A DNA stretch of 64,000 nt from Cognatishimia maritima. Lineage in GTDB: Bacteria; Pseudomonadota; Alphaproteobacteria; Rhodobacterales; Rhodobacteraceae. The translations under genes were made by a program, and so were the position numbers. Positions 1-64,000 of this stretch are shown here, piece after piece (within the stretch, counting starts at the first letter, position 1; each line of letters opens with the position of its first letter). The stretch spans positions 554,079 to 618,078 of the forward strand of contig NZ_FQWM01000002.1 in the NCBI RefSeq assembly GCF_900129685.1. The letters run 5' to 3'. The notes beneath the pieces were generated by a model. It saw only the letters and a program-made list of their open reading frames with translations, ran no database searches and was not told where the DNA came from.

Positions 1-224
1 GCTGACAGACCTTGGGCGCGTAGGTGGTTGTCGATCCCAACAAAGGGCCGCACGTCTTCGCCCTTTTCAGGTGGGGCATCCATCAAGACGGCGCGGGCGC
101 CATCTTTTGCCACCAATCGCTCATATCTGCGGTTTGACGCGTCCCCGGCCAGATTGCTGCGCTGGGCAGTCGACCAGCCGGCCTTTGCCAAGAAAGCGCT
201 CATTTTGTCTGCGCGGTCAGTCAA
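1..224 (-). CDS. Sugar/aminoglycoside phosphotransferase family kinase, N-terminal fragment (AmgK-like), cut by window edge
   Basis: Reading leftward from a TTG at 224 that overlaps the tsaE stop, the frame stays open to base 1 and gives about 74 residues. They include LAGDASNRRYERL, the opening motif of the cell-wall sugar kinase AmgK (anomeric N-acetylmuramate/N-acetylglucosamine kinase) and related APH-fold proteins. An in-frame ATG at 203 is an alternative start with a 13-bp gap to tsaE. In many alphaproteobacteria tsaE is followed by amgK and murU for peptidoglycan sugar recycling, which fits this position. The catalytic half is outside the window, so substrate is inferred from order and the N-terminal motif only. 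Confidence 0.7.
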   Translation of the reverse strand, partial: MTDRADKMSAFLAKAGWSTAQRSNLAGDASNRRYERLVAKDGARAVLMDAPPEKGEDVRPFVGIDNHLRAQGLS

Positions 225-693
225 GATGAAGATCCTTGATCTTTTGGTCCCATTTGGCAGCGCTCCAACTGATGACAAGCTGTCTTTGACCGGGTGTTTC
301 GGTCATTTTCAGCGAAAGCGACAAGGCGTTTTCAGGAGCGAGCTCCTCTAGGCGATCTGGCCATTCGATCAGGCAAACTGCCGTTTCAAACGCCTCTGTC
401 AGACCTAGTTCGACCACCTCGTCTGGTGAAGACAGCCGATAAAGGTCGGCGTGCCAGATGTCATGTTCTGGAGCGTCATAGGTTTGAACCAGCGTGAAAG
501 TCGGGGAGGGGACGTCTTCTTGGTAGCCAAGACTATGCTGGATCAGGCTGCGCGAAAAATGGGTTTTGCCTGCGCCGATGTCCCCGGTCAGCAAGATCGT
601 GTCGCCTGCCTTCAGAACAGAGGCAAAAGCCGCCGCCAGATCGGCGGTTTCATCTGGGGAAATTAAGGTTTTTGCCAACTGCTTTCTTGCCAT
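217..693 (-). CDS. tsaE: tRNA threonylcarbamoyladenosine biosynthesis ATPase TsaE
   Basis: 158 residues, the usual size for TsaE, the P-loop ATPase that works with TsaB and TsaD to make t6A at position 37 of ANN-decoding tRNAs. The Walker A motif GDIGAGKT is at about residues 37-44, followed by the family signature SPTFTLVQTY and a WHADLYRL segment. The ATG at 693 is preferred over one 45 bp upstream because it begins just before the conserved LISPDETADLA region. It lies downstream of regB in the same direction, and its stop overlaps the possible start of the next kinase, so the three may be cotranscribed. Its partner tsaD is about 11 kb away in this window. Confidence 0.93.
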   Translation of the reverse strand: MARKQLAKTLISPDETADLAAAFASVLKAGDTILLTGDIGAGKTHFSRSLIQHSLGYQEDVPSPTFTLVQTYDAPEHDIWHADLYRLSSPDEVVELGLTEAFETAVCLIEWPDRLEELAPENALSLSLKMTETPGQRQLVISWSAAKWDQKIKDLHLD

Positions 694-776
694 GGGCCGA
701 GGATACTCTCCCCCCGTCTGCCTGCAAGGCCGAAGCACATGGGCTGTGGAATTTCCTTCCTTGTGGCGCGTAACGC

Positions 777-2168
777 CTATGGCAGGAACCTCGGGTTTTG
801 GGCGGTCGGTTCAGCTTGCTCTGCGTGCTCCATCCTCTCGCGCGGCCAAGACACCGTGACGACAGCGCCTTTACGGCTTTCCTTTTGTTCTTCCACCGAA
901 AAAACGTCATAGCCATTGGCAAACCGCAGGTTTGCACCGGTCCGTTCCAGCAATGTTTTGGCGATGAACAGGCCCAAACCCATGCCTTCATATCCGGGGC
1001 GCTGCTTGCCCTCGCGGTCGTTGCGACGCCTGCTGACAAATGGGTGCCCGATTCGGCCAATCAAGTGGGCGGGATAGCCGCGCCCATCGTCCATGATCCG
1101 CACGGTGACTTTGTCTTCGGTCCAATCGCTTTCGATCCAGACGTTTTCTTGCGCGAAATCCACTGCGTTCTGGATCAGGTTGCGCAGGCCGTGGATGATT
1201 TCTGGGTGGCGGATCACGATGGGTACGTCGCCTTCGGAGGTCTGGGTGATCCGGTCAAAGAATTGCAGCGTCTTGCCCCGGTTCACATGCGGCTCTGCCG
1301 CTTCTTCGATCAGCGTTAAAAGCGGCGCGCGGCGCAGTTGCAGGTCATTTTTCCCTGCCCGCCCCATCGATCGCAGAATATCCCGGCACCGATCAGCCTG
1401 CGCGCGGATCAGCGCGGCGTCTTCGTGCAGCTCTGGCTGATCCTGCAACTCCTCCATCAGTTCCGCGCTGGTCAGTTTGATGGTCGCAAGCGGCGTACCC
1501 AACTCATGCGCCGCCGCTGCGACAACACCGCCAAGATCGGTCAGCTTTTGTTCCCGGGCCAGCGCCATTTGCGTGGCGGCGAGGGCTTCGGCCATGGACG
1601 CCATTTCGGACACAACGCGGCGCGAGTAGATGGAGGAAAAGACAATGGCAATCGTGATGCCCGCAAGATTGCCATAGAGGAAGATGCTGGGGATCTTGAG
1701 GATGAAGCCTTCTTGTGTGCGCAGGGGCAAGTGGAACTCGACCATCAGGACCACCAGCAAGATCGCGACGGTCGCAAGCGTGAAGGTCGAGCGCACTGTC
1801 AGCGTGGCGGCAGAGATGGTGACCGGGCCGACGATGAGGATCGAGAAAGGGTTGTTTAGCCCACCGGTCAGAAACAGCAGAAAACACAGTTGCAGGATAT
1901 CAAACAGCAACATGCCCGCATTTTCGGATTCCGACAGCAGGCGGTTTTCTGGAAAGATAAAGGCGGCTGTGAGGTTGGCGAGGACCGAAATGCCGACGGC
2001 CGCATAGCAAAGCGCGTAGTTCAATTCGAGCCGGAAATACTGATCCGCCACAATCAGCGCGACGACCTGCCCGACGATGGCAATCCAGCGCACCATGGTG
2101 ATCGTGCGCAGACGAATCCAATTGCTGCGGCCCTTGCCGGAAATCAGATCATAGGCGGGTTCTGTCAT
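777..2168 (-). CDS. regB: Redox-sensing histidine kinase RegB/PrrB
   Basis: 463 residues. The N-terminal half has about six membrane segments and contains the ubiquinone-binding heptapeptide GGLNNPF at residues 102-108. The dimerisation/phosphorylation box HELGTPLATIKL places the phosphoacceptor at His221, and the redox-active cysteine expected in RegB is present at Cys261 in ADRCRDILRSMGRAGKND. The ATPase domain follows with DDGRGYP and GMGLGLFIAKTLLERTG. In Rhodobacter the kinase senses quinone and oxygen status and phosphorylates RegA, which controls photosynthesis, nitrogen fixation, CO2 fixation and respiration genes. The divergent senC and then regA follow, the classical arrangement. 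All key residues are present. Confidence 0.96.
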   Translation of the reverse strand: MTEPAYDLISGKGRSNWIRLRTITMVRWIAIVGQVVALIVADQYFRLELNYALCYAAVGISVLANLTAAFIFPENRLLSESENAGMLLFDILQLCFLLFLTGGLNNPFSILIVGPVTISAATLTVRSTFTLATVAILLVVLMVEFHLPLRTQEGFILKIPSIFLYGNLAGITIAIVFSSIYSRRVVSEMASMAEALAATQMALAREQKLTDLGGVVAAAAHELGTPLATIKLTSAELMEELQDQPELHEDAALIRAQADRCRDILRSMGRAGKNDLQLRRAPLLTLIEEAAEPHVNRGKTLQFFDRITQTSEGDVPIVIRHPEIIHGLRNLIQNAVDFAQENVWIESDWTEDKVTVRIMDDGRGYPAHLIGRIGHPFVSRRRNDREGKQRPGYEGMGLGLFIAKTLLERTGANLRFANGYDVFSVEEQKESRKGAVVTVSWPRERMEHAEQAEPTAQNPRFLP

Positions 2169-2331
2169 CGCGCGGTCCCATCGTCGTTTGCTTATTGTTA
2201 GGGGCTTGCAGAGGCGATGACAAACGCCTGCGGTAGTTTGGCGCGGAAAAGCATTCGTGAGCTTGGGCGATATTGCCGGGCACAGGCACAGCCATTAGGT
2301 AGCGGTGCATGGAAAGCGAAGGGGAAATCGG

Positions 2332-2949
2332 ATGATCCGCACGATAGCAGCTGCGTCCACCGTAGGCATGATCGCCTTGATGGGGGGCATCTGGTACGCC
2401 AGCGAAAAGCAAAGCGATGACCCATTTGCGCAGTGCCGCGAAAGCACCGTTGCTGGCGGGGCAGGGGCGATTGGCGGACCGTTTGAATTGGTGCGCGAAG
2501 ATGGGGTGACAGTGACCGATGCAGAGGTCATCACCGAACCGACATTGCTTTATTTCGGCTATACTTTCTGCCCAGATGTTTGCCCGATGGATGCTGCGCG
2601 CAATGCCGAAGCGGTGGAAATATTGGAAGAGCAGGGGATCATCACAACGCCTGCCATGATTTCGATCGACCCAGAGCGCGACACGCCGGAGGTTCTGGCA
2701 GAATACACCGACTACCTGCATCCGCGCATGATTGGGCTGACGGGGTCGGCACAGCAAGTCCAGGCAGCGTCGCGTGCCTACAAAACCTACTACAAGAAAC
2801 AACCCGCTGAGGATGAATTCTATCTGGTAGATCATTCGACCTTCACTTACCTCGTGCTGCCCGAAACAGGTTTTGTGGAATATTTCCGGCGTGAAGTCAC
2901 GCCAGAGAAAATGGCCGAAACGGTCGCTTGTTATGTCGAGCATTCGTAA
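2332..2949 (+). CDS. senC: SCO1/SenC/PrrC copper chaperone of cytochrome oxidase assembly
   Basis: 205 residues from the ATG at 2332, which has a GAAGGGGA ribosome-binding site 6-7 bases upstream; a longer start at 2305 has none as good. A single N-terminal membrane anchor (residues 4-21) is followed by a thioredoxin fold with the Cu-binding CPDVC motif (Cys80, Cys84) and the distal His168 in YLVDHST. SenC/PrrC delivers copper to the CuA or CuB site of cytochrome oxidase on the periplasmic side and affects the RegB/RegA signal. It sits between regB and regA, with regB divergent. Confidence 0.95.
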   Translation: MIRTIAAASTVGMIALMGGIWYASEKQSDDPFAQCRESTVAGGAGAIGGPFELVREDGVTVTDAEVITEPTLLYFGYTFCPDVCPMDAARNAEAVEILEEQGIITTPAMISIDPERDTPEVLAEYTDYLHPRMIGLTGSAQQVQAASRAYKTYYKKQPAEDEFYLVDHSTFTYLVLPETGFVEYFRREVTPEKMAETVACYVEHS

Positions 2950-3029
2950 CTGACGCACCGTGTCGTTTGACGAAGGTCAGTGCGCGGGCTAAAACCTATT
3001 GAAATCAGGACAGTCTGCAAAGGACGCGC

Positions 3030-3584
3030 ATGTCTGAAATCAAGCTGAAAGACATCGGACCCGACAAGTCGCTTTTGTTGGTCGATGACGACGAACCCTT
3101 CCTGAAACGCTTGGCGAAAGCCATGGAAAAACGCGGTTTCGACGTTGAAACCGCCGGCTCTGTGGTTGCTGGTTCTGCCATCGCAACCGCCCGCCCACCG
3201 GCCTATGCGGTTGTCGATTTGCGGCTAGAGGATGGCAACGGCTTGGATGTCGTTGAGATCCTGCAAAACAAGCGCGAGGACTGCCGGGTTGTTGTTCTGA
3301 CAGGCTACGGCGCGATTGCCACAGCGGTGGCAGCGGTCAAGATCGGGGCGACCGACTACCTGTCTAAACCCGCGGACGCACAGGATATTGTGAACGCTTT
3401 GCTGTCTGCAGAGGGTGAACTGCCACCGCCACCTGAAAACCCAATGTCGGCAGACCGGGTGCGGTGGGAACATATTCAGCGCGTCTATGAACTCTGTGAT
3501 CGCAACGTGTCAGAAACCGCGCGGCGGTTGAACATGCATCGGCGGACGTTGCAGAGGATTCTGGCAAAGCGCAGCCCGCGCTAA
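3030..3584 (+). CDS. regA: Redox response regulator RegA/PrrA
   Basis: 184 residues. The receiver domain has the acidic pocket Asp19-Asp20, phospho-acceptor Asp63 in VVDLRLEDGNGLDV, and Lys113 in YLSKPAD. A short proline-rich linker (PPPPEN) leads to a Fis-type helix-turn-helix ending in NVSETARRLNMHRRTLQRIL, which is almost invariant in RegA/PrrA/ActR. It is the cognate regulator of RegB and acts as global activator or repressor of energy-metabolism genes. The gap to senC is 80 bp, so the two may share a transcript. In Rhodobacter hvrA comes next; here it is replaced by an unrelated pair on the opposite strand. Confidence 0.97.
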   Translation: MSEIKLKDIGPDKSLLLVDDDEPFLKRLAKAMEKRGFDVETAGSVVAGSAIATARPPAYAVVDLRLEDGNGLDVVEILQNKREDCRVVVLTGYGAIATAVAAVKIGATDYLSKPADAQDIVNALLSAEGELPPPPENPMSADRVRWEHIQRVYELCDRNVSETARRLNMHRRTLQRILAKRSPR

Positions 3585-3663
3585 ATCAGGTTTGGAGCGC
3601 TCTGGCGAGCGCTGCCTACGGCGTTAGTATTTTCGCAAAGAAGAAGCAAGCGGAGCGTCGGCG

Positions 3664-4149
3664 CTAAAGTCTGTAGCGCTTGACGATTTTGTCGACGATG
3701 GTGCCATCGTCCAATTTCTGACTGCGCAGACGCTGAACATCTTCAAAGCCACGGCTCTGATAGTAGGTGAGGCCGCTGTCATTGTCGGCGCGAATGATCG
3801 CATGAATATATGTGTAGCCAAGATCGATGGCGGCCTTGCGCGTTACATCAAACAGCTTGGAGCCAATGCCGAGCCCGGTGGCGCCAACTTTGGTGAATGT
3901 TGCGATGCTCATGCTGTTTTTGTCTAGGTCAGGGTTTCGTTCGAGCCATTGAAATCCGACAATCTCTCCGGCGTCTGTTTCGGCAACGTGCCAGACTGTG
4001 CCCGGCTCTTTGACTTTCGCCTTCATCATCTCGGTTGAAAACGGCGTCACGTAGGCTGTGGTTCCGCCGATCTTGATGACGTCATTCAGCAGGTCGGCCA
4101 TCCCACGGCAATCTAATGCCCCCGCTGGGCGCACCGTGATGTTTTTCAT
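3664..4149 (-). CDS. GNAT-family N-acetyltransferase
   Basis: 161 residues with the GNAT layout: an N-terminal RPAGALDCRGMADLLNDVI strand-helix, VGFQWLERNP in the central sheet, the acetyl-CoA loop as KVGATGLGIGSKLFD (variant of the Q/RxxGxG/A motif) and a C-terminal YYQSRGFEDV. Substrate cannot be told from sequence; relatives acetylate small amines, antibiotics or protein N-termini. Its start codon overlaps the stop of the upstream HD hydrolase gene by the four bases ATGA, so the two are translationally coupled. Confidence 0.85.
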   Translation of the reverse strand: MKNITVRPAGALDCRGMADLLNDVIKIGGTTAYVTPFSTEMMKAKVKEPGTVWHVAETDAGEIVGFQWLERNPDLDKNSMSIATFTKVGATGLGIGSKLFDVTRKAAIDLGYTYIHAIIRADNDSGLTYYQSRGFEDVQRLRSQKLDDGTIVDKIVKRYRL

Positions 4150-4733
4150 TTCAATTCTTTCAAAAGCGCATTGTGCCGGGCGGTGAAATCATTGCGCACC
4201 TCAACCGGAGGACGCAGCGTGATTTCCAGCCCGTCAATCAACTCTGGCTTCGGTTTGCCGAAAAACTTTGCCGCTTCTGTTTCAGAGAATCCCGCAATCT
4301 GCGTCGCCTCCATATAGGCGCTGACCTTATCGGCGCGTTTGATTTGCGATTTGATGGTTTTGGGCAGGGCGGCAGGCAGGCCAAAACGGATGTGTATGGC
4401 CGCCATCAACCGGTCATCCAATTCGCCATAGTCCGGCCCGACCGCGGCCTTCACCGGCGAGATCATATCGCCAATCACATATTCCGGCGCATCGTGCAGT
4501 AATGCAGCGAGCCGCCATTTGATGGGGGCTTTCGGGTACATGCGTGAAAAGAGTGCCTCGACCAGCAGCGAATGTTCGGCCACCGAATAGGGATAGTCGC
4601 CATAGGTCTGGCCGTTCCAGCGCGCCACGAAGGCAAGGCCATGCGCGATGTCCTCAATTTCAATATCCATCGGGGTCGGATCAAGAAGATCGAGCCGTCG
4701 ACCAGACAGCATTCTTTGCCACGCACGCGCCAT
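4146..4733 (-). CDS. HD-domain phosphohydrolase (YfbR-like)
   Basis: 195 residues. The HD metal-binding signature is visible as VAEHSLLVEALF (first His), LLHDAPEYVIGD (His-Asp pair) and a later Asp in KRADKVSAYMEATQI. This pattern is that of YfbR-type 5'-deoxynucleotidases and related small HD hydrolases, which remove phosphate from dNMPs or other nucleotides in the cytoplasm. The downstream GNAT gene overlaps by 4 bp. Substrate is inferred from the family only. Confidence 0.8.
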   Translation of the reverse strand: MARAWQRMLSGRRLDLLDPTPMDIEIEDIAHGLAFVARWNGQTYGDYPYSVAEHSLLVEALFSRMYPKAPIKWRLAALLHDAPEYVIGDMISPVKAAVGPDYGELDDRLMAAIHIRFGLPAALPKTIKSQIKRADKVSAYMEATQIAGFSETEAAKFFGKPKPELIDGLEITLRPPVEVRNDFTARHNALLKELK

Positions 4734-5127
4734 ATCTGAGGGTCTGCCTTACAACTGTTTTGGCGAGTGTCGATCACAAGCAGGCAGGATTCAACGTCTT
4801 CCAGCACGAAACACGCAAAATTCTTGGCCCGAAAAAACGAGGGGGATGCCTTGCTCGACTTTGTTATTCACAGAGGGGGTTCTGTGATGTTTACACCTCA
4901 TATTGGCAGTTTTGACCCAAAAAATCAACGATATGCCTTGATTTTGACCGATATGAAAACCATCCTTGTCTCATATCGAGATCACACCCGGCACTCATAT
5001 CTGTGAAGCCACGTGTTTTGAAACGCCAAGTTTGGATCCCGATATTGGAAGCGAAAGGGGGGTGCGTAACCTCCTCCCGCGTGCCCTCCTCTCAAATCGT
5101 AACTTGAACGATGTGAAGGAGCCTATG
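4734..5127. other. Intergenic region of about 390 bp with pyrimidine-rich CCTCC motifs
   Basis: No convincing protein gene. It must hold the promoter of the leftward HD/GNAT pair and of the rightward small secreted protein. At 5070-5096 two CCTCC-type tracts lie within the sequence GGGGGGTGCGTAACCTCC and CCCTCCTCTC, with weak pairing between the G-run and the second C-run. Such exposed anti-Shine-Dalgarno pyrimidine motifs are used by some alphaproteobacterial small RNAs, but no clear terminator is present, so nothing more is claimed. Confidence 0.4.
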
Positions 5128-5442
5128 ATGTTCAAACGACTCTTAGCTGCCGGACTATTGTTCGGCATGGCGGCAACAGCCCCGCCCGCCCACGCCAGCA
5201 ACTGTGCTTTGCGATCCATTGTGGTGGACAAGCTAGAAAGCAAATATTCCGAAACGCTGACTGCAGGCGGACTGCAGGGCGAAGACAATGCACAGACCAT
5301 GGTTGAGGTCTGGGCCTCTGAGAAAACCGGTACATTCACCGTGATCCTCACAACGCCGCAAGGCATCTCATGCGTGGTCGCGACAGGCACGGATTTCTTT
5401 AAACGTGAAGCCGTCGCCGCCGTTGACGGTGTCGAAAGCTAA
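5128..5442 (+). CDS. Small secreted protein of unknown function
   Basis: 104 residues from the second of two adjacent ATGs; the AAGGAG at 5116-5121 is 6 bases from 5128 and only 3 from 5125. A typical Sec signal peptide (FKRLLAAGLLFGMAATAPPAHA) ends in an AHA cleavage site. The mature part has two cysteines (SNCALRS and ISCVVATG) that could form a disulfide, and the segment TFTVILTTPQGISCVVATGTDF resembles the C-terminus of small periplasmic proteins in Rhodobacteraceae. I do not recognise a characterised family. It precedes ahcY by about 90 bp but need not share its function. Confidence 0.75.
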   Translation: MFKRLLAAGLLFGMAATAPPAHASNCALRSIVVDKLESKYSETLTAGGLQGEDNAQTMVEVWASEKTGTFTVILTTPQGISCVVATGTDFFKREAVAAVDGVES

Positions 5443-5535
5443 ACGAGACACGGTCTTGTTGTGGACCTGCCATTGTCGGATAGGCCTCTCAGTGCTATCT
5501 GACCCCCAAATTCATGTGGCAAGGAGCACGGCGAG

Positions 5536-6924
5536 ATGCCGACAGACTACATCGTAAAAGATATTTCTCTGGCTGAATTTGGCCGGAAAGAACTCGACAT
5601 TGCGGAAACCGAAATGCCGGGCCTGATGGCGCTGCGCGCTGAATATGGTGAGAGCAAGCCCCTAGCAGGTGCGCGGATCGTTGGATCTCTGCACATGACC
5701 ATCCAGACAGCGGTATTGATTGAAACCCTCGTCGCGCTGGGCGCAGATGTGCGCTGGGCGTCGTGCAATATCTTCTCAACCCAAGACCACGCGGCGGCGG
5801 CGATTGCCAAGGCGGGCGTGCCGGTTTTTGCGATCAAAGGCCAAACGCTTGAAGAGCATTGGGATTATCTGGATAAATCCTTCCTCTTCCCGGAAGGCCC
5901 GAACATGATCCTGGATGATGGGGGTGACGCCACGCTTTACATCCTTTTGGGTGCGCGCGCCGAAGCAGGCGAAGACATCATTCCGGTGCCATCTTCTGAA
6001 GAAGAAGAGGTCATCAAAGCCCAGATCAAGAAACGCATGGAAGCCAGCCCCGGCTGGTTCACCAAGATGCGCGACCAGATCAAAGGGGTGTCCGAGGAAA
6101 CCACCACCGGCGTGAACCGTCTGTATCAGCTGGTGAAAGAAGGCCATCTGCCTTTCCCGGCGATCAACGTGAACGACTCTGTCACGAAGTCGAAGTTCGA
6201 CAATAAATACGGCTGTAAGGAATCGCTGGTCGATGGCATTCGCCGTGCGACCGACACCATGATGGCGGGCAAAGTGGCTGTTGTCTGTGGCTACGGCGAC
6301 GTGGGTAAAGGTTCTGCGGCCTCTCTGCGCGGCGCGGGTGCCCGTGTGAAAGTCACCGAAGTTGACCCAATTTGTGCGCTTCAGGCGGCGATGGACGGCT
6401 TTGAGGTCACGCTTTTGGAAGACGAAGCGTCAACAGCGGACATCTTTATCACCACAACCGGCAACAAAGACGTCATCCGCATCGAACATATGCGGGCGAT
6501 GAAAGACATGGCGATTGTCGGCAACATCGGTCACTTCGACAATGAAATCCAAGTGGCGAACCTAAAGAACCACAAGTGGACCAACATCAAGGAGCAGGTG
6601 GACATGATCGAGATGCCGTCGGGCAATCGTATCATTCTGCTGTCCGAAGGCCGCTTGCTGAACCTTGGCAATGCGACGGGGCACCCGTCTTTCGTGATGT
6701 CGGCCTCTTTCACCAACCAAGTTCTGGCGCAAATCGAATTGTGGACGAAGGGCGAGACCTACAAGAACGACGTCTACATCCTGCCCAAACATCTGGATGA
6801 AAAGGTTGCGCGCCTGCACCTAGACCGTATTGGCGTGAAGCTGACGAAGCTCGATAAAGATCAAGCGGATTATATCGGTGTGACGCCGGAAGGCCCGTTT
6901 AAACCAGAGCACTACCGGTACTAA
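5536..6924 (+). CDS. ahcY: Adenosylhomocysteinase
   Basis: 462 residues, full length. It hydrolyses S-adenosylhomocysteine to adenosine and homocysteine, keeping methyltransferases active. Substrate-domain signatures [26 protein letters not shown] and GVNRLYQL are present, and the NAD-binding Rossmann motif is [14 protein letters not shown], with the C-terminal tail LTKDQ-type segment ending [12 protein letters not shown] that is near-invariant in the family. It carries the roughly 40-residue insertion seen in the bacterial/plant class. In Rhodobacter ahcY also lies downstream of regA. Confidence 0.98.
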
Positions 6925-6930
6925 CGTCGG

Positions 6931-7668
6931 ATGCGCATGAAAGCTGGTCACCGCTCCATTTTGCTTGGGGTGGTCCAGTTTGTTTTCAATGTCTGCATCT
7001 ACGGGCTTATTATGGTCGGGATGATCGCGCATCCGGCTTCGGGCTTGCCGCCAGAATGGCGCCCGAATGCACCATTGCGCGTGTCTCAACCGGTGACGCC
7101 TTTAACCGACTTTCGACTTCGGAAGACCGTTCGCGACGCGGAGCTATGTCGCTCCGCTCTTCTTGCGCATAAGGTAGAGGCGCGCGCACTGCCGCCGCTA
7201 TTGGCCACTGACACTTGCGGCATCGCCAATCGCGTGTCGTTGTCGCGCCTTGGATTGGCCAGCCTCGCGCCTGTTGATACAAGCTGCGCGACCGCGCTTC
7301 GGCTTGCGATGTGGGAAGCGCACAGCCTGCAGCCCAATGCCCAAAGCCTTTTCGGGCAAGATGTCGTGCGCATCGCACATATCGGTTCTTATGCCTGTCG
7401 CGCCATCCGCTCTGACCGCGGCTCTGGGACCCGTCCCAGCAGTCATTCACGCGCCGCAGCAATAGATATTTCGGGTTTTACTCTGGCGGACGGGCAAATC
7501 CTTGACCTTAAGCGTGATTGGAATGAGAGCGGCCCGAAAGGTACCTATCTACGCAAGGTGCATCGCGAGGCATGCCGTTGGTTTGGTTTGGTGCTCGGCC
7601 CAGACTATAATCGCCTCCACGCTGACCATTTTCACCTACAAAACACCGGCTGGCCGATTTGTAGATAG
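6931..7668 (+). CDS. Extensin-like C-terminal domain protein, membrane anchored
   Basis: 245 residues. One N-terminal hydrophobic segment (about residues 8-30, signal anchor) is followed by a periplasmic domain. Motifs of the extensin-like C-terminal family are SHSRAAAIDISGF and HADHFHLQNTG, whose His/Asp/His arrangement resembles zinc sites of M15-type peptidoglycan peptidases. Five or more cysteines are conserved (LCRSAL, DTCGIA, TSCATA, YACRAI, EACRWFG). Function is probably in cell-wall turnover, but this is inferred from the metal-site likeness. It starts 6 bp after ahcY. Confidence 0.82.
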   Translation: MRMKAGHRSILLGVVQFVFNVCIYGLIMVGMIAHPASGLPPEWRPNAPLRVSQPVTPLTDFRLRKTVRDAELCRSALLAHKVEARALPPLLATDTCGIANRVSLSRLGLASLAPVDTSCATALRLAMWEAHSLQPNAQSLFGQDVVRIAHIGSYACRAIRSDRGSGTRPSSHSRAAAIDISGFTLADGQILDLKRDWNESGPKGTYLRKVHREACRWFGLVLGPDYNRLHADHFHLQNTGWPICR

Positions 7669-7789
7669 CGGATTTTTGCCGGAGCCCGATGCGGAGGCCT
7701 AGCCCTTCGGAACATTTTGCGCGGACGAAGCGTTTAACTAGATTGCCAAGCTAACCCATTATTATAGATAAATAATTTTTCATATTTTT

Positions 7790-7815
7790 GGAACCAAAGA
7801 GGGAGTTTTCGTGTT
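7790..7815 (+). promoter_or_regulatory. Possible EcfG-type promoter before PRC-barrel gene
   Basis: GGAAC at 7790-7794, then 17 bases, then TGTT (7812-7815). This differs from the GGAAC-N16-CGTT elements elsewhere in the window by one spacer base and the first base of the -10. It ends 33 bp before the PRC-barrel start. The gene product resembles the stress-region PRC protein at 30305, which supports the reading. Confidence 0.4.
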
Positions 7816-7848
7816 TGTCCCCCATGCAACATCGAATTGGAGGATGCT

Positions 7849-8430
7849 ATGACATTTAAGAAAACACTGCTCACCACCGCTGCCTTTGTGACTCTGACTG
7901 GCGCTGCGACTGCCGGCACAGAACTGAGCACCGATGCAGACGTAAAAAGCGATGTTTCCATCGAGATGAATGACACCGGTATGTCAACAGACACGATGGC
8001 TGCCAGCGATGCAGAAATCACCACAGACGGTGAAACTGACATGACGACTGGCGGTGCCAAACTCAAGATTGGCGACACAAAAATGGCAGAAGCCGACGCG
8101 AAGGCCGATGCCGAAGCGGACGCAGCCATTGATGCGTTTGCTGGCATGAAGGTCGCAGATATTCTGGGTATGAACGTGGAAACCCAAGACGGTGAGATCG
8201 TCGGCGAAATCGACTACGTTGTGAAAGATGGCGACGGCTACTCTGCCGTGATCGGTATCGGCGGTTTCCTGGGCTTGGGTGAATATACCGTTTCCCTGCC
8301 GCTTGAAAAATTTGAGGTCGAAGACACCCACCTGTTGCTGAATTCGGAAACCGAGGCAGAGCTTAAGGCAATGCCAGAAGTAGACGAAAGCGAGCTGGAA
8401 GGGCTGGATGGCGATTACGTGATCAGCTAA
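7849..8430 (+). CDS. Secreted PRC-barrel domain protein
   Basis: 193 residues, start fixed by GGAGG at 7839-7843. A signal peptide (residues 1-21, TFKKTLLTTAAFVTLTGA) leads to an acidic Asp/Thr/Ala-rich segment, then the PRC-barrel: VADILGMNVETQDGEIVGEIDY, VIGIGGFLGLGEYTVSLPL and a final acidic tail. PRC-barrels bind partner proteins or act in envelope and stress adaptation; this secreted acidic type is common in Rhodobacteraceae and often stress-induced. The product shares its GVGGFLxxG core with the PRC protein at 30305-30805. A strong terminator follows. Confidence 0.85.
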   Translation: MTFKKTLLTTAAFVTLTGAATAGTELSTDADVKSDVSIEMNDTGMSTDTMAASDAEITTDGETDMTTGGAKLKIGDTKMAEADAKADAEADAAIDAFAGMKVADILGMNVETQDGEIVGEIDYVVKDGDGYSAVIGIGGFLGLGEYTVSLPLEKFEVEDTHLLLNSETEAELKAMPEVDESELEGLDGDYVIS

Positions 8431-8461
8431 CGGCCTCCACTTTGGAATATCACCGAAGACT

Positions 8462-8491
8462 GCCCCGCTCTGGTTTCGGCCAGAGCGGGGC
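8462..8491 (+). terminator. Strong intrinsic terminator
   Basis: Perfect 12-bp stem GCCCCGCTCTGG / CCAGAGCGGGGC with loop TTTCGG, followed by TACCGTTTT. It ends the PRC-barrel transcript. Confidence 0.9.
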
Positions 8492-8617
8492 TACCGTTTT
8501 GAAACCGAATTTTGGCATGCAGCCAAGTGCCAGAAAGTTTTCCTTTGAGAATTCGTTGCCAGATCATAGAGTTTTGCGGGGGAAATCCCCAAATTTTTTG
8601 TGACTGGGAGAGTGATT

Positions 8618-8959
8618 ATGGGAAAACGCGACGATCTGATCGCACAATATGCGGATGACCTGCGCAACAAATGTGGCATTGAGCCTGACATGGACCTGCT
8701 GACCAAAGTGACCATCGGCTGTGGTCCGGCGATTTATGATGCGGATGCCTCGACGGTGGCCGCCACTCAGGAAAGTGAGTTGGAAACCGTCAAAAACAAT
8801 TTTCTCATCAAAAAGCTGGCCCTTTCAGACAGTCCTGCGCTGATGGAAGCGATCCATTCCGTGATCGAGACCTACGGCAAGTCCGAGCGCAATAAATACC
8901 GCGCGGTGGTCTATTACATGCTGACCAAACATTTCGGCAAAGAGTCGATCTACGGTTAA
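8618..8959 (+). CDS. DUF2853 family protein
   Basis: 113 residues starting at the ATG preceded by GGGAGAG. The sequence is alpha-helical and hydrophilic, with the family's strongly conserved DLLTKVTIGCGPAIYDADASTV near the N-terminus and NKYRAVVYYMLTKHFGKES at the C-terminus. The family is widespread in marine alphaproteobacteria and structurally known as a small helical fold, but has no assigned function. It stands alone between two hairpins. Confidence 0.88.
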   Translation: MGKRDDLIAQYADDLRNKCGIEPDMDLLTKVTIGCGPAIYDADASTVAATQESELETVKNNFLIKKLALSDSPALMEAIHSVIETYGKSERNKYRAVVYYMLTKHFGKESIYG

Positions 8960-8966
8960 GATATAT

Positions 8967-8998
8967 CGCCCACTCCGCCTTCGTACACGGAGTGGGCG
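8967..8998 (+). terminator. Terminator-like hairpin after the DUF2853 gene
   Basis: Perfect 11-bp stem CGCCCACTCCG / CGGAGTGGGCG with a 10-base loop, 7 bp after the stop. No T-run follows, so it may be a terminator of low efficiency or an mRNA-stabilising hairpin. Confidence 0.65.
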
Positions 8999-9096
8999 CG
9001 AGCGCTTCGGCGTCGCGCTGCAATACTTTTTCCCCAAAATTTGTTAGACTAGCTCATAGAGCGCGCACCAGCGTCCTTTGCACATGGAGGCGGGAC

Positions 9097-9489
9097 ATGA
9101 AGTTATTGCATCTCATGATATTTGTGATCGCCATTGTGGCGGCGCCCACCGCGTTCGCTGAGAGCCACAGAACCATCATCGATGCACAACAGGCGAAAGA
9201 CCTACATGACCGGGGTGTGTTATTTGCAGATGTTCGCTCTAAGCTTGCTTTCGATCAGAGCCACATCCCCGGCGCAAAGAGTTTTGATGTGCGTAAAGCA
9301 GATTTTATTGAACGGTTCTCATCCGAAGTCGGCCTTGAGGACGAGGTTGTGATCTATTGTAGGGGCGTAACATGTGATCGCTCGGCAGAGGCGATCCTCC
9401 TGTTGCATCCCCTCGGCTATCACAGACTGTACTATCTGAAAGTGGGTTTGCCGGGCTGGATCGAAGCGGGTTATCCCGTCGAACAGTAG
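9097..9489 (+). CDS. Secreted rhodanese-like sulfurtransferase
   Basis: 130 residues. A signal peptide (LLHLMIFVIAIVAAPTAFA) exports a single rhodanese domain: VLFADVRSKLAFDQSHIPGA (CH2A-like) and the active-site loop YCRGVTCDRSAEA. The first Cys is the expected persulfide carrier; a second Cys lies five residues on, which is not standard. Periplasmic rhodaneses move sulfane sulfur or bind thiosulfate; the substrate is unknown here. The ATG at 9097 follows GGAGG. Confidence 0.85.
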   Translation: MKLLHLMIFVIAIVAAPTAFAESHRTIIDAQQAKDLHDRGVLFADVRSKLAFDQSHIPGAKSFDVRKADFIERFSSEVGLEDEVVIYCRGVTCDRSAEAILLLHPLGYHRLYYLKVGLPGWIEAGYPVEQ

Positions 9490-9528
9490 GTATCAAATCC
9501 AGTCCGACAAATACGTGTCATTTCTAGC

Positions 9529-9924
9529 TTAGAACAGTGTTAGAACAATCCCGATGACCGCGCATCCGATAGTCGCGTAGCCGCCATCAATCAGGATCAG
9601 GTTCCGCGGCTTGCCTGCGAATGTGTAGTTGGTGGTGATCCAAGGCGTGGCTAGAAAAAGGCCAACGCCAAGACCCGCAACAAGACCTTTGCCAACGCCA
9701 TCAATTCCCGCAAGGCTAAAGACGTGGCGCATCATACCCGCCACGATCACAAGGCTAACAAACGAAATGATATAGGGCGTTTTGTCAGCGGAGTTTGCCG
9801 GGCGTCCGTCTTCGCCGACTTCGATATCGGCAGCAGCCATCCAGGGCCCCGACAATGTCATGTACCATACGGCACCGAATGCAAAGGCTGCGATGGCAGC
9901 CACTATTACGTTGATGAATTCCAT
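9529..9924 (-). CDS. DUF1761 family membrane protein
   Basis: 131 residues, four membrane segments (about 5-22, 50-70, 80-98, 110-130). The N-terminal AFAFGAVWYMTLSGPWMAA and the NYTFAGKPRNLILIDGGY motif between the last two segments mark DUF1761, a small inner-membrane family of unknown function. The start at 9924 (MEFINVIV) is preferred over one 12 bp upstream on the basis of the usual N-terminus. Convergent with the rhodanese gene. Confidence 0.82.
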   Translation of the reverse strand: MEFINVIVAAIAAFAFGAVWYMTLSGPWMAAADIEVGEDGRPANSADKTPYIISFVSLVIVAGMMRHVFSLAGIDGVGKGLVAGLGVGLFLATPWITTNYTFAGKPRNLILIDGGYATIGCAVIGIVLTLF

Positions 9925-9982
9925 GTCCCTCTCCATGTCCCTAGCTGGATGAGGGCAGAATGCGCAAAAAATTTGCGTCTGG

Positions 9983-10402
9983 CTAGAGGGTTACACCCCC
10001 AAGGCCGAGGATCACCTGCCATTCGGATTCAGCGACCGGTTGAACCGACAGGCGCGAGTTTTTCACCAGCACCATGTCGGACAGCCGTTCGTCCGCCTTG
10101 ATCTGATCCAGCGTGACCGGATTGGGCACATCAGCAACCGCCTTGATGTCAACGCATTCCCAGCGCTCGTCGTCGGTCGAGGAGTCGGGGTGCGCCTCGG
10201 CGATGACCTCAACGATGCCAACCACGGATTTTTCTTTCTGAGAATGGTAGAATAACCCGCGGTCGCCCAGTTTCATCTCGCGCATGAAATTGCGCGCTTG
10301 GTAGTTGCGCACGCCGTCCCATTCCTCTCCGTCATCGCCTTTGTCGATCTGGTTTTGCCAGCTCCAGGTGGAAGGTTCGGATTTGAACAGCCAGTAGCGC
10401 AT
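9983..10402 (-). CDS. EVE domain protein
   Basis: 139 residues. It begins MRYWLFKSEPSTWSW, the hallmark of EVE domains (PUA-like fold, THYN1 homologues), with WDGVRNYQARNFMR and the GDRGLFYHS strand. EVE domains bind modified bases in DNA or RNA. It is the last of a leftward set tsaD-gpsA-YciI-EVE, with the start overlapping the YciI stop by one base (TGATG), so it is cotranscribed. Confidence 0.9.
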   Translation of the reverse strand: MRYWLFKSEPSTWSWQNQIDKGDDGEEWDGVRNYQARNFMREMKLGDRGLFYHSQKEKSVVGIVEVIAEAHPDSSTDDERWECVDIKAVADVPNPVTLDQIKADERLSDMVLVKNSRLSVQPVAESEWQVILGLGGVTL

Positions 10403-10674
10403 CAGCCGATTACCTTGTTCCAGGCGATGATCTCCACGCTTTCAAACAGATCGGCCTTTTTGTAGGGATCATTGGCGGCCCAAGCCTGCGCATCGGCGAT
10501 GTCGTCAAATTCCAGAATGATCAGTGAGCCACACATATTGCCATCGGCATCCAGAAAAGGCCCTGCCATTTCGACGGCATCGGTAGATTTCAAATAGGCG
10601 ACATGGGCGTCGCGGTTGGCTTTGCGAACCTCAAGCGCGCCGGGTTTGTCTTTGGCAATCAGGGCAAAACGCAT
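10402..10674 (-). CDS. YciI-like protein
   Basis: 90 residues, ferredoxin-like alpha/beta fold of the YciI family, with RFALIAKDKPGALEVRKANR and the conserved His of AHVAYLK plus Asp in FDDIADAQAW. No enzyme activity is firmly established for the family. Two bp separate it from gpsA and one base overlaps the EVE gene. Confidence 0.88.
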   Translation of the reverse strand: MRFALIAKDKPGALEVRKANRDAHVAYLKSTDAVEMAGPFLDADGNMCGSLIILEFDDIADAQAWAANDPYKKADLFESVEIIAWNKVIG

Positions 10675-10676
10675 TT

Positions 10677-11636
10677 CTATTCCTCTTTTGGGGGGCGTGC
10701 GAGCAATTGGGCCATAGCCTCTCGTACATCAAGTTTACGGTCAAGCAGGGCAACCACCATACGGGTGATCGGCATGTCGATTTTCATAGCGTCAGCGCGG
10801 TTTAGGGTAGCGCGCGCGGTGGCGGCACCTTCGACGGTGACGGAAGGATCAAAGTCCTGCCCGCCGCCAAGCGCGAAGCCAAAGCTGTAGTTGCGCGACT
10901 GCGTAGAGGTGCAGGTCAGGATCAGGTCGCCAAAGCCCGACAGCCCCGCCAATGTGTCAGACCGCGCACCTAGCGCGAGCGCCATGCGGTTCATTTCGGC
11001 AAAGCCGCGGGTGATCAAGGACGCACGCGCGCTTTCGCCAAGACCCGCCCCCATGGCGGCGCCACAGGCAATGGCCATCACGTTTTTTAACGCGCCGCCC
11101 AGTTCGGCTCCGACTGGATCGGAGCTTCGGTAAATGCGCAAATTCGGGGCCATCAATTGGTTTTGCAGGTCGCGCAGCCTGTCTGCGTCGGCGCAAGCCA
11201 GTGTTAGGGCGGTCGGCAAGCCTTTGGCGATGTCGGCAGCAAAACTTGGCCCTGTCAGGATCGCGGCGGTTGCGGCAGGGGCGACCTCTTGGATCAACTC
11301 AATCGGGCCTTTGCCGCTGGTCAATTCGATTCCTTTGCAGCAAGCCACCAGCGTGCGGTTGTGCAGGCTAGGATTGGCCACCAGCACACTGCGCAGTTGC
11401 TGCATTGGCACAGCAAGGAGGACGGTGTCATCCGTGATAGCAGAAAGCTCAGAGGTGACGGTGACATTGTAGGGCAGCGTGGCACCGGGCAAGCGTTGTG
11501 CATTTTCACGGGTGCGCTGCATTTCTTCTGCGGCGTCATTGTCGCGCGACCAAAGCGTCACGTCGCGGCCGGCATTTGCTATTGAAATCGCCAGCGAGGT
11601 GCCAAATGCGCCGGACCCGAGGATGCTGATGCTCAT
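10677..11636 (-). CDS. gpsA: Glycerol-3-phosphate dehydrogenase [NAD(P)+]
   Basis: 319 residues. The N-terminal dinucleotide motif is [19 protein letters not shown], followed by [17 protein letters not shown], the catalytic Lys in [12 protein letters not shown] and [11 protein letters not shown]. It reduces dihydroxyacetone phosphate to sn-glycerol-3-phosphate for phospholipid synthesis. Its start overlaps the tsaD stop by ATGA. The tsaD-gpsA-YciI-EVE order is common in Rhodobacteraceae. Confidence 0.97.
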
Positions 11637-12730
11637 GCCTTTGCCCCTTTTTTGCCACCACCCAACAGCGCCGGGGCTGTTTTGTCCAGTGGCCAGCGCG
11701 GTCTGGCGGCAAGGCGCATGTCATCGCGATGCCCACCGCGGAATCGTTCCAGCCCGGCAAAGGCGATCATGGCGGCATTGTCGGTGCAAAGGGCAAGCGG
11801 CGGGGCGGTGAAACCCACGCCCATTTGGGCACAAACAGTCTCTAATGCAGCCCGAATGGTCTGATTTGCCGCCACGCCGCCAGCGACCGCCAGAAGCGGT
11901 TCTGCCGGGGCATCTTCAAGATAAGCAGCAATCGTGCGGGCTGTTTTTTTGGCGAGCACATCGGCGACGGCGGCTTGGAATGAGGCACAAAGGTCGTTGC
12001 GGTCTTGTTCGGTCAGCCCGCCTTGATCGGTGACCAAGGCATCACGCGCGCGCAGCAGGGCGGTTTTCAGACCCGAAAAACTAAGGTCACAGCCGGGGCG
12101 ATCCAGCAAGGGGCGCGGGAAGGCAAAGCGGGCAGAGTCGCCATCCTTTGCGGCTTGCTCGACCGAGGGGCCGCCGGGTTGGGGCAGCCCCAAAAGCCGC
12201 GCAGTTTTGTCAAAGGCCTCGCCGGGCGCGTCATCAATTGTGCCGCCAAGGCGCGTGAAATCGTCGGGTCCGCGGGCAATCAGGAATTGGCAGTGGCCGC
12301 CGCTGACCAAAAGCATCAAATAGGGAAATGCGACTTGATCGGTCAGGCGCGGCGTGAGGGCGTGGCCCGCCAAATGGTTTACACCGACAAGGGGGATGTT
12401 CAGACCCGCAGCAAGGCCTTTGGCGCACATAACGCCGGACATGACGCCGCCGATCAGGCCCGGTCCAGCAGTGACTGCAATCGCGTCGAGATCCCGTAGG
12501 GCAACACCACTGGCAGCCAGCGCCTCTTCGACGCAGATGTCCAGCTTCTCGGCGTGCGCGCGGGCGGCGATTTCTGGAACGACGCCGCCAAAGGCCGCAT
12601 GCAGATCGTTCTGGCCATGCACGACCGAGGCAAGAATTTCGGCGGGCCCGCCGTCAGGCTGACGCAGAATCGCGGCGGCTGTGTCGTCACAGCTGCTTTC
12701 CAACCCAAGAATGATCAGTTCCTTGCCCAT
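11633..12730 (-). CDS. tsaD: tRNA N6-adenosine threonylcarbamoyltransferase TsaD
   Basis: 365 residues from the ATG at 12730 ([17 protein letters not shown]). The ASKHA-fold signatures are there: [12 protein letters not shown], the metal-binding HxxxH of [42 protein letters not shown] and [13 protein letters not shown]. TsaD transfers threonylcarbamoyl to A37 of tRNA with TsaE and TsaB. The frame stays open upstream to 12967, but this extension overlaps hemD and lacks family likeness. Confidence 0.96.
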
Positions 12731-12797
12731 GCGCAGATCACAGCCCACCATTGCACCTTTTGCCTTCGGCAGGTAACACCGGAAGGCGCTGTAAACA

Positions 12798-13505
12798 ATG
12801 GGTCTGCCCGTGCCAAAGCCAACCGCATCGATCCTGCTGACGCGCCCTGAGGCGCAATCAAGATCGTTTGCCCAGCAGTTGCAGGCACATGGCTTCACCG
12901 GAGACATCCAGATTTCGCCACTGTTCGCGATCAAACCGACCGGGGCGGCAGTTTCTTTGAACGCCACGGATCAGGTGATATTCACCAGCCGAAACGCAAT
13001 CGAGTTTGTCCCAGCGACACACGCAGCCGCGTGGTGTGTGGGTGAAAAAACCGCAGAGCAAGCGAAGCGGGCAGGGTGGTCAGCGATTTCTGCGAATGGG
13101 GATGTGGATGCGTTGGCAGCGAAGATTGTCGCGGCAAACCCCACTTGCCGTTTGGTGCATGTGCGGGGGCGCCACAGTCGAGGAGACTTGGTGGCGCGGC
13201 TCAATACGGCGGGTCTTACCGCAATTGACGTTGTTGTCTATGAACAGGTCGCACAGTCGCTGAGCGATGCGGCGCTGGCTGTGTTGAACCAGACGGACCC
13301 AGTGATTGTACCGCTGTTTTCCCCAAGAACGGCGCGGCTTTTTGCGGATCAAGGCCCCTTCAGGGCTCCGATACACTGTGTCGCAATGAGTGACGCCGTC
13401 GCGCAAGAGGTGCGGGACCTACCTGTGCAAACACTGCGCATAGCGGCGGACCCGACGGCCAAGTCCATACGAAAAGGCGTTCTTTCGCTTGTCGATGCAG
13501 CATGA
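12798..13505 (+). CDS. hemD: Uroporphyrinogen-III synthase
   Basis: 235 residues of the poorly conserved HemD family: [19 protein letters not shown] at the N-terminus, [42 protein letters not shown] and [12 protein letters not shown]. It cyclises hydroxymethylbilane to uroporphyrinogen III, the branch point to heme, siroheme and bacteriochlorophyll. The gene is divergent from tsaD over 67 bp and is followed by the mitofilin-like and hemY genes, a typical alphaproteobacterial heme cluster. Confidence 0.93.
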
Positions 13506-13580
13506 CGCATTGTCGTCCGGTGTTTCGGCGCATAGATTTGAGATGAATATGAAAAAAACGGATTCGAAAGGGTGGTAATC

Positions 13581-14903
13581 GTGGCCAAGGCTGACAAATC
13601 CGACACGTCAAATGACAAGGACAAGGCCGTAGAGCCAAAGATTTCTGACGATGTCGTGGATGCAGAAATTGTCGAAGACACCCCCGTTGCGGCTGAGGCT
13701 GAAACTGCCGAGGACGTGACTGCTGAAGAAACGTCGCCTGAAACAGCCGAGGATTCCGTGGAAGCTGAGCAGGCCGAAGACACCGCTGCGGACGCAGAAA
13801 CCTCCGATGTCAGCGACGCAGATGATGCCCCTGTCACCGAAGACAGCGTGTCTGCGCCGGAGGAAGTGGATAGCGCCGATGAGAGTGCGGAGCCTGACGC
13901 TACGCCAGCTGCACCTCCGCCAGCGCCAAAGAACGCGCCAGAGAAAAAGACTGGATTTGTCCCTGTTGCTCTTGGCGGTGTCGTCGCCGCTGCGCTGGGG
14001 TTCGGCGTGGCGCAGTATGTCGGCCCGATGGGGGCTGGCGACAACGAAGCGCTGATAAACCTTCAGTCGTCACTGACCGCGCAATCAGAACAGATCGCAA
14101 CGTTGCAAAGCCAGCTGCAGGAAAGCCAGTCGACGCTCGAAGATGTCTTTGCCGCCAATGACACGCTGTCCGTGCAACTCGAAGGGCTGACCGGCTCTGT
14201 CGCGGCTGTAAATGGCCGCATCGATGACGCAAGCGGGGCACTGGCAAAGTTGGATGGCCGGATTGCCGTTCTTGAAAAGAACCCAATCACGCAAAGCCTG
14301 CCGTCGGCGGCCATCGAAGCCTATGAACGTGAAGTCGAAGAGTTGAAGGCGGCGGTTGCTGAACAACGCGCCGAAGCGGCCTCGATGGAAGAAAACGCTA
14401 AGCTGACGGCGCAGCAAGCCTTGGCGCGGGCCGCACTTTCGCGTGTCTTCTCGGCGCTTGAATCAGGCGCGCCTTATCGCGCGGCGCTCACAGATTTTTC
14501 TGCGGCAACTGGAACCACCGGCCCGGCGGCACTAGAAGGCTATGCGGATACGGGCGTCCCGTCCTTGGCTGCGTTGCAAAGCACGTTCCCAGACGCTGCG
14601 CGCAAGGCGCTGGCAGCAGCACGCGGCGGGTCAGAGCCTGACAGCAACAAGGTTATGTCGTTCCTGAAAACCCAATTGGGCGCGCGCTCTGTAACGCCGC
14701 AAGAAGGCGATGACGCTGACGCGGTGCTCAGCCGTGCCGAGGCTGCGTTGCGTGCCGGTCGGATTGGCGACAGTCTTGCGGAACTTGACGCACTGTCTGA
14801 AGCCGCCAAAGACGCGATGAGCGACTGGATCGCCGAAGCGGAAGCCCGGCAAGCGGCCCTAGTCGCGGGCGAATCTCTGTCCCAAGAACTGAACACAAAC
14901 TAA
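13581..14903 (+). CDS. Mitofilin-like (COG4223) inner-membrane protein
   Basis: 440 residues from the GTG at 13581; GAAAGGG at 13565-13571 is 9 bases upstream, while the earlier in-frame GTG at 13572 sits on it. About 110 very acidic residues rich in Glu, Asp and Ala come first, then one membrane helix (FVPVALGGVVAAALGFGVAQYVG), then a long coiled coil (about residues 155-285) and a helical C-terminal domain with ALAAARGGSEPDSNKVMSFL and DAVLSRAEAALRAGRI. This architecture is the bacterial relative of mitochondrial Mic60, which shapes intracytoplasmic membranes in alphaproteobacteria. Location between hemD and hemY is the usual one. Confidence 0.85.
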   Translation: MAKADKSDTSNDKDKAVEPKISDDVVDAEIVEDTPVAAEAETAEDVTAEETSPETAEDSVEAEQAEDTAADAETSDVSDADDAPVTEDSVSAPEEVDSADESAEPDATPAAPPPAPKNAPEKKTGFVPVALGGVVAAALGFGVAQYVGPMGAGDNEALINLQSSLTAQSEQIATLQSQLQESQSTLEDVFAANDTLSVQLEGLTGSVAAVNGRIDDASGALAKLDGRIAVLEKNPITQSLPSAAIEAYEREVEELKAAVAEQRAEAASMEENAKLTAQQALARAALSRVFSALESGAPYRAALTDFSAATGTTGPAALEGYADTGVPSLAALQSTFPDAARKALAAARGGSEPDSNKVMSFLKTQLGARSVTPQEGDDADAVLSRAEAALRAGRIGDSLAELDALSEAAKDAMSDWIAEAEARQAALVAGESLSQELNTN

Positions 14904-14913
14904 AGGTCTGCTG

Positions 14914-16395
14914 ATGCTCTGGTCCCTCACAAAAATCGTCATTTTTGTCGCCGCCATCGCAGGGCTGACCCTCGGTGCGGAATATCTTCTGGAAAGCGAA
15001 GGCGGGGTGATGATCACCGTCGCCGGTGTCGAGTACACGCTGACCCCGTTCATGTCCGCTGTTGCGCTTGTCGTTCTGGTGATTGTGCTGTGGCTGCTGC
15101 TGAAATTGGCCTCGCTGACAGTAGCGTTTCTTAAGTTCCTGAACGGCGATGAAACCGCGCTGTCGCGGTATTTCAATCGCAACCGCGAACGCAAAGGCTA
15201 CAAGGCCCTGACCGAAGGCATGATGGCGCTAGCGTCTGGAGAGGCGCGCGTCGCCATGGAGAGGGCGCGTAAAGCAGAGCGTCTGTTGCGCAAGCCCGAA
15301 CTGACCAACCTGATCACCGCACAGGCGGCAGAGATTTCCGGGGACCGCCGCAAAGCCGAAGAGGTCTACAAGCGCCTGTTGGCCGATGACACGACCCGGT
15401 TTGTCGGCGTGCGTGGGTTGATGAAGCAAAAGCTGGAAGAGGGCAAAACCGATGTCGCCCTTAAGCTGGCGGAAACGGCCTTTGCCTTGAAGCCCAAACA
15501 TGTGGAAACGCAGGACACATTGCTGAAACTTCAAGCCGGTGAAAAGGATTGGTCCGGCGCGCGTGAGACGCTGAAAACCAAGTTGAAACACGGCGGACTT
15601 CCGCGCGATGTGCATCGCCGCCGCGATGCTGTGCTGGCGCTGTCAGAGGCGAAAGATCTGATTGGTCAGGATTCCACAATTGAAATGCGCGAGGCCGCGA
15701 TTGAGGCCAATCGACTGTCCCCTGATCTGATCCCGGCAGCCGTGATGGCCGCCAAAGGCTACCTGAGTGAGGGCAAGAAGAAACACGCCGCGCGTATTCT
15801 AAAAAAATCGTGGGAGGCGCAACCCCATCCCGATCTGGCCGCAGCCTTTGCCGCAATTGAACCTGCGGAATCTCCAACAGAGCGGATCAAGCGTTTCACA
15901 GCCCTGGTGAAAACCACACCCGACCATACAGAGACAAAGATGTTGCTGGCAGAACTGCACATCGCGGCAGAGGACTTCCCTGGCGCGCGCCGCGCCTTGG
16001 ATGATCTGGCAGAGACCGCTCCAACGGCGCGCAGCCTAACCATTATGGCGGCGATTGCCCGTGGAGAAGGCGCTGAGGATGCTGTGATTAAGGGCTGGCT
16101 GGCCAAGGCGCTAACCGCGCCGCGTGGCCCGCAGTGGGTCTGTGACAGTTGCCACAATATCCACTCTGAATGGGTGCCGGTCTGTGAAAACTGCCAGAGC
16201 TTTGACACGCTCAGCTGGAAAACGCCGCCCGCCTCTGAATCCGTCAGTTCGACCGGGGTTGAGATGCTGCCGCTGATCGTCGGCCAGCTGACAACTGAAA
16301 ACGTGGCAGACGCTGCAAGTGATGACGAACCCGACGCAGAACCCGCGCCTGACCCGACGGTCGCGGCGACCGCTGAGGCCGCACCAACCACCTAA
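14914..16395 (+). CDS. hemY: HemY-like TPR membrane protein
   Basis: 493 residues. Two membrane helices (about 5-20 and 43-67) precede the HemY N-terminal signature FFNRNRER-type segment (YFNRNRERKGYKALTEGMMALASGEA) and a series of tetratricopeptide repeats up to about residue 395. The C-terminus adds a likely zinc ribbon, CDSCHNIHSEWVPVCENC (two CxxC pairs), then an acidic Ala/Pro-rich tail. HemY of this type is tied to heme synthesis by genetics and location, but is not the protoporphyrinogen oxidase of the same name. Ten bp separate it from the mitofilin gene. Confidence 0.9.
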   Translation: MLWSLTKIVIFVAAIAGLTLGAEYLLESEGGVMITVAGVEYTLTPFMSAVALVVLVIVLWLLLKLASLTVAFLKFLNGDETALSRYFNRNRERKGYKALTEGMMALASGEARVAMERARKAERLLRKPELTNLITAQAAEISGDRRKAEEVYKRLLADDTTRFVGVRGLMKQKLEEGKTDVALKLAETAFALKPKHVETQDTLLKLQAGEKDWSGARETLKTKLKHGGLPRDVHRRRDAVLALSEAKDLIGQDSTIEMREAAIEANRLSPDLIPAAVMAAKGYLSEGKKKHAARILKKSWEAQPHPDLAAAFAAIEPAESPTERIKRFTALVKTTPDHTETKMLLAELHIAAEDFPGARRALDDLAETAPTARSLTIMAAIARGEGAEDAVIKGWLAKALTAPRGPQWVCDSCHNIHSEWVPVCENCQSFDTLSWKTPPASESVSSTGVEMLPLIVGQLTTENVADAASDDEPDAEPAPDPTVAATAEAAPTT

Positions 16396-16402
16396 ATTTG
16401 CG

Positions 16403-16425
16403 GCCCCAATTCAATGAATTGGGGC
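16403..16425 (+). terminator. Intrinsic terminator after hemY
   Basis: Stem GCCCCAATT / AATTGGGGC (9 bp, one more C-G possible) with a 5-base loop, 8 bp after the stop. A TTCCCCATTTC tail follows, T-poor. Confidence 0.75.
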
Positions 16426-16472
16426 TTCCCCATTTCTCAGCAGAGTGATATTCACCCCGCCATCACCAGATC

Positions 16473-16511
16473 GCCTCAATAGCTCAGCTGGTAGAGCAGG
16501 TCCTTCGTAAG
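16473..16511 (+). pseudogene. 5' half of a split tRNA-Thr(CGT) gene
   Basis: Thirty-nine bases, starting GCCTCAATAGCTCAGCTGG and ending CCTTCGTAAG, are a perfect tRNA 5' half: acceptor strand GCCTCAA, D arm, and the anticodon arm up to the CGT loop. The next bases (TAGCGGGTCC) do not complete the anticodon stem. The missing 3' half, with acceptor strand TTGAGGC and CCA, is at 26121-26165. Joining the two at the shared core gives a 76-base tRNA. Confidence 0.9.
16504..16511 (+). repeat. attL core of the integrated element
   Basis: TTCGTAAG, the anticodon loop and first stem base of the split tRNA, identical to 26121-26128. The flanks differ on the element side (TAGCGGG here) and agree with tRNA sequence on the host side, so crossover lies within these 8 bases. 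Confidence 0.85.
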
Positions 16512-16571
16512 TAGCGGGTCCGTCCGCAATTGACGTTTGAGACCAGAGGGTTAGAGAAGCCGCACAGTAAT

Positions 16572-16591
16572 TAGTAGGGCCATAGTAGGGC
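16572..16591 (+). repeat. Two direct copies of TAGTAGGGC (left-end arm-type sites)
   Basis: Copies at 16572-16580 and 16583-16591, spaced 11 bp start to start. The same 9-mer occurs three times in the same orientation near the right end (25946-25988), twice with the same 11-bp spacing. Such end-specific direct repeats are expected for arm-type binding sites of a tyrosine integrase or its accessory protein. Confidence 0.7.
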
Positions 16592-16609
16592 CGCAGAAAG
16601 AAATAGTTT

Positions 16610-16685
16610 GCCGCATTAGCTCAGCTGGTAGAGCAATCGCTTCGTAAGCGATGGGTCGGGGGTTCAAGTCCCTCATGCGGCACCA
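16610..16685 (+). tRNA. tRNA-Thr (anticodon CGT), complete, element-borne
   Basis: Seventy-six bases with encoded CCA. Acceptor GCCGCAT / ATGCGGC (7 bp), D arm GCTC/GAGC, anticodon stem ATCGC / GCGAT around loop TTCGTAA (CGT), T arm GGGGG / CCCTC with loop TTCAAGT. It lies 98 bp inside the left end of the element and decodes the same codon (ACG) as the split host gene, but differs in the acceptor and anticodon stems, so it is not a simple duplicate. Confidence 0.95.
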
Positions 16686-16696
16686 CTCTTTCCAAA

Positions 16697-16909
16697 CTAT
16701 TCTTCTAACTCCAATAGCTTAGATGGTTTAACGCCCAGCGCATCGGCCAGCTTTGCGATGATGAGGACCGTGGGGTTTCTTACTCCGCGCTCGACACCGC
16801 TGATATAGGTGCGGTGAAGGTCAGCCTCGAACGCAAGCTGCTCCTGAGAGAAGCCTTTGGCCTCCCGATGGTGCTTAACGTTTTTTCCTACGACCGCATT
16901 GATGTCCAT
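16697..16909 (-). CDS. XRE-family DNA-binding regulator
   Basis: 70 residues, nearly all helix-turn-helix: VGKNVKHHREAKGFSQEQLAFEADLHR with recognition helix TYISGVERGVRNPT and C-terminal IIAKLADALGVKPSKLLELEE. The size and layout match controller (C) proteins of restriction-modification systems as well as phage-type repressors. A perfect inverted repeat AGACT-ATG-AGTCT lies 37-49 bp upstream of its start, a likely operator. The element's methyltransferase and nuclease are 6-9 kb away, so a link to them is inference. Confidence 0.88.
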   Translation of the reverse strand: MDINAVVGKNVKHHREAKGFSQEQLAFEADLHRTYISGVERGVRNPTVLIIAKLADALGVKPSKLLELEE

Positions 16910-16945
16910 GCGTGCATAGCGCGGATTTGCAGCCTATTGATCTAC

Positions 16946-16958
16946 AGACTATGAGTCT
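16946..16958. promoter_or_regulatory. Inverted repeat AGACT-ATG-AGTCT, candidate operator of the XRE regulator
   Basis: Perfect 5-bp arms with a 3-base centre, between the XRE gene and the divergent membrane protein gene. The core GACT-N3-AGTC is the form of C-boxes bound by restriction-modification controller proteins. It could regulate both divergent genes. Confidence 0.5.
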
Positions 16959-17027
16959 CATTTTCGTTGTCACCAGATTCGGGATGTGCTGAACTTGACA
17001 CCAAACGGATTGAAAGCAGGTGAAAAT

Positions 17028-18095
17028 GTGATTTCACAGATTTTAAGATTCATAATTGCGTCAGTTGAAATCGGCGTAATGTTTGTTGTCTTGACGCTTG
17101 TTCTTATAGCGTCGAAATTTGCGGCGTATGTCGCAGCGCTAGCAATCTGCTTCCTTGGCCTTGTTGCAGCGGTTACTGGGCGGAGGGTTCCGAGATTACG
17201 CGGGCGCATCAAAGGCATTTCTGTTTTTATTGTTGCGGGAGTTTTTGCTTTCATAGCTTGGCAAGCTCATCATATCGAACAACGCGAAACTCGATGGGCG
17301 GAACTCAGGAAAACTGCTCCCGATACCTATTTGGAGGAACTACAAGCCATCGACCAAGATCGTTGGCTTGAAGAATTGAGTGAACTTCGGCCTGAACGCT
17401 ATGCCGAGGAGACCGAACGGCGCGAAGCTGAACTGCAAGCCCAGCGTGAGGCCGAAGCCGCAGAAACTGCTCTCAGCGCCGATGCGGAGGTGGCCGTGCA
17501 AGTGGTAACTGAGGCCCCAGCTTCGGCGACAGCACAACGATTGATTGCAAGTTCAGATGACCTCGATGAAAATCGCGCGGTCTTTGGCCGTGTTGCGAAC
17601 GAACTAGTTACAAACGGAACATGCACAGAAGCTGAATTTATCGCAAACGGCGGTTGGCTGCGTTCGACAACATTTGAGCCAAGGCCGGTCTATTTCATGT
17701 ATTGTGGCGGCTCTACCGTGGCGGACCGTCTGTATTTGGATGCGGCTACAGGGAAGGTGTTCCGAGGAACCGATGGGCTGGAAATCTCTCGACCTGACGG
17801 GAATGGGTCAGAGCAGGCAGTCGAGCGTTTAGCCCAATGCGAAAATCATGAAGCAGAGGCCTACGTTATGATCAAGGCAGATGTGCGTCGGGTTTTGATT
17901 GCGCCTTCCACTGCAAGGTTTCCTTGGCGTTTCGACGCTGGGACCGGCCATCTGGGCGATTGCTTGTATCGTGTGAACGGGCATTTTGATGCCCAGAACG
18001 GCTTCGGTGCAATGCTGCGAAGTACATTTACCGGCACGATTCGATATTTCCCACAAAGCGGAAGCTGGCAGACCCAATCCCTTAGCATAAACTAG
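17028..18095 (+). CDS. Membrane protein of unknown function on the element
   Basis: 355 residues from the GTG at 17028; a GTG at 16986 would add 14 residues. Three hydrophobic segments lie in the first 80 residues (around FIIASVEIGVMFVVLTLVLI, YVAALAICFLGLVAAVTG, ISVFIVAGVFAFIAW). A charged, probably coiled-coil stretch follows (Glu/Arg-rich, about 85-155). The C-terminal half has VANELVTNGTCTEAEFIANG and a module with CENHEAEAYVMIKADVRRV, APSTARFPW and NGHFDAQNGFGAMLRSTF, a pattern of small surface or phage-encoded proteins. I cannot assign a function. It is cargo divergent from the XRE regulator. Confidence 0.7.
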   Translation: MISQILRFIIASVEIGVMFVVLTLVLIASKFAAYVAALAICFLGLVAAVTGRRVPRLRGRIKGISVFIVAGVFAFIAWQAHHIEQRETRWAELRKTAPDTYLEELQAIDQDRWLEELSELRPERYAEETERREAELQAQREAEAAETALSADAEVAVQVVTEAPASATAQRLIASSDDLDENRAVFGRVANELVTNGTCTEAEFIANGGWLRSTTFEPRPVYFMYCGGSTVADRLYLDAATGKVFRGTDGLEISRPDGNGSEQAVERLAQCENHEAEAYVMIKADVRRVLIAPSTARFPWRFDAGTGHLGDCLYRVNGHFDAQNGFGAMLRSTFTGTIRYFPQSGSWQTQSLSIN

Positions 18096-18385
18096 GCTGC
18101 GTTGGCGCAACCCAGTGCTAGCACCCTGTAACGGGCCGGAGAGGTCCGAAGGGCGGCGTATAGGCCGTGTTAGGCCCGCCCTTACTACAACCAGCTCAAA
18201 GCACCCAGTGGCCCTACGTAGCGCATAAAATTTTGTGGGCTCTTGTCTATCCCACCCATTTTGTAACTTGTAGCCGTAACTTAGTTTGAAAGGTGCAGAA
18301 AAGTACAGGCTGGGCACCGAAGCACCCCGCCCTATAGTACATGCCTGTTTGGGCTTTATGTTACGTTTCAGGTTGCGCAAGGTGC

Positions 18386-20683
18386 TTAAAACGGTGGTTC
18401 ATCTCTTCTCTCCGTATCAAAAGGCACTATCACGACCAAGCCACTGTCCAAGCGTTGCGCGATGAACTCGGACTTTCGTTCATGCGCGTCGCCGCGCGCA
18501 AACCCCTTTCGTTGAGCCTTTTCTAGCCTACCGAGATCATGGAGACGATGGGTGCCGTAATCCCATCCCAACCCTGCCATGACTGACTTAATCCTCCGGG
18601 CATCCATTGGTGACATGCGGGCGGTGTCGACTCCGAGTAAAAGTTTGATACTGTCCATCGATACCCGACCTTTGGTGTTACCAAATGCATCCTCCAAAAC
18701 ATCTGCGATAGCATCCTCGACCATTCTTTGCCCCTGCACATTAGAAGCCGCAGCCCACAAATGCGGGGATAAGGTTATCGATTCGCCCTTTTCCTCACGC
18801 ACGACCGCCTCTGCCCAGAGCTGATCGACATCAGAACTGAAACCCACCAGATCAATCTTGCAGACGTTTACTGGCCATATTCGACGATTGCCCGTTAGAT
18901 CGCGCAAGTAAGCGATTTCGTTCGTTGTTCCCAAGATGATGCAATGACGGCGAAACTCCGAGGCAGTACGAGCATAGGCAGGGCGAAACATGTCGACGGC
19001 TGTGCTCAAAAACTTCTTCAAGCTCTGGCTTGTCGTCTTGTTCATGCCGTCCAGTTCTTGGCACTCCACAATCCACGAGCGGGTCATCATCTCCGCTTTA
19101 GTTTTGTCATCGCTCTTGAGATCCAGGCTGCCACAGAACCACTCTTCACGGATTGCAAGGCGCTGGGCGATTTGGGATTTGCCTGCCCCCTGCGCACCTT
19201 CGAGTACCAACATCGTATCGAATTTAACACCCGGTTGCTTGATACGGCGCACGCCCGCGATTAGAAGCTTGCTGCCGAATTCCGCGTTCAGCTCATTGTC
19301 TTCAGCGCCGCAATAATCGGCCAACCATTTGTCTATGCGTGGCTTGCCATCCCACACAAGGCCGTCAAGATAGTCCTCGACAGGATGGTACTTCTGCTCA
19401 TGCGCGATAGCGAGTAACTCGCGCTTGATGTACGCGGGGGCTGCTATGAAATCCAAATCGCGCTGGAATGTGCTGGACAGAATTTCCACGATATCCGTTA
19501 GGTCACGTCCATCGAGGCCGTAGCCGCGAAACTCGTCGGTTTGCGTGAAAGTGTTGCGTTGGGCATCCACGCCCAAGACTGTCAGTGCATATCGGATGTT
19601 CTGTGGTGAATTGCGAATGGGTCGACCATCATCATCGCATAGCGGCCAACCGTCGTTGCGCAACTCAATGGTGGACATCGCACGAACCACTTGGCGATGA
19701 GCGTATATGATTGGATTAGGGCTTTCCAGAACATGAGCGCTAATCCCGACATCAGGTGACAAGATTATTGATAATACGTGCCCCGGCTGCATCCCATTGC
19801 CAAGCATCCATATCGTGGCCGCATAAACCAGTTCTGAGCGAGAAGCGTAGGTTTTTCCTTCGGGGTTGTTTCCATTCAGGATTGCTTCGATCCAAACGGG
19901 TTCCGGTGGTAGAATATCCGTTAGTTGATCAGGAAGCTCTAGTGGCTCAACTGCAATCGCAGTCGAACCTACTTCTGTGCCATTCGCGTTGGAATTGTTC
20001 ACCCCCTTAGGTAGCTTCACCCGGAAGTCGCTTAATAAGTAGGTTGTGGGTGGCTTGGTTAGATTCATCGGCTCGAAGTGCCAAGCCAATGCGGGTTCAC
20101 GGCCAGCGGCTCTTTTTTTGTCGTTGAGCCAGTTCATTGTCCAAGGCAAACGAAGCAATCGGTCGGCATTGTGCGTGCCGGGTCCGCCTTGTAAAATATG
20201 CAACAGTGTTTTGTTGAGTTCCTCTGCCTTAGCTATGCTTACGGGCTCTTCTAACTTCCACACGGCCTGACACCCAGCGCCTGTTTCCCAGATCGCCGAT
20301 GGCAAGGGTACACCGACTGGGCGTTTGCTATCATCATGCAGAACACCCCAAACAAAATCTCTCTGTTCGGTTTCTGTGCCAGGGTAGTCTTTATAGTCCA
20401 GATCGACGTGCAAAAAGCGCACACAGGAAAGGTTTGTTTTCTTGCGTGTACCCTCCAAGTACTCGGCATTCGGCAAGAAATACATGTTGCGCTGGGTTTC
20501 GCCCGAGTTGCCAGACGCAACGAAGACCACGGCCTGCTCGTGCTCCGAAGGGCCGAACACTTTTGCCTTAGGAGCCGCCTTGCCTTTGTTCGCCATCGAC
20601 TCAAGATACAGCGACGCCTCAGGGTTCAGCCAGCGTATGAACTCAATGGCGCGGGAGGGATTGGGTTTCAGGTTACCGGCCAT
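18386..20683 (-). CDS. Primase-helicase (RepB-like AEP primase + VapE/D5-type SF3 helicase)
   Basis: 765 residues; the ATG at 20683 has GAAAGGGGG 6-7 bases upstream. The N-terminal primase domain shows the catalytic DxD at Asp94/Asp96 (FLHVDLDYKDY) and the NADRLLRLPWTMN motif around 173-184. The C-terminal virulence-associated-E domain carries Walker A EGAQGAGKS at about 495-503 and GTTNEIAYLRDLTGNRRIWPV sensor motifs. Such proteins prime and unwind replication of phage satellites and plasmid-like integrated elements. Its start overlaps the AlpA-like gene by 11 bp, so the two are coupled. Confidence 0.92.
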   Translation of the reverse strand: MAGNLKPNPSRAIEFIRWLNPEASLYLESMANKGKAAPKAKVFGPSEHEQAVVFVASGNSGETQRNMYFLPNAEYLEGTRKKTNLSCVRFLHVDLDYKDYPGTETEQRDFVWGVLHDDSKRPVGVPLPSAIWETGAGCQAVWKLEEPVSIAKAEELNKTLLHILQGGPGTHNADRLLRLPWTMNWLNDKKRAAGREPALAWHFEPMNLTKPPTTYLLSDFRVKLPKGVNNSNANGTEVGSTAIAVEPLELPDQLTDILPPEPVWIEAILNGNNPEGKTYASRSELVYAATIWMLGNGMQPGHVLSIILSPDVGISAHVLESPNPIIYAHRQVVRAMSTIELRNDGWPLCDDDGRPIRNSPQNIRYALTVLGVDAQRNTFTQTDEFRGYGLDGRDLTDIVEILSSTFQRDLDFIAAPAYIKRELLAIAHEQKYHPVEDYLDGLVWDGKPRIDKWLADYCGAEDNELNAEFGSKLLIAGVRRIKQPGVKFDTMLVLEGAQGAGKSQIAQRLAIREEWFCGSLDLKSDDKTKAEMMTRSWIVECQELDGMNKTTSQSLKKFLSTAVDMFRPAYARTASEFRRHCIILGTTNEIAYLRDLTGNRRIWPVNVCKIDLVGFSSDVDQLWAEAVVREEKGESITLSPHLWAAASNVQGQRMVEDAIADVLEDAFGNTKGRVSMDSIKLLLGVDTARMSPMDARRIKSVMAGLGWDYGTHRLHDLGRLEKAQRKGFARGDAHERKSEFIAQRLDSGLVVIVPFDTERRDEPPF

Positions 20684-20894
20684 CTGCGCCCCCTTTCGGC
20701 TCACACATCATATCGGACAACCAGCTTTCGACATCGGTGCGGCGGTAAAGGATTTTACCAACGCGACCGCCGGTTTTTGAACGAATGAAGCGCGGCCCAT
20801 ACCCGAGGATGCGGCCTTTTTCAAAGTAGCTGGTGCTGAACCCTGTGATCTCGGGAAGCTGCTTGGTGGTTAGAAGTTCTATTTGTTTGGACAT
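20673..20894 (-). CDS. AlpA/MerR-type small DNA-binding protein (excisionase-like)
   Basis: 73 residues, start fixed by AAGGAGGG just upstream of the ATG at 20894. A winged helix-turn-helix reads LLTTKQLPEITGFSTSYFEKGR, followed by IRSKTGGRVGKILYRRTDVESWL, the RxxDVxxWL ending of AlpA and phage excisionases. AlpA-type proteins activate integrase or excision directionality. It overlaps the primase-helicase gene downstream. Confidence 0.88.
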   Translation of the reverse strand: MSKQIELLTTKQLPEITGFSTSYFEKGRILGYGPRFIRSKTGGRVGKILYRRTDVESWLSDMMCEPKGGADGR

Positions 20895-21001
20895 AATGCC
20901 CTCCTTTGCCATCATTAGATGAGGAAGACATTGCGAGTATTTTGACTTAAATTCTTGCGAGCGAAAACATCTTTTGTCCGCAAGACAAAGGCGGTTGGGA
21001 A

Positions 21002-21607
21002 TTATTTTAGTTTGGTTTTGACCCCATGTTTTGCAAGCACCGCACAGATCTTTTCCAAAGCTTGAAATTCCACAGATTCGACAGCACCGTCATGCTCTAC
21101 GGCCATATATTTGAAGGTCATTGCGCTATTGATCTTCGGCCTACTCTTTGACTTCTTATAGTAAGTGCCATTGAATTTCTCTCTCAACCTGTTGGCCATT
21201 CTAATGATGTCTTCTTCATCATAGGCGTGAGGGGCAAATTGCTTTGCCGCTACAAAGGCCAAGGCGTGGGGAGTGCGAACCTTCGGAACATCAGGTGGGT
21301 TTGGAGAGTTGTAGTGCTTGATTTTGTGCATGTCGCGATTGCACTCATCCCGATGAAGTAGTTCCCCCATATAGCGAAGAGCTTTATAATCGGCATCATT
21401 GGTCACTGCATATTTTGACGCGCTCTTCCCCACCAAAGAGTGCATTGCTTTGTTTAAGCGGATAGCATCACTTTCTTCCGATTTGTCATCTGTGTTTGCT
21501 CTAATAATCGCAAGTAACAGCTTTTCTAAAATGTCTGGGTCACATGATAAGCCATAGAACGTTTCTTCTTCGGCTTCGGCATTAGTACTCACTTCTTGGT
21601 CTGTCAT
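21002..21607 (-). CDS. Hypothetical element protein
   Basis: 201 residues from the ATG at 21607; another ATG at 21619 is possible and neither has a good ribosome-binding site. The product is soluble, helical and charged, with an acidic N-terminus (EVSTNAEAEEETFYG) and a lysine-rich patch (FNGTYYKKSKSRPKI). No motif was recognised. It lies between the integrase and AlpA-like genes and runs in the same direction, where small accessory replication or regulatory proteins are common. Confidence 0.65.
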   Translation of the reverse strand: MTDQEVSTNAEAEEETFYGLSCDPDILEKLLLAIIRANTDDKSEESDAIRLNKAMHSLVGKSASKYAVTNDADYKALRYMGELLHRDECNRDMHKIKHYNSPNPPDVPKVRTPHALAFVAAKQFAPHAYDEEDIIRMANRLREKFNGTYYKKSKSRPKINSAMTFKYMAVEHDGAVESVEFQALEKICAVLAKHGVKTKLK

Positions 21608-21820
21608 TTGGCAACCCATCTAGTAAACAACTCGGTCGACGTGCGATTAGCGCACGCGCACGCGCGAAAGCGCAAATGCAAGATAACCCAATTAATACTT
21701 CACTACATTGGCAGCGTTTTTTGTAGAGAGTTGAACAGCACTCGTGGATTCGATCTGAACCGGCGGCGTGAAGCACGCTCTCAACCTGAGTGCCGTCGAT
21801 AGGGTGGGGTCACTCGAGAG

Positions 21821-22987
21821 TCAGTCGCGTGGCTCTTTCAGTTCTAAGATGCGTTTAGCCACCAGTTCGACTGGCTCCCGCAGACGCTCGGCATTCACCA
21901 CAATGTAGCCACCCGTTACATCTCCATTGGTGCGGTGGTTCAGTAGACGCTTAAGCGCGTAGTAGGGCACGTCGAGGCTCTCGGCGATTGTAATGAAGGT
22001 GCGCCGCAGGTCGTGCAGGGTGAAGCTGACACCAGAACCAGCTGACACGCGCAGGAGAAATTTCTTGGTTTCGACCAGATGACCGGTGCGCCCCGGCCCC
22101 GGGAACACCCAAGGGGAGCCTTGGTTCGCCTCGCGACGTTGGGCCAACAGGTCGGCAAGAAACTCGGACAGAGGGAGGGTCAGCGGGTCGCCGTTCTTGG
22201 TGGTCGGCAGGTGAAGTGTCTTGGCCGAGAGGTCCACGTTCTCCCAGCGCAGTTGCATCACTTCGCTGCGGCGCATGCCTGTGAACAGAGCAGTCAGCAG
22301 GAAGTCCCGAGAATAATCGGGTTCCGCCATGACTGCCGTCCACCATGCGGGCAGATCAACAGCGGTCACAACGGTTTGACGGCGGCGCTCTTTGAACCAC
22401 GCCCGCGCTTGGGTCAGGATTTGCACCGGATTGGGCGGGAAATCGTTCTGCGTCGCAGAGGTGAAATTATAGACTGAACGAAAGTGGCGCATCACGTTGT
22501 TGCCGGTGGTTTCGCCGTGTATCTTACCAATCTCCTGATGCTTCTTAAGCACCATCTGGCGGTCGATTTCCTTCATCTCCTTCTTGCGCCAAGCTTTTAG
22601 ATAAAGCTGTGCCGACCGGCGGTAGTTGCTGATCGTGTGGGGCGACAGAGTCTTGCGGGCCTCGAAGAAACGGTCAAAGGCCATTTCCACGGTGACCCGT
22701 TCCCGCTTCTCTTTGCGTTTCTCTGCATTAGGGTCGCGCCCTTCGGCCATCTCGCCCAGAATGACCAACGCCTTCTTGCGGGCGATCTCGGGAGCGAACA
22801 CGTCGGCCCGGCCAATCGTGACCCGCCGTGTGCGCCGGTTCACCTGCCCTTCGGCGAAGAACACCTTGGAGTTGGCTCCAACCCGCAGCCCGAAACCAGA
22901 CAGCATGGTGTCGCGATAGAAAACCTGACCACTGGCGGGATATGGAACTTCATCGACCGCGCGGCGCGTAAGACGTAGACTTGGCAT
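21821..22987 (-). CDS. Tyrosine-type integrase (P4-like, DUF4102 arm-binding domain)
   Basis: 388 residues; AAGGAGGG sits 5 bases before the ATG at 22987. The N-terminal domain (YRDTMLSGFGLRVGANSKVFFAEG) is the DUF4102 arm-type DNA-binding module, followed by a core-binding region with TLSPHTISNYRRSAQLYL. Catalytic residues are Arg239 (TGMRRSE), Lys264, His325/Arg328 (LHDLRRTF), His351 and Tyr361 (VTGGYIV). It should integrate and excise the element at the tRNA-Thr anticodon loop. Its central position, about 5 kb from either end, is unusual for this family. Confidence 0.95.
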   Translation of the reverse strand: MPSLRLTRRAVDEVPYPASGQVFYRDTMLSGFGLRVGANSKVFFAEGQVNRRTRRVTIGRADVFAPEIARKKALVILGEMAEGRDPNAEKRKEKRERVTVEMAFDRFFEARKTLSPHTISNYRRSAQLYLKAWRKKEMKEIDRQMVLKKHQEIGKIHGETTGNNVMRHFRSVYNFTSATQNDFPPNPVQILTQARAWFKERRRQTVVTAVDLPAWWTAVMAEPDYSRDFLLTALFTGMRRSEVMQLRWENVDLSAKTLHLPTTKNGDPLTLPLSEFLADLLAQRREANQGSPWVFPGPGRTGHLVETKKFLLRVSAGSGVSFTLHDLRRTFITIAESLDVPYYALKRLLNHRTNGDVTGGYIVVNAERLREPVELVAKRILELKEPRD

Positions 22988-23446
22988 TGTGACCCTCCTT
23001 CTGGCCACAAATCATTATAAGCACATCCAGAGAAAAAGCTCGACTTTTCAGATGATTATGATGCACTTTCCTGCACATGGAAACATGTTGGCATTAAATC
23101 AAAGACTGGCGTGCACATTTTTTACTGATCACAGAAATCGCTTTCGAGTAGACAAAAATAGTCTCATGGCGTGGATAACTTCCGTGAACTTGGCTCGCGG
23201 ATAGGAAAACAAATCGATGTTAGCACGAGAGCAGCCTAATCGGCCTCGATGGCTTCACTCGACAATGCTCAGGCTAGGGAGATTTGAGTGGTCAAGAAGT
23301 TATCACCTGATCAAAGGAAAAATATCCGCACTGCTGTGAAAGCGGTCGATTGCAGTATCTAGCGACCTGAGGTACCAAGGGCTCTACATATGGGGGCACC
23401 CACTTAGTAGGTGAATGCTACTTTACAACCAGACAAGGTAGACAGA
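22988..23446. other. Intergenic region between integrase and methyltransferase
   Basis: About 460 bp without a convincing gene. It separates two divergent genes and should hold both promoters. At 23406-23422 the bases AGTAG and CTACT form an inverted repeat 25 bp before the methyltransferase start, a possible operator. The left 9 bases (TTAGTAGGT) partly match the element's end repeats. Confidence 0.45.
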
Positions 23447-24679
23447 ATGAACAAGGAAGCCATGCGAGATCTATTTGGTGCACAAACTGAGCCATGGCGG
23501 AACTATAAGCCGATTGTTACTCGGGTCGATGACGAGCCTAACTCATGTATTTGGGATATCCCCTATACAATCCCGCAGCTTGGATACCTGACTCATAACC
23601 ACTTCCGTTACTATGGAAAGTTCCCGTCTGTCGTTGCTGGCCAAATACTTGATGATTTACCACCGGCCTCCCCAAACGATTATGCATTAGATAACTTTTG
23701 CGGCTCGGGCACTACCCTAGTGGAGGCGCGTTTACGCGGGATCAACGCATTCGGAGTCGATGTCAGCTGGCTGAGTGCCCTCGCTTCAAATACTAAAGTC
23801 GCAGAGATCGATCTTAAACTTGCACGGGAAATCTCAGAGCGTGTTCTCGCGGCAGGACAAAGCGTAGATGCTATCGAGCTATTACAGGACAAGTATCGCG
23901 AAAAATGGTGGCCACAGCAAACAGCCAGAGTGCTTACTGCGTTCCAAGATGCCCTGTTGCGAGAAACTGATTCTCCGGAAAAAGATTTCTGTCTTACCGC
24001 GTACTTAGCTATTATTCGGCGTGTGTCCTACGCCTACGATGGCGAAGTTCGGCCACATTTCAACAAAGACAAGACTCCGCGAGAACCCTTGGCCGCGCTA
24101 TCCAAGAAGATCAATGACATGATCGGGCGACACCGTGAGTTTCTCGATGCTTGCGAAAAACCATCCATCGTTTCGTGCATTGTTTCCGACAACAAAGAAA
24201 TACCGCGAGATGAGCTGCCCTCCGGGGACTGTTATTTGGTTATTTCCCATCCACCTTACCTAAACAGCTTCGACTATAGCCCAGTCTACGGACAGGAATA
24301 CTATTGGTCCAAGCCATTTCGAGCATTAGATGATGATAAAACCCGGCGAGCTGCGGAACTGAAGGCATGGCCTGCGAAAGACAAGCTGGTGGAAGACTAT
24401 TACGCTGGCCTATCCGATTGTTACCGCGAAGCTTATCGCATTCTTAGACCGGGGGGGCATCTAGCCGTGGTCATCGGCGATTGCACGATACAGAAGAAAC
24501 TCGAACCAGTGCTCGACAAATGTGTAGATTTGATCGAAGCGATTGGCTTCCGTACCGAGAAAGTCAATTACCGAACTACGCACTATGGCCTTGGGAAATA
24601 TGCCTATAGCCACCGAGCGGATTACCATGGCGAAGCAGTCAAGCGGGATGCCATTATTTACTTTTCAAAAAGTAGTTAG
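23447..24679 (+). CDS. DNA methyltransferase (N4-cytosine/N6-adenine type)
   Basis: 410 residues from the ATG at 23447 (AAGGT 8 bases upstream); a GTG at 23411 is an alternative. The SAM-binding motif I, DNFCGSGTTLVEA, is at about 82-94 and the catalytic motif IV is SHPPY at 267-271 within ISHPPYLNSFDYS; RILRPGGHLAVVIGD follows. The PPY motif is that of amino-methyltransferases; the preceding His instead of Ser/Asp is unusual. The nuclease gene converges and overlaps by 4 bp at the stop codons, so this is probably the modification half of a type II-like system. Target unknown. Confidence 0.88.
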   Translation: MNKEAMRDLFGAQTEPWRNYKPIVTRVDDEPNSCIWDIPYTIPQLGYLTHNHFRYYGKFPSVVAGQILDDLPPASPNDYALDNFCGSGTTLVEARLRGINAFGVDVSWLSALASNTKVAEIDLKLAREISERVLAAGQSVDAIELLQDKYREKWWPQQTARVLTAFQDALLRETDSPEKDFCLTAYLAIIRRVSYAYDGEVRPHFNKDKTPREPLAALSKKINDMIGRHREFLDACEKPSIVSCIVSDNKEIPRDELPSGDCYLVISHPPYLNSFDYSPVYGQEYYWSKPFRALDDDKTRRAAELKAWPAKDKLVEDYYAGLSDCYREAYRILRPGGHLAVVIGDCTIQKKLEPVLDKCVDLIEAIGFRTEKVNYRTTHYGLGKYAYSHRADYHGEAVKRDAIIYFSKSS

Positions 24680-25761
24680 TCTACGATGACAGAGCCATTT
24701 CCATATCGAATAGTTTGTTCTTTTCCGGTGTCGAGATCGGTAAAGATTTTCAAATCAAAATGGTTGACTATTTCCTTACACAATTGAGTCACTGCGAGGT
24801 CCGTACCTAGCTTTTCTTTTGTAATCTGCTCAAGAAAACTGTCACCAAATGCCTGTTCGAATTTCTCAAACGCAAAAACAATGATCTCATCACGAACGAC
24901 AAGGTTGTGGTCTATACAAGCTCGCACCATGTTTCTGCTCTTTTCCTCCCAGTGGGAGATTTCCGTCATAACCAGAACACTCACCAGGTCACTTTCATTG
25001 TCACGCTTGTCGAATTGACCGAACCTGCCCTTTCTTAGATCAAGCGCAACAAATGACGCCTGCTTCGCTTTTTCGGGGGTTTGTGGTCCGGTTAGGCAAT
25101 CGTTCAATAGTGCAACAACGCCATCTTCATTGATCGACATTATCTCAAGAATCTTGCTTGCGCCAACACTTGGCTTAATCTCTCGTAAGCTCTGGTTGTT
25201 ATTCAGAAAAAACGGTTCTGCATCTACCGTGAGCCCGAAAATGAAACGATGCTCGTTTTCTAGGGCTGCGTTCAAAATTGTTTTGCCGTTTTGACTGACA
25301 GAAATTCCTGGTTCGGGCTCGCTGGAAAATACCACGCTGAAATCAACCCTTTCTGCGGCCCAACGAGGGTTCATTGAAAAATTGATGTTTTTCCCATAGG
25401 CAACGTGGTTTTTTCCTTGACCAAAATTCCGTTTAAACGTTCCGTTTACTGTTTGCTCTACGCCAACCTTTTTGCATTCAATAAATGCCAGCAATTGATC
25501 GATGGGTGGTAGTTCACCGTTCCCAGGATGCTCGTTATACACTGCAAATTCAACCTTATGACCTGCACCCGAAAATCCCTCCAATTTTGGTTCGATAACC
25601 AGTTTTGACCAGATCTCGGGGTCTTCTTTCATTGCTGCCATAGTCAATACTTCAAGCATGTCACCTATCTTGCGGCCAATTTGATGACCTTTTCGGCGGT
25701 AGTGAGAAATGTACTTAAAAATGTCTGAAATGTACGTTCCTGGGCAGGCGTTCGAATTCAT
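24676..25761 (-). CDS. Putative PD-(D/E)XK restriction endonuclease
   Basis: 361 residues from the ATG at 25761; the frame is open to 25905 but the extra N-terminus looks non-conserved. An acidic strand (KVEFAVYN, Glu71), IDQLLAF and then IECKK (Glu95-Cys-Lys97) fit a PD-(D/E)XK nuclease core, with an upstream helix carrying KIGDMLEVLTMAAM. The remaining 250 residues are not recognised. Its convergent overlap with a DNA methyltransferase is the main reason to call it a restriction enzyme; the family cannot be named by eye. Confidence 0.65.
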   Translation of the reverse strand: MNSNACPGTYISDIFKYISHYRRKGHQIGRKIGDMLEVLTMAAMKEDPEIWSKLVIEPKLEGFSGAGHKVEFAVYNEHPGNGELPPIDQLLAFIECKKVGVEQTVNGTFKRNFGQGKNHVAYGKNINFSMNPRWAAERVDFSVVFSSEPEPGISVSQNGKTILNAALENEHRFIFGLTVDAEPFFLNNNQSLREIKPSVGASKILEIMSINEDGVVALLNDCLTGPQTPEKAKQASFVALDLRKGRFGQFDKRDNESDLVSVLVMTEISHWEEKSRNMVRACIDHNLVVRDEIIVFAFEKFEQAFGDSFLEQITKEKLGTDLAVTQLCKEIVNHFDLKIFTDLDTGKEQTIRYGNGSVIVD

Positions 25762-26120
25762 TTTTGGGATCCTTTGGGTGATCCGTGAAGCATAGGCACG
25801 CCACCCTGCGGTGTCGAGCTGTAGTTCAAACCATCCGGACCAATAGAGGAAGAAGCTAGCACCAAAATCCTGCCTCGAAGGAACACTGGGTATGGCCTCG
25901 CCCAAGAGTAAGCTGCTTAGAAACCCATGGCGGGGAGGGGTCTACTAGTAGGGCACTACTTTTGCGACTAGTAGGGCATTAGTAGGGCGTGTTCGTCAAA
26001 CGTTCTGAAAGGCTGTGCAAGAGCATCAAAAATCGAGGCCTTAATTAGTCAAGCAATCGTAAGGTGTTATGCGACGGCATATGTCTCGATCCGGTTCTTT
26101 CCAATAACTCGACGCCAAAA
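25762..26120. other. Right-end intergenic region of the element
   Basis: Holds the leftward nuclease promoter, with an inverted repeat GGATC-N8-GATCC at 25767-25784, and the three TAGTAGGGC repeats of the element's right end. No gene seen. Confidence 0.5.
25946..25988 (+). repeat. Three direct copies of TAGTAGGGC (right-end arm-type sites)
   Basis: Copies at 25946-25954, 25969-25977 and 25980-25988, same strand and sequence as the two copies at the left end. The last two repeat the 11-bp spacing found at the left. They lie 133-175 bp inside the right core. Confidence 0.7.
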
Positions 26121-26165
26121 TTCGTAAGGACAAGGTCGGGGGTTCGAGTCCCTCTTGAGGCACCA
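26121..26165 (+). pseudogene. 3' half of the split tRNA-Thr(CGT) with attR core
   Basis: Begins with the core TTCGTAAG (26121-26128) and continues GACAAGGTCGGGGGTTCGAG, then the T-arm 3' strand, acceptor TTGAGGC, discriminator A and CCA. The acceptor strand pairs perfectly with GCCTCAA at 16473-16479. The upstream bases (GACGCCAAAA) do not supply a 5' half, so neither junction rebuilds the host tRNA. Confidence 0.9.
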
Positions 26166-26390
26166 CATTCTCTTCCAGTTGTGGTTCTTAATTTCTTCTA
26201 ATACCTTATTTTACATCGAAAATCTCGAGAGCAATGTACGAGGTTGTCCGAAGTGTTCCCTCTGAATCTAATCCCAATGGGGGTAAGATAGGGGGTGAAC
26301 CTTGTTCCAATTTGACACGCGAAAGAACCGGTGATCTGTCTCATTGCCCGCAGTCGCACGCCGCCGATACACAGGCTCCATCCGGCGTGG

Positions 26391-26516
26391 TTACTGCGCC
26401 TCGCGGGCCTCTTGGCTGATTTCATCGCCTGCGTTGGACAGATCTTGGCCGAAGCCTTCGACGGTTTCACAGGCCACGACAGTGACAAGGGACAGGATGA
26501 CAAAGATAAAGCGCAT
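26391..26516 (-). CDS. Entericidin-like small lipoprotein
   Basis: 41 residues: a lipoprotein signal (RFIFVILSLVTVVAC, lipobox VVAC) followed by ETVEGFGQDLSNAGDEISQEA, the entericidin A/B signature. Entericidins are envelope toxin/antidote-type lipoproteins induced in stationary phase or stress. AAAGGA precedes the start. An exact EcfG-type promoter lies 47 bp upstream (26563-26587), placing it in the general stress regulon. Confidence 0.88.
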   Translation of the reverse strand: MRFIFVILSLVTVVACETVEGFGQDLSNAGDEISQEAREAQ

Positions 26517-26562
26517 GGTCGGGTCCTTTCTGAACAGTTCGTGCGGCAAACACACGTTCTGG

Positions 26563-26587
26563 AACGCGCAAAGGGCAAGGATGTTCC
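26563..26587 (-). promoter_or_regulatory. EcfG-type promoter of the entericidin gene
   Basis: On the minus strand GGAAC (26587-26583), 16 bases, CGTT (26566-26563). Exact match to the general-stress consensus, 47 bp before the start codon. Confidence 0.8.
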
Positions 26588-26648
26588 TGAAAATTGTGCA
26601 ACCTGCGTGAGCGACCGACCCGTTTTCCACCTTCGTACCGGAAAAATG

Positions 26649-26682
26649 TCAGGCCAAACCTGCAGAAACAGGTTTGGCCTGA
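26649..26682 (-). terminator. Strong minus-strand terminator
   Basis: Perfect 14-bp stem TCAGGCCAAACCTG / CAGGTTTGGCCTGA with loop CAGAAA on the plus strand. Read leftward it is followed by CATTTTTC, so it works on the minus strand; there is no T-run on the other side. It ends a short transcript starting near 26816. Confidence 0.85.
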
Positions 26683-26687
26683 AAGCT

Positions 26688-26759
26688 TCAGGCTTCGAGA
26701 AGGTCGCGCCTGGCACGAGGTAAATAACCCAGACGATCCCCTCTCAAGGTCTGCTGCAT
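26688..26759 (-). CDS. Possible 23-residue small protein within an EcfG-driven short transcript
   Basis: ATG at 26759 to TGA at 26688 encodes MQQTLRGDRLGYLPRARRD followed by LLEA. It ends 6 bases before the minus-strand terminator and lies 64 bp after an exact EcfG-type -10. The upstream Shine-Dalgarno is weak (GAG), so the transcript may instead be a non-coding RNA of about 175 bases. Confidence 0.3.
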   Translation of the reverse strand: MQQTLRGDRLGYLPRARRDLLEA

Positions 26760-26822
26760 AGCTCAGCACGGCACGCTACATCACGTCGGCCAGCGCTGGT
26801 ATTTCACGTATCGCGGGCAATT

Positions 26823-26847
26823 AACGCGCGTGTTTCGTATTGGTTCC
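26823..26847 (-). promoter_or_regulatory. EcfG-type promoter, leftward, for a short transcript
   Basis: Minus-strand GGAAC (26847-26843), 16 bases, CGTT (26826-26823), exact consensus. It is divergent from the FNT promoter at 26875 with 27 bp between the -35 elements. The nearest downstream stop is the terminator at 26649-26682. Confidence 0.75.
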
Positions 26848-26874
26848 AAAGTTTTTTGAAAAAGCGCAGTTTTC

Positions 26875-26899
26875 GGAACCTTGTTTGAAATCAAACGTT
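26875..26899 (+). promoter_or_regulatory. EcfG-type promoter of the FNT channel gene
   Basis: GGAAC, 16 bases, CGTT, exact consensus, 47 bp before the start of the channel gene at 26947. Confidence 0.8.
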
Positions 26900-26946
26900 T
26901 CTTAAAGGGTGACGCTACGCGTGCGGCCAAGCGCACCTAGGCGAAA

Positions 26947-27843
26947 ATGACACGACAGGAGCCCGGTTTGACCGATCATCACGACCACTTGCTTGCCGAA
27001 GACGATGACGAAAGGAACGCAGTGGACAACGCCGCTGCCTTACCAGCAAAGCTTGTTTTTGAAACCATTCGCCTTCAGGGCGAAGAAGAGCTGCAGCGCC
27101 CAATGCGCGCGCTGTGGTGGGCGGGCGTCGCTGCGGGCCTGCTGATTTCATTTTCCGTTTGGGGCGAGGCGATCCTGCGCGCGGTCCTGCCGGACAACGG
27201 ATCGCGTTATATTATTGAAAACGCTGGATATAGCCTCGGCTTTGTCTTGGTCATCCTCGGCCGGATGCAACTATTTACCGAAAACACGATCACAACCGTA
27301 GTCCCCGTCGTTCAGAACCCAACGCGACAATCCTTTCTACGCACTGGGCGCTTGTGGGCAGTGGTCTTGATCGCCAATCTCGTTGGTGCGTTCGGGGCGG
27401 CGGCATTTATGGTTTTTGCCCCTGTCTTGTCAGAACCGGTGTTTAAGGCGGTGATCGCTTTAAGTGAGCATGCCACAGGTATGAACTGGCAAGAAGGCTT
27501 GGCGCGCGGCATTCCTGCGGGGGTTCTGATCGCCGCTTTGGTTTGGATGTCGCCGAGCGTGGTCGGCGCGCAGCTGCCACTTATTATTCTGATCACGTGG
27601 TTTATCGCGCTTGGGGACTTCACGCATATTGTTGCTGGTTCTGTTGAAATGGCATTCCTGCTGTTGCTTGGTGAGCTGCCTGTCACCACGGCGATTTTTC
27701 AGTTTTTTCTGCCCGTTCTCCTGGGCAACGTGATTGGCGGAACCGTCGTGTTCACCTTGCTTACCTGGGCACAAATCCGGCACGAAGTCAGACTCGCGAA
27801 GGAGCGCAAGCTGCCATATGCGGCTCGAAACCACCTCCGATGA
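26947..27843 (+). CDS. Formate/nitrite transporter (FNT) family channel, YfdC-like
   Basis: 298 residues. A hydrophilic N-terminus of about 50 residues rich in His, Asp and Glu precedes six membrane helices. FNT motifs are GRMQLFTENTITTVVPV in the second helix-loop, ANLVGAFGAAAF, LSEHATGMNWQEGLARGIPAGVLIALVW-like segment and DFTHIVAGSVEMAFLLLLG, including the central His of the pore. FNT channels pass formate, nitrite or related monovalent acids with protons. An exact EcfG promoter directly upstream suggests a stress role here and not a link to the distant nitrate cluster. Confidence 0.9.
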   Translation: MTRQEPGLTDHHDHLLAEDDDERNAVDNAAALPAKLVFETIRLQGEEELQRPMRALWWAGVAAGLLISFSVWGEAILRAVLPDNGSRYIIENAGYSLGFVLVILGRMQLFTENTITTVVPVVQNPTRQSFLRTGRLWAVVLIANLVGAFGAAAFMVFAPVLSEPVFKAVIALSEHATGMNWQEGLARGIPAGVLIAALVWMSPSVVGAQLPLIILITWFIALGDFTHIVAGSVEMAFLLLLGELPVTTAIFQFFLPVLLGNVIGGTVVFTLLTWAQIRHEVRLAKERKLPYAARNHLR

Positions 27844-27872
27844 TTTGAAAGTCGGATTCTTCGATCCACCTT

Positions 27873-27897
27873 GGAACAAATCCGGCAGCCGCTGGTT
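27873..27897 (+). promoter_or_regulatory. EcfG-type promoter of dps
   Basis: GGAAC, 16 bases, GGTT; one base off the usual CGTT. It ends 32 bp before the TTG start of dps. Confidence 0.6.
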
Positions 27898-27928
27898 GTA
27901 GACATGAACCTAATAATGGAGATGAAAA

Positions 27929-28426
27929 TTGGCTGACGCACTTAATGTTGTCCCGACTGAAAACTTCGTATCGACAGGTGTTCGTGAAACCTCGGTTTTG
28001 GCCGAAGCACTTTCAAACGTGCTGGCCGAAACCTATCGGCTCGTTTTCAAGACCCACGCGCTTCACTGGAACGTGGAAGGGCCGCTGTTTTATTCAGTGC
28101 ACAAACTGACCGAAGAACAATATGGCGATATGTTCGCTGCCGCCGACGAACTGGCGGAACGTATCCGGGCGCTGGGTCATCTGGCACCGTCACAATTGCA
28201 GGATGTGATTGATGCCTCCCGCGTTGTGGACAGCGACGCGAATTATGATGCGGCCTCATTGGTGGCGGATCTGGCAAACGATCACGAAAAACTTGCCCAT
28301 CGACTTCATGCGCTGATCGAACTGGCGGGTCGGCACAATGACCCCGTGACCGAAGACATGGCTACCGCACGCAGCGCGTTCCATGAGCAAGCAACTTGGA
28401 TGCTACGCTCTCTAAGCAAGACCTAG
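27929..28426 (+). CDS. dps: Dps-family DNA-protecting ferritin-like protein
   Basis: 165 residues with a TTG start preceded by GGAG. The four-helix Dps fold carries the ferroxidase residues: LVFKTHALHWNVEGPLFYSVH (His) and MFAAADELAERIRALG (Asp, Glu). Dps dodecamers store iron oxidised by peroxide and shield DNA in stationary phase. It lies 86 bp after the FNT gene with its own EcfG-like promoter, consistent with general stress induction. Confidence 0.93.
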   Translation: MADALNVVPTENFVSTGVRETSVLAEALSNVLAETYRLVFKTHALHWNVEGPLFYSVHKLTEEQYGDMFAAADELAERIRALGHLAPSQLQDVIDASRVVDSDANYDAASLVADLANDHEKLAHRLHALIELAGRHNDPVTEDMATARSAFHEQATWMLRSLSKT

Positions 28427-28475
28427 GGCGCGGTCCAAGAAGTTAATACGAGTGTGATGTGTAACGATTACGAAA

Positions 28476-28501
28476 CCCCGCCTGATATCATTCAGGCGGG
28501 G
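28476..28501 (+). terminator. Intrinsic terminator after dps
   Basis: Perfect 10-bp stem CCCCGCCTGA / TCAGGCGGGG, 6-base loop, then CTTTTATAA. It also faces the convergent phyR gene. Confidence 0.9.
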
Positions 28502-28529
28502 CTTTTATAATCAGTGAAATAGCGGAGAT

Positions 28530-29357
28530 TTAGCCACGCAGAGTCTCGGTCGATGCAAAGAACATCGCTTGGCTAACAGCAGAGCGCACTTGCTTTTCAG
28601 TGTATGGCTTAGAAATGAGGAAAGCCGGTTCTGGTCCCTGACCGGTCAGCAGCCGCTCTGGGAAAGCAGTGATGAAAATAACAGGGCGGTCGCCCTTCTT
28701 GCCAAGGATCTTGTTGACAGCATCAATCCCGCTTGAGTGGTCTGCGAGTTGAATATCGGACAAAAGCAAGTCAAAATCTTCGCGCTCAGCTAGGGCGATT
28801 GCGCCATCTTCGGTCCGCGCGACGCCTGTGATTTGGTGACCCATTTCAGCGACGATGCCTTCTAGGTCCATGGCGATGATTGCCTCATCTTCGATGATCA
28901 TCACCTTGCCGGCAATCGCGTCATTCATTTCAGACACCGCAGTTTCAACAAGCTCTTCCGCTTCACCGGTGTCCACTTGCATGATCTCGGCGACCTGAGG
29001 AATCGAAAACCCTTCGATCGAATTGAGAAGCAGCGCTTCTCGGCTGTTGGTGGTCAAGCGCGACATATGTGCCTGCGCACGGGCCGCAAGGCCGGTTTCA
29101 CCGCTTGCATCGACGGGCATCCCGGATGTCGACCAAATTGCATGAAAGGCGCGAAACAAGGCCACTTTGGCCGCGGACTGCGGATCGTCCCCGCTCACGT
29201 TAAACGAACCGGGATCAGCAATGATCGCCTCAAGCGTTGCTGCTGCGTATCTGTCACCCGTGTCCTGATGGCCGGTTAAAGCACGTGCGTAGCGGCGTAA
29301 ATATGGCAAACTGACCCCAATCAGAGAACTGATATCTTGGGTGGATGGGTTGCTCAT
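28530..29357 (-). CDS. phyR: General stress response regulator PhyR
   Basis: 275 residues. The first 130 or so are a sigma-factor-like domain (ISSLIGVSLPYLRRYARALTG, region 2-like; FSIPQVAEIMQVDTGEAEELV, region 4-like); the rest is a receiver with EDEAIIAMDLEG, phospho-acceptor in LLLSDIQLADHSSGIDAV and SKPYTEKQV. When phosphorylated, PhyR binds NepR and frees the sigma factor EcfG. It is divergent from nepR-ecfG over 92 bp, the standard alphaproteobacterial layout. Confidence 0.97.
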   Translation of the reverse strand: MSNPSTQDISSLIGVSLPYLRRYARALTGHQDTGDRYAAATLEAIIADPGSFNVSGDDPQSAAKVALFRAFHAIWSTSGMPVDASGETGLAARAQAHMSRLTTNSREALLLNSIEGFSIPQVAEIMQVDTGEAEELVETAVSEMNDAIAGKVMIIEDEAIIAMDLEGIVAEMGHQITGVARTEDGAIALAEREDFDLLLSDIQLADHSSGIDAVNKILGKKGDRPVIFITAFPERLLTGQGPEPAFLISKPYTEKQVRSAVSQAMFFASTETLRG

Positions 29358-29390
29358 TCAATTTTTCTCCGGTTTTTTCTTATAACGGCA

Positions 29391-29415
29391 GGAACTAAAC
29401 TCGCATTCGCACGTT
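29391..29415 (+). promoter_or_regulatory. EcfG-type autoregulated promoter of nepR-ecfG
   Basis: GGAAC, 16 bases, CGTT, exact consensus, 34 bp before nepR. On the opposite strand GGAAC at 29423-29419 with N17 and AGTT could serve phyR, less well matched. Confidence 0.85.
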
Positions 29416-29449
29416 ATGGTTCCGAGAATAGTTGAGCACAGAGACAAAA

Positions 29450-29626
29450 ATGTCGAACAAAAATCGCAAGACCCCCGACCCGGAGGTCGCCGAGGAGATA
29501 GATCGCAATCTCAAGCGCGCATTCGATGAGATGGCGCAGGAGCCCTTGCCGGATCGGTTCACCAATTTGCTTGAACAGCTTCGCGCTTCGGGCGGGCGGT
29601 CTGACGAGGCCTCAAATGACAGTTGA
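29450..29626 (+). CDS. nepR: Anti-sigma factor NepR
   Basis: 58 residues from the ATG at 29450. The conserved NepR helices are present: IDRNLKRAFDEMAQEPLPDRFTNLLEQL. NepR binds and holds EcfG until phospho-PhyR takes its place. It overlaps the ecfG start by 11 bp and shares its promoter. Confidence 0.95.
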   Translation: MSNKNRKTPDPEVAEEIDRNLKRAFDEMAQEPLPDRFTNLLEQLRASGGRSDEASNDS

Positions 29627-30164
29627 TCCAAGTGAGGAGCTGACAGAGCATATTGGTGCGCTGCGCGCTTTCGCCATGAGTTTGACTCGAAATTCGGCAA
29701 CGGCTGACGATCTGGTTCAGGAAACCCTTATTAAAGCCTGGAAGAACATCGACTCCTTTCAGCCGGGGTCAAACATGCGTGCTTGGTTGTTCACCATTTT
29801 GCGCAATACTTTCTATTCTCTGCGCCGCAAGCGCAAACGCGAGGTAGAAGATACTGACGGGTCCTTGTCATTGTCCTTGGCCTCCAAGCCAGACCACGAT
29901 GGTCGCTTGAACATGCGTGACTTTATGAAGGCCTTTGATCAGTTACCAGATACCCAACGTGAAGCTTTGGTACTGGTCGGTGCGCAGGGCTTTTCATACG
30001 AGGAAGCGGCGGAAACCTGTGGTGTCGCTGTCGGCACGATCAAAAGCCGTGTTGGGCGCGCACGTGCGCAATTGGCCGACTTGCTGAAGCTGAAGGACGA
30101 TGAAGCGCTGGAACTCACAGATCGTGTCACGGCAGGCATTGTCTCACACCAATCCATCGCCTGA
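29616..30164 (+). CDS. ecfG: Extracytoplasmic-function sigma factor EcfG
   Basis: 182 residues, ECF15 type. Region 2 reads LRAFAMSLTRNSATADDLVQETLIKAWKNID with NMRAWLFTILRNTFYSLRRK; region 4 reads LPDTQREALVLVGAQGFSYEEAAETCGVAVGTIKSRVGRAR. It directs RNA polymerase to GGAAC-N16-CGTT promoters, of which this window has many. The ATG at 29616 lies inside the end of nepR, so the two are translationally coupled. Confidence 0.97.
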   Translation: MTVDPSEELTEHIGALRAFAMSLTRNSATADDLVQETLIKAWKNIDSFQPGSNMRAWLFTILRNTFYSLRRKRKREVEDTDGSLSLSLASKPDHDGRLNMRDFMKAFDQLPDTQREALVLVGAQGFSYEEAAETCGVAVGTIKSRVGRARAQLADLLKLKDDEALELTDRVTAGIVSHQSIA

Positions 30165-30189
30165 ATTATCTACCTATTACGACTAAAAG

Positions 30190-30214
30190 CGCCGCCTTCT
30201 GGGCGGCGTTTTTT
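30190..30214 (+). terminator. Intrinsic terminator after ecfG
   Basis: Stem CGCCGCC / GGCGGCG with loop TTCTG followed by six T. Confidence 0.92.
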
Positions 30215-30244
30215 CAATTTTTAAAAGGAATTAGAAGTAATTTG

Positions 30245-30270
30245 GGAACTTCGTGCCACTTTTGAAGGTT
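30245..30270 (+). promoter_or_regulatory. EcfG-type promoter of the PRC-barrel gene
   Basis: GGAAC, 17 bases, GGTT; spacer one base longer than most in the region. It ends 34 bp before the ATG at 30305. Confidence 0.55.
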
Positions 30271-30304
30271 AGTAGTGCAAGTGCTGCTACCTGGGAGATG
30301 TGAG

Positions 30305-30805
30305 ATGAAGGAAACGATTAAGATATTAACACTATCTGCTGCCATGATCGCCTCGACAGCTATTGCCGGCGCAAAGGGACGCGCAGTTGAGACGACTTCA
30401 GCAATGCCAACGGCGCTGTCTGCCAGCACGCCATCTGACATGCTGGTCGACGAACAGGTTGAAGCGCAACCTTGGTTGATCCGTGCCGGAGACGTCGCAG
30501 GCTCTGCAATTTACACTCTGCCCAACACCACCGCCGAGAACTGGGACGAAGCATGGCGCGCGGCGGACCTTCATTCAAATGCAGTCGAGATTGGTGAGAT
30601 CGAAGACGTGGTCTTTAACAACGACGGCGATATGAAAGGTGTGGTTGTCGGTGTGGGCGGCTTTCTTTCATTCGGGAAGAAACAGGTGATAATGCCGCTC
30701 TCTGACCTCAAGATGATCGCTCTTGAGGACGACTCCTTTGCCTATCTGACATGGATGTCCGAAGCGGACTTGAATGACATGGCCGTCGTCAACAGCGTTT
30801 TTTGA
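30305..30805 (+). CDS. Secreted PRC-barrel domain protein
   Basis: 166 residues. A signal peptide (residues 1-21, IKILTLSAAMIASTAIAGA) precedes a spacer and a PRC-barrel with VEIGEIEDVVFNNDGDMKGVVVGVGGFLSFGKKQVIMPLSDLKMI. It belongs with the PRC protein at 7849, though the acidic linker is shorter. Envelope PRC proteins of this type are common in EcfG regulons; their biochemical role is not established. Seventy bp separate it from the Crp/Fnr gene. Confidence 0.85.
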   Translation: MKETIKILTLSAAMIASTAIAGAKGRAVETTSAMPTALSASTPSDMLVDEQVEAQPWLIRAGDVAGSAIYTLPNTTAENWDEAWRAADLHSNAVEIGEIEDVVFNNDGDMKGVVVGVGGFLSFGKKQVIMPLSDLKMIALEDDSFAYLTWMSEADLNDMAVVNSVF

Positions 30806-30874
30806 TCCAGCGTCGCGCAAGAATTCCGCCACCCGTCACTTTCCCGAAACGCACGATAATCGAAAGGCCTTTAT

Positions 30875-31600
30875 ATGCCGACCAAATGTGAAAAGTGTCC
30901 TCTGCGGGGCCTACCGCTTTTCTTGGAGTTCAGCCGGGATGAGCTCGACTATATGCAACGTTTCAAAACTGGTGAAATGATTGCAGAACCCGGCACCCAC
31001 CTTTTGTCTCAGGGCGAAAAATCCCCGCAACTGTTCACTGTTTTGTCGGGGATGGGACTGAAATACAAGATGCTGAAAGATGGTAGCCGTCAGGTCGTGG
31101 GTTTTGTGATGCCCGGCGACTTTCTGGGGCTGCAGGCTGGCGTCATGGGGAAAATGGGCCACTCGGTTGAGGCCGTCACGGATATGACACTCTGCGTCTT
31201 TAACCGGGCCGCGATATGGGAGTTGTTCAGTGCGCACCCCGAGCGCTCCTTTGCAATCGCACATCTGGCGGCTGTCGAAGAACACTTCCTTGGAGATGCG
31301 CTGGCGGCGGTGGGTCAACGACCAGCCTATGAAAAAATCGCTTGGGCCATGGCACGGTTTTTCAACCGTGCGCAGGGCACTGGACTCGCTGTCAAAAACA
31401 CGGCACCGCTACCCTTCACGCAACAGGATTTGGCAGACGGATTGGGTCTGTCTTTGGTCCACACCAACAAACAGCTTGCGAAACTGCGGCGCGATGGTGT
31501 GGCCAGTTGGCAGAAGGGCACATTGACAGTCCACAACCGCAAAGCATTGCTGGATATCGCAGGCGAAGAAAGCGAAGTTGAGTGTCGCCCGCTGATGTAA
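30875..31600 (+). CDS. Crp/Fnr-family transcription regulator
   Basis: 241 residues. N-terminal CEKCPLRGLPLF gives two cysteines, then a cNMP-binding-like beta roll (AEPGTHLLSQGEKSPQLFTVLSG, GDFLGLQAGVMGKMGHSVEAVTD), dimer helix and a winged HTH with FTQQDLADGLGLSLVHTNKQLAKLRRDGV. The HTH sequence is unlike that of FnrL or DnrD, and the four-cysteine iron-sulfur pattern is not seen. Members of this subgroup occur next to stress loci in Rhodobacteraceae; effector unknown. Confidence 0.87.
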   Translation: MPTKCEKCPLRGLPLFLEFSRDELDYMQRFKTGEMIAEPGTHLLSQGEKSPQLFTVLSGMGLKYKMLKDGSRQVVGFVMPGDFLGLQAGVMGKMGHSVEAVTDMTLCVFNRAAIWELFSAHPERSFAIAHLAAVEEHFLGDALAAVGQRPAYEKIAWAMARFFNRAQGTGLAVKNTAPLPFTQQDLADGLGLSLVHTNKQLAKLRRDGVASWQKGTLTVHNRKALLDIAGEESEVECRPLM

Positions 31601-31641
31601 TGTGCGCGTCGAAAAAATTTATCGACTGCAGATTTTTTTTG

Positions 31642-31666
31642 GGAACCTTCTTCTGAGTTTTGCGTC
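31642..31666 (+). promoter_or_regulatory. EcfG-type promoter of a candidate small RNA
   Basis: GGAAC, 16 bases, CGTC; last base off consensus. No coding frame follows before the terminator at 31733-31759. Confidence 0.5.
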
Positions 31667-31672
31667 TACCTC

Positions 31673-31765
31673 ATATAGGCAGATTATTGATCCTGCCTCT
31701 GGACCCCGTCCCCGGAAATTGGTCCAACACTCGGCCCCCGCCTTTGTCCCGCGGGGGCCATTTTC
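31673..31765 (+). ncRNA. Candidate stress-induced small RNA of about 93 bases
   Basis: Starts about 7 bases after the EcfG-like -10 and ends after a strong terminator. Predicted by eye: hairpin AGGCAG / CTGCCT (31677-31682 with 31693-31698), second hairpin GGACC / GGTCC (31701-31705 with 31721-31725) whose 15-base loop holds CCGTCCCC, then the terminator. The C-rich loop could pair with ribosome-binding sites. The transcript has not been shown; the terminator could belong to the Crp/Fnr gene. Confidence 0.45.
31733..31759 (+). terminator. Strong intrinsic terminator
   Basis: Perfect 9-bp stem GGCCCCCGC / GCGGGGGCC, 9-base loop, followed by ATTTTCATTT. Confidence 0.88.
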
Positions 31766-31822
31766 ATTTGAGCGATTTTCTGCCCGAAAACACATTATTT
31801 TATTCGTTTTCAATTAATTAGG

Positions 31823-31847
31823 GGAACGAAATTGGTTTGCTGACGTT
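31823..31847 (+). promoter_or_regulatory. EcfG-type promoter of a small membrane protein gene
   Basis: GGAAC, 16 bases, CGTT, exact consensus, 32 bp before the start at 31880. Confidence 0.85.
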
Positions 31848-31879
31848 TCTAATTCATAGCAACCCGAAAGGACGATACA

Positions 31880-32128
31880 ATGAAACCATCCATGATCTTT
31901 GCCGTGATCGCCGGTGTTCTGGTATTGGCATTTGGCATCTACATGATCGACATCGATCAGACGCAAGAAACGCGGCTTCCAGACGTTGATGTCTCTGTAG
32001 AAGGTGGGCAACTCCCAGAATTCGACGCTGATGTTGGCGACATCGAAGTGGGCACAAAGGAAGTGACCGTAGAGGTCCCAACCGTTGATGTTCAAAGCCC
32101 GGAAGAAGACGTTGCGGACGCACAATAA
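31880..32128 (+). CDS. Small anchored acidic protein, unknown function
   Basis: 82 residues. One N-terminal membrane helix (SMIFAVIAGVLVLAFGIYMI) is followed by an acidic tail with repeating valine/aspartate (LPDVDVSVEGGQLPEFDADV, VEVPTVDVQSPEEDV). The tail should face the periplasm. No family recognised beyond frequent occurrence in Rhodobacteraceae. It has its own EcfG promoter and terminator, so it is a single-gene stress unit. Confidence 0.78.
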   Translation: MKPSMIFAVIAGVLVLAFGIYMIDIDQTQETRLPDVDVSVEGGQLPEFDADVGDIEVGTKEVTVEVPTVDVQSPEEDVADAQ

Positions 32129-32157
32129 GCTCCACAAACACAAGAACTTTTACGAGC

Positions 32158-32188
32158 GAAAGGCGCAGTCGATCTGACTGCGCCTTTC
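32158..32188 (+). terminator. Strong intrinsic terminator
   Basis: Perfect 13-bp stem GAAAGGCGCAGTC / GACTGCGCCTTTC with loop GATCT, then TCTTTG. Confidence 0.9.
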
Positions 32189-32241
32189 TCTTTGTGTGGC
32201 AGAAACACGCCGCCCGCACCAAGAGATTTCTGGCAAGAACA

Positions 32242-32266
32242 GGAACCAAAATGAGCCTTACTCGTT
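32242..32266 (+). promoter_or_regulatory. EcfG-type promoter of the DUF1328 gene
   Basis: GGAAC, 16 bases, CGTT, exact consensus, 51 bp before the start at 32318. Confidence 0.85.
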
Positions 32267-32317
32267 GACTCCCTACAAGGCGCTATCACAGCGCATCATA
32301 GTCAAAGGAGTATAACC

Positions 32318-32479
32318 ATGCTTGGTTGGGCCATTACATTTCTAGTCGTCGCTTTGATCGCGGCGGTCCTTGGATTTGGCGGCATTGCGGGTGCATCCGC
32401 AGGTATCGCACAGATCCTTTTCGTAATCTTCATTCTGCTGTTCGTAGGGTCGCTGATCATGCGCTTCGTGAAGCGGTGA
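32318..32479 (+). CDS. DUF1328 family small membrane protein
   Basis: 53 residues, too short for many gene finders, preceded by AAAGGAG. Two membrane helices: [20 protein letters not shown] and [20 protein letters not shown], joined by GGIAGASA, the DUF1328/YtjA pattern. These proteins are strongly induced by stress in many proteobacteria; function unknown. The DUF883-like gene follows after 62 bp. Confidence 0.92.
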
Positions 32480-32541
32480 TCGACAGATCAACTGACAGCT
32501 GACTGCAAATCCAGAGCCACGCAACATAGAGGAATATTAAT

Positions 32542-32820
32542 ATGTCGTCCACGACCGAAACCAAAGCTTACCCAAATGGCGATGCGAAAGGGCAGGAAAC
32601 GTCCGCTTCGGCCATGGCTGCGCAGGTAAAGGATCAGGCCGCTGAGACCTTTAAGTCTGCGCAAGAACAGCTGGACCAGGGCATCGCCCGCAGCAATGAA
32701 GAGATACAGCGTCTGGCCAAAGAAGGGCGCGAGTTTGTTGCCAAGAACCCTGGCGTTGCGCTTGCTGGTGCAGTGGGTTTGGGTTTGATTGTTGGCCTGG
32801 CCATGCGCAAACGCGGCTAA
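32542..32820 (+). CDS. DUF883/ElaB-like membrane-tethered protein
   Basis: 92 residues: a hydrophilic helical part (AAQVKDQAAETFKSAQEQLDQ) and a C-terminal membrane helix NPGVALAGAVGLGLIVGLAM ending in a basic anchor MRKRG. ElaB/YgaM proteins of this shape tie to ribosomes at the membrane in stationary phase in E. coli. Probably cotranscribed with the DUF1328 gene. Confidence 0.82.
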   Translation: MSSTTETKAYPNGDAKGQETSASAMAAQVKDQAAETFKSAQEQLDQGIARSNEEIQRLAKEGREFVAKNPGVALAGAVGLGLIVGLAMRKRG

Positions 32821-32899
32821 CCACATGAAAAACCAATGCTAATGGCTGCGATCTTCGCGGCCATTATTTTATTTATTCCAATAATTTAATGCGATTTTC

Positions 32900-32924
32900 G
32901 GAACTCAATTTCAGTTGTCGCGTT
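32900..32924 (+). promoter_or_regulatory. EcfG-type promoter of the PLDc_N gene
   Basis: GGAAC, 16 bases, CGTT, exact consensus, 36 bp before the ATG at 32961. Confidence 0.85.
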
Positions 32925-32960
32925 GATTAAACAGACTGAGATATGACAAAGGAGATCGCC

Positions 32961-33146
32961 ATGGAATTTGGCCTCATTGGACTACTTATCTTGATTGCAG
33001 ACATCTACGCGATCATTCAGGTCGTTGGCTCTGGCTCATCGACCCTGTCGAAAATAATCTGGGTACTTGCGATCCTGATCCTGCCTGTGATCGGCTTCAT
33101 CGCATGGCTGGTGGCTGGACCGCGTTCCTCCACGGCACGCATCTAA
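32961..33146 (+). CDS. PLDc_N domain small membrane protein
   Basis: 61 residues from the ATG behind AAAGGAG. Two membrane helices (FGLIGLLILIADIYAIIQVV, IIWVLAILILPVIGFIAWLV) and the ending AGPR match the N-terminal module of cardiolipin synthases, here standing alone. Such free modules occur next to stress genes; role unknown. Own promoter and terminator. Confidence 0.88.
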   Translation: MEFGLIGLLILIADIYAIIQVVGSGSSTLSKIIWVLAILILPVIGFIAWLVAGPRSSTARI

Positions 33147-33162
33147 GACTTTGCTCTGATTG

Positions 33163-33195
33163 AAAGGGCCTGACGCAAGACGTTAGGCCCTTTTT
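33163..33195 (+). terminator. Strong intrinsic terminator
   Basis: Thirteen-pair stem AAAGGGCCTGACG / CGTTAGGCCCTTT (one G-U) with a 5-base loop, running into TTTTT. Confidence 0.9.
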
Positions 33196-33219
33196 CTATG
33201 CGAGCATGGAAGGGAAGGC

Positions 33220-33244
33220 GGAACTTCTGAGGGTCACCTGCGTT
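33220..33244 (+). promoter_or_regulatory. EcfG-type promoter of a four-gene envelope operon
   Basis: GGAAC, 16 bases, CGTT, exact consensus, 36 bp before 33281. The next three genes overlap or nearly touch, so it probably drives all four. Confidence 0.85.
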
Positions 33245-33280
33245 GACTCACCACAAACCGAATTACAGGAAGGCAGAGAC

Positions 33281-33748
33281 ATGACGGATACATCTGGTCT
33301 AGAGACGAAAGCTCGACAACAGGTTTCCGACCTCAGCCAAAAGGCGAAAGAGGTTGCATCTGAAAAGGTCCGGCGCACGGTAGATTCTGCGCAATCGCAA
33401 ACCGCAGCGGAGGTTCAAGCTACGGCTGATGCCGCACAGGCTGCGTCGCGATCTTTTGAACCCGGCTCAATGCAGGCGCAAGCCACCGATTTTGTTGCCG
33501 CGCAATTGGCCGACGCCGCACACCGCGTGCGTACGGTTGACTTAGAAGAAACCGCTGCAGAAGTGGTAGGTTTTGCCCGCCGGAACCCGTTGATTTTTAT
33601 CGGCGCTGCCGCCCTCGCTGGCTTTGCAGCAACCCGCTTCATGAAAGCGACGGCGGAAGAACCCGCGCGTTTGCCGGCCCCGATGCCGCAGGACCCTTAC
33701 ACAAGGGCTTATCCAACAGAAGAGGAGACCTCCTATGGCACATCGTGA
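33281..33748 (+). CDS. DUF883-like membrane-tethered protein
   Basis: 155 residues. A long helical, alanine/glutamine-rich part (QQVSDLSQKAKEVASEKV onward) leads to one membrane helix NPLIFIGAAALAGFAATRFM, then a proline-rich tail with PMPQDPYTRAYPTEEE. It is a larger relative of the protein at 32542. First gene of the operon; its end overlaps the holin-like gene by 14 bp. Confidence 0.78.
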   Translation: MTDTSGLETKARQQVSDLSQKAKEVASEKVRRTVDSAQSQTAAEVQATADAAQAASRSFEPGSMQAQATDFVAAQLADAAHRVRTVDLEETAAEVVGFARRNPLIFIGAAALAGFAATRFMKATAEEPARLPAPMPQDPYTRAYPTEEETSYGTS

Positions 33749-34136
33749 TCTAAGACAGGCTCCTGACCTTCTGATGCGTGCGGTACACCATTTTCTAGCG
33801 CTGTTGCGCAGTGAAACCGCCTTAGTCAAAGAAGAACTCAAGCAAAACGCCGCGCGTGCGGGTGTTGGGGTAGGCTTCCTTGCTGTTGCCATGCTTCTGG
33901 CTTTGGTGGCACTGAACGTGCTTGCCGCCGCGGTGGTGGCTTGGATCGCCGCTACAGGTCTTTCTTTTGGCTTTGCGTCACTCATCGTGGGCTGCACTTT
34001 GCTTACCGTTGCGCTGTTTCTGGCGATGGCGGGCAAATCGCGCCTCCAAGCAGACGCTCTGTTGCCATCCATGACCATCCGCAACGTCAAGAAAGACGTT
34101 TCAAGCATCAAAGAGGCTGCCGATGACACATACTGA
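33735..34136 (+). CDS. Phage-holin-superfamily-type membrane protein (DUF1469-like)
   Basis: 133 residues with two long membrane hairpins (VGVGFLAVAMLLALVALNVL, FASLIVGCTLLTVALFLAMA) after an amphipathic N-terminus with LALLRSETALVKEEL. This is the YqjE/DUF1469 family, named holin-like by fold; it is a chromosomal stress protein, not phage. Overlaps both neighbours by 14 bp. Confidence 0.85.
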   Translation: MAHRDLRQAPDLLMRAVHHFLALLRSETALVKEELKQNAARAGVGVGFLAVAMLLALVALNVLAAAVVAWIAATGLSFGFASLIVGCTLLTVALFLAMAGKSRLQADALLPSMTIRNVKKDVSSIKEAADDTY

Positions 34137-34893
34137 TGCACTCGAAAAACAAGTGGCCAGCAACCGTCGCAGGCTCGCTCAATCGCTTACCGATTTGACA
34201 GATACATTGGCCCCGCAGGCCGTATCCGAACAGATTTTTGCCTCTGCGACTGGCTATGGCGACGAAGTGCGTCGCCAAGCGGTACAGGCGGCAAAACGCA
34301 ATCCTGCCGCGCTGCTGATTGCAGGTACTGGGCTCGCCTTGATGCTGACGGGCACAGGGGGGCGACGCCCGTCCCCTGCCGCGCCTGCCACCTCGACGTC
34401 GGCGGTTCCCGCGCTGAAAGCCTTCCATGGCTTTGACGAGCGCGTGGCCAAAGCCGACGCAGCGATCAAAAAGGAGATGACAGGAATGACCGACGAAAAG
34501 CTAAGAACCAGCCGCATGCGCGACGCTTTGGAGACAGGGTTGGACGCTTTGCCCGAGTCCGCCCGAAAGCGTGTCATGAAAGCGCGCAAGGCCGCGCTTG
34601 ATGCTCAGCAATCTGTCGAGGCGCATGCCACGGAAATTGCTGACCGTTCGCGCACCTATTTTCATCAGAACCCGCTGGCCGTTGGGGCGATCGCCGTGGG
34701 CATGGGCGCGCTGATCGGTGCGCTGCTCCCCTCGACACGCCGCGAAGATGAAATCCTTGGCGCGCATCGTGATGCGCTTGTTCAGAAGGCAGAGGAAACC
34801 CTGCGCGAAGAAATGGACAGGGTCTATGTGAAAGCGCAGTCAAAGTTGGATCAAAGCACGGGCGAAGCGTCGACCCCAAACAGCATCGGCTAA
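34123..34893 (+). CDS. DUF3618 family protein
   Basis: 256 residues. N-terminal ALEKQVASNRRRLAQSLTDL is the DUF3618 signature. A first membrane segment (NPAALLIAGTGLALMLTGTG), a long charged helical middle, and a second membrane segment (NPLAVGAIAVGMGALIGALL) follow. With the DUF883-like and holin-like genes it forms a set found together in many alphaproteobacteria. Function unknown; presumed to act at the inner membrane. Confidence 0.87.
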   Translation: MTHTDALEKQVASNRRRLAQSLTDLTDTLAPQAVSEQIFASATGYGDEVRRQAVQAAKRNPAALLIAGTGLALMLTGTGGRRPSPAAPATSTSAVPALKAFHGFDERVAKADAAIKKEMTGMTDEKLRTSRMRDALETGLDALPESARKRVMKARKAALDAQQSVEAHATEIADRSRTYFHQNPLAVGAIAVGMGALIGALLPSTRREDEILGAHRDALVQKAEETLREEMDRVYVKAQSKLDQSTGEASTPNSIG

Positions 34894-34899
34894 CTGTGA

Positions 34900-35934
34900 A
34901 TGCCCAAAATTTTCGACACTATGCTTTGCAGTCGTGGTATCCGCGTGATGCTGATGATCTTAACGGTCATCAGCATCGTTGCGGCGCTGGCCTATGCCAA
35001 GCAAATCCTTGCGCCACTGGCCTTCGGTCTGGTGCTGGGCGTCGTGGTTTCACCCGTGGCAGATCGACTGTCGCGCCAAGGCGTGCCGCGCCCGGCAACT
35101 GCACTTGCGTTGCTTTTACTAACGACCCTTCTCATTGCGACGATTTTTTTGCTGATTGAGCCGATGGTGAACATCCTGCTGGATGAGCTTCCCCGTATCA
35201 AAGCAACGATGGCCACTTTGATCGATCGCGCGTCTAATTTGCTGCGCGGGATCGAAGAAATCAGCCAAGAAATCGAAGAAAGCGTTGGCGCAGACAAAGG
35301 TGGCGATGCCGAGCCAGCGAATAAAGGGCTGCCATCGGTAGGCGACGCCATTTGGCTCGCCCCCAGCTTCGTGTCGCAGGTTTTCATTTTTGTCGGGACA
35401 CTCTTTTTCTTCACCCTCACACGCAACGATCTCTATCGCCTAACCGGCCGGCTTGAGGCAAAGCTGCGGCATGCAGACAAAAGCGTGTCGCGTTATTTTG
35501 CGGCCATAACGCTGGTGAACGCTGGGCTCGGGGCAGCAACAGCGGCGGCGCTCATGGCGTTGGGTGTGGAATATGCCATGCTGTGGGGTCTTGCTGCTGG
35601 GCTATTGAATTATGTGCTTTACCTTGGGCCATTGATGATCGCGGTGGGATTGGCGGTTGCCGGTATGGTGCAATTCAGCGGGGCTTACGCTTTCCTTCCG
35701 CCAGTCATTTTCCTGCTGTTCAATTTGACGGAAGCGAATTTCGTGACCCCGCTTGTGGTCGGCAAACGCATGGCGATGAATCCGCTGATGATTTTCCTGT
35801 CGATCGTTTTTGGCCTTTGGCTTTGGGGACCGGTCGGAGCCTTCGTGGCGTTGCCCTTGCTGCTATGGATGGGCGTCATGTTAGAGCCAGATCCGAAAAC
35901 CATTATCCAGCTTGAAGATTCCCGCACGGCATAA
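34900..35934 (+). CDS. AI-2E family transporter
   Basis: 344 residues, about eight membrane helices with the family pattern: YAKQILAPLAFGLVLGVVVS, the amphipathic middle (LLDELPRIKATMATLIDRAS), ALGVEYAMLWGLAAGLLNYV and the C-terminal PLVVGKRMAMNPLMIFLSIV. Members export signals or act as Na+/H+ antiporters; substrate unclear. Six bp after DUF3618, so part of the same operon. Confidence 0.9.
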   Translation: MPKIFDTMLCSRGIRVMLMILTVISIVAALAYAKQILAPLAFGLVLGVVVSPVADRLSRQGVPRPATALALLLLTTLLIATIFLLIEPMVNILLDELPRIKATMATLIDRASNLLRGIEEISQEIEESVGADKGGDAEPANKGLPSVGDAIWLAPSFVSQVFIFVGTLFFFTLTRNDLYRLTGRLEAKLRHADKSVSRYFAAITLVNAGLGAATAAALMALGVEYAMLWGLAAGLLNYVLYLGPLMIAVGLAVAGMVQFSGAYAFLPPVIFLLFNLTEANFVTPLVVGKRMAMNPLMIFLSIVFGLWLWGPVGAFVALPLLLWMGVMLEPDPKTIIQLEDSRTA

Positions 35935-35951
35935 GCCGCAAATCAAGCGCG

Positions 35952-37364
35952 CTATTCTGTTTGCTGTCGCGCATCCAACAGGTTTTCGGGGCTATCGTCG
36001 CTTTCCCTTTCGCGCTTTGCCACATCAGCTGAGGCCAACTCTGCCCGTGCTGGATCAGCGGCGTCAGGCAGCGTACTGATGGTTTTCTGGCGCTTCTTGG
36101 GAGCCTCGGCTGCAGAAGACTGAGGTTGAGCGGGCCATGTGGCATTGTCCAAACGCACGCGATAGATCGGTTCCGGCAAACCAAAGCCTGCGCTTTCCAG
36201 CGCCACCTTGGTCGCGCGGATCGCCTCACCCCGGGCTTTTGCAAAATTGACCTCGTTCTGATTGACCCACCCGGTGAACGTCAGAACCACGTTGGAGTCC
36301 CCGACATTGCTGATCCATGCGCCAACCTCTGGATCGTCCAAAACAAATGCAAGCGTTTCGAGTGCGGCCACGCCGGTGGTGAGCGCCGCAGCTAGGTCAG
36401 CCTCTGCATCCACACCAAGATCAAAGTCAAATCGCCGATTGGGGTCACGCGTGAAATTCACAATGCGCCCTTTGAATACAGTGGCATTCGGAATGCGAAT
36501 ATGATTGCCCTCCGGCGATATCAGTATCGTCGCCCGAGACGTTAGCCGTGCTACCGTTCCTTGATCGCCTTGGATGTCTACAAAATCGTTAGGGCGGAAC
36601 GGCTGGCGTAGGCTCAGCAGGATAGAGGCGATGAAGTTTTCCACCGTATCCCGCACCGCAAAGCCGAGCGCCAGACCTGCCACACCTGCGGCGCCCAAAA
36701 CGGCGCCGATCAATGCCGTCGCGTTTAGAATATCTAGTGCAAGCACCAGACCGACAAGGATGAAAAAGATACGGGCGACGGTGCGGTAGACATCTGCGAT
36801 AAAAGCATTCGGTGCGAGCCTGCCCCATATCCCGATCCGACCAGTAAGAAACCATCCCCCGGAGGCGATCAAAGCAAAGGCCGCCAGCGCCACAAGGAAG
36901 ATCGGCCCGTTCGCAACAAGATTCCGCAACCGCGCGCTCACCCGCTCCATCGCCGGGGTCAGTCGTTCTTCCAAAGTGCCACTGACACTGGTTTCATTTT
37001 CAATCGCAACCACACCGATGACACGATTGATGATCTGAGTCAGGCGATCTTGGGTAACATTGTCGATCACTTCTCCGGTCAGCCGCACCACGCCGCTAGA
37101 GACGGCGACACTGACGTCTTCATATCCGTCGATCTCTGCAAGCAGTTTCTGGATGCGCCGCAGGATCTCATCATCGCCGATCGCCTCATCGCCAACTGCA
37201 ATTGTGCCCTCTGTTTGCACGGCCTCCGTTGCAGATTGCGCAACCACGCTGGTCGCGGCCCCGGAGAACACAAGCCCAAACAGCACACAAAAAGCAGCAT
37301 ACAGGCAAATGGATTTTAACCTTGTGTAAACCCGCAGGGCACCAAAGAACGTCTGCTGACTCAT
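35952..37364 (-). CDS. MscS-type mechanosensitive channel with BON domain
   Basis: 470 residues. Signal peptide (SICLYAAFCVLFGLVFSGAA), periplasmic BON domain at about 65-125 (ILRRIQKLLAEIDGYEDVSV, VRLTGEV), two to four membrane helices, then the MscS pore helix GAVLGAAGVAGLALGFAVRD and the beta domain QPFRPNDFVDIQGDQGTV. The C-terminus is a charged disordered tail. It opens under membrane tension to release solutes on hypo-osmotic shock. Convergent with the operon before it. No EcfG-type element was seen upstream. Confidence 0.93.
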   Translation of the reverse strand: MSQQTFFGALRVYTRLKSICLYAAFCVLFGLVFSGAATSVVAQSATEAVQTEGTIAVGDEAIGDDEILRRIQKLLAEIDGYEDVSVAVSSGVVRLTGEVIDNVTQDRLTQIINRVIGVVAIENETSVSGTLEERLTPAMERVSARLRNLVANGPIFLVALAAFALIASGGWFLTGRIGIWGRLAPNAFIADVYRTVARIFFILVGLVLALDILNATALIGAVLGAAGVAGLALGFAVRDTVENFIASILLSLRQPFRPNDFVDIQGDQGTVARLTSRATILISPEGNHIRIPNATVFKGRIVNFTRDPNRRFDFDLGVDAEADLAAALTTGVAALETLAFVLDDPEVGAWISNVGDSNVVLTFTGWVNQNEVNFAKARGEAIRATKVALESAGFGLPEPIYRVRLDNATWPAQPQSSAAEAPKKRQKTISTLPDAADPARAELASADVAKRERESDDSPENLLDARQQTE

Positions 37365-37560
37365 GCTCAAAAAACCTTTGCCTATAGGCGTTGCGCGCGT
37401 TTCTCTCCCGACAAACAGTTGACTGTCGCTTGCTGGAAATCAAGTTGGAAGGCTTCGGAAAACTGCGATAAATTTGCGAACCATATGTCATAGATTAATG
37501 CATCCCCTAAGTACGCCGGACATGAGGTACGTCTCTACAACAAGAGACGAGAAAGACGTT

Positions 37561-37926
37561 ATGCTTAAGACGATGGGTGCAGACGACGCACCTGTATTGA
37601 TTTTGTCCCCCAATGCGCTGGAAGCGGCAGACATCGGCGACTTTTTGTTGCGACGTGGCTGTCCGGGGGTCATCACCGAAACGAGGCTAAACTCCGCCTC
37701 ATCACCACTCAACTATCTTGCCCATGCACCCAAACTGGTCTTCTTTGCCTTTCCGTTGAACACAAACGAAAACAAAGATTGGGTGAAATCGGCTTTGGCG
37801 AAAGACTGGCAAATCATCCTGATCAACGGCGACAACACAGACCCTGATTTTCAGTCGCTTCGGATGATCAGCCGGCCGTTTAGCTCAAGCCAGCTTGAGG
37901 CCGCATTGACGGATATGGATATCTAG
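37561..37926 (+). CDS. Pseudo-receiver domain protein (no phospho-acceptor)
   Basis: 121 residues from the ATG at 37561; in-frame starts at 37522 and 37498 also exist and none has a clear ribosome-binding site. The alternating pattern PVLILSPNALEAADIGDFLL, PKLVFFAFPLN, WQIILINGD and MISRPFSSSQLEAAL follows a response-regulator fold, but the acidic pocket (SP instead of DD), the phospho-Asp (Ala/Phe instead) and the Lys (Arg) are all replaced. It lies just before the degenerate kinase at 38134. Probably a phosphorylation-independent partner. Confidence 0.6.
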   Translation: MLKTMGADDAPVLILSPNALEAADIGDFLLRRGCPGVITETRLNSASSPLNYLAHAPKLVFFAFPLNTNENKDWVKSALAKDWQIILINGDNTDPDFQSLRMISRPFSSSQLEAALTDMDI

Positions 37927-37934
37927 GTCGATCT

Positions 37935-37959
37935 CGGCGGCAATTTTGATTTGCCGCCG
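37935..37959 (+). terminator. Terminator-like hairpin
   Basis: Perfect 9-bp stem CGGCGGCAA / TTGCCGCCG with a 7-base loop, 9 bp after the pseudo-receiver stop. No T-run follows. Confidence 0.6.
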
Positions 37960-37996
37960 GGCAAGCCAGTTCAGCCACAAAAAATTCAAACGACAT

Positions 37997-38022
37997 GGAA
38001 CCAACGCAATGCTTCGCGCGTT
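37997..38022 (+). promoter_or_regulatory. EcfG-type promoter of the HisKA_2 kinase gene
   Basis: GGAAC, 17 bases, CGTT, 111 bp before the start at 38134. Spacer one base longer than consensus in this window. Confidence 0.6.
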
Positions 38023-38133
38023 TGGGGGGCGTGACCTATTGCATTTTCGCGGGTTAAGCAGCGCGGAGTTGTACAAAAGATCAGGAACTGACAGGTTGCA
38101 AACACGAGGCGAAGAAAGGCAAAAGACCCGTTA

Positions 38134-39807
38134 ATGTCGATGAAAAAATATTTCAAATCAATCATCGTCAGGATCGCAGGCTTGCTGACGCTTGCGATGC
38201 TGCCGCTTGGCTTGATTGCAGTTTATCAGACAAGGGTCGTAGTCGAAGACGCGCGTACGATGTCCAGCGCTGCGCTGATGGCGCGCACCGTTGCGGCTGC
38301 TTCAGAAGAGCGCGAATTGATCAAAAATACTTTGGGGATCGCCGAGGGTCTTGCCTCTGTGATGCCCGAAATTCCTCGACTGCGCTGCGTTGATATTTTG
38401 GACGCCCTAGTGTCTGACCACAGGCTTATCCTGTCTGCAGCCTATGTGGACGAAAACGGAGAACCGATCTGCCGTTCGTCTTTTGAAGTCGCGGACTTTT
38501 CGATCTCACGAAGTTTTTCCGAGGTCCTTGACCGAGAAGACCCTTTTGTCAGCCTGGTTCCAGCAAAGAACCTACCGGGTCGCTATGTCACTGTCGCGAC
38601 CCAGCCTATTTTTCAAAGCGGGGCTGTCACTGGGTATATCCTTTTGTCGATCTCACACGCGCAGGCAAATTTTGCGATGCAGGTTCCCGAGGAAGAAGAG
38701 GGGCTGCAACTCATTTCGATCAACCTCGATGGGGACTTGGTAACAGCCAGCACACCACTTGATGTGGCGCGGCAGTTCTTGCCGCTCGGCAGAACGGTGG
38801 ACAGCTTGCCGCAATTCATTGGCAGGACCTTTCGGGATGTCAGCCGTTCGGGGGAGGATCGCTTTTATGCCATCGTTCCGATGATCGACGATGCGCTCTA
38901 TCTTGTCGGCAGTTGGCCGTTGGGCATGCTTCCAGAGGAACAATCTCGATTTCAGGCGACTGTCGCTGTGCTCTTTCCAATCCTGATGTGGATTGTCGGC
39001 ATTGGGGTCGCGATGTTTGGCATGCGGCAGCTTGTGGTGAACCATATCGCCGAACTGCGGTCGGCAATGCGTCGCTTTGCCCTTGGCGAACGTGACGTCG
39101 TACCACTGACGTTATCGTCGCCGCCATCGGAAATCGAAGAAGCCCAACGCGCATTCAATCGCATGGCGCTTTTGATCAACGATGCTGAGAAACGGCGTGA
39201 ACAGGACCTCCAGGAAAAAGAGGTCTTGCTGCGCGAAGTGCACCACAGGGTGAAGAACAATCTTCAGCACATTGCCTCACTGATCAATTTGCAAGCTCGC
39301 AAGGTCAGGTCTCAAGATATCCAGAATTTTCTTGCCACCCTAAACCGGCGTGTGCGTGGGCTGGGTGTGCTGCACCGCTATATGTATAATACGCCAAACG
39401 CGGCAACGGTCAGCGCGGCAGAGCTGATCGAAGCGGTTTTGACCGACCTGCGTGATGCCTATGGAACTGCCAAGTTGCCGAAGATCACGACCGACCTAGA
39501 GCCTGTCGAATTGTTTCCTGATCAGGCCGTGCCCCTGTCATTGTTGATGTCTGAACTGGTAACCGAGGTCTTGGGCGCGGACGGAAGTGGTGTTGGCGAC
39601 GCAGGTATTCACGTGGCACTACGTGCTGTTGACGAGGATAGGGTGAGCCTTTTGGTTGACGCCCCAGATGCTCGGGTCGAAGTGGAAGATACTGCGATCG
39701 GTGGCCAGCTGATCCGGGCGTTCACCCGTCAACTGGGCGGAACCGATGAAACCCTTCGCGGAGATACGGGTTATAGAGTCAGGATAGAATTCAAACGTCA
39801 GAGCTGA
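38134..39807 (+). CDS. HisKA_2-type membrane sensor kinase with degenerate ATPase domain
   Basis: 557 residues. Membrane helix about 10-30, periplasmic sensing domain to about 272, second helix (VAVLFPILMWIVGIGVAMFG), HAMP, then HisKA_2 box LLREVHHRVKNNLQHIASL with His370/371. The catalytic domain is altered: the N-box reads SELVTEVL (473-480) where ELVTNAxK is usual, and the DNGxG loop is replaced by DAPDARVEV. HisKA_2 kinases commonly phosphorylate PhyR. With its ATP site impaired it may act as phosphatase, scaffold or partner of another kinase. The PLD gene follows after 15 bp. Confidence 0.85.
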   Translation: MSMKKYFKSIIVRIAGLLTLAMLPLGLIAVYQTRVVVEDARTMSSAALMARTVAAASEERELIKNTLGIAEGLASVMPEIPRLRCVDILDALVSDHRLILSAAYVDENGEPICRSSFEVADFSISRSFSEVLDREDPFVSLVPAKNLPGRYVTVATQPIFQSGAVTGYILLSISHAQANFAMQVPEEEEGLQLISINLDGDLVTASTPLDVARQFLPLGRTVDSLPQFIGRTFRDVSRSGEDRFYAIVPMIDDALYLVGSWPLGMLPEEQSRFQATVAVLFPILMWIVGIGVAMFGMRQLVVNHIAELRSAMRRFALGERDVVPLTLSSPPSEIEEAQRAFNRMALLINDAEKRREQDLQEKEVLLREVHHRVKNNLQHIASLINLQARKVRSQDIQNFLATLNRRVRGLGVLHRYMYNTPNAATVSAAELIEAVLTDLRDAYGTAKLPKITTDLEPVELFPDQAVPLSLLMSELVTEVLGADGSGVGDAGIHVALRAVDEDRVSLLVDAPDARVEVEDTAIGGQLIRAFTRQLGGTDETLRGDTGYRVRIEFKRQS

Positions 39808-39822
39808 TCTGACGGAAAGGTA

Positions 39823-41268
39823 ATGATGTCTTCTGACTTTGAGGTTCTTGTGACCGCAGAAGAAGCCTTCCCCGCGTTTGAGCGTGCGGTTTTGGGGGCA
39901 AAATCGCATATCGTCGCAGGTTTTCGCATCTTTGACATGACAACCCGCTTACGTAGCTCAGAGGCGCAACAGGTCGGCGCAATATGGTTCGACCTGCTGG
40001 CGCACGTTCTGCAGAAAGGCGTTCGGTTTGATCTGACCGTCAGTGATTTTGACGAGGACATGGCCGCTGATCTGCACGCCCAGGCGGCACAGACCGTGCG
40101 TCAAGGGCAAGAACTGGCAGCACGCACGGGTGTTGATACATCTCAACTCAGGGTGCGCATGCACTTGCATCCGGCCCGCGCTGGGTTCCTTCCAAGATTG
40201 TTTTTCGCCCCTGCCGTTCGCCGCAAGCGCCTGAACACCTCAGGCGTCGCTGCACGGCGTCCCGCCCTGCCACCGCTGCACACGGTCTCGCTCCACCAGA
40301 AGCTGGCGGTCATTGATGACGAACTGCTCTATGTGGGCGGGCTTGACCTGAACGAAAGGCGGTATGACACCAAGGACCACACCCTGCCTGCGCACCTTTC
40401 ATGGTCCGATGTTCAGGTCATGGTCCGAGGCCCTGCCGCAAAAGAAGCCCGCGAACATCTGGAACGATTCACAGACGTTGTTTCCGGCCGCCAAAAAGCG
40501 CGCGGGTCCAAACATATTCTGCGCACCCTTTCTACGCCTCGTGCGGTGCAGCTGCCCTATGTCTCTCCCCGATCACTGGTGAACGAGATCGAAACCGCGC
40601 ATCTGGATGCCTTTCGCGACGCACGAAAGCACCTTCATATCGAAACGCAATTTCTGCGTTCCGGTCGCATTGCCGCAGGCTTGGCCAAAGCCGCTGCAAC
40701 CAATCCAGACCTGACAGCCACCATCATTCTACCCGGCACGCCGCAGGACCTTGCCTATGAGGACAATGAAGGCCTCGACCTGCGTTACGGTCTTGCCCGT
40801 ACAAAGGACGCTGTTGAGACCGTCAAACAGGCCTTCGGACAACGGCTACTGCTTGCGACACCCGTTCGGCCTGTGATGGCCGCGCGCGATAGCCGCGGAA
40901 CATTGGCAGGCTCCCCGCAGATCCATGTGCATAACAAGGTTTTGGTGAAAGACGACGACCTGCTGCTGATCGGATCGGCCAACCTAAACGGACGCTCAAT
41001 GCGGTGGGATACAGAGGTCGCAGTGGCAACGCGCGATCCACACCAAATCCAATCCGGTGTGCAGAAGCTATTGCAACACTGGTGGTTTGATCCCCTTACC
41101 CAAGAAGCACGTGATCACATATCTGCCTTTGACTGGTGGCGCTCAGAGATCAAAGCCAACGGGGCCAAACTACCGCAAAACCGAACTGGCTTTCTGGTAC
41201 CCTTTGACGTCGATAAAAACATGGAATTGGCACAACGCCTTCCCGGCGTGACCGAGGACATTGTCTAA
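39823..41268 (+). CDS. Phospholipase D-like / cardiolipin synthase-like protein
   Basis: 481 residues with two HKD motifs: LHQKLAVIDDELLYVGGLDLN (about 165-185) and HVHNKVLVKDDDLLLIGSANLN (about 368-390), as in phosphatidyltransferases of cardiolipin synthesis. No N-terminal membrane segments, unlike housekeeping Cls. It could make cardiolipin or cleave phospholipids under stress. Probably cotranscribed with the upstream kinase. Confidence 0.88.
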   Translation: MMSSDFEVLVTAEEAFPAFERAVLGAKSHIVAGFRIFDMTTRLRSSEAQQVGAIWFDLLAHVLQKGVRFDLTVSDFDEDMAADLHAQAAQTVRQGQELAARTGVDTSQLRVRMHLHPARAGFLPRLFFAPAVRRKRLNTSGVAARRPALPPLHTVSLHQKLAVIDDELLYVGGLDLNERRYDTKDHTLPAHLSWSDVQVMVRGPAAKEAREHLERFTDVVSGRQKARGSKHILRTLSTPRAVQLPYVSPRSLVNEIETAHLDAFRDARKHLHIETQFLRSGRIAAGLAKAAATNPDLTATIILPGTPQDLAYEDNEGLDLRYGLARTKDAVETVKQAFGQRLLLATPVRPVMAARDSRGTLAGSPQIHVHNKVLVKDDDLLLIGSANLNGRSMRWDTEVAVATRDPHQIQSGVQKLLQHWWFDPLTQEARDHISAFDWWRSEIKANGAKLPQNRTGFLVPFDVDKNMELAQRLPGVTEDIV

Positions 41269-41276
41269 GACGTCTC

Positions 41277-41301
41277 GGAACGATTCTTGCACTGGCACGT
41301 T
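41277..41301 (+). promoter_or_regulatory. EcfG-type promoter of the YihY gene
   Basis: GGAAC, 16 bases, CGTT, exact consensus, 33 bp before the ATG at 41335. Confidence 0.85.
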
Positions 41302-41334
41302 GAGTCATTGAACGCGCCAACGCAAGGAGGACCA

Positions 41335-42195
41335 ATGTCATTGCAAGAAAATCTAAGTGCGGCCCTGCCGACTCGATTTTCAGGGTCTTGGCACTTGCTC
41401 CTCGGTATCTGGAAACGTCAGAAAGACGCCAACGCAGGACTGCTTGCGGCTGGCATTGCCTTTTATGGGCTACTATCCCTGTTCCCCGCAATCACAGCCG
41501 CCACCGCTTTGGCAGGGATCGCGATGACGCCAAGTGCTTTGGCCGAAAATTCTCAGACACTGACAAATATCCTGCCAGAAGAGGCGGGCAGCATTATCCT
41601 AAAAGAACTGCGTAGCGTCCTGGCAGCGGATGAATCCACTCTGGGCTTCGCCGCAATAGCGACGCTTGGTTTGGCACTTTATTCTGCTTCGCGCGCTACA
41701 GCGCAAACCATGACCGGGTTGAATACAATCTTTGGTAAGACTGAAACCCGCGGGTTTTTCAAGTTTATCGCGGTGCAGATCGCGCTCACCGTGACGTCAA
41801 TCGTTCTATTGACCATTGCGATTGCCATCGCCGGGGTTTTTCCGGTCGTGGCGGGCTACACAGGTTACGAAATTCTGCAGCAGATCATTCTGTTTCTGCG
41901 CTGGCCCATTCTTATGATCATTGGGGTTCTGGGGATCACACTTCTTTATCGCTATGGCCCGTGCCGCCGCACCGCCAAACGCCGTTGGATGACAACCGGG
42001 GCGGGGATCGCTTGCGTGCTGTGGCTGATCGCCAGTGCTGGTTTCACGATCTATGCGGGGTCGTTTGGCTCTTACAACCAAGTTTTCGGCACATTGGGCG
42101 GCGTCATCATGCTCTTGACTTGGCTCTGGCTGACAGCCTTTTCGGTGCTGCTTGGTGCGGCCGCCGATGCAGAGCTGCAACTGCGCCCCCACTAG
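41335..42195 (+). CDS. YihY/BrkB family membrane protein
   Basis: 286 residues behind AAGGAGG. Six membrane helices with the family motifs AGLLAAGIAFYGLLSLFPAI, ASRATAQTMTGLNTIFG and FGSYNQVFGTLGGVIMLLTWLW. Long mislabelled ribonuclease BN; function unresolved, possibly a transporter. Exact EcfG promoter upstream. The small hydrophilic gene at 42282 follows after 86 bp. Confidence 0.9.
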   Translation: MSLQENLSAALPTRFSGSWHLLLGIWKRQKDANAGLLAAGIAFYGLLSLFPAITAATALAGIAMTPSALAENSQTLTNILPEEAGSIILKELRSVLAADESTLGFAAIATLGLALYSASRATAQTMTGLNTIFGKTETRGFFKFIAVQIALTVTSIVLLTIAIAIAGVFPVVAGYTGYEILQQIILFLRWPILMIIGVLGITLLYRYGPCRRTAKRRWMTTGAGIACVLWLIASAGFTIYAGSFGSYNQVFGTLGGVIMLLTWLWLTAFSVLLGAAADAELQLRPH

Positions 42196-42281
42196 CAGCA
42201 CACCTTCCCGCCTCAATGTCACCGCTGCGCGTCCCTCTGGGCAGCAGCGAACCCACCGCAAACTTAAAGAAAGGAATGACC

Positions 42282-42485
42282 ATGGCAGAACGACATCGCT
42301 CTCATGACGGCCACAAGGAAACCGAAGACGTGCTTGGCGCGAAGGGCACGGTGTCTCAGCAGGGTCGGACCGGCGGTCGACTCCCACGCGACATCGGCAC
42401 CGAAGACGAACTCAAACGCGCGCACGAACGCCCTGCCGGGAAAACCCGCGTGACCCGCAGCAAAGAGGCAGAAAGCGGCTCATAG
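42282..42485 (+). CDS. Small hydrophilic protein, unknown function
   Basis: 67 residues, rich in His, Arg, Glu and Gly (AERHRSHDGHKETEDVLGAK, GTEDELKRAHERPAGK). Start chosen at 42282 because AAAGG is too close to the ATG at 42276. It looks intrinsically disordered, like many stress proteins. Sits between YihY and CsbD stress genes. Confidence 0.65.
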   Translation: MAERHRSHDGHKETEDVLGAKGTVSQQGRTGGRLPRDIGTEDELKRAHERPAGKTRVTRSKEAESGS

Positions 42486-42508
42486 GAGCCGTCCCACCAC
42501 CGTGCGCC

Positions 42509-42533
42509 GGAACTTTGCTGATCCCGACACGTT
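42509..42533 (+). promoter_or_regulatory. EcfG-type promoter of the CsbD gene
   Basis: GGAAC, 16 bases, CGTT, exact consensus, 57 bp before the ATG at 42590. Confidence 0.85.
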
Positions 42534-42589
42534 GAGAAAGCGGAGCCGCCTAAGAGGTGGTGCAACACAAATTCACAAGGAGAAAGAAC

Positions 42590-42787
42590 ATGGACGACGA
42601 TCGCATCACAGGCAAATGGACTGAACTCAAAGGCCAACTGCGTGAGGCCTATGGTGAATTGACCGACGACGAATTGGAACAGACCCGTGGCGAACGCCAA
42701 CAGCTTGAGGGCTTGTTGGAACAGAAACTTGGCCAAACCAAAGACGAGGTGCGCCAGACCGTGGACCGTTTCTTGGAGCGTATCTAA
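42590..42787 (+). CDS. CsbD family stress protein
   Basis: 65 residues starting MDDDRITGKWTELKGQLREA, the exact CsbD opening, with a helical C-terminus KLGQTKDEVRQTVDRFLERI. CsbD-like proteins are among the most strongly stress-induced small proteins in bacteria, sigma-B dependent in Bacillus; function unknown. One bp separates it from the next gene. Confidence 0.94.
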   Translation: MDDDRITGKWTELKGQLREAYGELTDDELEQTRGERQQLEGLLEQKLGQTKDEVRQTVDRFLERI

Positions 42788-42788
42788 C

Positions 42789-43304
42789 ATGGCACGCAGA
42801 CCTGAAACCGACCAAGACGCAGCCGATCAGCTATGGAAACGCCTACAGGACACAAGGGCTGGCATGCTATCCATCGACGACAGCACGCAGCATCCGCAGC
42901 CGATGAGCCATTTTGCAGACTCTGACAGTGGCGTGATTTGGTTTATTACGTCATCTGATACCGATCTGGTCGGTGCTGTCGGTCATGGCGGCGAGGCGAT
43001 CTATGTTTATCAGTCGCAAAAGGGTGACTACCACGCCTCGATCAAAGGGCCTCTGGTCGTCTACGAAAGCGAAGAAACGCTGGATAGCCTTTGGAGCACA
43101 CCCATTGCTGCTTGGTTCGAGAAAGGCCGCGAAGACCCGAAGGTCACGCTGCTGCAGCTGACCCCTCGCGAAGCCGCGATTTGGGCATCGGATTCAAACC
43201 CGATCCTTGTCGGTTTGAAGATGATCAACGCAGCTCTGAGTGATGACATCAGCGAACCAGATGTCGGCGTGCATCACGTGATCAACTTCCGTGACGTGGC
43301 CTAA
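42789..43304 (+). CDS. Pyridoxamine 5'-phosphate oxidase-like general stress protein
   Basis: 171 residues. A split-barrel flavin-binding fold of the general stress protein 26 type: DTRAGMLSIDDSTQHPQPMSHF, GVIWFITSSDTDLVGAVGHGGE, DYHASIKGPLVVYES and WSTPIAAWFEKGREDPKVTL. Relatives bind FMN, FAD or F420 and may reduce stress metabolites. Cotranscribed with csbD under the EcfG promoter at 42509. Confidence 0.9.
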   Translation: MARRPETDQDAADQLWKRLQDTRAGMLSIDDSTQHPQPMSHFADSDSGVIWFITSSDTDLVGAVGHGGEAIYVYQSQKGDYHASIKGPLVVYESEETLDSLWSTPIAAWFEKGREDPKVTLLQLTPREAAIWASDSNPILVGLKMINAALSDDISEPDVGVHHVINFRDVA

Positions 43305-43321
43305 GCGACTTTTCACATTCA

Positions 43322-43355
43322 AGAAAGCCCGCCGGTTTCGACTGGCGGGCTTTCT
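43322..43355. terminator. Bidirectional terminator
   Basis: Perfect 12-bp stem AGAAAGCCCGCC / GGCGGGCTTTCT, 10-base loop. A-run on one side and T-run on the other serve both converging genes. Confidence 0.9.
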
Positions 43356-43375
43356 CTTTGCTCATCAAGACCCGG

Positions 43376-45952
43376 TTATTCGTCACCTCCCGCAGGAAAC
43401 AACGTCGCAAGTACAGCGCTCAGTTGTTCGATCGCATAGGGTTTCTTGATCAGCTTAACTTGTGGGTATTGGCCGAGCAGCTTTTCCGTGTCGCTGAAGC
43501 CAGTGGCCAAAACAACCGGTATTCCCATTTCAATGGCGCGCTTGACCACTTCGTCAGAGGTCTCTTTTCCCAGGTTCATATCCGCAAGCAAAAGGTTGGG
43601 CGGATTGCTTTCCAGCTGTGCCAAAGCTTCTATGACCGTACTGGTGGTCTCTGCCTTTTCTGCGCCCAGTTGCTCAAGCATATCGGCCGCGTCCATGGCG
43701 ATGATCATATTGTCTTCGACCACCAATGCGCGCCCGGACAAATTAACGTCGGACTTCACCTCGGTGTTGTGCTCCACCGCATCCTTAAGCTTTTGCTTTG
43801 TCGATGGCCGCACATATTCGCGCGGCAACACGAACTTTGCTTCCAACCCGTCCGGGTCAAACTGCACTTCAGCGCTCCCCTTGAGTTCAAAAGGGATCGA
43901 CTTTTCAATGATCGTCGTCCCAAACCCTTTGCGTGTCGGGGCGGAAACAACCGGTCCGTCGTGCTCTTTCCAAAGCAGCACCGCGTCGCCGTTGGGCAAG
44001 AGGTCCGTATGGATTTCAATGCGCCCGCTGGAGTCGCTCAATGAGCCGTATTTGACAGAATTGGTCACCAGTTCATGCACGACAAGGGCCACGCAGGTAA
44101 ACGCTTCGGACGCAAGATCAAGATAATCCCCCGACATTTCCACGCGGTTGGCTTTCCCTGCAAGGAATGCGTCCGTCTCATTTCTAATCAAAAGGCCCAA
44201 GGGGCTCCAATCCCACGCATAGTCGGTCAACTGGTCGTGGGCCCGCGACAGGGCATGAATGCGCGCATCGAGGATCTCTCCAAAGGTGTCAACCGTATCG
44301 ACGTTTTCTTTCCCCTGAGAGACCAACCCCCGGATCAGGTTCAAAACATTGCGCACACGGTGGTTCAACTCGGCAATCAACAACTCCTGTTGATCCTGCG
44401 CGCGCTTGCGTTCCGCGTTGTTTTCATCGGTCATTTTCAAAACGACCTCAATCAGAGTGGTGCGCAGCGCTTCGGCAGTCCGCTGTTCGCGAGTCCGCCA
44501 AGGCTGACTCCGACCCTTCATGATCTCCTGCCACGCCTCGAAACTTTTCCGAGGCGTCAGCCGGATGCCATTTGGCCCCACTTTAATGTTCTTCTCTGGC
44601 TTTCCGGCCCATGTGACCGAGGTCACGATTTCCTGCCGAAACAGCACAAAGTAATCACGCGGTTTGCGAGAGACAGGAATGGCCAGCAATCCTGCAATGT
44701 CTTCCCCAAGCTCTGCTGCCGCTGGATAGCGTAGCGCCAATTGATCCGTATGGTAAACCTGCCCGGGCGGTGTGGAATTCAGGAACCGCGCCAGATCCAA
44801 AAATGGCTCCTTTGCTGGCGCGATCCCGACGGACTTGTAGTGCCCATCCGAAAAGATCGCAGCACCATCAAAATCAATCACCTCGCCAATCCCGCTGCAC
44901 AGCTCCTCAAAAGCCGCAAACAGGCTGTGGCCGCTGGATAGGCGCGGCATCAGCCGGTCATGCAACGCTCTGGACCGGTCAATCGCGGTCAATTCATCGG
45001 TCATCTCAAGGCGAGTGAGTTCGAAATTGAACAGCTGCGCAAAGAGTTCGACTGAAGTGCGGTTTTCGTAGGTGATGTAGCGCGGGCTGTAGTGATGGCA
45101 GGCAAATAGCCCCCACAACCGACCATTCACAATAATGGAGACCGACATCGAAGCCGCAACACCCATATTGCCAAGGTATTCCAGATGGATTTTCGATACG
45201 GACCGCGTGACCGCTAAAGACAAATCCAATGGCGTGCCATTGGGGTCGACTATGGGATCGATCTGGTGCACGGGCGCATTGATATCAGGGATGATCCGCA
45301 AAAGGCTGCGCTTGTAAAGCTCGCGCGCCTGTTTCGGGATATCGCTCGCTGGATAGCGCAGACCCAAGAAGGGTTCGATCTCTGGCTCGCGCGCTTCTGC
45401 GATGACCGTCCCGCTATCATCTTTTTCAAACTGGTAGACCATAACCCGGTCAAACCCACTTAGGGCTTTCAGACCGCGCGCGGCCTCATTCGCCATCTTA
45501 CCCAGATCCGAATGCCGCTGAATACGCGCGAAAAGGGATTGCACTAAGGCCGGGTCATGCGATGCCGGGTTCGGCTCGCGTGGCTCGAACTCAAAAATGA
45601 AAAGCCGCCCTGACTTATGGATAGAAATGTCAAACAGCGCCCCGTCGCCAAGCAGATCATAGGAAAATACCCGCACCGGTCCGTCCTCAAGCGGCATGAT
45701 TTGCATGCGCGTGCGCAGATCATGCAGGGCTTGGGCAGACAAAACCTCCGTCACCGGGCGCCCGGCTAGCGACTCATCTTCAAGCCGAAGCATAGCTGCG
45801 CAATTGGTCGACGCATGCGCGATGATCCAATCTGCAGAAACAGCAAGTAGACATCCGAAATCCTGAACTTCACCAATGATATGGATTGGTTCTTGATCAC
45901 ACGTGGTTAGATCGACGCTCGGATAGTCTGACTGCATGGGTTGTTCAGACAT
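43376..45952 (-). CDS. bphP: Bacteriophytochrome hybrid kinase (PAS-GAF-PHY-HWE-REC)
   Basis: 858 residues; AGGGAGGG precedes the ATG at 45952. The biliverdin-binding Cys18 is in place (LTTCDQEPIHI). The GAF domain has FLGLRYPASDIPKQARELY (about 195-213) and the PHY tongue PRKSF. An HWE-type kinase follows (LLIAELNHRVRNVLNLIRGL, ELVTNSVKYGSLS), then a receiver with EDNMIIAMD and LLLADMNLGKETS. It senses red/far-red light. HWE and HisKA_2 kinases often feed PhyR, so a light input to the neighbouring stress system is possible but inferred. Confidence 0.95.
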   Translation of the reverse strand: MSEQPMQSDYPSVDLTTCDQEPIHIIGEVQDFGCLLAVSADWIIAHASTNCAAMLRLEDESLAGRPVTEVLSAQALHDLRTRMQIMPLEDGPVRVFSYDLLGDGALFDISIHKSGRLFIFEFEPREPNPASHDPALVQSLFARIQRHSDLGKMANEAARGLKALSGFDRVMVYQFEKDDSGTVIAEAREPEIEPFLGLRYPASDIPKQARELYKRSLLRIIPDINAPVHQIDPIVDPNGTPLDLSLAVTRSVSKIHLEYLGNMGVAASMSVSIIVNGRLWGLFACHHYSPRYITYENRTSVELFAQLFNFELTRLEMTDELTAIDRSRALHDRLMPRLSSGHSLFAAFEELCSGIGEVIDFDGAAIFSDGHYKSVGIAPAKEPFLDLARFLNSTPPGQVYHTDQLALRYPAAAELGEDIAGLLAIPVSRKPRDYFVLFRQEIVTSVTWAGKPEKNIKVGPNGIRLTPRKSFEAWQEIMKGRSQPWRTREQRTAEALRTTLIEVVLKMTDENNAERKRAQDQQELLIAELNHRVRNVLNLIRGLVSQGKENVDTVDTFGEILDARIHALSRAHDQLTDYAWDWSPLGLLIRNETDAFLAGKANRVEMSGDYLDLASEAFTCVALVVHELVTNSVKYGSLSDSSGRIEIHTDLLPNGDAVLLWKEHDGPVVSAPTRKGFGTTIIEKSIPFELKGSAEVQFDPDGLEAKFVLPREYVRPSTKQKLKDAVEHNTEVKSDVNLSGRALVVEDNMIIAMDAADMLEQLGAEKAETTSTVIEALAQLESNPPNLLLADMNLGKETSDEVVKRAIEMGIPVVLATGFSDTEKLLGQYPQVKLIKKPYAIEQLSAVLATLFPAGGDE

Positions 45953-46502
45953 GGGCAGCCCTCCCTCTGGCAGGCTCCGAATCCACACAGGATAGGCAGA
46001 ATTCAAACAGGGCGATACAATCTATGACAACTTCGTCCGCAAATTTCCCGGTCGCCGGCATTTTCTCTGTTCGAGCGACAAATTCTCGCCAGAAGGAGAC
46101 ATAGTCAGGGGCATTCAGAAATGCCTTCGCGCTTGAAACTTCAGGCAATGCCGTATCCAGCCACTGCCGTTTCAACACTTTCGCCCCTAACCTTGACCCA
46201 ATGACGAGGTAGTCAATGGCCAAAGCATTTGGTTGAAAAGACAATTTTTTTCGAGGGGAACAGAGGCCTAGAGACCTCAAATCGGCGTTCAAACGGTTTA
46301 GCATATCATGTACAATCAGAGCGCAGGATGCATCGTCACAGCGCTGCTCGATGGCAGAGAAAAACCGCCATTGAAACAAGAGAAACTGGCGAAACCCCGT
46401 AGCGCCTGCATGAACCAAGGGTGCCAAATTGGCATCCACTAAGTCGTGATTGCGACGAGTCTCTGCTCGTAGTCTTAAACGCAAGGAACCTTGCAACCCC
46501 AC
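45945..46502 (-). CDS. bphO: Biliverdin-producing heme oxygenase
   Basis: 185 residues from a GTG at 46502; TTG starts slightly downstream are possible. Heme oxygenase signature LRLRLRAETRRNHDLVDANL contains the proximal His, and the distal helix region is LAIDYLVIGSRLGAKVL. It opens heme to biliverdin, the chromophore of the phytochrome. Its stop overlaps the bphP start by 8 bp, so the pair is cotranscribed. Confidence 0.9.
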   Translation of the reverse strand: MGLQGSLRLRLRAETRRNHDLVDANLAPLVHAGATGFRQFLLFQWRFFSAIEQRCDDASCALIVHDMLNRLNADLRSLGLCSPRKKLSFQPNALAIDYLVIGSRLGAKVLKRQWLDTALPEVSSAKAFLNAPDYVSFWREFVARTEKMPATGKFADEVVIDCIALFEFCLSCVDSEPARGRAAHV

Positions 46503-47055
46503 CCCCCGACCGCCGAGCGATTCGTCATTAACGAACCGACTATAGCTTTGAGTTCAGAACCTGTGAATCTAGGAATCAAATTGGCCTGCAAAAATGGCGT
46601 GTTATCGGACATTGCGGAACAAAAATTCCAATACTTTGCGCCTGTGGGGACTTGGGTGCCATGTTGGGGTATGTGCAAGCGTTAGGCGGTGCGGCTTTTT
46701 GGGATTAGTCGCAATACGGTATCGAAGATTTTACAGCAGTCAGTGCCGCCGACGTTTCATCGAGGGTTTCCTGGAGAGCAAAACTCATTAAAATAAATAA
46801 TTTCAATTGGTTAGTTAACTATCTCAAACCCTCTTACGCACCAAATGTTCCAAAAGGCAAAGCTTGACCACGTGGCTTTTCTTTGTGAGCGGATTGAAAG
46901 GGCAGGCCTGTTTCTCCAACCGTGCAAGCGCACCTAATTCGATCAAAATTTAAGCTAACGCGCCTATTGTTTGTGCAAGTTGGCGCTTGGGCAGTGCCGA
47001 ATGGCGCAGAATCGTCGCTCGGCGCTGCAGCGGCGCATAGATCAGAGGCTGGTAT
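46503..47055. other. Intergenic region between bphO and nasT
   Basis: About 550 bp, A+T-rich in the middle (46780-46850), without a convincing coding frame. It should hold the divergent promoters for bphO-bphP and nasT-nasS. No EcfG-type element in either direction and no clear terminator seen. Confidence 0.5.
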
Positions 47056-47658
47056 GTGCGTCAGAGAAACACATTGAGCAACGACTTAACCATTGTCATC
47101 GTGGAACGCGACAAAGAGCGCGCGCTTTCGATTGTTGATAGCTTGCTTGAGACAGGCGACCACAAGATTCATGTCCTTGCCGAGGAAAGTGGATTGTCTC
47201 GGTCCATTGCCCGGCTGCAGCCGGATGTTGTGCTCATCGATGTCGCCAACCCGTCGCGTGACACGATAGAGCAGCTCGCAACTGCGGCCTCGCCATTGGA
47301 GCGCCCTGTGGCTTTCTTTGTCGACCATAGCGATGCGCAGATGACCAAATCTGCGATTGAGGCGGGTGTGTCGGCCTATGTTGTCGACGGGCTCCACACG
47401 GATCGGATCAAACCGGTTATGGATGCTGCCATTGCGCGGTTTCAAATGTTTCAACGCATGCGGGCGGAACTCGAGACTACAAAGCGCGCATTGGAAGAGC
47501 GCAAGGTGATCGACCGCGCCAAGGGGCTGCTTATGAAAGCGCGCGGGATCTCGGAAGAAGAGGCCTATGCGCTACTGCGCAAAACGGCAATGGGTCAGGG
47601 CAAGCGCGTTGCAGATGTCGCCTCGGCCTTGGTGACCACGGCGGACCTGTTGTCATGA
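47056..47658 (+). CDS. nasT: NasT-type ANTAR antitermination regulator
   Basis: 200 residues from a GTG with GAGG 7 bases upstream; a TTG at 47074 would give the more usual MSNDLTIVIVERD start. A receiver-like domain (VIVERDKERALSIVDSLLE, VLIDVANPSRD) is followed by a coiled coil and the RNA-binding ANTAR domain RKVIDRAKGLLMKARGISEEEAYALLRKTAM. In nitrate presence NasS lets NasT go, and NasT binds the two-hairpin leader of the nas operon to block termination. nasS overlaps by 4 bp. Confidence 0.95.
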   Translation: MRQRNTLSNDLTIVIVERDKERALSIVDSLLETGDHKIHVLAEESGLSRSIARLQPDVVLIDVANPSRDTIEQLATAASPLERPVAFFVDHSDAQMTKSAIEAGVSAYVVDGLHTDRIKPVMDAAIARFQMFQRMRAELETTKRALEERKVIDRAKGLLMKARGISEEEAYALLRKTAMGQGKRVADVASALVTTADLLS

Positions 47659-48827
47659 GCCTGCAACTTGTGAAAGCCGGCTATATCCCTCTTGTTGACG
47701 CCGCGCCGCTGATCGTTGCCAAGGAACTTGGGTTTGCCGAGGAAGAAGGGCTCTCGCTGGCCTTGGAGGCTGCGCCAAGCTGGTCGACGCTGCGCGATTT
47801 GCTCGCGTTTGGGCAAATCCAAGCGGCACATATGCTGTCGCCTGTGCCGGTGGCGTCGGCGCTGGGGTTGCTCGCCGGTTTGCCGCGATTGAACGCGCTG
47901 ATGGTGACTTCGGCGAACGGCAATGTTTTTGGCCTATCAAGCGACATGACCAAACGGCTGTTGGATGCAGGTTTCGGCTTTGACCTGCACGACGCCAAAG
48001 TTGCGGGTCAAGCCATTGCCACCTTACCGCGGCCTTTGCGCATTGGGGTGCCGTTCGCGCTTTCGATGCATGCAGAGTTGGTGACGATGTGGCTGACCCA
48101 CTTGGGACTGACGACTGGGCAAGATTTTCATATCCAAGCGGTGCCACCGCCCCTGATGACGGCTGCGATTGAGCGGCGCGAACTCGATGGGTTCTGCGTT
48201 GGAGAGCCTTGGGGCTCGATCACGGTGGAGCGCGCGGCGGGGTCGCTTGTATTGCCAACGGCGGCGATCTGGTCTTCGGCGCCCGAAAAAGTTCTAGCGG
48301 TACGCGAAAGCTGGGCTGAGGAAAATGATGAGACCGTCAGCGGGCTAATGAGGGCCGTTTGGCGGGCGTGTTGCTGGCTGTCTGACGAGAAGAACCTGAC
48401 GATGGCGGCAGAGGTGCTTTCGACCGGCGCCTACCTTGGTATCAATTCCGAAGTGATTGATCGCGCGCTATCCGGGCGGTTTATCATCAATAGTACAGGC
48501 GACATGCGGCGGGTTGAAAACTTTCTGCGGTTTGAAGGCAACGGTGTCTGCTTTCCCTGGCTCTCGCAGGGTCGCTGGATCGCAGAGCGTCTTAGCCAAC
48601 GCTACGGCTTGCCGGAAACAGCCGATCTTGCCGCTGCGTCGCAGGTGTTCCGCACGGATCTCTATCGCAAACACCTTTTCCCGATTGGGGCTGAAATGCC
48701 GCTGCGATCCTCCAAGATCGAAGGCGCGCTCACTCAGCCAACCGAGGTTTCGACGGTCTCTGGGAGCATGATTCTAGGGCGGGATCGCTTCTTTAATGAC
48801 GAAATTTTCGATCCTAGCGCAGAATAG
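47655..48827 (+). CDS. nasS: NasS-type nitrate sensor
   Basis: 390 residues of the NrtA/CmpA periplasmic binding protein fold but without a signal peptide, so cytoplasmic, as expected for NasS. Ligand-domain motifs AGYIPLVDAAPLIVAKELG, AAHMLSPVPVASALG, DGFCVGEPWGS and the WLSQGRWIAERLSQR segment. It binds NasT when nitrate is absent. Overlaps nasT by ATGA, and the leader with terminator follows. Confidence 0.93.
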   Translation: MSLQLVKAGYIPLVDAAPLIVAKELGFAEEEGLSLALEAAPSWSTLRDLLAFGQIQAAHMLSPVPVASALGLLAGLPRLNALMVTSANGNVFGLSSDMTKRLLDAGFGFDLHDAKVAGQAIATLPRPLRIGVPFALSMHAELVTMWLTHLGLTTGQDFHIQAVPPPLMTAAIERRELDGFCVGEPWGSITVERAAGSLVLPTAAIWSSAPEKVLAVRESWAEENDETVSGLMRAVWRACCWLSDEKNLTMAAEVLSTGAYLGINSEVIDRALSGRFIINSTGDMRRVENFLRFEGNGVCFPWLSQGRWIAERLSQRYGLPETADLAAASQVFRTDLYRKHLFPIGAEMPLRSSKIEGALTQPTEVSTVSGSMILGRDRFFNDEIFDPSAE

Positions 48828-48930
48828 CGCCCAATTATTGTGCAATTGCAAAAAATCGCGCTGCAATGCAGCAAAAACGACGATTGATGACTCGTTCATA
48901 CCATCAAGTGCTGTCATATTCAGATTGAAG

Positions 48931-48978
48931 CAGAGCAATGGCGCTCTGTGACGAGATTGCATCCCGCATTGATGCGGG
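48931..48978 (+). promoter_or_regulatory. ANTAR-target leader: two hexaloop hairpins
   Basis: Hairpin 1: CAGAGC / GCTCTG around loop AATGGC (48937-48942). Hairpin 2: CCCGC / GCGGG around loop ATTGAT (48968-48973). Both loops have A at position 1 and G at position 4, the signature recognised by ANTAR proteins, and the stems are 14 bases apart. They lie just before the terminator and after nasS, as the NasT antitermination model requires. Confidence 0.85.
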
Positions 48979-48989
48979 TGAACTGAGCA

Positions 48990-49053
48990 AAGCCGCTCGA
49001 CACTTGGGTCCCTCCTCTCCTCCCTGGGCCCAGATTGTCGGCGGCTTTTTTTT
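48990..49053 (+). terminator. Leader terminator of the nitrate operon (antitermination target)
   Basis: Outer stem AAGCCGC-t-CGACA / TGTCGGCGGCTT (12 pairs, one bulge) with an inner CTTGGGTCC / GGGCCCAG pairing, followed by eight T. The apical loop is pyrimidine-rich (CCTCCTCTCCTCC). Located 12 bases after the second ANTAR hairpin and 46 bp before nrtA. Confidence 0.9.
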
Positions 49054-49098
49054 ATTGCCCATCTGAGTTTGCGGTGGGCCACAACAAGGACGGAACGA

Positions 49099-50463
49099 AT
49101 GAAACGAATTGCTTCCATTCTCGCGGCAACTGCAGCGATGGCCAGCCCGGCCGTTGCCGAGTTGGAGCTGGAAAAAGACGAACTGACTTTCGGCTTTATT
49201 AAACTGACAGACATGGCGCCGCTCGCCGTGGCCTATGAGCAGGGCTACTTTCTGGACGAAGGCCTGTTCGTGACGCTTGAAGCGCAAGCGAACTGGAAAG
49301 TTCTTCTGGACGGCGTGATTGACGGCCAGCTCGACGGCGCGCATATGCTGGCAGGTCAGCCACTGGCGGCGACCATCGGTTACGGCACCGAAGCGCATAT
49401 CATTACACCATTCTCCATGGACCTGAACGGCAACGGTATCACGGTTTCCAACGAGATCTGGGAAGCGATGAAGCCAAATGTGCCTAAGATGGCAGATGGC
49501 CGTCCTCAACACCCAATCAGCGCATCCGCCCTAAAGCCTGTGGTCGAAGAATACACGGCGGCAGGCAAGCCATTTAACATGGGTATGGTTTTCCCAGTGT
49601 CCACGCACAACTACGAACTGCGTTACTGGCTGGCAGCGGGCGGTATTGAGCCAGGCTACTACTCCCCTGAAAACATCACCGGTCAGATCGGTGCGCAAGC
49701 GCTTCTGTCCGTGACACCGCCTCCGCAGATGCCAGCGACAATGGAAGCGGGCACCATCTATGGTTACGCCGTGGGTGAGCCTTGGAACCAGCAAGCAGTT
49801 TTCAAAGGCATCGGTGTTCCAGTGATCACTGATTACCAGATGTGGAAAAACAACCCAGAGAAGGTATTCGGCATCACCAACGAATTCGCTGAAGAATATC
49901 CAAACACCACCAAAGCGGTTGTGAAGGCTCTGATCCGTGCCGCGATGTGGCTGGATGAAAACGACAACGCCAACCGTGACGAGGCCGTTGAAATCCTGTC
50001 TCGCCCAGAATACGTGGGTGCGGACGCTGAAGTGATCGCGAACTCTATGACGGGCTTCTTCGAGTTCGAAAAAGGCGACAAGCGCGACATTCCAGACTTC
50101 AACGTGTTCTTCCGCTACAACGCGACCTACCCATACTACTCTGATGCGATCTGGTACCTGACACAGATGCGTCGTTGGGGTCAGATTGCCGAAGCGAAGT
50201 CTGACGAATGGTACTTCGACGCAGCGAAATCCGTTTACCGCCCAGACATCTATCTGGAAGCAGCCCGCCTACTGGTGGACGAAGGCATGGCGAACGAAGC
50301 CGACTTCCCTTGGGATAGCGACGGCTTCAAAGCGCCAACACCTGCTGAGGATATCATCGATGGTATCGCATACGACGGTAAGGCACCAAACGCCTACATC
50401 GACAGCCTGCCAATCGGCCTAAAAGGCGCGCAGACAGTCGTGGGCACCGAAGTTCAAGGCTAA
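49099..50463 (+). CDS. nrtA: Nitrate ABC transporter substrate-binding protein
   Basis: 454 residues. A signal peptide ([19 protein letters not shown]) exports a CmpA/NrtA-family protein with [54 protein letters not shown] and [21 protein letters not shown]. It captures nitrate (possibly nitrite or cyanate) in the periplasm. First gene after the NasT-controlled terminator. Codon use is very even, a mark of high expression. Confidence 0.95.
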
Positions 50464-50480
50464 TTCAAATCTCCCTCGGT

Positions 50481-50502
50481 AGGGCACCTGATCTGGTGCC
50501 CT
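50481..50502 (+). terminator. Intercistronic hairpin between nrtA and nrtB
   Basis: Perfect 8-bp stem AGGGCACC / GGTGCCCT with loop TGATCT, 17 bp after the nrtA stop, without a T-run. Such hairpins often protect upstream mRNA and reduce downstream expression, giving more binding protein than permease. Confidence 0.6.
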
Positions 50503-50625
50503 GCCACCCCCTTTCGCGATTTGACCTGCGTCCAACGACGGTCGCAGCTCTGATCGCAAAACACTGAACGAACGAACCCAGGTCCGGGACACTCGATACG
50601 CACCGGCCCACCAAGGAGCAAAACA

Positions 50626-51708
50626 ATGACCGCCATCGATCCACAACAGTTGGACGACCAGGCCGCCCGCGAGGCGCGGAAGGCCAAGATCTTCACATGG
50701 ATCAACAAAGCCGACACATGGTTCACCGTCCTGGGCCTCGGCTGGCTGACTCCAATCTTCCGTGCCATTGCGGGTGACAACCCAAAAGCACAATACAAAG
50801 AAATCTGGAAACTGGCTGGTGTGCCGGTTCTGGCGATTGTGGGCTTTATGTTCCTCTGGGCAACCTTGGCGCCACAGGTTCAAACCTCATTGGGTGCGGT
50901 TCCGGGACCATCTCAGGTTTGGGAACAGGCTGTTAACCTTCACGAAGATGCGCAGGCAAAAGCCGCCAAAAAAGCGCAGTTCGAAGAAAAGGTTGCGCAG
51001 CTGAACGAGCGTCTGATTGCACAGGGTAAAGAGCCAAAAGAACGCGCCTTTACTGGTGCGCCAAGCTATTACCAGCAGATCTGGACCTCGATCAAAACGG
51101 TGTTCTTCGGCTTTTTGATCGCCTCTGTTGTTGCGATCCCGCTGGGCATTCTGGCTGGCCTGTCGCCATATGCAAACGCAGCGATCAACCCGCTGGTGCA
51201 AATCTTTAAGCCGGTTTCTCCACTCGCATGGCTGCCTATCGTGACCATGATCGTGTCTGCGACCTACGCGGTGGACGGCGACGGCTGGTTCGCGAAGTCC
51301 TTCCTGAACTCGGCGATCACCGTGACGCTCTGCTCCCTGTGGCCAACGCTGATCAACACCTCTCTGGGTGTGGCTTCGATCGACAAAGACCTCGTGTCCG
51401 TGTCCAAGGTTCTGAAAATGAACACATGGACCAAGATCACCAAACTGGTACTGCCTTCCGCGCTGCCGTTGATTTTCACCGGTCTGCGTCTGTCCCTTGG
51501 TGTGGGCTGGATGGTTCTGATTGCCGCCGAAATGCTGGCGCAGAACCCGGGTCTCGGCAAATTCGTCTGGGACGAATTCCAGAACGGCTCTTCACAGTCC
51601 TTGGCGAAAATCATGGTGGCTGTCTTCACCATCGGCATCATCGGCTTCCTGCTCGACCGCCTGATGTATGCGATCCAAGCCGCCTTCACCTTCACAAACA
51701 ATCGGTAA
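50626..51708 (+). CDS. nrtB: Nitrate ABC transporter permease
   Basis: 360 residues. The long cytoplasmic N-terminus leads to six membrane segments; the ABC-permease EAA-loop region is VSVSKVLKMNTWTKITKLVLPSALPLIFTGLRLSLG. AAGGAG precedes the ATG. The N-terminal 100 residues and a charged coiled region (EDAQAKAAKKAQFEEKVAQL) before the transporter core are longer than in cyanobacterial NrtB. Pairs with the fused ATPase downstream. Confidence 0.93.
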   Translation: MTAIDPQQLDDQAAREARKAKIFTWINKADTWFTVLGLGWLTPIFRAIAGDNPKAQYKEIWKLAGVPVLAIVGFMFLWATLAPQVQTSLGAVPGPSQVWEQAVNLHEDAQAKAAKKAQFEEKVAQLNERLIAQGKEPKERAFTGAPSYYQQIWTSIKTVFFGFLIASVVAIPLGILAGLSPYANAAINPLVQIFKPVSPLAWLPIVTMIVSATYAVDGDGWFAKSFLNSAITVTLCSLWPTLINTSLGVASIDKDLVSVSKVLKMNTWTKITKLVLPSALPLIFTGLRLSLGVGWMVLIAAEMLAQNPGLGKFVWDEFQNGSSQSLAKIMVAVFTIGIIGFLLDRLMYAIQAAFTFTNNR

Positions 51709-51716
51709 TCTGACCC

Positions 51717-53420
51717 ATGGCGATACTGAAACTCGATAACGTTTCTAAAAGCTTCGGCGAAGGCACAGCCAAGACCGACGTTTTGAAGAACATCAATCTG
51801 GAAGTCGAAGAGGGCGAGTTCCTCGTTCTTCTCGGCTTCTCCGGCACCGGGAAAACCACTCTGATCAACCTGCTTGCGGGTCTGGAGAAACCTTCCAAAG
51901 GTGCGCTGACCTACAAAGGCAAAGAGATCACCGGCCCGGGACCAGAACGCGGCGTGATCTTTCAAAGCTACTCTCTGATGCCTTGGCTGTCTGTTTCTGG
52001 CAACGTGCGACTGGCGGTCGACAGCGTCTTCCCAAAGATGCCTGCGGCTGAGAAAGACGAGAAAGTCGCGCATTACGTCAAGATGGTGGGCCTGAGCCAC
52101 GCGGCGACACGTCGTCCTGCGGAACTGTCTGGTGGTATGCGCCAACGTGTGAACGTGGCGCGTGCCCTAGCGATGAACCCAGAGGTTCTGTTGCTGGACG
52201 AGCCGCTGTCCGCACTTGATGCGCTGACACGTGGCAACCTTGCGGATGAGATCGTGTCTATCTGGGCTGCTGAGAAACAAACCTGCGTTCTGATCACCAA
52301 TGACGTGGACGAAGCCATTGTCATGGCCGACCGCATCGTCGCGCTGAACCCGGATGGCACCTTGGGTGAAGAGTTTAATGTTCCGCTGGCACGTCCTCGC
52401 GATCGCACTGCGATGAATAATGACGAGACCTTCAAGAAGCTGCGCAAGGAAGTGACCAGCTACCTGATGGATGTAGGCATCGAAGCGAAGGTTGAAGGCA
52501 GCAAAGAGCTGCCGAATGTGACCCCGATCCACGGTGTTCCAGCTGCGGTTGCGCAGGCACAGGAAGGCTTGATCGAGAACCGCTTCTTGGACTTCTCTCA
52601 GCTTCATAAAGTCTATCCGACACCAAAAGGTCCGCTGACCGTGGTTGAGGACTTTGATCTGAAGATCAACAAGGGCGAGTTCATCTCGCTGATTGGCCAC
52701 TCTGGCTGTGGTAAATCCACGGTTCTCACCATGGCCGCGGGTCTGAACGAAATCTCTAAAGGGGCTATTAAACTGGACGGTCGCCACGTCGAAGGCGCTG
52801 ACCCAGAGCGCGCGGTGGTGTTCCAGTCACCGAACCTCTTCCCTTGGCTCACCGCGCGCGAAAACTGTGCGATTGGTGTGGACAAAGTCTATCCAAAAGC
52901 CAGCCAGGCAGAGCGTCAGGACGTTGTGGAATACTATCTGGAACGGGTCGGCCTGGCCGATGCGATGGATAAATCTGCATCTGACATGTCCAACGGCATG
53001 CGCCAACGTGTGGGCATTGCCCGCGCCTTTGCCCTGTCTCCGAAACTGCTTCTGCTCGATGAACCCTTCGGCATGCTCGACTCCCTGACACGTTGGGAGC
53101 TGCAAGAAGTGCTGATGGAAGTTTGGTCACGCACAAAAGTGACCGCCATCTGTGTGACCCACGATGTGGACGAAGCGATCTTGTTGGCGGACCGTGTTGT
53201 GATGATGACGAACGGCCCACAGGCCACAATCGGCAAGATCACCGAGGTTGACCTGCCGCGTCCGCGCACCCGCAAGGCGCTTTTGGAACATCCAGATTAC
53301 TACACCTACCGCCAAGAAGTGCTCGACTTCCTTGAGGAATACGAACACGGCGCGAAACCGAAACCCAAGGTTGAGGCATCTGCCAAACCCAAAGTGAAGC
53401 CAAAGATCGCAGCGGAGTGA
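51717..53420 (+). CDS. nrtC: Nitrate ABC transporter, two ATPase domains fused
   Basis: 567 residues containing two ABC ATPases. Domain 1: Walker A GFSGTGKTT, signature LSGGMRQR, Walker B VLLLDEPLSALD. Domain 2 (from about residue 285): Walker A GHSGCGKST, signature MSNGMRQR, Walker B LLLLDEPFGMLD. A linker and a Lys/Pro-rich tail follow. It combines the roles of the separate NrtC and NrtD ATPases of cyanobacteria but without the NrtA-like extension. Eight bp after nrtB. Confidence 0.93.
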   Translation: MAILKLDNVSKSFGEGTAKTDVLKNINLEVEEGEFLVLLGFSGTGKTTLINLLAGLEKPSKGALTYKGKEITGPGPERGVIFQSYSLMPWLSVSGNVRLAVDSVFPKMPAAEKDEKVAHYVKMVGLSHAATRRPAELSGGMRQRVNVARALAMNPEVLLLDEPLSALDALTRGNLADEIVSIWAAEKQTCVLITNDVDEAIVMADRIVALNPDGTLGEEFNVPLARPRDRTAMNNDETFKKLRKEVTSYLMDVGIEAKVEGSKELPNVTPIHGVPAAVAQAQEGLIENRFLDFSQLHKVYPTPKGPLTVVEDFDLKINKGEFISLIGHSGCGKSTVLTMAAGLNEISKGAIKLDGRHVEGADPERAVVFQSPNLFPWLTARENCAIGVDKVYPKASQAERQDVVEYYLERVGLADAMDKSASDMSNGMRQRVGIARAFALSPKLLLLDEPFGMLDSLTRWELQEVLMEVWSRTKVTAICVTHDVDEAILLADRVVMMTNGPQATIGKITEVDLPRPRTRKALLEHPDYYTYRQEVLDFLEEYEHGAKPKPKVEASAKPKVKPKIAAE

Positions 53421-53423
53421 ACG

Positions 53424-53840
53424 ATGGACGAAAAAGCAATCTCACTGGTTCAAGACAGCTTTGCCAAAGTTGTGCCGATAAAAGATCAAGCAGCGGAGAT
53501 CTTTTACGCCGATCTGTTTGAAACTGCGCCGCAGGTGAAGCCCTATTTTGCCAATGCGGATATGACTGAACAAGGTTCAAAACTGATGGCGACTTTGGCC
53601 GTCGTTGTGAACGGGCTGCGTGATCTTGGAAAGATCGTTCCAGTCGCAGAACAATTGGCGGTTAAACATGTCGACTACGGTGTCAAAGCCGAAGACTACG
53701 ACGCAGTTGGCGCGTCCCTGTTGCGGACGCTTGAAAAGGGTCTCGGCGACGCTTTCACACCAGACGTCAAGGACGCGTGGACCGGGGCTTACGCGACATT
53801 GGCTGGCGTGATGAAGACCGCGGCATATTCAGAAAGTTAA
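53424..53840 (+). CDS. Single-domain bacterial globin
   Basis: 138 residues, three bp after the ABC gene. Globin helices: ISLVQDSFAKVVPIKDQAAE, FYADLFETAPQVKPYF, and proximal-His segment LAVKHVDYGVKAEDYD. It lacks the FAD/NAD reductase half of flavohemoglobin. Within a nitrate/nitrite operon it probably handles NO formed from nitrite, perhaps reduced by the adjacent NirB flavin domain. nirB starts 8 bp later. Confidence 0.93.
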   Translation: MDEKAISLVQDSFAKVVPIKDQAAEIFYADLFETAPQVKPYFANADMTEQGSKLMATLAVVVNGLRDLGKIVPVAEQLAVKHVDYGVKAEDYDAVGASLLRTLEKGLGDAFTPDVKDAWTGAYATLAGVMKTAAYSES

Positions 53841-53848
53841 GGCTGACC

Positions 53849-56290
53849 ATGAAACAGAAACTTGTTGTGATTGGTGCAGGGATGGCCTCGGGCCGTGTTC
53901 TTGAGCACCTGTTGGAGGTCAACAAAGGGGCCTACGACATCACGTTGTTCAACGCAGAACCGCGTGGAAACTATAACCGGATTATGCTGTCGCCAGTGTT
54001 GTCCGGTGAAAAGACCTACGAAGATATCGTGACGCATGATGCCGATTGGTACGAAGAAAACGGCGTGACCTGCCGCTTTGGTGAGCACGTGGTCGAGATC
54101 GACCGTGAGCGCAAAGTTGTGGTTGGCCAGAACGGTGAAGTTGCCTACGACAAGTTGCTTATGGCCACTGGTTCCGCGCCATTCATCATTCCAGTGCCCG
54201 GAAAAGACCTGCCCGGCGTGATTGCGTATCGTGATCTGGATGACACCAACACCATGATCGAGGCAACGCAAAAGCCAGGGGCCAAAGCAGTGGTCATCGG
54301 TGGTGGTCTTCTGGGTCTGGAGGCCGCAGCGGGCCTGAAGGCGCGCGGGATGGATGTGACCGTTCTGCACCTGATGGGTCACTTGATGGAACGGCAGCTT
54401 GATGAAGCGGCAGGGTATCTACTGCGCCGCGCGTTAGAGGACAAAGGCATCGAAGTGAAATGCCAAGCGTCGACAGCCGCGATCCTCGGCGAAGACAAAG
54501 TCGAAGCCGTTCTGTTGCAGGACAAAACCACAATCCCGGCTGACTTGGTTGTTATGGCCGTGGGTATTCGTCCGGAAACACGGCTGGCCAACGATGCCTC
54601 CATAGAAGTTGAACGTGGCATCACTGTTGACGACGCGATGCGCACTTCTGATCCGGACGTTTTGGCGGTCGGCGAATGTGTTGAACATAAGGGGCAGCTC
54701 TTTGGCCTTGTCGCGCCGCTGTATGATCAAGCAAAGGTCGTTGCTGCAACCCTGCTGGGTGATGCGGCTACTTTTGCCCCAAAAGAAGTCTCTACCAAGC
54801 TGAAAGTCACCGGCTGTGACCTCTTTAGCGCAGGGGACTTTGCCGAAGGTGAAGGGCGTGAAGACATCGTCTTCCGCGACCCGAGTCGAGGCGTATACAA
54901 GCGACTTGTTATCGAAAACAACGTGATCGTTGGCGCGGTCATGTATGGCGATACAGCCGACGGGAATTGGTTCTTTGGCCTGATCAAGGACAAGACCGAC
55001 ATTTCCGACATGCGCGATACGCTAATCTTTGGTCCAGCTTTTCAAGGAGGCGAACCGCTGGACCCCTTGCAGGCCGTTGCAGCCTTACCGGATGATGCAG
55101 AAATCTGTGGGTGCAACGGCGTATGTAAAAGTCAAATTGTCGAGGCCGTCCAAGGCGGTGCTACTGATCTGGGTGCGGTCCGCGCCCAGACGAAAGCTTC
55201 GGCTTCTTGCGGTACCTGTACGGGACTTGTCGAGCAGCTGATGGCTGTCACCCTTGGGGATGACTTCCAGATGCCAACAGCGCAGCCGGTCTGCGGCTGT
55301 ACCGATCTTACGCATGAGGACGTGCGTCGGCTGATCAAATCGCAGGAGCTGAAATCGCAGGCAGCGGTCTGGCAGGAGCTTGGGTGGACCACACCCAATG
55401 GCTGTCATGTCTGCCGTCCGGCGATCAACTACTATCTACTGGCCGACTGGCCGGTGGAATACAAAGACGATCCACAGTCGCGCTTTGTGAACGAGCGACG
55501 TCACGCAAACATCCAGAAGGACGGCACCTATTCTGTAGTGCCTCGGATGTGGGGCGGGATGACCACGCCGGACGAATTGCGCGCCATCGCGGATGCCGCA
55601 GAGAAATACAATGTGCCAACCGTTCACGTCACCGGTGGCCAGCGGATCGACCTGCTGGGCGTGAAGGGCGAAGACCTTCCGGCCATTTGGAAAGATCTCA
55701 ACGACGCAGGTATGGTCTCTGGCCACGCCTATGCCAAAGGTCTGCGCACGGTGAAAACCTGCGTCGGCAAAGAGCATTGTCGCTTTGGTACACAGGACTC
55801 CACCGGTCTTGGCATCAAGCTTGAGAAGAAACTCTGGGGCTCTTGGTCGCCACACAAAGTGAAGCTGGCCGTCTCTGGCTGCCCGCGCAACTGTGCGGAA
55901 GCGACGTGCAAGGATATCGGCGTTGTCTGTGTGGACAGTGGCTTTCAAGTCGGCGTTGCTGGCGCTGCGGGCATGGACGTGAAAGAAACCGAACGTCTGA
56001 TGGATTGCGAGACCGAAGAAGAAACCATCGAGGTCGCAACCGCCTTCATGCAGCTTTACCGCGAGAACGCAAAATACCTTGATCGCCCATACAAATGGGT
56101 CGCCAAGGTTGGTCTTGATTGGGTCAAAGAGCAGATCGTCGAAGACATTGAAAATCGCAAAGCGCTCGTCGCCCGGTTCGAGCTGTCGCAGTCGATCTAT
56201 CAAAAAGACCCTTGGGCCGAACTGGCAGCGCCAGACGAAGCACCAAAATTTGCGCCAATGGCGAACCTAACCCTGGAGGCCGCAGAATGA
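53849..56290 (+). CDS. nirB: NAD(P)H nitrite reductase large subunit
   Basis: 813 residues. FAD motif VVIGAGMASGRVLEHL, NAD motif VVIGGGLLGLEAAAGL, then two BFD-like [2Fe-2S] cysteine sets (CGCNGVCKSQIVEAV... CGTC and CGCTD...CHVC), the sulfite/nitrite reductase ferredoxin-like half and siroheme/[4Fe-4S] ligands TCVGKEHCRFG and SGCPRNCAEA. Reduces nitrite to ammonium with six electrons. nirD overlaps by ATGA. Confidence 0.97.
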   Translation: MKQKLVVIGAGMASGRVLEHLLEVNKGAYDITLFNAEPRGNYNRIMLSPVLSGEKTYEDIVTHDADWYEENGVTCRFGEHVVEIDRERKVVVGQNGEVAYDKLLMATGSAPFIIPVPGKDLPGVIAYRDLDDTNTMIEATQKPGAKAVVIGGGLLGLEAAAGLKARGMDVTVLHLMGHLMERQLDEAAGYLLRRALEDKGIEVKCQASTAAILGEDKVEAVLLQDKTTIPADLVVMAVGIRPETRLANDASIEVERGITVDDAMRTSDPDVLAVGECVEHKGQLFGLVAPLYDQAKVVAATLLGDAATFAPKEVSTKLKVTGCDLFSAGDFAEGEGREDIVFRDPSRGVYKRLVIENNVIVGAVMYGDTADGNWFFGLIKDKTDISDMRDTLIFGPAFQGGEPLDPLQAVAALPDDAEICGCNGVCKSQIVEAVQGGATDLGAVRAQTKASASCGTCTGLVEQLMAVTLGDDFQMPTAQPVCGCTDLTHEDVRRLIKSQELKSQAAVWQELGWTTPNGCHVCRPAINYYLLADWPVEYKDDPQSRFVNERRHANIQKDGTYSVVPRMWGGMTTPDELRAIADAAEKYNVPTVHVTGGQRIDLLGVKGEDLPAIWKDLNDAGMVSGHAYAKGLRTVKTCVGKEHCRFGTQDSTGLGIKLEKKLWGSWSPHKVKLAVSGCPRNCAEATCKDIGVVCVDSGFQVGVAGAAGMDVKETERLMDCETEEETIEVATAFMQLYRENAKYLDRPYKWVAKVGLDWVKEQIVEDIENRKALVARFELSQSIYQKDPWAELAAPDEAPKFAPMANLTLEAAE

Positions 56291-56616
56291 GCTGGATTGA
56301 TATTGGGGCCATCGATGACATTCCCCTGCGCGGTGCGCGGGTCGTGAAAACCAAACTCGGCTGTGTCGCGGTGTTTCGCACCAGCGAGACCGAGGTTTTT
56401 GCGACCTCTGATCGCTGCCCGCACAAAAATGGGCCGCTGTCTGAAGGGATCGTGCATGGTCAGAAGGTCACCTGCCCTTTGCACAATTGGGTGTTCGACT
56501 TGAACACCGGAGAAGCGCAGGGTGCAGATGAAGGCAAGATCGACACGTTTCCGGCGAAAGTCGAAGCCGGACGCATTCTTCTGGACGGCACATTGTTGAT
56601 GAATCGAGCAGCCTGA
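56287..56616 (+). CDS. nirD: Nitrite reductase small subunit (Rieske-type)
   Basis: 109 residues. Rieske-like fold with both cysteine-histidine pairs present, SDRCPHKNG and CPLHNWVFDLNTGEA, so a [2Fe-2S] cluster can bind, unlike in E. coli NirD. Four-base overlap with nirB and one-base overlap with nasA (TGATG), hence strict coupling. Confidence 0.95.
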   Translation: MSWIDIGAIDDIPLRGARVVKTKLGCVAVFRTSETEVFATSDRCPHKNGPLSEGIVHGQKVTCPLHNWVFDLNTGEAQGADEGKIDTFPAKVEAGRILLDGTLLMNRAA

Positions 56617-59234
56617 TGACAACACCCATTCGGTCCACCTGTCCTTATTGTGGTGTGGGCTGCGGCGTTTTGTTGACGCCGCAGGCTGATGGTGGACTGA
56701 AGGTCGAAGGTGACCCAGAGCATCCGGCAAACTTAGGTCGGCTGTGCTCCAAAGGATTGGCGCTGGGCGATACTGTTGGTCTGGAAGGGCGTCTGTTGAC
56801 CCCACAGGTGGATGGCACACCCGCCTCTTGGGATAAGGCGCTTGATCTGGTCGCTGATCGCTTCACGTCAACCATCGCAGAACATGGCCCGGATAGCGTG
56901 GCGTTCTATGTGTCCGGCCAACTTCTGACAGAGGACTACTACGTCGCCAATAAGCTGATGAAAGGCTTTATGGGCTCGGCCAATATCGACACCAATTCAC
57001 GCCTTTGCATGGCCTCGACCGTCGCCGGTCACAAGCGCGCCTTTGGCACTGATACCGTGCCCGGTGTCTACGAAGACCTAGAAATCGCGGACTTGGTGGT
57101 GCTGGTTGGCTCAAACCTCGCGTGGTGCCATCCGGTTCTATATCAACGCCTCGCGGCGGCACGCGCGGCACATGGCACCAAGGTTGTCGTGGTTGACCCG
57201 CGCCGGACATCGAGCTGCGACATTGCTGATCTGCATCTGAAAATCGCGCCTGGCAGTGACGCTGCGTTGTTCAATGGATTGCTCACACATTTGGCGAGTT
57301 CAGGCGAGATAGACACTGATTTCGTTTCAAAGAACGTGACCGGGTTTGACGCGGCATTGGCCTCTGCTCGGGCGGACGATCCAAGCGTGACGGGTGTGTC
57401 AGATGCTGATCTCACACGCTTCTACGAAATGTTTGCGGCCACGGACAAAGTGGTCACCGTCTTTAGCCAAGGCATCAATCAGTCCTCCTCTGGGACGGAC
57501 AAAGTCAATGCAATCATCAACTGCCATTTGGCGTCTGGCCGGATTGGACTGCCGGGCAGCGGACCTTTTTCAGTGACCGGTCAGCCAAATGCCATGGGAG
57601 GCCGCGAAACCGGCGGCCTCGCCAATATGCTGGCCGCGCACCTTGATCTGGAGAACGCAGAACATCGCGAGGCTGTCCAGACGTTTTGGGATGCGCCAAC
57701 CATTCCGACCGAAGCCGGGTTGAAAGCGGTTGATCTGTTTGATGCCGTTGAAAGCGGTCAGATCAAAGCTCTCTGGATTGCCTGCACCAACCCAGTGGTG
57801 TCCATGCCCGACAGCGACCGCGTCGCCCAGGCAATCGCTGCGTGTGATTTTACTGTGGTCAGCGACCTGAATGCGCAGACCGACACCGCGCGATTGGCCG
57901 ATGTTGTGTTGCCTGCGCTGGGATGGGGCGAAAAAAGCGGCACGGTGACCAATTCGGATCGCACCATCAGCCGCCAGCGTTCAGCCCTAAAGCACCCCGG
58001 ACAGGCGCGCGCCGATTGGGACATCTTTGCCGATGTTGGGCGCCGCATGGGATGGGAGGCTGCGTTTGATTATCAATCCGAGGCTGACATTTTCCGCGAG
58101 CATGCGCAGCTTTCGCGGATCGCTGGCGATTTTGGCAAAGACTTTGATATCTCTGCGCTCTCGGATTTGTCGGATGCGGACTATGATGCGTTTGCCCCGC
58201 AACGCTGGCCAATCAGTGACACGGCCAACGGTGGCCGCTTCTTTGCGGACGGAGCTTTTTTCACGCCCACGGGCCGCGCGAACATGCTGCCGATTGCGTC
58301 GCGCGCGCCCGAAGCAAAACTCGATCAGCAGTTTCCGCTGCGCTTGAACTCTGGCCGCGCAAGGGACCAGTGGCACACGATGTCACGCACGGGTCTGTCT
58401 GCAAAACTGTGCAAACACCTTGCAGAGCCATTCCTGCAAATCCACCCAGAGGATGCCTTGGCTTGTGGTGTGGCCTCTGCGGATCTTGCCCTTGTGACAG
58501 GGCGCTCCGGCGAAGCGATTTTCCGGGTTTGGGTCACGGATGACGTGGCCAAGGGTGCGCCTTTCGCTCCCATTCACTGGACTGGCGAGACTGCCGCGGC
58601 TTCGGTCGTGGCACGGGTTATCCCGGCCATTACGGACCCCGTGTCTGGACAACCCGAAAGCAAATCTGCGGCGGTGAGCGTCACGAAATTCGAAGCGGCG
58701 TGGTATGCCTTTGCGGTCTCCGCCATCCCCCTTCAGCCAACTACGCCCTATTGGTCGCGCGTGCCCGTGGAAAATGGCTTGCGCGCCGAATTGGCCGGGC
58801 TGGACAGCGTGCAAGATTGGGCTAGCTATGCCAAAGAGCTTTTTGGCATTGAGAGTGACCCGATGATGGTGACAGATACAGTGGCGGGCCAAACCCGGCT
58901 TGCATTCTATGAAGGTGACGCGCTGATGGCGGCGCTTTATGTGGGGCGCGAGCCCGTCGCCGTGGCGCGCGATTTCATCGCGGCGCAGATCGGGCAACAG
59001 GCGCAGACCGTGCTGGCCGCACGACCGGGCAAAGATGTGCGCGACCCAGGACCAACCGTTTGCTCCTGCATGAGTGTCGGGCGCAACCAAATCCTCGACG
59101 CGATCCCGGCCAATGGCACGGCAAGTGTCGAATTCATCTGTCAATCAACAGGCGCGGGCACCAATTGCGGCTCTTGCCGGTCGGAAATTGCCCAGTTGAT
59201 TGCGCGACCACGGCAGCCAATCGCGGCGGAATAG
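56616..59234 (+). CDS. nasA: Assimilatory nitrate reductase catalytic subunit
   Basis: 872 residues of the molybdopterin (bis-MGD) oxidoreductase family. N-terminal [4Fe-4S] ligands CPYCGVGCGVLL with a later Cys in LGRLCSKG, molybdopterin segments SNLAWCHPVLYQRL and GRETGGLANMLAAHL, and a C-terminal BFD-like [2Fe-2S] site CSCMSVGRNQIL ... CGSC. Reduces nitrate to nitrite in the cytoplasm. The siroheme gene follows 7 bp later. Confidence 0.97.
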   Translation: MTTPIRSTCPYCGVGCGVLLTPQADGGLKVEGDPEHPANLGRLCSKGLALGDTVGLEGRLLTPQVDGTPASWDKALDLVADRFTSTIAEHGPDSVAFYVSGQLLTEDYYVANKLMKGFMGSANIDTNSRLCMASTVAGHKRAFGTDTVPGVYEDLEIADLVVLVGSNLAWCHPVLYQRLAAARAAHGTKVVVVDPRRTSSCDIADLHLKIAPGSDAALFNGLLTHLASSGEIDTDFVSKNVTGFDAALASARADDPSVTGVSDADLTRFYEMFAATDKVVTVFSQGINQSSSGTDKVNAIINCHLASGRIGLPGSGPFSVTGQPNAMGGRETGGLANMLAAHLDLENAEHREAVQTFWDAPTIPTEAGLKAVDLFDAVESGQIKALWIACTNPVVSMPDSDRVAQAIAACDFTVVSDLNAQTDTARLADVVLPALGWGEKSGTVTNSDRTISRQRSALKHPGQARADWDIFADVGRRMGWEAAFDYQSEADIFREHAQLSRIAGDFGKDFDISALSDLSDADYDAFAPQRWPISDTANGGRFFADGAFFTPTGRANMLPIASRAPEAKLDQQFPLRLNSGRARDQWHTMSRTGLSAKLCKHLAEPFLQIHPEDALACGVASADLALVTGRSGEAIFRVWVTDDVAKGAPFAPIHWTGETAAASVVARVIPAITDPVSGQPESKSAAVSVTKFEAAWYAFAVSAIPLQPTTPYWSRVPVENGLRAELAGLDSVQDWASYAKELFGIESDPMMVTDTVAGQTRLAFYEGDALMAALYVGREPVAVARDFIAAQIGQQAQTVLAARPGKDVRDPGPTVCSCMSVGRNQILDAIPANGTASVEFICQSTGAGTNCGSCRSEIAQLIARPRQPIAAE

Positions 59235-59241
59235 CGCCGTG

Positions 59242-60261
59242 ATGCGCGCCTTTCCCATGTTCATCAAAACGACCGGCCGCAAGGTTGTCGTTGTCGGCGG
59301 AGCCGAAAATTCTGCGCAGAAAGTGCGGCTGTTGGCCAAGACCGACGCGCAGATCGTTGTCTGCGCATCTGAGTTGAATGCCGAGTTACGCCAGAAAATG
59401 GATGCTGGGCGTCTGACCCAGCATACTGGCCGGGTCGGCCCAGTCGAATTCGCAGGTGCTGCGATGGTGTTTGTCGCCACCGGCTGCGCTGGCGCGGATG
59501 TCGCCTATCGTGATCTTGCCAAGCAGGCGGGGCCTTTGGTGAACGTGGTCGACCGACCTGAATTGTGCGACATGACCACGCCGTCCATCGTGGATCGCAC
59601 GCCCGTGGTTGTCGCCATTGGCACCGAGGGCACGGCTCCCGTGTTGGCGCGATTGATCAAAACGCGGATTGAAGGATTGCTGGAACCCAACCTTGGACGG
59701 CTTGCGGCGCTCGCCGGGCGCTTGCGTCCCGCCGTTGATCGCAGCTTTGCTGGCCAGCAGCGGGCCTTTTGGTCTTGGGTGTTCACCGGGGCACCAATGG
59801 CGAAGTTCCGAGCGCGTGATGAAGGTGGCGCGGCGCAGGAGATCGAAGCTTCCATACGCAATCGTGTGTTGCCGGAGACAAACGGATTGCACCCAATTGA
59901 CGTGATTGAGACAGGCGCAGAAAGTGCTGACCTTCTAACGATGCGCGCGGTCGCGAAGTTGCAGGAAGCGGATGTACTTTTTCACGAGGCGGCGGTCGGC
60001 AAAGATGTATTGGAACTTCCCCGTCGCGATGCTGACCGAATTGCGATTGGGGATGGTGCGGCTCAGCAAAAAGACGCGGCGCAATCTATTTTGCAACAAC
60101 AATCCTCTGGCGCTCGGGTTGCGGTTCTTGTGACAGAGGCAAACGATTTTGCAAATGCACTCGCCAATGCTGCGCCTACAAGTGCGCAAGTTCAGATCAT
60201 AGTTCACCGTCAAGGACGCGCATCAGAGACCGTCCCCGCTATCCAAGCCATCGCTGAATAG
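59242..60261 (+). CDS. Siroheme synthase-like protein (CysG family) with degenerate methyltransferase half
   Basis: 339 residues. Residues 1-200 are the precorrin-2 dehydrogenase/ferrochelatase half (VVVVGGAENSAQKVRLLAKT, SIVDRTPVVVAIGTEGTAPVLARLIKTRIE). The remainder resembles the start of a uroporphyrin-III methyltransferase but is short (about 115 residues instead of 240), with GAESADLLTMRAVAKLQEADVL in place of GAGPGDPDLLTLRA, and the SAM-binding GGDPFxFGRG loop is missing. It should make siroheme for NirB from precorrin-2, but not precorrin-2 itself. Last gene of the nitrate operon. Confidence 0.85.
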   Translation: MRAFPMFIKTTGRKVVVVGGAENSAQKVRLLAKTDAQIVVCASELNAELRQKMDAGRLTQHTGRVGPVEFAGAAMVFVATGCAGADVAYRDLAKQAGPLVNVVDRPELCDMTTPSIVDRTPVVVAIGTEGTAPVLARLIKTRIEGLLEPNLGRLAALAGRLRPAVDRSFAGQQRAFWSWVFTGAPMAKFRARDEGGAAQEIEASIRNRVLPETNGLHPIDVIETGAESADLLTMRAVAKLQEADVLFHEAAVGKDVLELPRRDADRIAIGDGAAQQKDAAQSILQQQSSGARVAVLVTEANDFANALANAAPTSAQVQIIVHRQGRASETVPAIQAIAE

Positions 60262-60278
60262 TGGACAGACAGAGCGAC

Positions 60279-61217
60279 CTAAATGAATTCTCCGCACAAG
60301 CGGGAGTTCAAACGCGCAATCGGATCGCCCGGCCATGAAAGCGCGTGATGCAGCTTTGCATAGGCAGCTTCCACCGTCATGTCGCGCCCATCGATCACAC
60401 CATTATCGCGTAGTACCGCGCCAGCAGCATAGGTGCCAAGCGCCATGCCGCCTTCGGGGCATTGGCTGACCGCCAAGACCGGAATGCCGCGATCCTGCGC
60501 CCTGCGCAATGCACGAACAAGGCCTGCGCTTTCCGGTGCGGTGCCTGACCCATAAACCCGAAGCAGCAAAGCATCGCTCTGTTCCGCTGCATATTGGAAC
60601 ATGCCCGTCGACAATCCCGGTGCCATTGCAAGAATAGCAACATCGGCATCGCCATAGCTGTGTGCTTTCAAACGAGGCCCCACCTGCACCGGAGGCGCGC
60701 CGCCTTCATTCACGCGGAAGGCATCAAACTGTGTCGAATGTGATTTGCGCACGCGCGCGCCATGCATCAACTGGCCCGCAAATTGAACCCATACACCATG
60801 CGGTGCCGTATGCGTTGCCCTCAGGCTGTCCAAGAGGTTGCGTTTGCCATCTGATCCCGGAACGGATAGCGGCAACATCGCCCCCGTTACAATCACAGGC
60901 TTCGCAAGACCCTCCAGCGCGAAGCACAAAGCGGCTGCCGTATAGGCCAGCGTGTCGGTGCCGTGTGTCACGACGAAACCGTCGTAGCTTTCGTACCGTT
61001 CAGCGATGACCGAGGCGACGCGCGACCAATCTCGCGGGCTGGCATTTGCGCTATCAAGCAGTGGCTCGAGCAGATGAATGTCAAATGACCCGGTCACATC
61101 ACCGGACTTCTGCAAGGCCGCGACCTCTGCTTCGACAACGCCAACCTGCGGCGCAAACCCGTTCTCGGTTTGCACCATGCCGATCGTGCCGCCAGTATGG
61201 ATCAAGAGATATGCCAT
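60279..61217 (-). CDS. L-asparaginase (type I/II family)
   Basis: 312 residues. Catalytic motifs: YLLIHTGGTIGM (first Thr) and VVTHGTDTLAYTA (second Thr with Asp), VTGAMLPL and GSDGKRNLLDSL with the catalytic Lys. No signal peptide, so cytoplasmic. Hydrolyses asparagine to aspartate and ammonia; thematically nitrogen metabolism but on the opposite strand to the nitrate operon. Confidence 0.93.
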   Translation of the reverse strand: MAYLLIHTGGTIGMVQTENGFAPQVGVVEAEVAALQKSGDVTGSFDIHLLEPLLDSANASPRDWSRVASVIAERYESYDGFVVTHGTDTLAYTAAALCFALEGLAKPVIVTGAMLPLSVPGSDGKRNLLDSLRATHTAPHGVWVQFAGQLMHGARVRKSHSTQFDAFRVNEGGAPPVQVGPRLKAHSYGDADVAILAMAPGLSTGMFQYAAEQSDALLLRVYGSGTAPESAGLVRALRRAQDRGIPVLAVSQCPEGGMALGTYAAGAVLRDNGVIDGRDMTVEAAYAKLHHALSWPGDPIARLNSRLCGEFI

Positions 61218-61355
61218 GACCCTGCCTACAGCGGATGAATTTCCGACGCCAGATCAGAAAGGGATTGGCAAACGATCTGAGGATAGCTATGCACGCTGTT
61301 AGCGGTAACATTTGGGAGATGTTGGCCCGCGCGTTTACGTTTTAGGGGGAACGCC

Positions 61356-62276
61356 ATGATACTCTGCGCCGGAGAATGCTTGATTGATATGCTGCCACGT
61401 CAGATCGACTGTGCCCCAGCGCTCCTGCCAACGCCGGGTGGCGCGGTGATGAATACGGCCATCGGTCTCGGGCGGCTGGGTGTTGATGTCTCTTTTCTGT
61501 CGGGCATTTCGACCGATCAATTCGGCCGCTTGATCGAAGCCCATCTTGAAGCAAGCAACGTCGACCTACAGTTCGCGCACAAAAGCGACCGGCCGACAAC
61601 ACTGGCGTTTGTCGACTTTTCAACCGGCACTGTGACCTATGATTTTTACGACGAAAACACGGCAGGCCGGTGCCTTTCGACGACAGATTTACCCGAATTG
61701 CCAGATGCCGTTGATGCGCTGTTTTTGGGCGGTATCAGCCTGATCAATGAACCCGCCGCAGAGGCCTATGCGCAGCTTGCGTCCGCCTACCCCCAAAAGC
61801 TCTTAATGCTTGATCCAAATATCCGTCCCAGCTTTATAAAAGATCAGGCTGCCTACCGAGACCGGCTCAATCGGTTGCTTGCCCATAGCGATATTGTAAA
61901 AACGTCTGACGAAGACCTCGAATGGCTTTTCCCAGACGCCCACGACACGAAGGAAGGCATCGCAGCCCTGCTGTCGCTCGGCCCGTCCATCGTGCTGTTT
62001 ACCGAGGGCGCAAAAGGTGCCACTGCCTGGCGGAAAACAGGTGGCACTGTCTTTGTCTCCGCACCAAAAACCACGGTTGTGGACACGGTCGGTGCCGGAG
62101 ATACATTCAATGCAGGCTTCCTTGCCGGGCTGTCAGACCAAAACCTGCTCTCCCCAAAGGCCAGTGCCAACATCAGCGACACACAGCTTGAAACGGCGCT
62201 TGATCTCGCGGTCCGTGCGGCAGCCTATTCGGTTTCGCAACAAGGCGCCCAGCCACCGCGCCGGGAGCAACTCTGA
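61356..62276 (+). CDS. PfkB-family carbohydrate kinase, fructokinase-like
   Basis: 306 residues. N-terminal ILCAGECLIDMLPRQ, substrate loop PGGAVMNTAIGLGRLG, and the PfkB signature DTVGAGDTFNAGFLAGL with catalytic Asp. The arrangement is that of bacterial fructokinases, though 2-keto-3-deoxygluconate or adenosine-type sugars cannot be excluded. It stands alone between the asparaginase and the SdrD_B protein. Confidence 0.88.
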   Translation: MILCAGECLIDMLPRQIDCAPALLPTPGGAVMNTAIGLGRLGVDVSFLSGISTDQFGRLIEAHLEASNVDLQFAHKSDRPTTLAFVDFSTGTVTYDFYDENTAGRCLSTTDLPELPDAVDALFLGGISLINEPAAEAYAQLASAYPQKLLMLDPNIRPSFIKDQAAYRDRLNRLLAHSDIVKTSDEDLEWLFPDAHDTKEGIAALLSLGPSIVLFTEGAKGATAWRKTGGTVFVSAPKTTVVDTVGAGDTFNAGFLAGLSDQNLLSPKASANISDTQLETALDLAVRAAAYSVSQQGAQPPRREQL

Positions 62277-62734
62277 CGCAAGGAATCGCCTGAGCGGTGC
62301 GACTGCTTGTCTTCCTTTTTCCGCCCTAGCACAAATTCCGGTCACAAGTTTGGGACTCTAACTCGGTCGCCAACCGCCAAAGAACTCTGATTATGCAATC
62401 GCTTGGCACAATTTTGCCACAAAGTTACCATAATGTTGACAAATTTGAGTATCGAACCGATACTTCAATTGGAAGTAACAATAATGATCGCAGAACTAGG
62501 GCCAGAGAATTGACCTGTCATTAAGTGCAAATTGACAGGCACCCCCTGTAATCTGTGATCGCGGTTTGAGTGCAATTCGCAAGAGATCAACCCAGCAGTG
62601 GGGCGGTCGCTTTGCGCACGGATTTCTGACCTCCCCCAAACACTATTTGCGACAGTTCGAGGCGAGATTCTCCTGCGTCGTAACAATTGCGTAAATCCGG
62701 CTCGGCTCTTTGATACCTTTGGGGGAGGAACACG
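62277..62734. other. Intergenic region before the SdrD_B protein gene
   Basis: About 460 bp without a gene. An inverted repeat GTATCG-AAC-CGATAC at 62449-62463 within an A+T-rich stretch (62395-62480) is a likely regulator site or promoter region. GGGGGAGG at 62721-62728 is the ribosome-binding site of the next gene. Confidence 0.5.
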
Positions 62735-64000
62735 ATGCCTACATATAGTGAACTCATTAATGGCACCACTTATCACGACCTTAGCACACGTTACGGCGAC
62801 GAAGCGGAAATCAACGGTGCGCTGTTCCTAACGCAATCGCCAGAGACTTCAGCGGGTACAGGTTTGATACAAGCCTTTGTCCGTGTGCAGGCAGATGGTG
62901 ACGAAGATGGCTTTAACACCGATGATCGCCCATTGCAGAATGACGAGAATTCTTCACCCAGTTTTACGAAATCACTGACCTTAGACCAGGTTCCGATCAT
63001 CGAAATCGACGGCGTAGAATATTACGAATTCCGCCTCGACATTAACCAGAAGAATTCCGATCCACTTTTGTCATTGGATGAACTTCAGGTCTACGTCAGC
63101 CCGGATGATGACTACGGCACAACTCTGACCGAACTGCAAAGCGAAGCGGATCTTGTCTATGACATGGATGGGCTTGGCGACACCTCTGTATTGTTGGATT
63201 ATTCCCTTCAAGCCGGCAGCGGTAAATCCGACATGTTCTTTTATGTGCCGGTGTCGAATTTCGAGGCCGAGTTGGGCGAGAACTACGACGCCTCTTCAAC
63301 CTATGTTGTGCTTTATTCTGAATTCGGCACCACTGGCGAACTGGTCGATACCGACTCAGATGGCGTCGGTCCGGATGAAGACCTGAGCGGCAATTATGCG
63401 ACCAACGACGGCTTCGAAGAATGGTCCGTCTCCAAGGATTTCGAAGGCCCGATGATCTCGGGCTACAAATGGAATGACGTCGACGGTGACGGCATATGGG
63501 ACGAGGGCGAAGAGGCCCTGTCCGGTTGGAAGATCGACTACGAATACACGGTTGGCAACGGTGCCAACGCAGTCCTGGTCGTTGGCACGACGACAACCTC
63601 TGACGGCACGACAGATGTAAACGGCGACGGCATACTTGATGATGTCGGGAGTTACTACATCCCACTCGAAGGCGGCAGCAATCAGAACTATTCAATCACG
63701 ATCACGGAATTCCAGCAGGACGGTTGGCAAGTCACCTACGATGGTGATGGTACGCTGGACGGCAGCACGGTTGTCTCAATCAATAAGAACGACATTCCCG
63801 ACAACGTTCCGAATGGCGATTTTGAAGTGACCGAAAAGATGAACTTCGGGAACTTCAAGAACTTCAACATCACCGGTTACAAATGGGATGACACCGACGG
63901 TGATGGCGTCTGGGATGCGGGTGAGACCGGCATTGAGAACTGGACGATCTATCTGGATTCCAACAATGACGGCGTCGCTGACAAGACAACGACCACGGAT
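62735..64000 (+). CDS. Large secreted SdrD_B-repeat, calcium-binding-like protein (5' part, runs off window)
   Basis: Open for 422 codons to the window edge from the ATG at 62735. No Sec signal peptide is seen; export by a C-terminal type I signal outside the window is likely. After an acidic N-terminal domain of about 220 residues come SdrD_B-type repeats GYKWNDVDGDGIWDEGEEA (about residue 244) and GYKWDDTDGDGVWDAGETG (about residue 382), whose DxDGDG loops can bind calcium. Such proteins act as adhesins or matrix components. Confidence 0.85.
   Translation, partial: MPTYSELINGTTYHDLSTRYGDEAEINGALFLTQSPETSAGTGLIQAFVRVQADGDEDGFNTDDRPLQNDENSSPSFTKSLTLDQVPIIEIDGVEYYEFRLDINQKNSDPLLSLDELQVYVSPDDDYGTTLTELQSEADLVYDMDGLGDTSVLLDYSLQAGSGKSDMFFYVPVSNFEAELGENYDASSTYVVLYSEFGTTGELVDTDSDGVGPDEDLSGNYATNDGFEEWSVSKDFEGPMISGYKWNDVDGDGIWDEGEEALSGWKIDYEYTVGNGANAVLVVGTTTTSDGTTDVNGDGILDDVGSYYIPLEGGSNQNYSITITEFQQDGWQVTYDGDGTLDGSTVVSINKNDIPDNVPNGDFEVTEKMNFGNFKNFNITGYKWDDTDGDGVWDAGETGIENWTIYLDSNNDGVADKTTTTD

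Follow-up and report, generated by a model that had tools for sequence, protein, structure and literature searches.

How does a host keep a working tRNA gene when a mobile element cuts it in two and neither end of the element repairs it? The window, by which we mean the whole stretch of 64,000 nucleotides analysed here, holds a 9.6-kb island that separates the halves of a host tRNA-Thr(CGT) gene and carries a complete tRNA-Thr(CGT) of its own. The two ends of the island and the left flank are made up as follows.

14914..16395, + strand: hemY, a conserved neighbour lying left of the tRNA-Thr(CGT) site, in the flank outside the island (Pfam HemY_N, E=1e-23)
16473..16503, + strand: 5' half of the host tRNA-Thr(CGT), called by ARAGORN when rejoined with the 3' half, not alone
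16504..16510, + strand: attL, the left core copy (TTCGTAA, 7 bp), whose seven bases recur at both island ends throughout the family
16511..16609, + strand: left end of the island, 99 bp from core to carried tRNA; it contains the direct repeat TAGTAGGGCC twice (16572-16581 and 16583-16592), likely arm sites of the integrase
16610..16685, + strand: complete carried tRNA-Thr(CGT) (ARAGORN), likely replacement of the split gene
25946..25989, + strand: three direct repeats TAGTAGGGC near the right end (starts 25946, 25969 and 25980), likely arm sites
26121..26127, + strand: attR, the right core copy (TTCGTAA)
26128..26165, + strand: 3' half of the host tRNA-Thr(CGT), through CCA, assigned by acceptor pairing; ARAGORN gives no tRNA for attR alone

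The core corresponds exactly to the anticodon loop, with the crossover target inside the tRNA gene. ARAGORN calls the rejoined halves as a tRNA-Thr(CGT), with 7/7 pairs in the acceptor stem and 4/5 in the anticodon stem, and gives no tRNA at either window junction alone. With the host 5' half, the distal 3' half forms 7/7 pairs, versus 5/7 with that of the carried tRNA. These results confirm the first-pass annotation, which had claimed a tRNA-Thr(CGT) split at the anticodon loop with no functional gene at either junction. Its 8-bp core stands in part: the eighth base agrees at the two ends of the window island, yet an 8-bp core was ruled out as a family trait, because that base is mismatched in, for example, locus L075 of Actibacterium sp. 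XHP0104, locus L080 of Arenibacterium halophilum and locus L095, and the family core is 7 bp.

The carried tRNA that the same annotation had placed at 16610-16685, inside the left end, is indeed complete and begins 99 bp in. In the window, 59/73 of its positions agree with the rejoined host tRNA. A search of the genome itself, allowing up to three mismatches, found no other intact tRNA-Thr(CGT), which leaves the carried copy as the sole intact one found. We consider it highly probable that the defence-type island, by means of its tyrosine integrase, broke the host tRNA-Thr(CGT) at the anticodon loop, and that its own complete tRNA-Thr(CGT) is a predicted substitute, so that one working copy would exist with or without the island. 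The mechanism is likely whole-tRNA replacement.

Eight predicted proteins are encoded by the island.

16697..16909, - strand: small HTH regulator resembling restriction-modification control proteins (Pfam HTH_3; PADLOC Control_protein, E=2e-21; tblastn 25/80 loci)
16986..18095, + strand: protein with a hydrophobic N-terminal part, no assigned function (no Pfam hit; tblastn 14/80 loci)
18386..20704, - strand: VapE-like primase/helicase (Pfam VapE-like_dom, E=1.8e-68; PHROGs DNA helicase/primase; tblastn 26/80 loci)
20673..20915, - strand: small AlpA/excisionase-like protein (weak match to phrog_66, excisionase and transcriptional regulator, E=0.0016; tblastn 43/80 loci)
21002..21619, - strand: backbone protein, no assigned function (no Pfam hit; tblastn 15/80 loci)
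21821..23008, - strand: tyrosine integrase with arm-binding domain (Pfam Phage_integrase, E=7e-15; Arm-DNA-bind_3, E=2e-10; PHROG integrase, E=1e-52)
23411..24679, + strand: DNA methyltransferase, likely of a type II restriction-modification system, cargo (Pfam N6_N4_Mtase; PADLOC MTase_II, E=3e-104)
24676..25905, - strand: likely type II restriction enzyme, cargo (PADLOC REase_II, E=2e-80; no Pfam hit)

Judged from these matches, the window island likely carries antiviral genes, and the cargo of the island family is rich in defence genes. Islands with different cargo also have the HTH regulator at their left end. Phage-inducible chromosomal islands and P4-like satellites are small elements with an integrase, AlpA-like and VapE-like genes and defence cargo. 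The window island resembles them in its small size, in its clear integrase and VapE-like genes, in its defence cargo and, if the weak match (E=0.0016) holds, in its AlpA-like gene. It differs from them in that the integrase lies in the middle of the element rather than at its end, in that no packaging or capsid-redirecting gene was recognised with Pfam and PHROGs among the eight window proteins, two of which match no family, and in that no helper is known. Comparison of the eight proteins with PHROGs and Pfam likewise found no structural, packaging or lysis families.

We propose that the integrase would act on the core and arm sites and insert the island at the anticodon loop, an event that would break the host tRNA-Thr(CGT) and leave neither junction as a tRNA. 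Expression of the carried tRNA would then follow, probably through transcription that starts at the split gene's promoter and reads on, as the carried gene has the same orientation and sits some 90-100 bp further downstream. The carried tRNA would also remove the cost of insertion. A scan of positions 16300-16800 found no promoter- or terminator-like sites, a result that speaks neither for nor against read-through.

The layout recurs among the 80 loci of integrase relatives that were examined. An orphan 5' half followed by a complete tRNA is found in 54 of the 80, a count made up of 40 and 2 loci traced at the locus and 12 assigned via the same genome without a base-by-base path to the integrase. 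The usual tRNA-restoring layout is present in 6/80, all beta- or gammaproteobacterial, and the remaining 20 show neither layout or could not be judged. The islands of the family measure 7-16 kb and occur in Alphaproteobacteria. The carried tRNA sits at a near-constant distance from the split site in dozens of genera (86-99 bp from the orphan half in 55 of the 56 scored Thr-CGT cases). ARAGORN calls all carried tRNAs (58/58) and all rejoined host tRNAs (21/21), and no junction, left (0/58) or right (0/21). The 29 distinct carried Thr-CGT tRNAs form 203/203 acceptor, 145/145 T-stem and 140/145 anticodon-stem pairs, and their variable positions hold many differing base pairs. The far-end 3' half pairs 7/7 with the host 5' half in 20/21 islands; among the 12 with unlike host and carried acceptors, it fits the host half better in ten and equally well in two.

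As read from the sequences, the carried anticodon tracks the target through four targets: it equals the split anticodon for CGT (56 cases), GGT (two, L105 and L106), TGT (L152) and CAT (L130). Locus L152 was considered as a canonical tRNA-restoring locus and rejected, because an orphan half lies upstream, which assigns it to the whole-tRNA class. In the integrase tree, a single branch (support 100/99) separates 55 whole-tRNA rows from the 6 tRNA-restoring rows; it is present in 200/200 bootstrap trees, and 0/500 shuffles were as low. Judged by the 80 loci, the whole-tRNA layout is a trait of the integrase family. Every match of the integrase to phage records is below 60% identity, and a single plasmid record falls in the 60-80% band. 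The proposal of the first-pass annotation that a substitute tRNA compensates for the split gene is thus supported by the layout shared among 54/80 loci and by the matching anticodons for Thr-CGT, Thr-GGT, Thr-TGT and the CAT tRNA.

The need for the carried copy appears weaker than had been suggested. Relatives show DNA matches to the hemY region with a tRNA-Thr(CGT) nearby. A tRNA-Thr(CGT) match is absent from 4/9 genomes of the genus (G002, G005, G006 and G008), so that the genus may tolerate losing the carried copy and tRNA-Thr(CGT) may be dispensable there.

The left end was followed by its signature TTCGTAAGTAGCGGGTC, which leads the 99-bp segment and is found in 10/394 family genomes and in none of the viral contigs searched (0 matches). 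A complete tRNA-Thr(CGT) accompanies it at 8/10 loci; the other two end at contig ends. An integrase of this family is missing from 7/11 genomes with the signature, which may mean that islands have decayed or left scars, or that assemblies are incomplete. In 55/58 left ends, the core is followed at the tRNA position by GGTC, which may be left over from a lost 3' half or be constrained as an integrase site.

An older island left-end relic lies directly upstream of the split half in 8/61 split tRNAs, and in L091 two left ends are stacked ahead of the complete tRNA. The relics indicate that carried tRNAs turn into landing sites, which bears out the earlier suggestion of the carried tRNA as a second target. 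They would also suit a carried tRNA that serves chiefly as a landing pad for later islands of the family and only secondarily in translation. We consider this improbable, since the bare core and stem sequences would suffice as a target, yet 58/58 carried copies are complete with pairing stems and the anticodon changes along with the target. Still less probable is a role in expression of island genes or in resistance to anticodon nucleases, with the match to the target as a by-product of capture. Phage tRNAs have been proposed to act against host tRNA cleavage in the available text of Guerrero-Bustamante and Hatfull, 2024 (PMC10865867), and the cargo is rich in defence genes; this explanation does not, however, predict a single tRNA, at a near-constant distance, always with the anticodon of the target. 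Moreover, in L080, L087, L095 and L104 the carried tRNA and the rejoined host tRNA have the same sequence, which leaves no sequence-based special nuclease resistance there. The two tRNA sequences share a strand, with 99 bp between them, which might suggest that a tRNA-less island struck the first of two tandem resident tRNA-Thr(CGT) genes. This was rejected as the least probable reading of all. The two halves of the first tRNA enclose the second, which follows likely arm sites and keeps nearly the same distance in dozens of genera, and the element-free congeners G003 and G004 each have a single tRNA-Thr(CGT) gene, located downstream of the hemY match, so that two resident tRNAs are not the ancestral state there.

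Whole-tRNA replacement thus remains our preferred explanation. The carried tRNA holds the same target, and the relics indicate that later islands do land in it, so that resident tRNA genes can be replaced stepwise by island-borne ones. We lean, with some reserve, towards a tRNA relay in many Alphaproteobacteria, in which tRNA-Thr(CGT) would be a mobile gene of defence islands. Each island would break the resident copy and supply a working one beside its att site, the target of the next island; a decayed island would leave its tRNA as the resident, and the identity of the gene at the locus would be set by serial capture, not vertical descent.

Whole-tRNA replacement is known from actinobacteriophages as tRNA-dependent lysogeny, where experiments demonstrated the need for the phage tRNA, and where arm-type sites and more than one origin have been proposed (available text of PMC10865867). 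The present islands share with it a tyrosine integrase, an attB within a tRNA gene, a short core (7 bp here), junctions that rebuild no tRNA (attL 0/58, attR 0/21) and a complete carried tRNA (58/58 by ARAGORN; also L130 and L152). Unlike the phages, they are 7-16 kb alphaproteobacterial islands without recognised phage structural genes. Set against what that text describes, the carried tRNA here adjoins the left att site at a near-constant distance, the targets are Thr-CGT, Thr-GGT, Thr-TGT and a CAT tRNA, carried tRNAs are reused as targets, and one branch parts both strategies within this integrase family, in contrast to the multiple origins proposed for the phages. Since no phage structural, packaging or lysis family was recognised in the window island, we regard it as working like tRNA-dependent lysogeny and do not file it as such.

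In Sinorhizobium meliloti, an inactivated host tRNA-Leu(UAG) is replaced by the tRNA of phage-related sequences (PMC11476347). This case is likewise alphaproteobacterial, with a tRNA gene inactivated and an element-borne isoacceptor in its place; as given in the available part of that report, it concerns another tRNA and two prophages related to Mesorhizobium phage Lo5R7ANS, whereas relics of older islands are seen in the present family. Canonical anticodon-loop islands in tRNA genes, as the accessible Islander text presents them (PMC4383910), also use a tyrosine integrase and a crossover in the anticodon loop, but there the attP fragment rebuilds the tRNA, whereas neither end of the window island is a tRNA. 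The six beta- and gammaproteobacterial relatives of the window integrase use this canonical way.

From the portions of the 2024 actinophage report available, the reach of whole-tRNA replacement beyond these phages and its relation to the tRNA-restoring way had been open. Here a large alphaproteobacterial island family with antiviral cargo likely uses it, sister integrases still restore the tRNA, and natural target switches bring a matching switch of the carried tRNA. Beyond what those portions describe are the relics at split tRNAs and the single, strongly supported branch between whole-tRNA and tRNA-restoring integrases. Searches that pair a tRNA with its cognate fragment, as in the Islander text, may overlook or misplace such islands, and turnover of tRNA genes by mobile DNA becomes directly testable. 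Two further cases bear on whole-tRNA replacement. Against it, L120 has an integrase of the family, yet one intact tRNA and no orphan half in the genome. In its favour, in genome G155 an intact tRNA on one contig and a split left junction on another share an identical 125 bp that ends at the end of the core, as expected if the sequenced culture held both states.

The island of the window (16504-26127) interrupts a host tRNA-Thr(CGT) gene at the anticodon loop and carries a complete tRNA with the same anticodon near its left end, as the first-pass annotation had proposed. The relevant features are:

14914-16395, hemY, upstream of the split tRNA-Thr(CGT)
16473-16503, 5' half of the host tRNA-Thr(CGT), its first 31 bases
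directly after 16503, left core TTCGTAA, exactly the anticodon loop
16610-16685, complete carried tRNA-Thr(CGT), 99 bp past the left core
26121, right core TTCGTAA, then the remainder of the split tRNA, with its CCA end at 26165

ARAGORN calls the rejoined host halves tRNA-Thr(CGT) and makes no call for the left or right junction alone, in agreement with the earlier claim that neither junction forms a tRNA. The carried tRNA equals the rejoined host tRNA at 59 of 73 positions, and the two differ in the acceptor and anticodon stems, also as described at first pass. Direct repeats TAGTAGGGC, two at the left end and three close to the right one, are placed as integrase arm sites would be.

Between the carried tRNA and the right core lie ~9.4 kb of genes. 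The island encodes a small HTH regulator, a protein of unknown function, a VapE-like primase/helicase, a small protein weakly labelled as AlpA-like, a backbone protein likewise of unknown function, a tyrosine integrase with an arm-binding domain, and a methyltransferase and type II restriction enzyme, which PADLOC identifies as a type II restriction-modification (R-M) pair. The HTH gene (16697-16909) resembles an R-M control protein and begins 11 bp past the carried tRNA. Because the same gene is present at the left ends of islands with different cargo (for example L080, L095, L097 and L124), a role as backbone regulator is likelier than control of the R-M pair. The cargo survey is a sample, with ORFs picked by length and codon score: among 20 chosen proteins from 12 islands, PADLOC (E up to 1e-20) found defence families in eight islands (L084, L093, L100, L102, L104, L111, L124 and L127) and none among the chosen proteins of L079, L086, L089 and L095. 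By Pfam, L051 has a NaeI-type enzyme together with a cytosine methylase, and L052 a type I R-M system.

Many relatives share the layout in which a complete tRNA comes after an orphan 5' half. A left-end signature, TTCGTAAGTAGCGGGTC, is present in 10 of 394 Rhodobacteraceae genomes; a complete tRNA-Thr(CGT) follows it in eight of the ten loci, and the remaining two stop at contig ends. The same layout with another tRNA pair occurs in G007, a genome of the genus outside those 394. An integrase-alignment scan of genome contigs yielded 172 relatives; the 80 best were analysed further. An orphan 5' half precedes a complete tRNA with a matching anticodon at 40 of these 80 loci, and two further loci have this layout at other anticodons. 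Twelve more are assigned at genome level, the tRNA layout and the integrase occurring in the same assembly; they come from 11 genomes, one of which contributes two integrase loci. Six loci are canonical, one (L120) has an integrase and just one intact tRNA in its genome, and 19 have an end missing and were left out of the layout classes. An independent draw of 292 genomes from the order contained 11 with a close integrase.

The six canonical loci (L129, L131, L139, L140, L146 and L149) belong to beta- and gammaproteobacterial relatives. At one end of each lies an intact tRNA, whose 3' half is duplicated next to the integrase, and the 500 bp upstream of the intact tRNA contain no orphan 5' half; a D-arm upstream in L131 was rejected as an orphan half, being part of a complete tRNA-Lys. 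In a tree of 78 integrases (55 whole-tRNA, 6 canonical and 17 unassigned; long branches flagged), one branch parts all 55 whole-tRNA from the 6 canonical rows (support 100/99). It is present in 200 of 200 bootstrap trees, and none of 500 shuffles scored as low. The root is arbitrary, and the tree therefore gives no direction of change between the strategies.

The quality of the carried tRNAs was scored in 58 cases (56 CGT, 2 GGT): 40 loci of the best 80 (one contributing two cases), 11 genome loci, L013, L025-L028 and the window itself. Core and carried tRNA are separated by 86-99 bp in 55 of the 56 CGT cases and by 130 bp in the other; the two GGT gaps are 108 and 110 bp. ARAGORN calls all 58 carried tRNAs and all 21 rejoined host tRNAs, and none of the 58 left or 21 right junctions. 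Among 29 distinct carried CGT tRNAs, paired cells number 203/203 in the acceptor, 145/145 in the T stem and 140/145 in the anticodon stem. The 3' half pairs with the host 5' half at 7/7 positions in 20 of 21 two-ended islands and at 6/7 in L111. In the 12 islands whose host and carried acceptors are not the same, the host half is the better partner for the 3' half in ten and an equal one in two. Carried and rejoined host tRNAs are identical across all 73 positions in L080, L087, L095 and L104.

Some islands have switched target. tRNA-Thr(GGT) is both split and carried in L105 and L106 (a GGT 3' half is present in L107), and tRNA-Thr(TGT) in L152; in L130 a CAT tRNA is split, and the carried CAT tRNA is named Met by ARAGORN. 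Such tracking of the split anticodon by the carried one is what replacement predicts. From the layout, we infer that each island's att site goes with the integrase by which its locus was identified; CGT-type remains also lie near L105 and L106. Adjoining the L106 integrase, a GCCTCAA-type tRNA-Thr(CGT) (9818-9892) has its first base altered, is one base short and is likely decaying.

A search of the full genome for other tRNA-Thr(CGT) genes (up to 3 mismatches), suggested at first pass, found the carried copy to be the only intact one. Across the genus the pattern is present in five of nine genomes (once each in G001, G003 and G004, twice each in G000 and G007). G002, G005, G006 and G008 have none, their matches at 3 mismatches bearing other anticodons; these four suggest that part of the genus has lost the tRNA. 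Thus members of the genus can probably do without tRNA-Thr(CGT), and any claim of a strict need for the carried copy is weaker here.

The idea that a carried tRNA could itself become a second target is borne out in the wider family. When the 160 bp upstream of each split half were compared with known left ends, an older left-end relic was found before 8 of 61 (L027, L054, L080, L090, L091, L119, L182 and L186), all in register with the tRNA start as read from coordinates. Mononucleotide shuffles gave 1 match in 305, out of register, and controls 1 in 12, in register. L091 has two successive orphan halves upstream of the complete tRNA, each leading into an island left end, and in L054 the older half has decayed. 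No relic lies in the 160 bp before the split tRNA of the window itself; the type of this split tRNA (GCCTCAA) is the carried type in L076, L119 and L178, and a 5' half of the window's carried type is split in L078. The matching control is the intact tRNA-Thr(CGT) of L011 (G013), chosen as apparently element-free; by its sequence context, this resident gene may be a former carried tRNA. G266 has a left end and carried tRNA followed by chromosomal-type genes (alkyl sulfatase, enolase), with no family integrase and, by strict pattern, no further tRNA-Thr(CGT) half, and is likely a scar with a domesticated tRNA.

Among published systems, tRNA-dependent lysogeny comes nearest; there the need for the phage tRNA was demonstrated by deletion (PMC10865867). 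A prophage tRNA is likewise described as replacing host tRNA-Leu in S. meliloti (PMC11476347), and the canonical fragment rule for tRNA-gene islands is that of Islander (PMC4383910). In literature whose coverage largely excludes subscription papers, we found neither this alphaproteobacterial island family nor the reuse of carried tRNAs as targets described.

Regarding mobility, G155 has an intact gene on one contig and a left junction on another, and the two agree at every base of the 125 bp that end with the core, which fits a mixed culture. The absence of a family integrase from 7 of 11 left-end-signature genomes counts against mobility. Several contigs end just beyond the left end: those of L026, L028, L029, L030 and L013 stop inside or shortly after it, and no family integrase was found elsewhere in these five assemblies (G397, G375, G342, G252 and G007). 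L096 is an alphaproteobacterial-type island on a contig labelled Nostoc favosum, possibly a contamination of that assembly. In the genome of L057, a second ggacggcaaaa-type right end with a tRNA-Thr(CGT) 3' half near a contig end (G360:C16:273656-273700) possibly marks a second island adjoining the first. Contig OY288160.1 has closely related integrases, L113 and L126, ~15 kb apart; 3' halves lie between the two and again after the second, and the islands are likely stacked.
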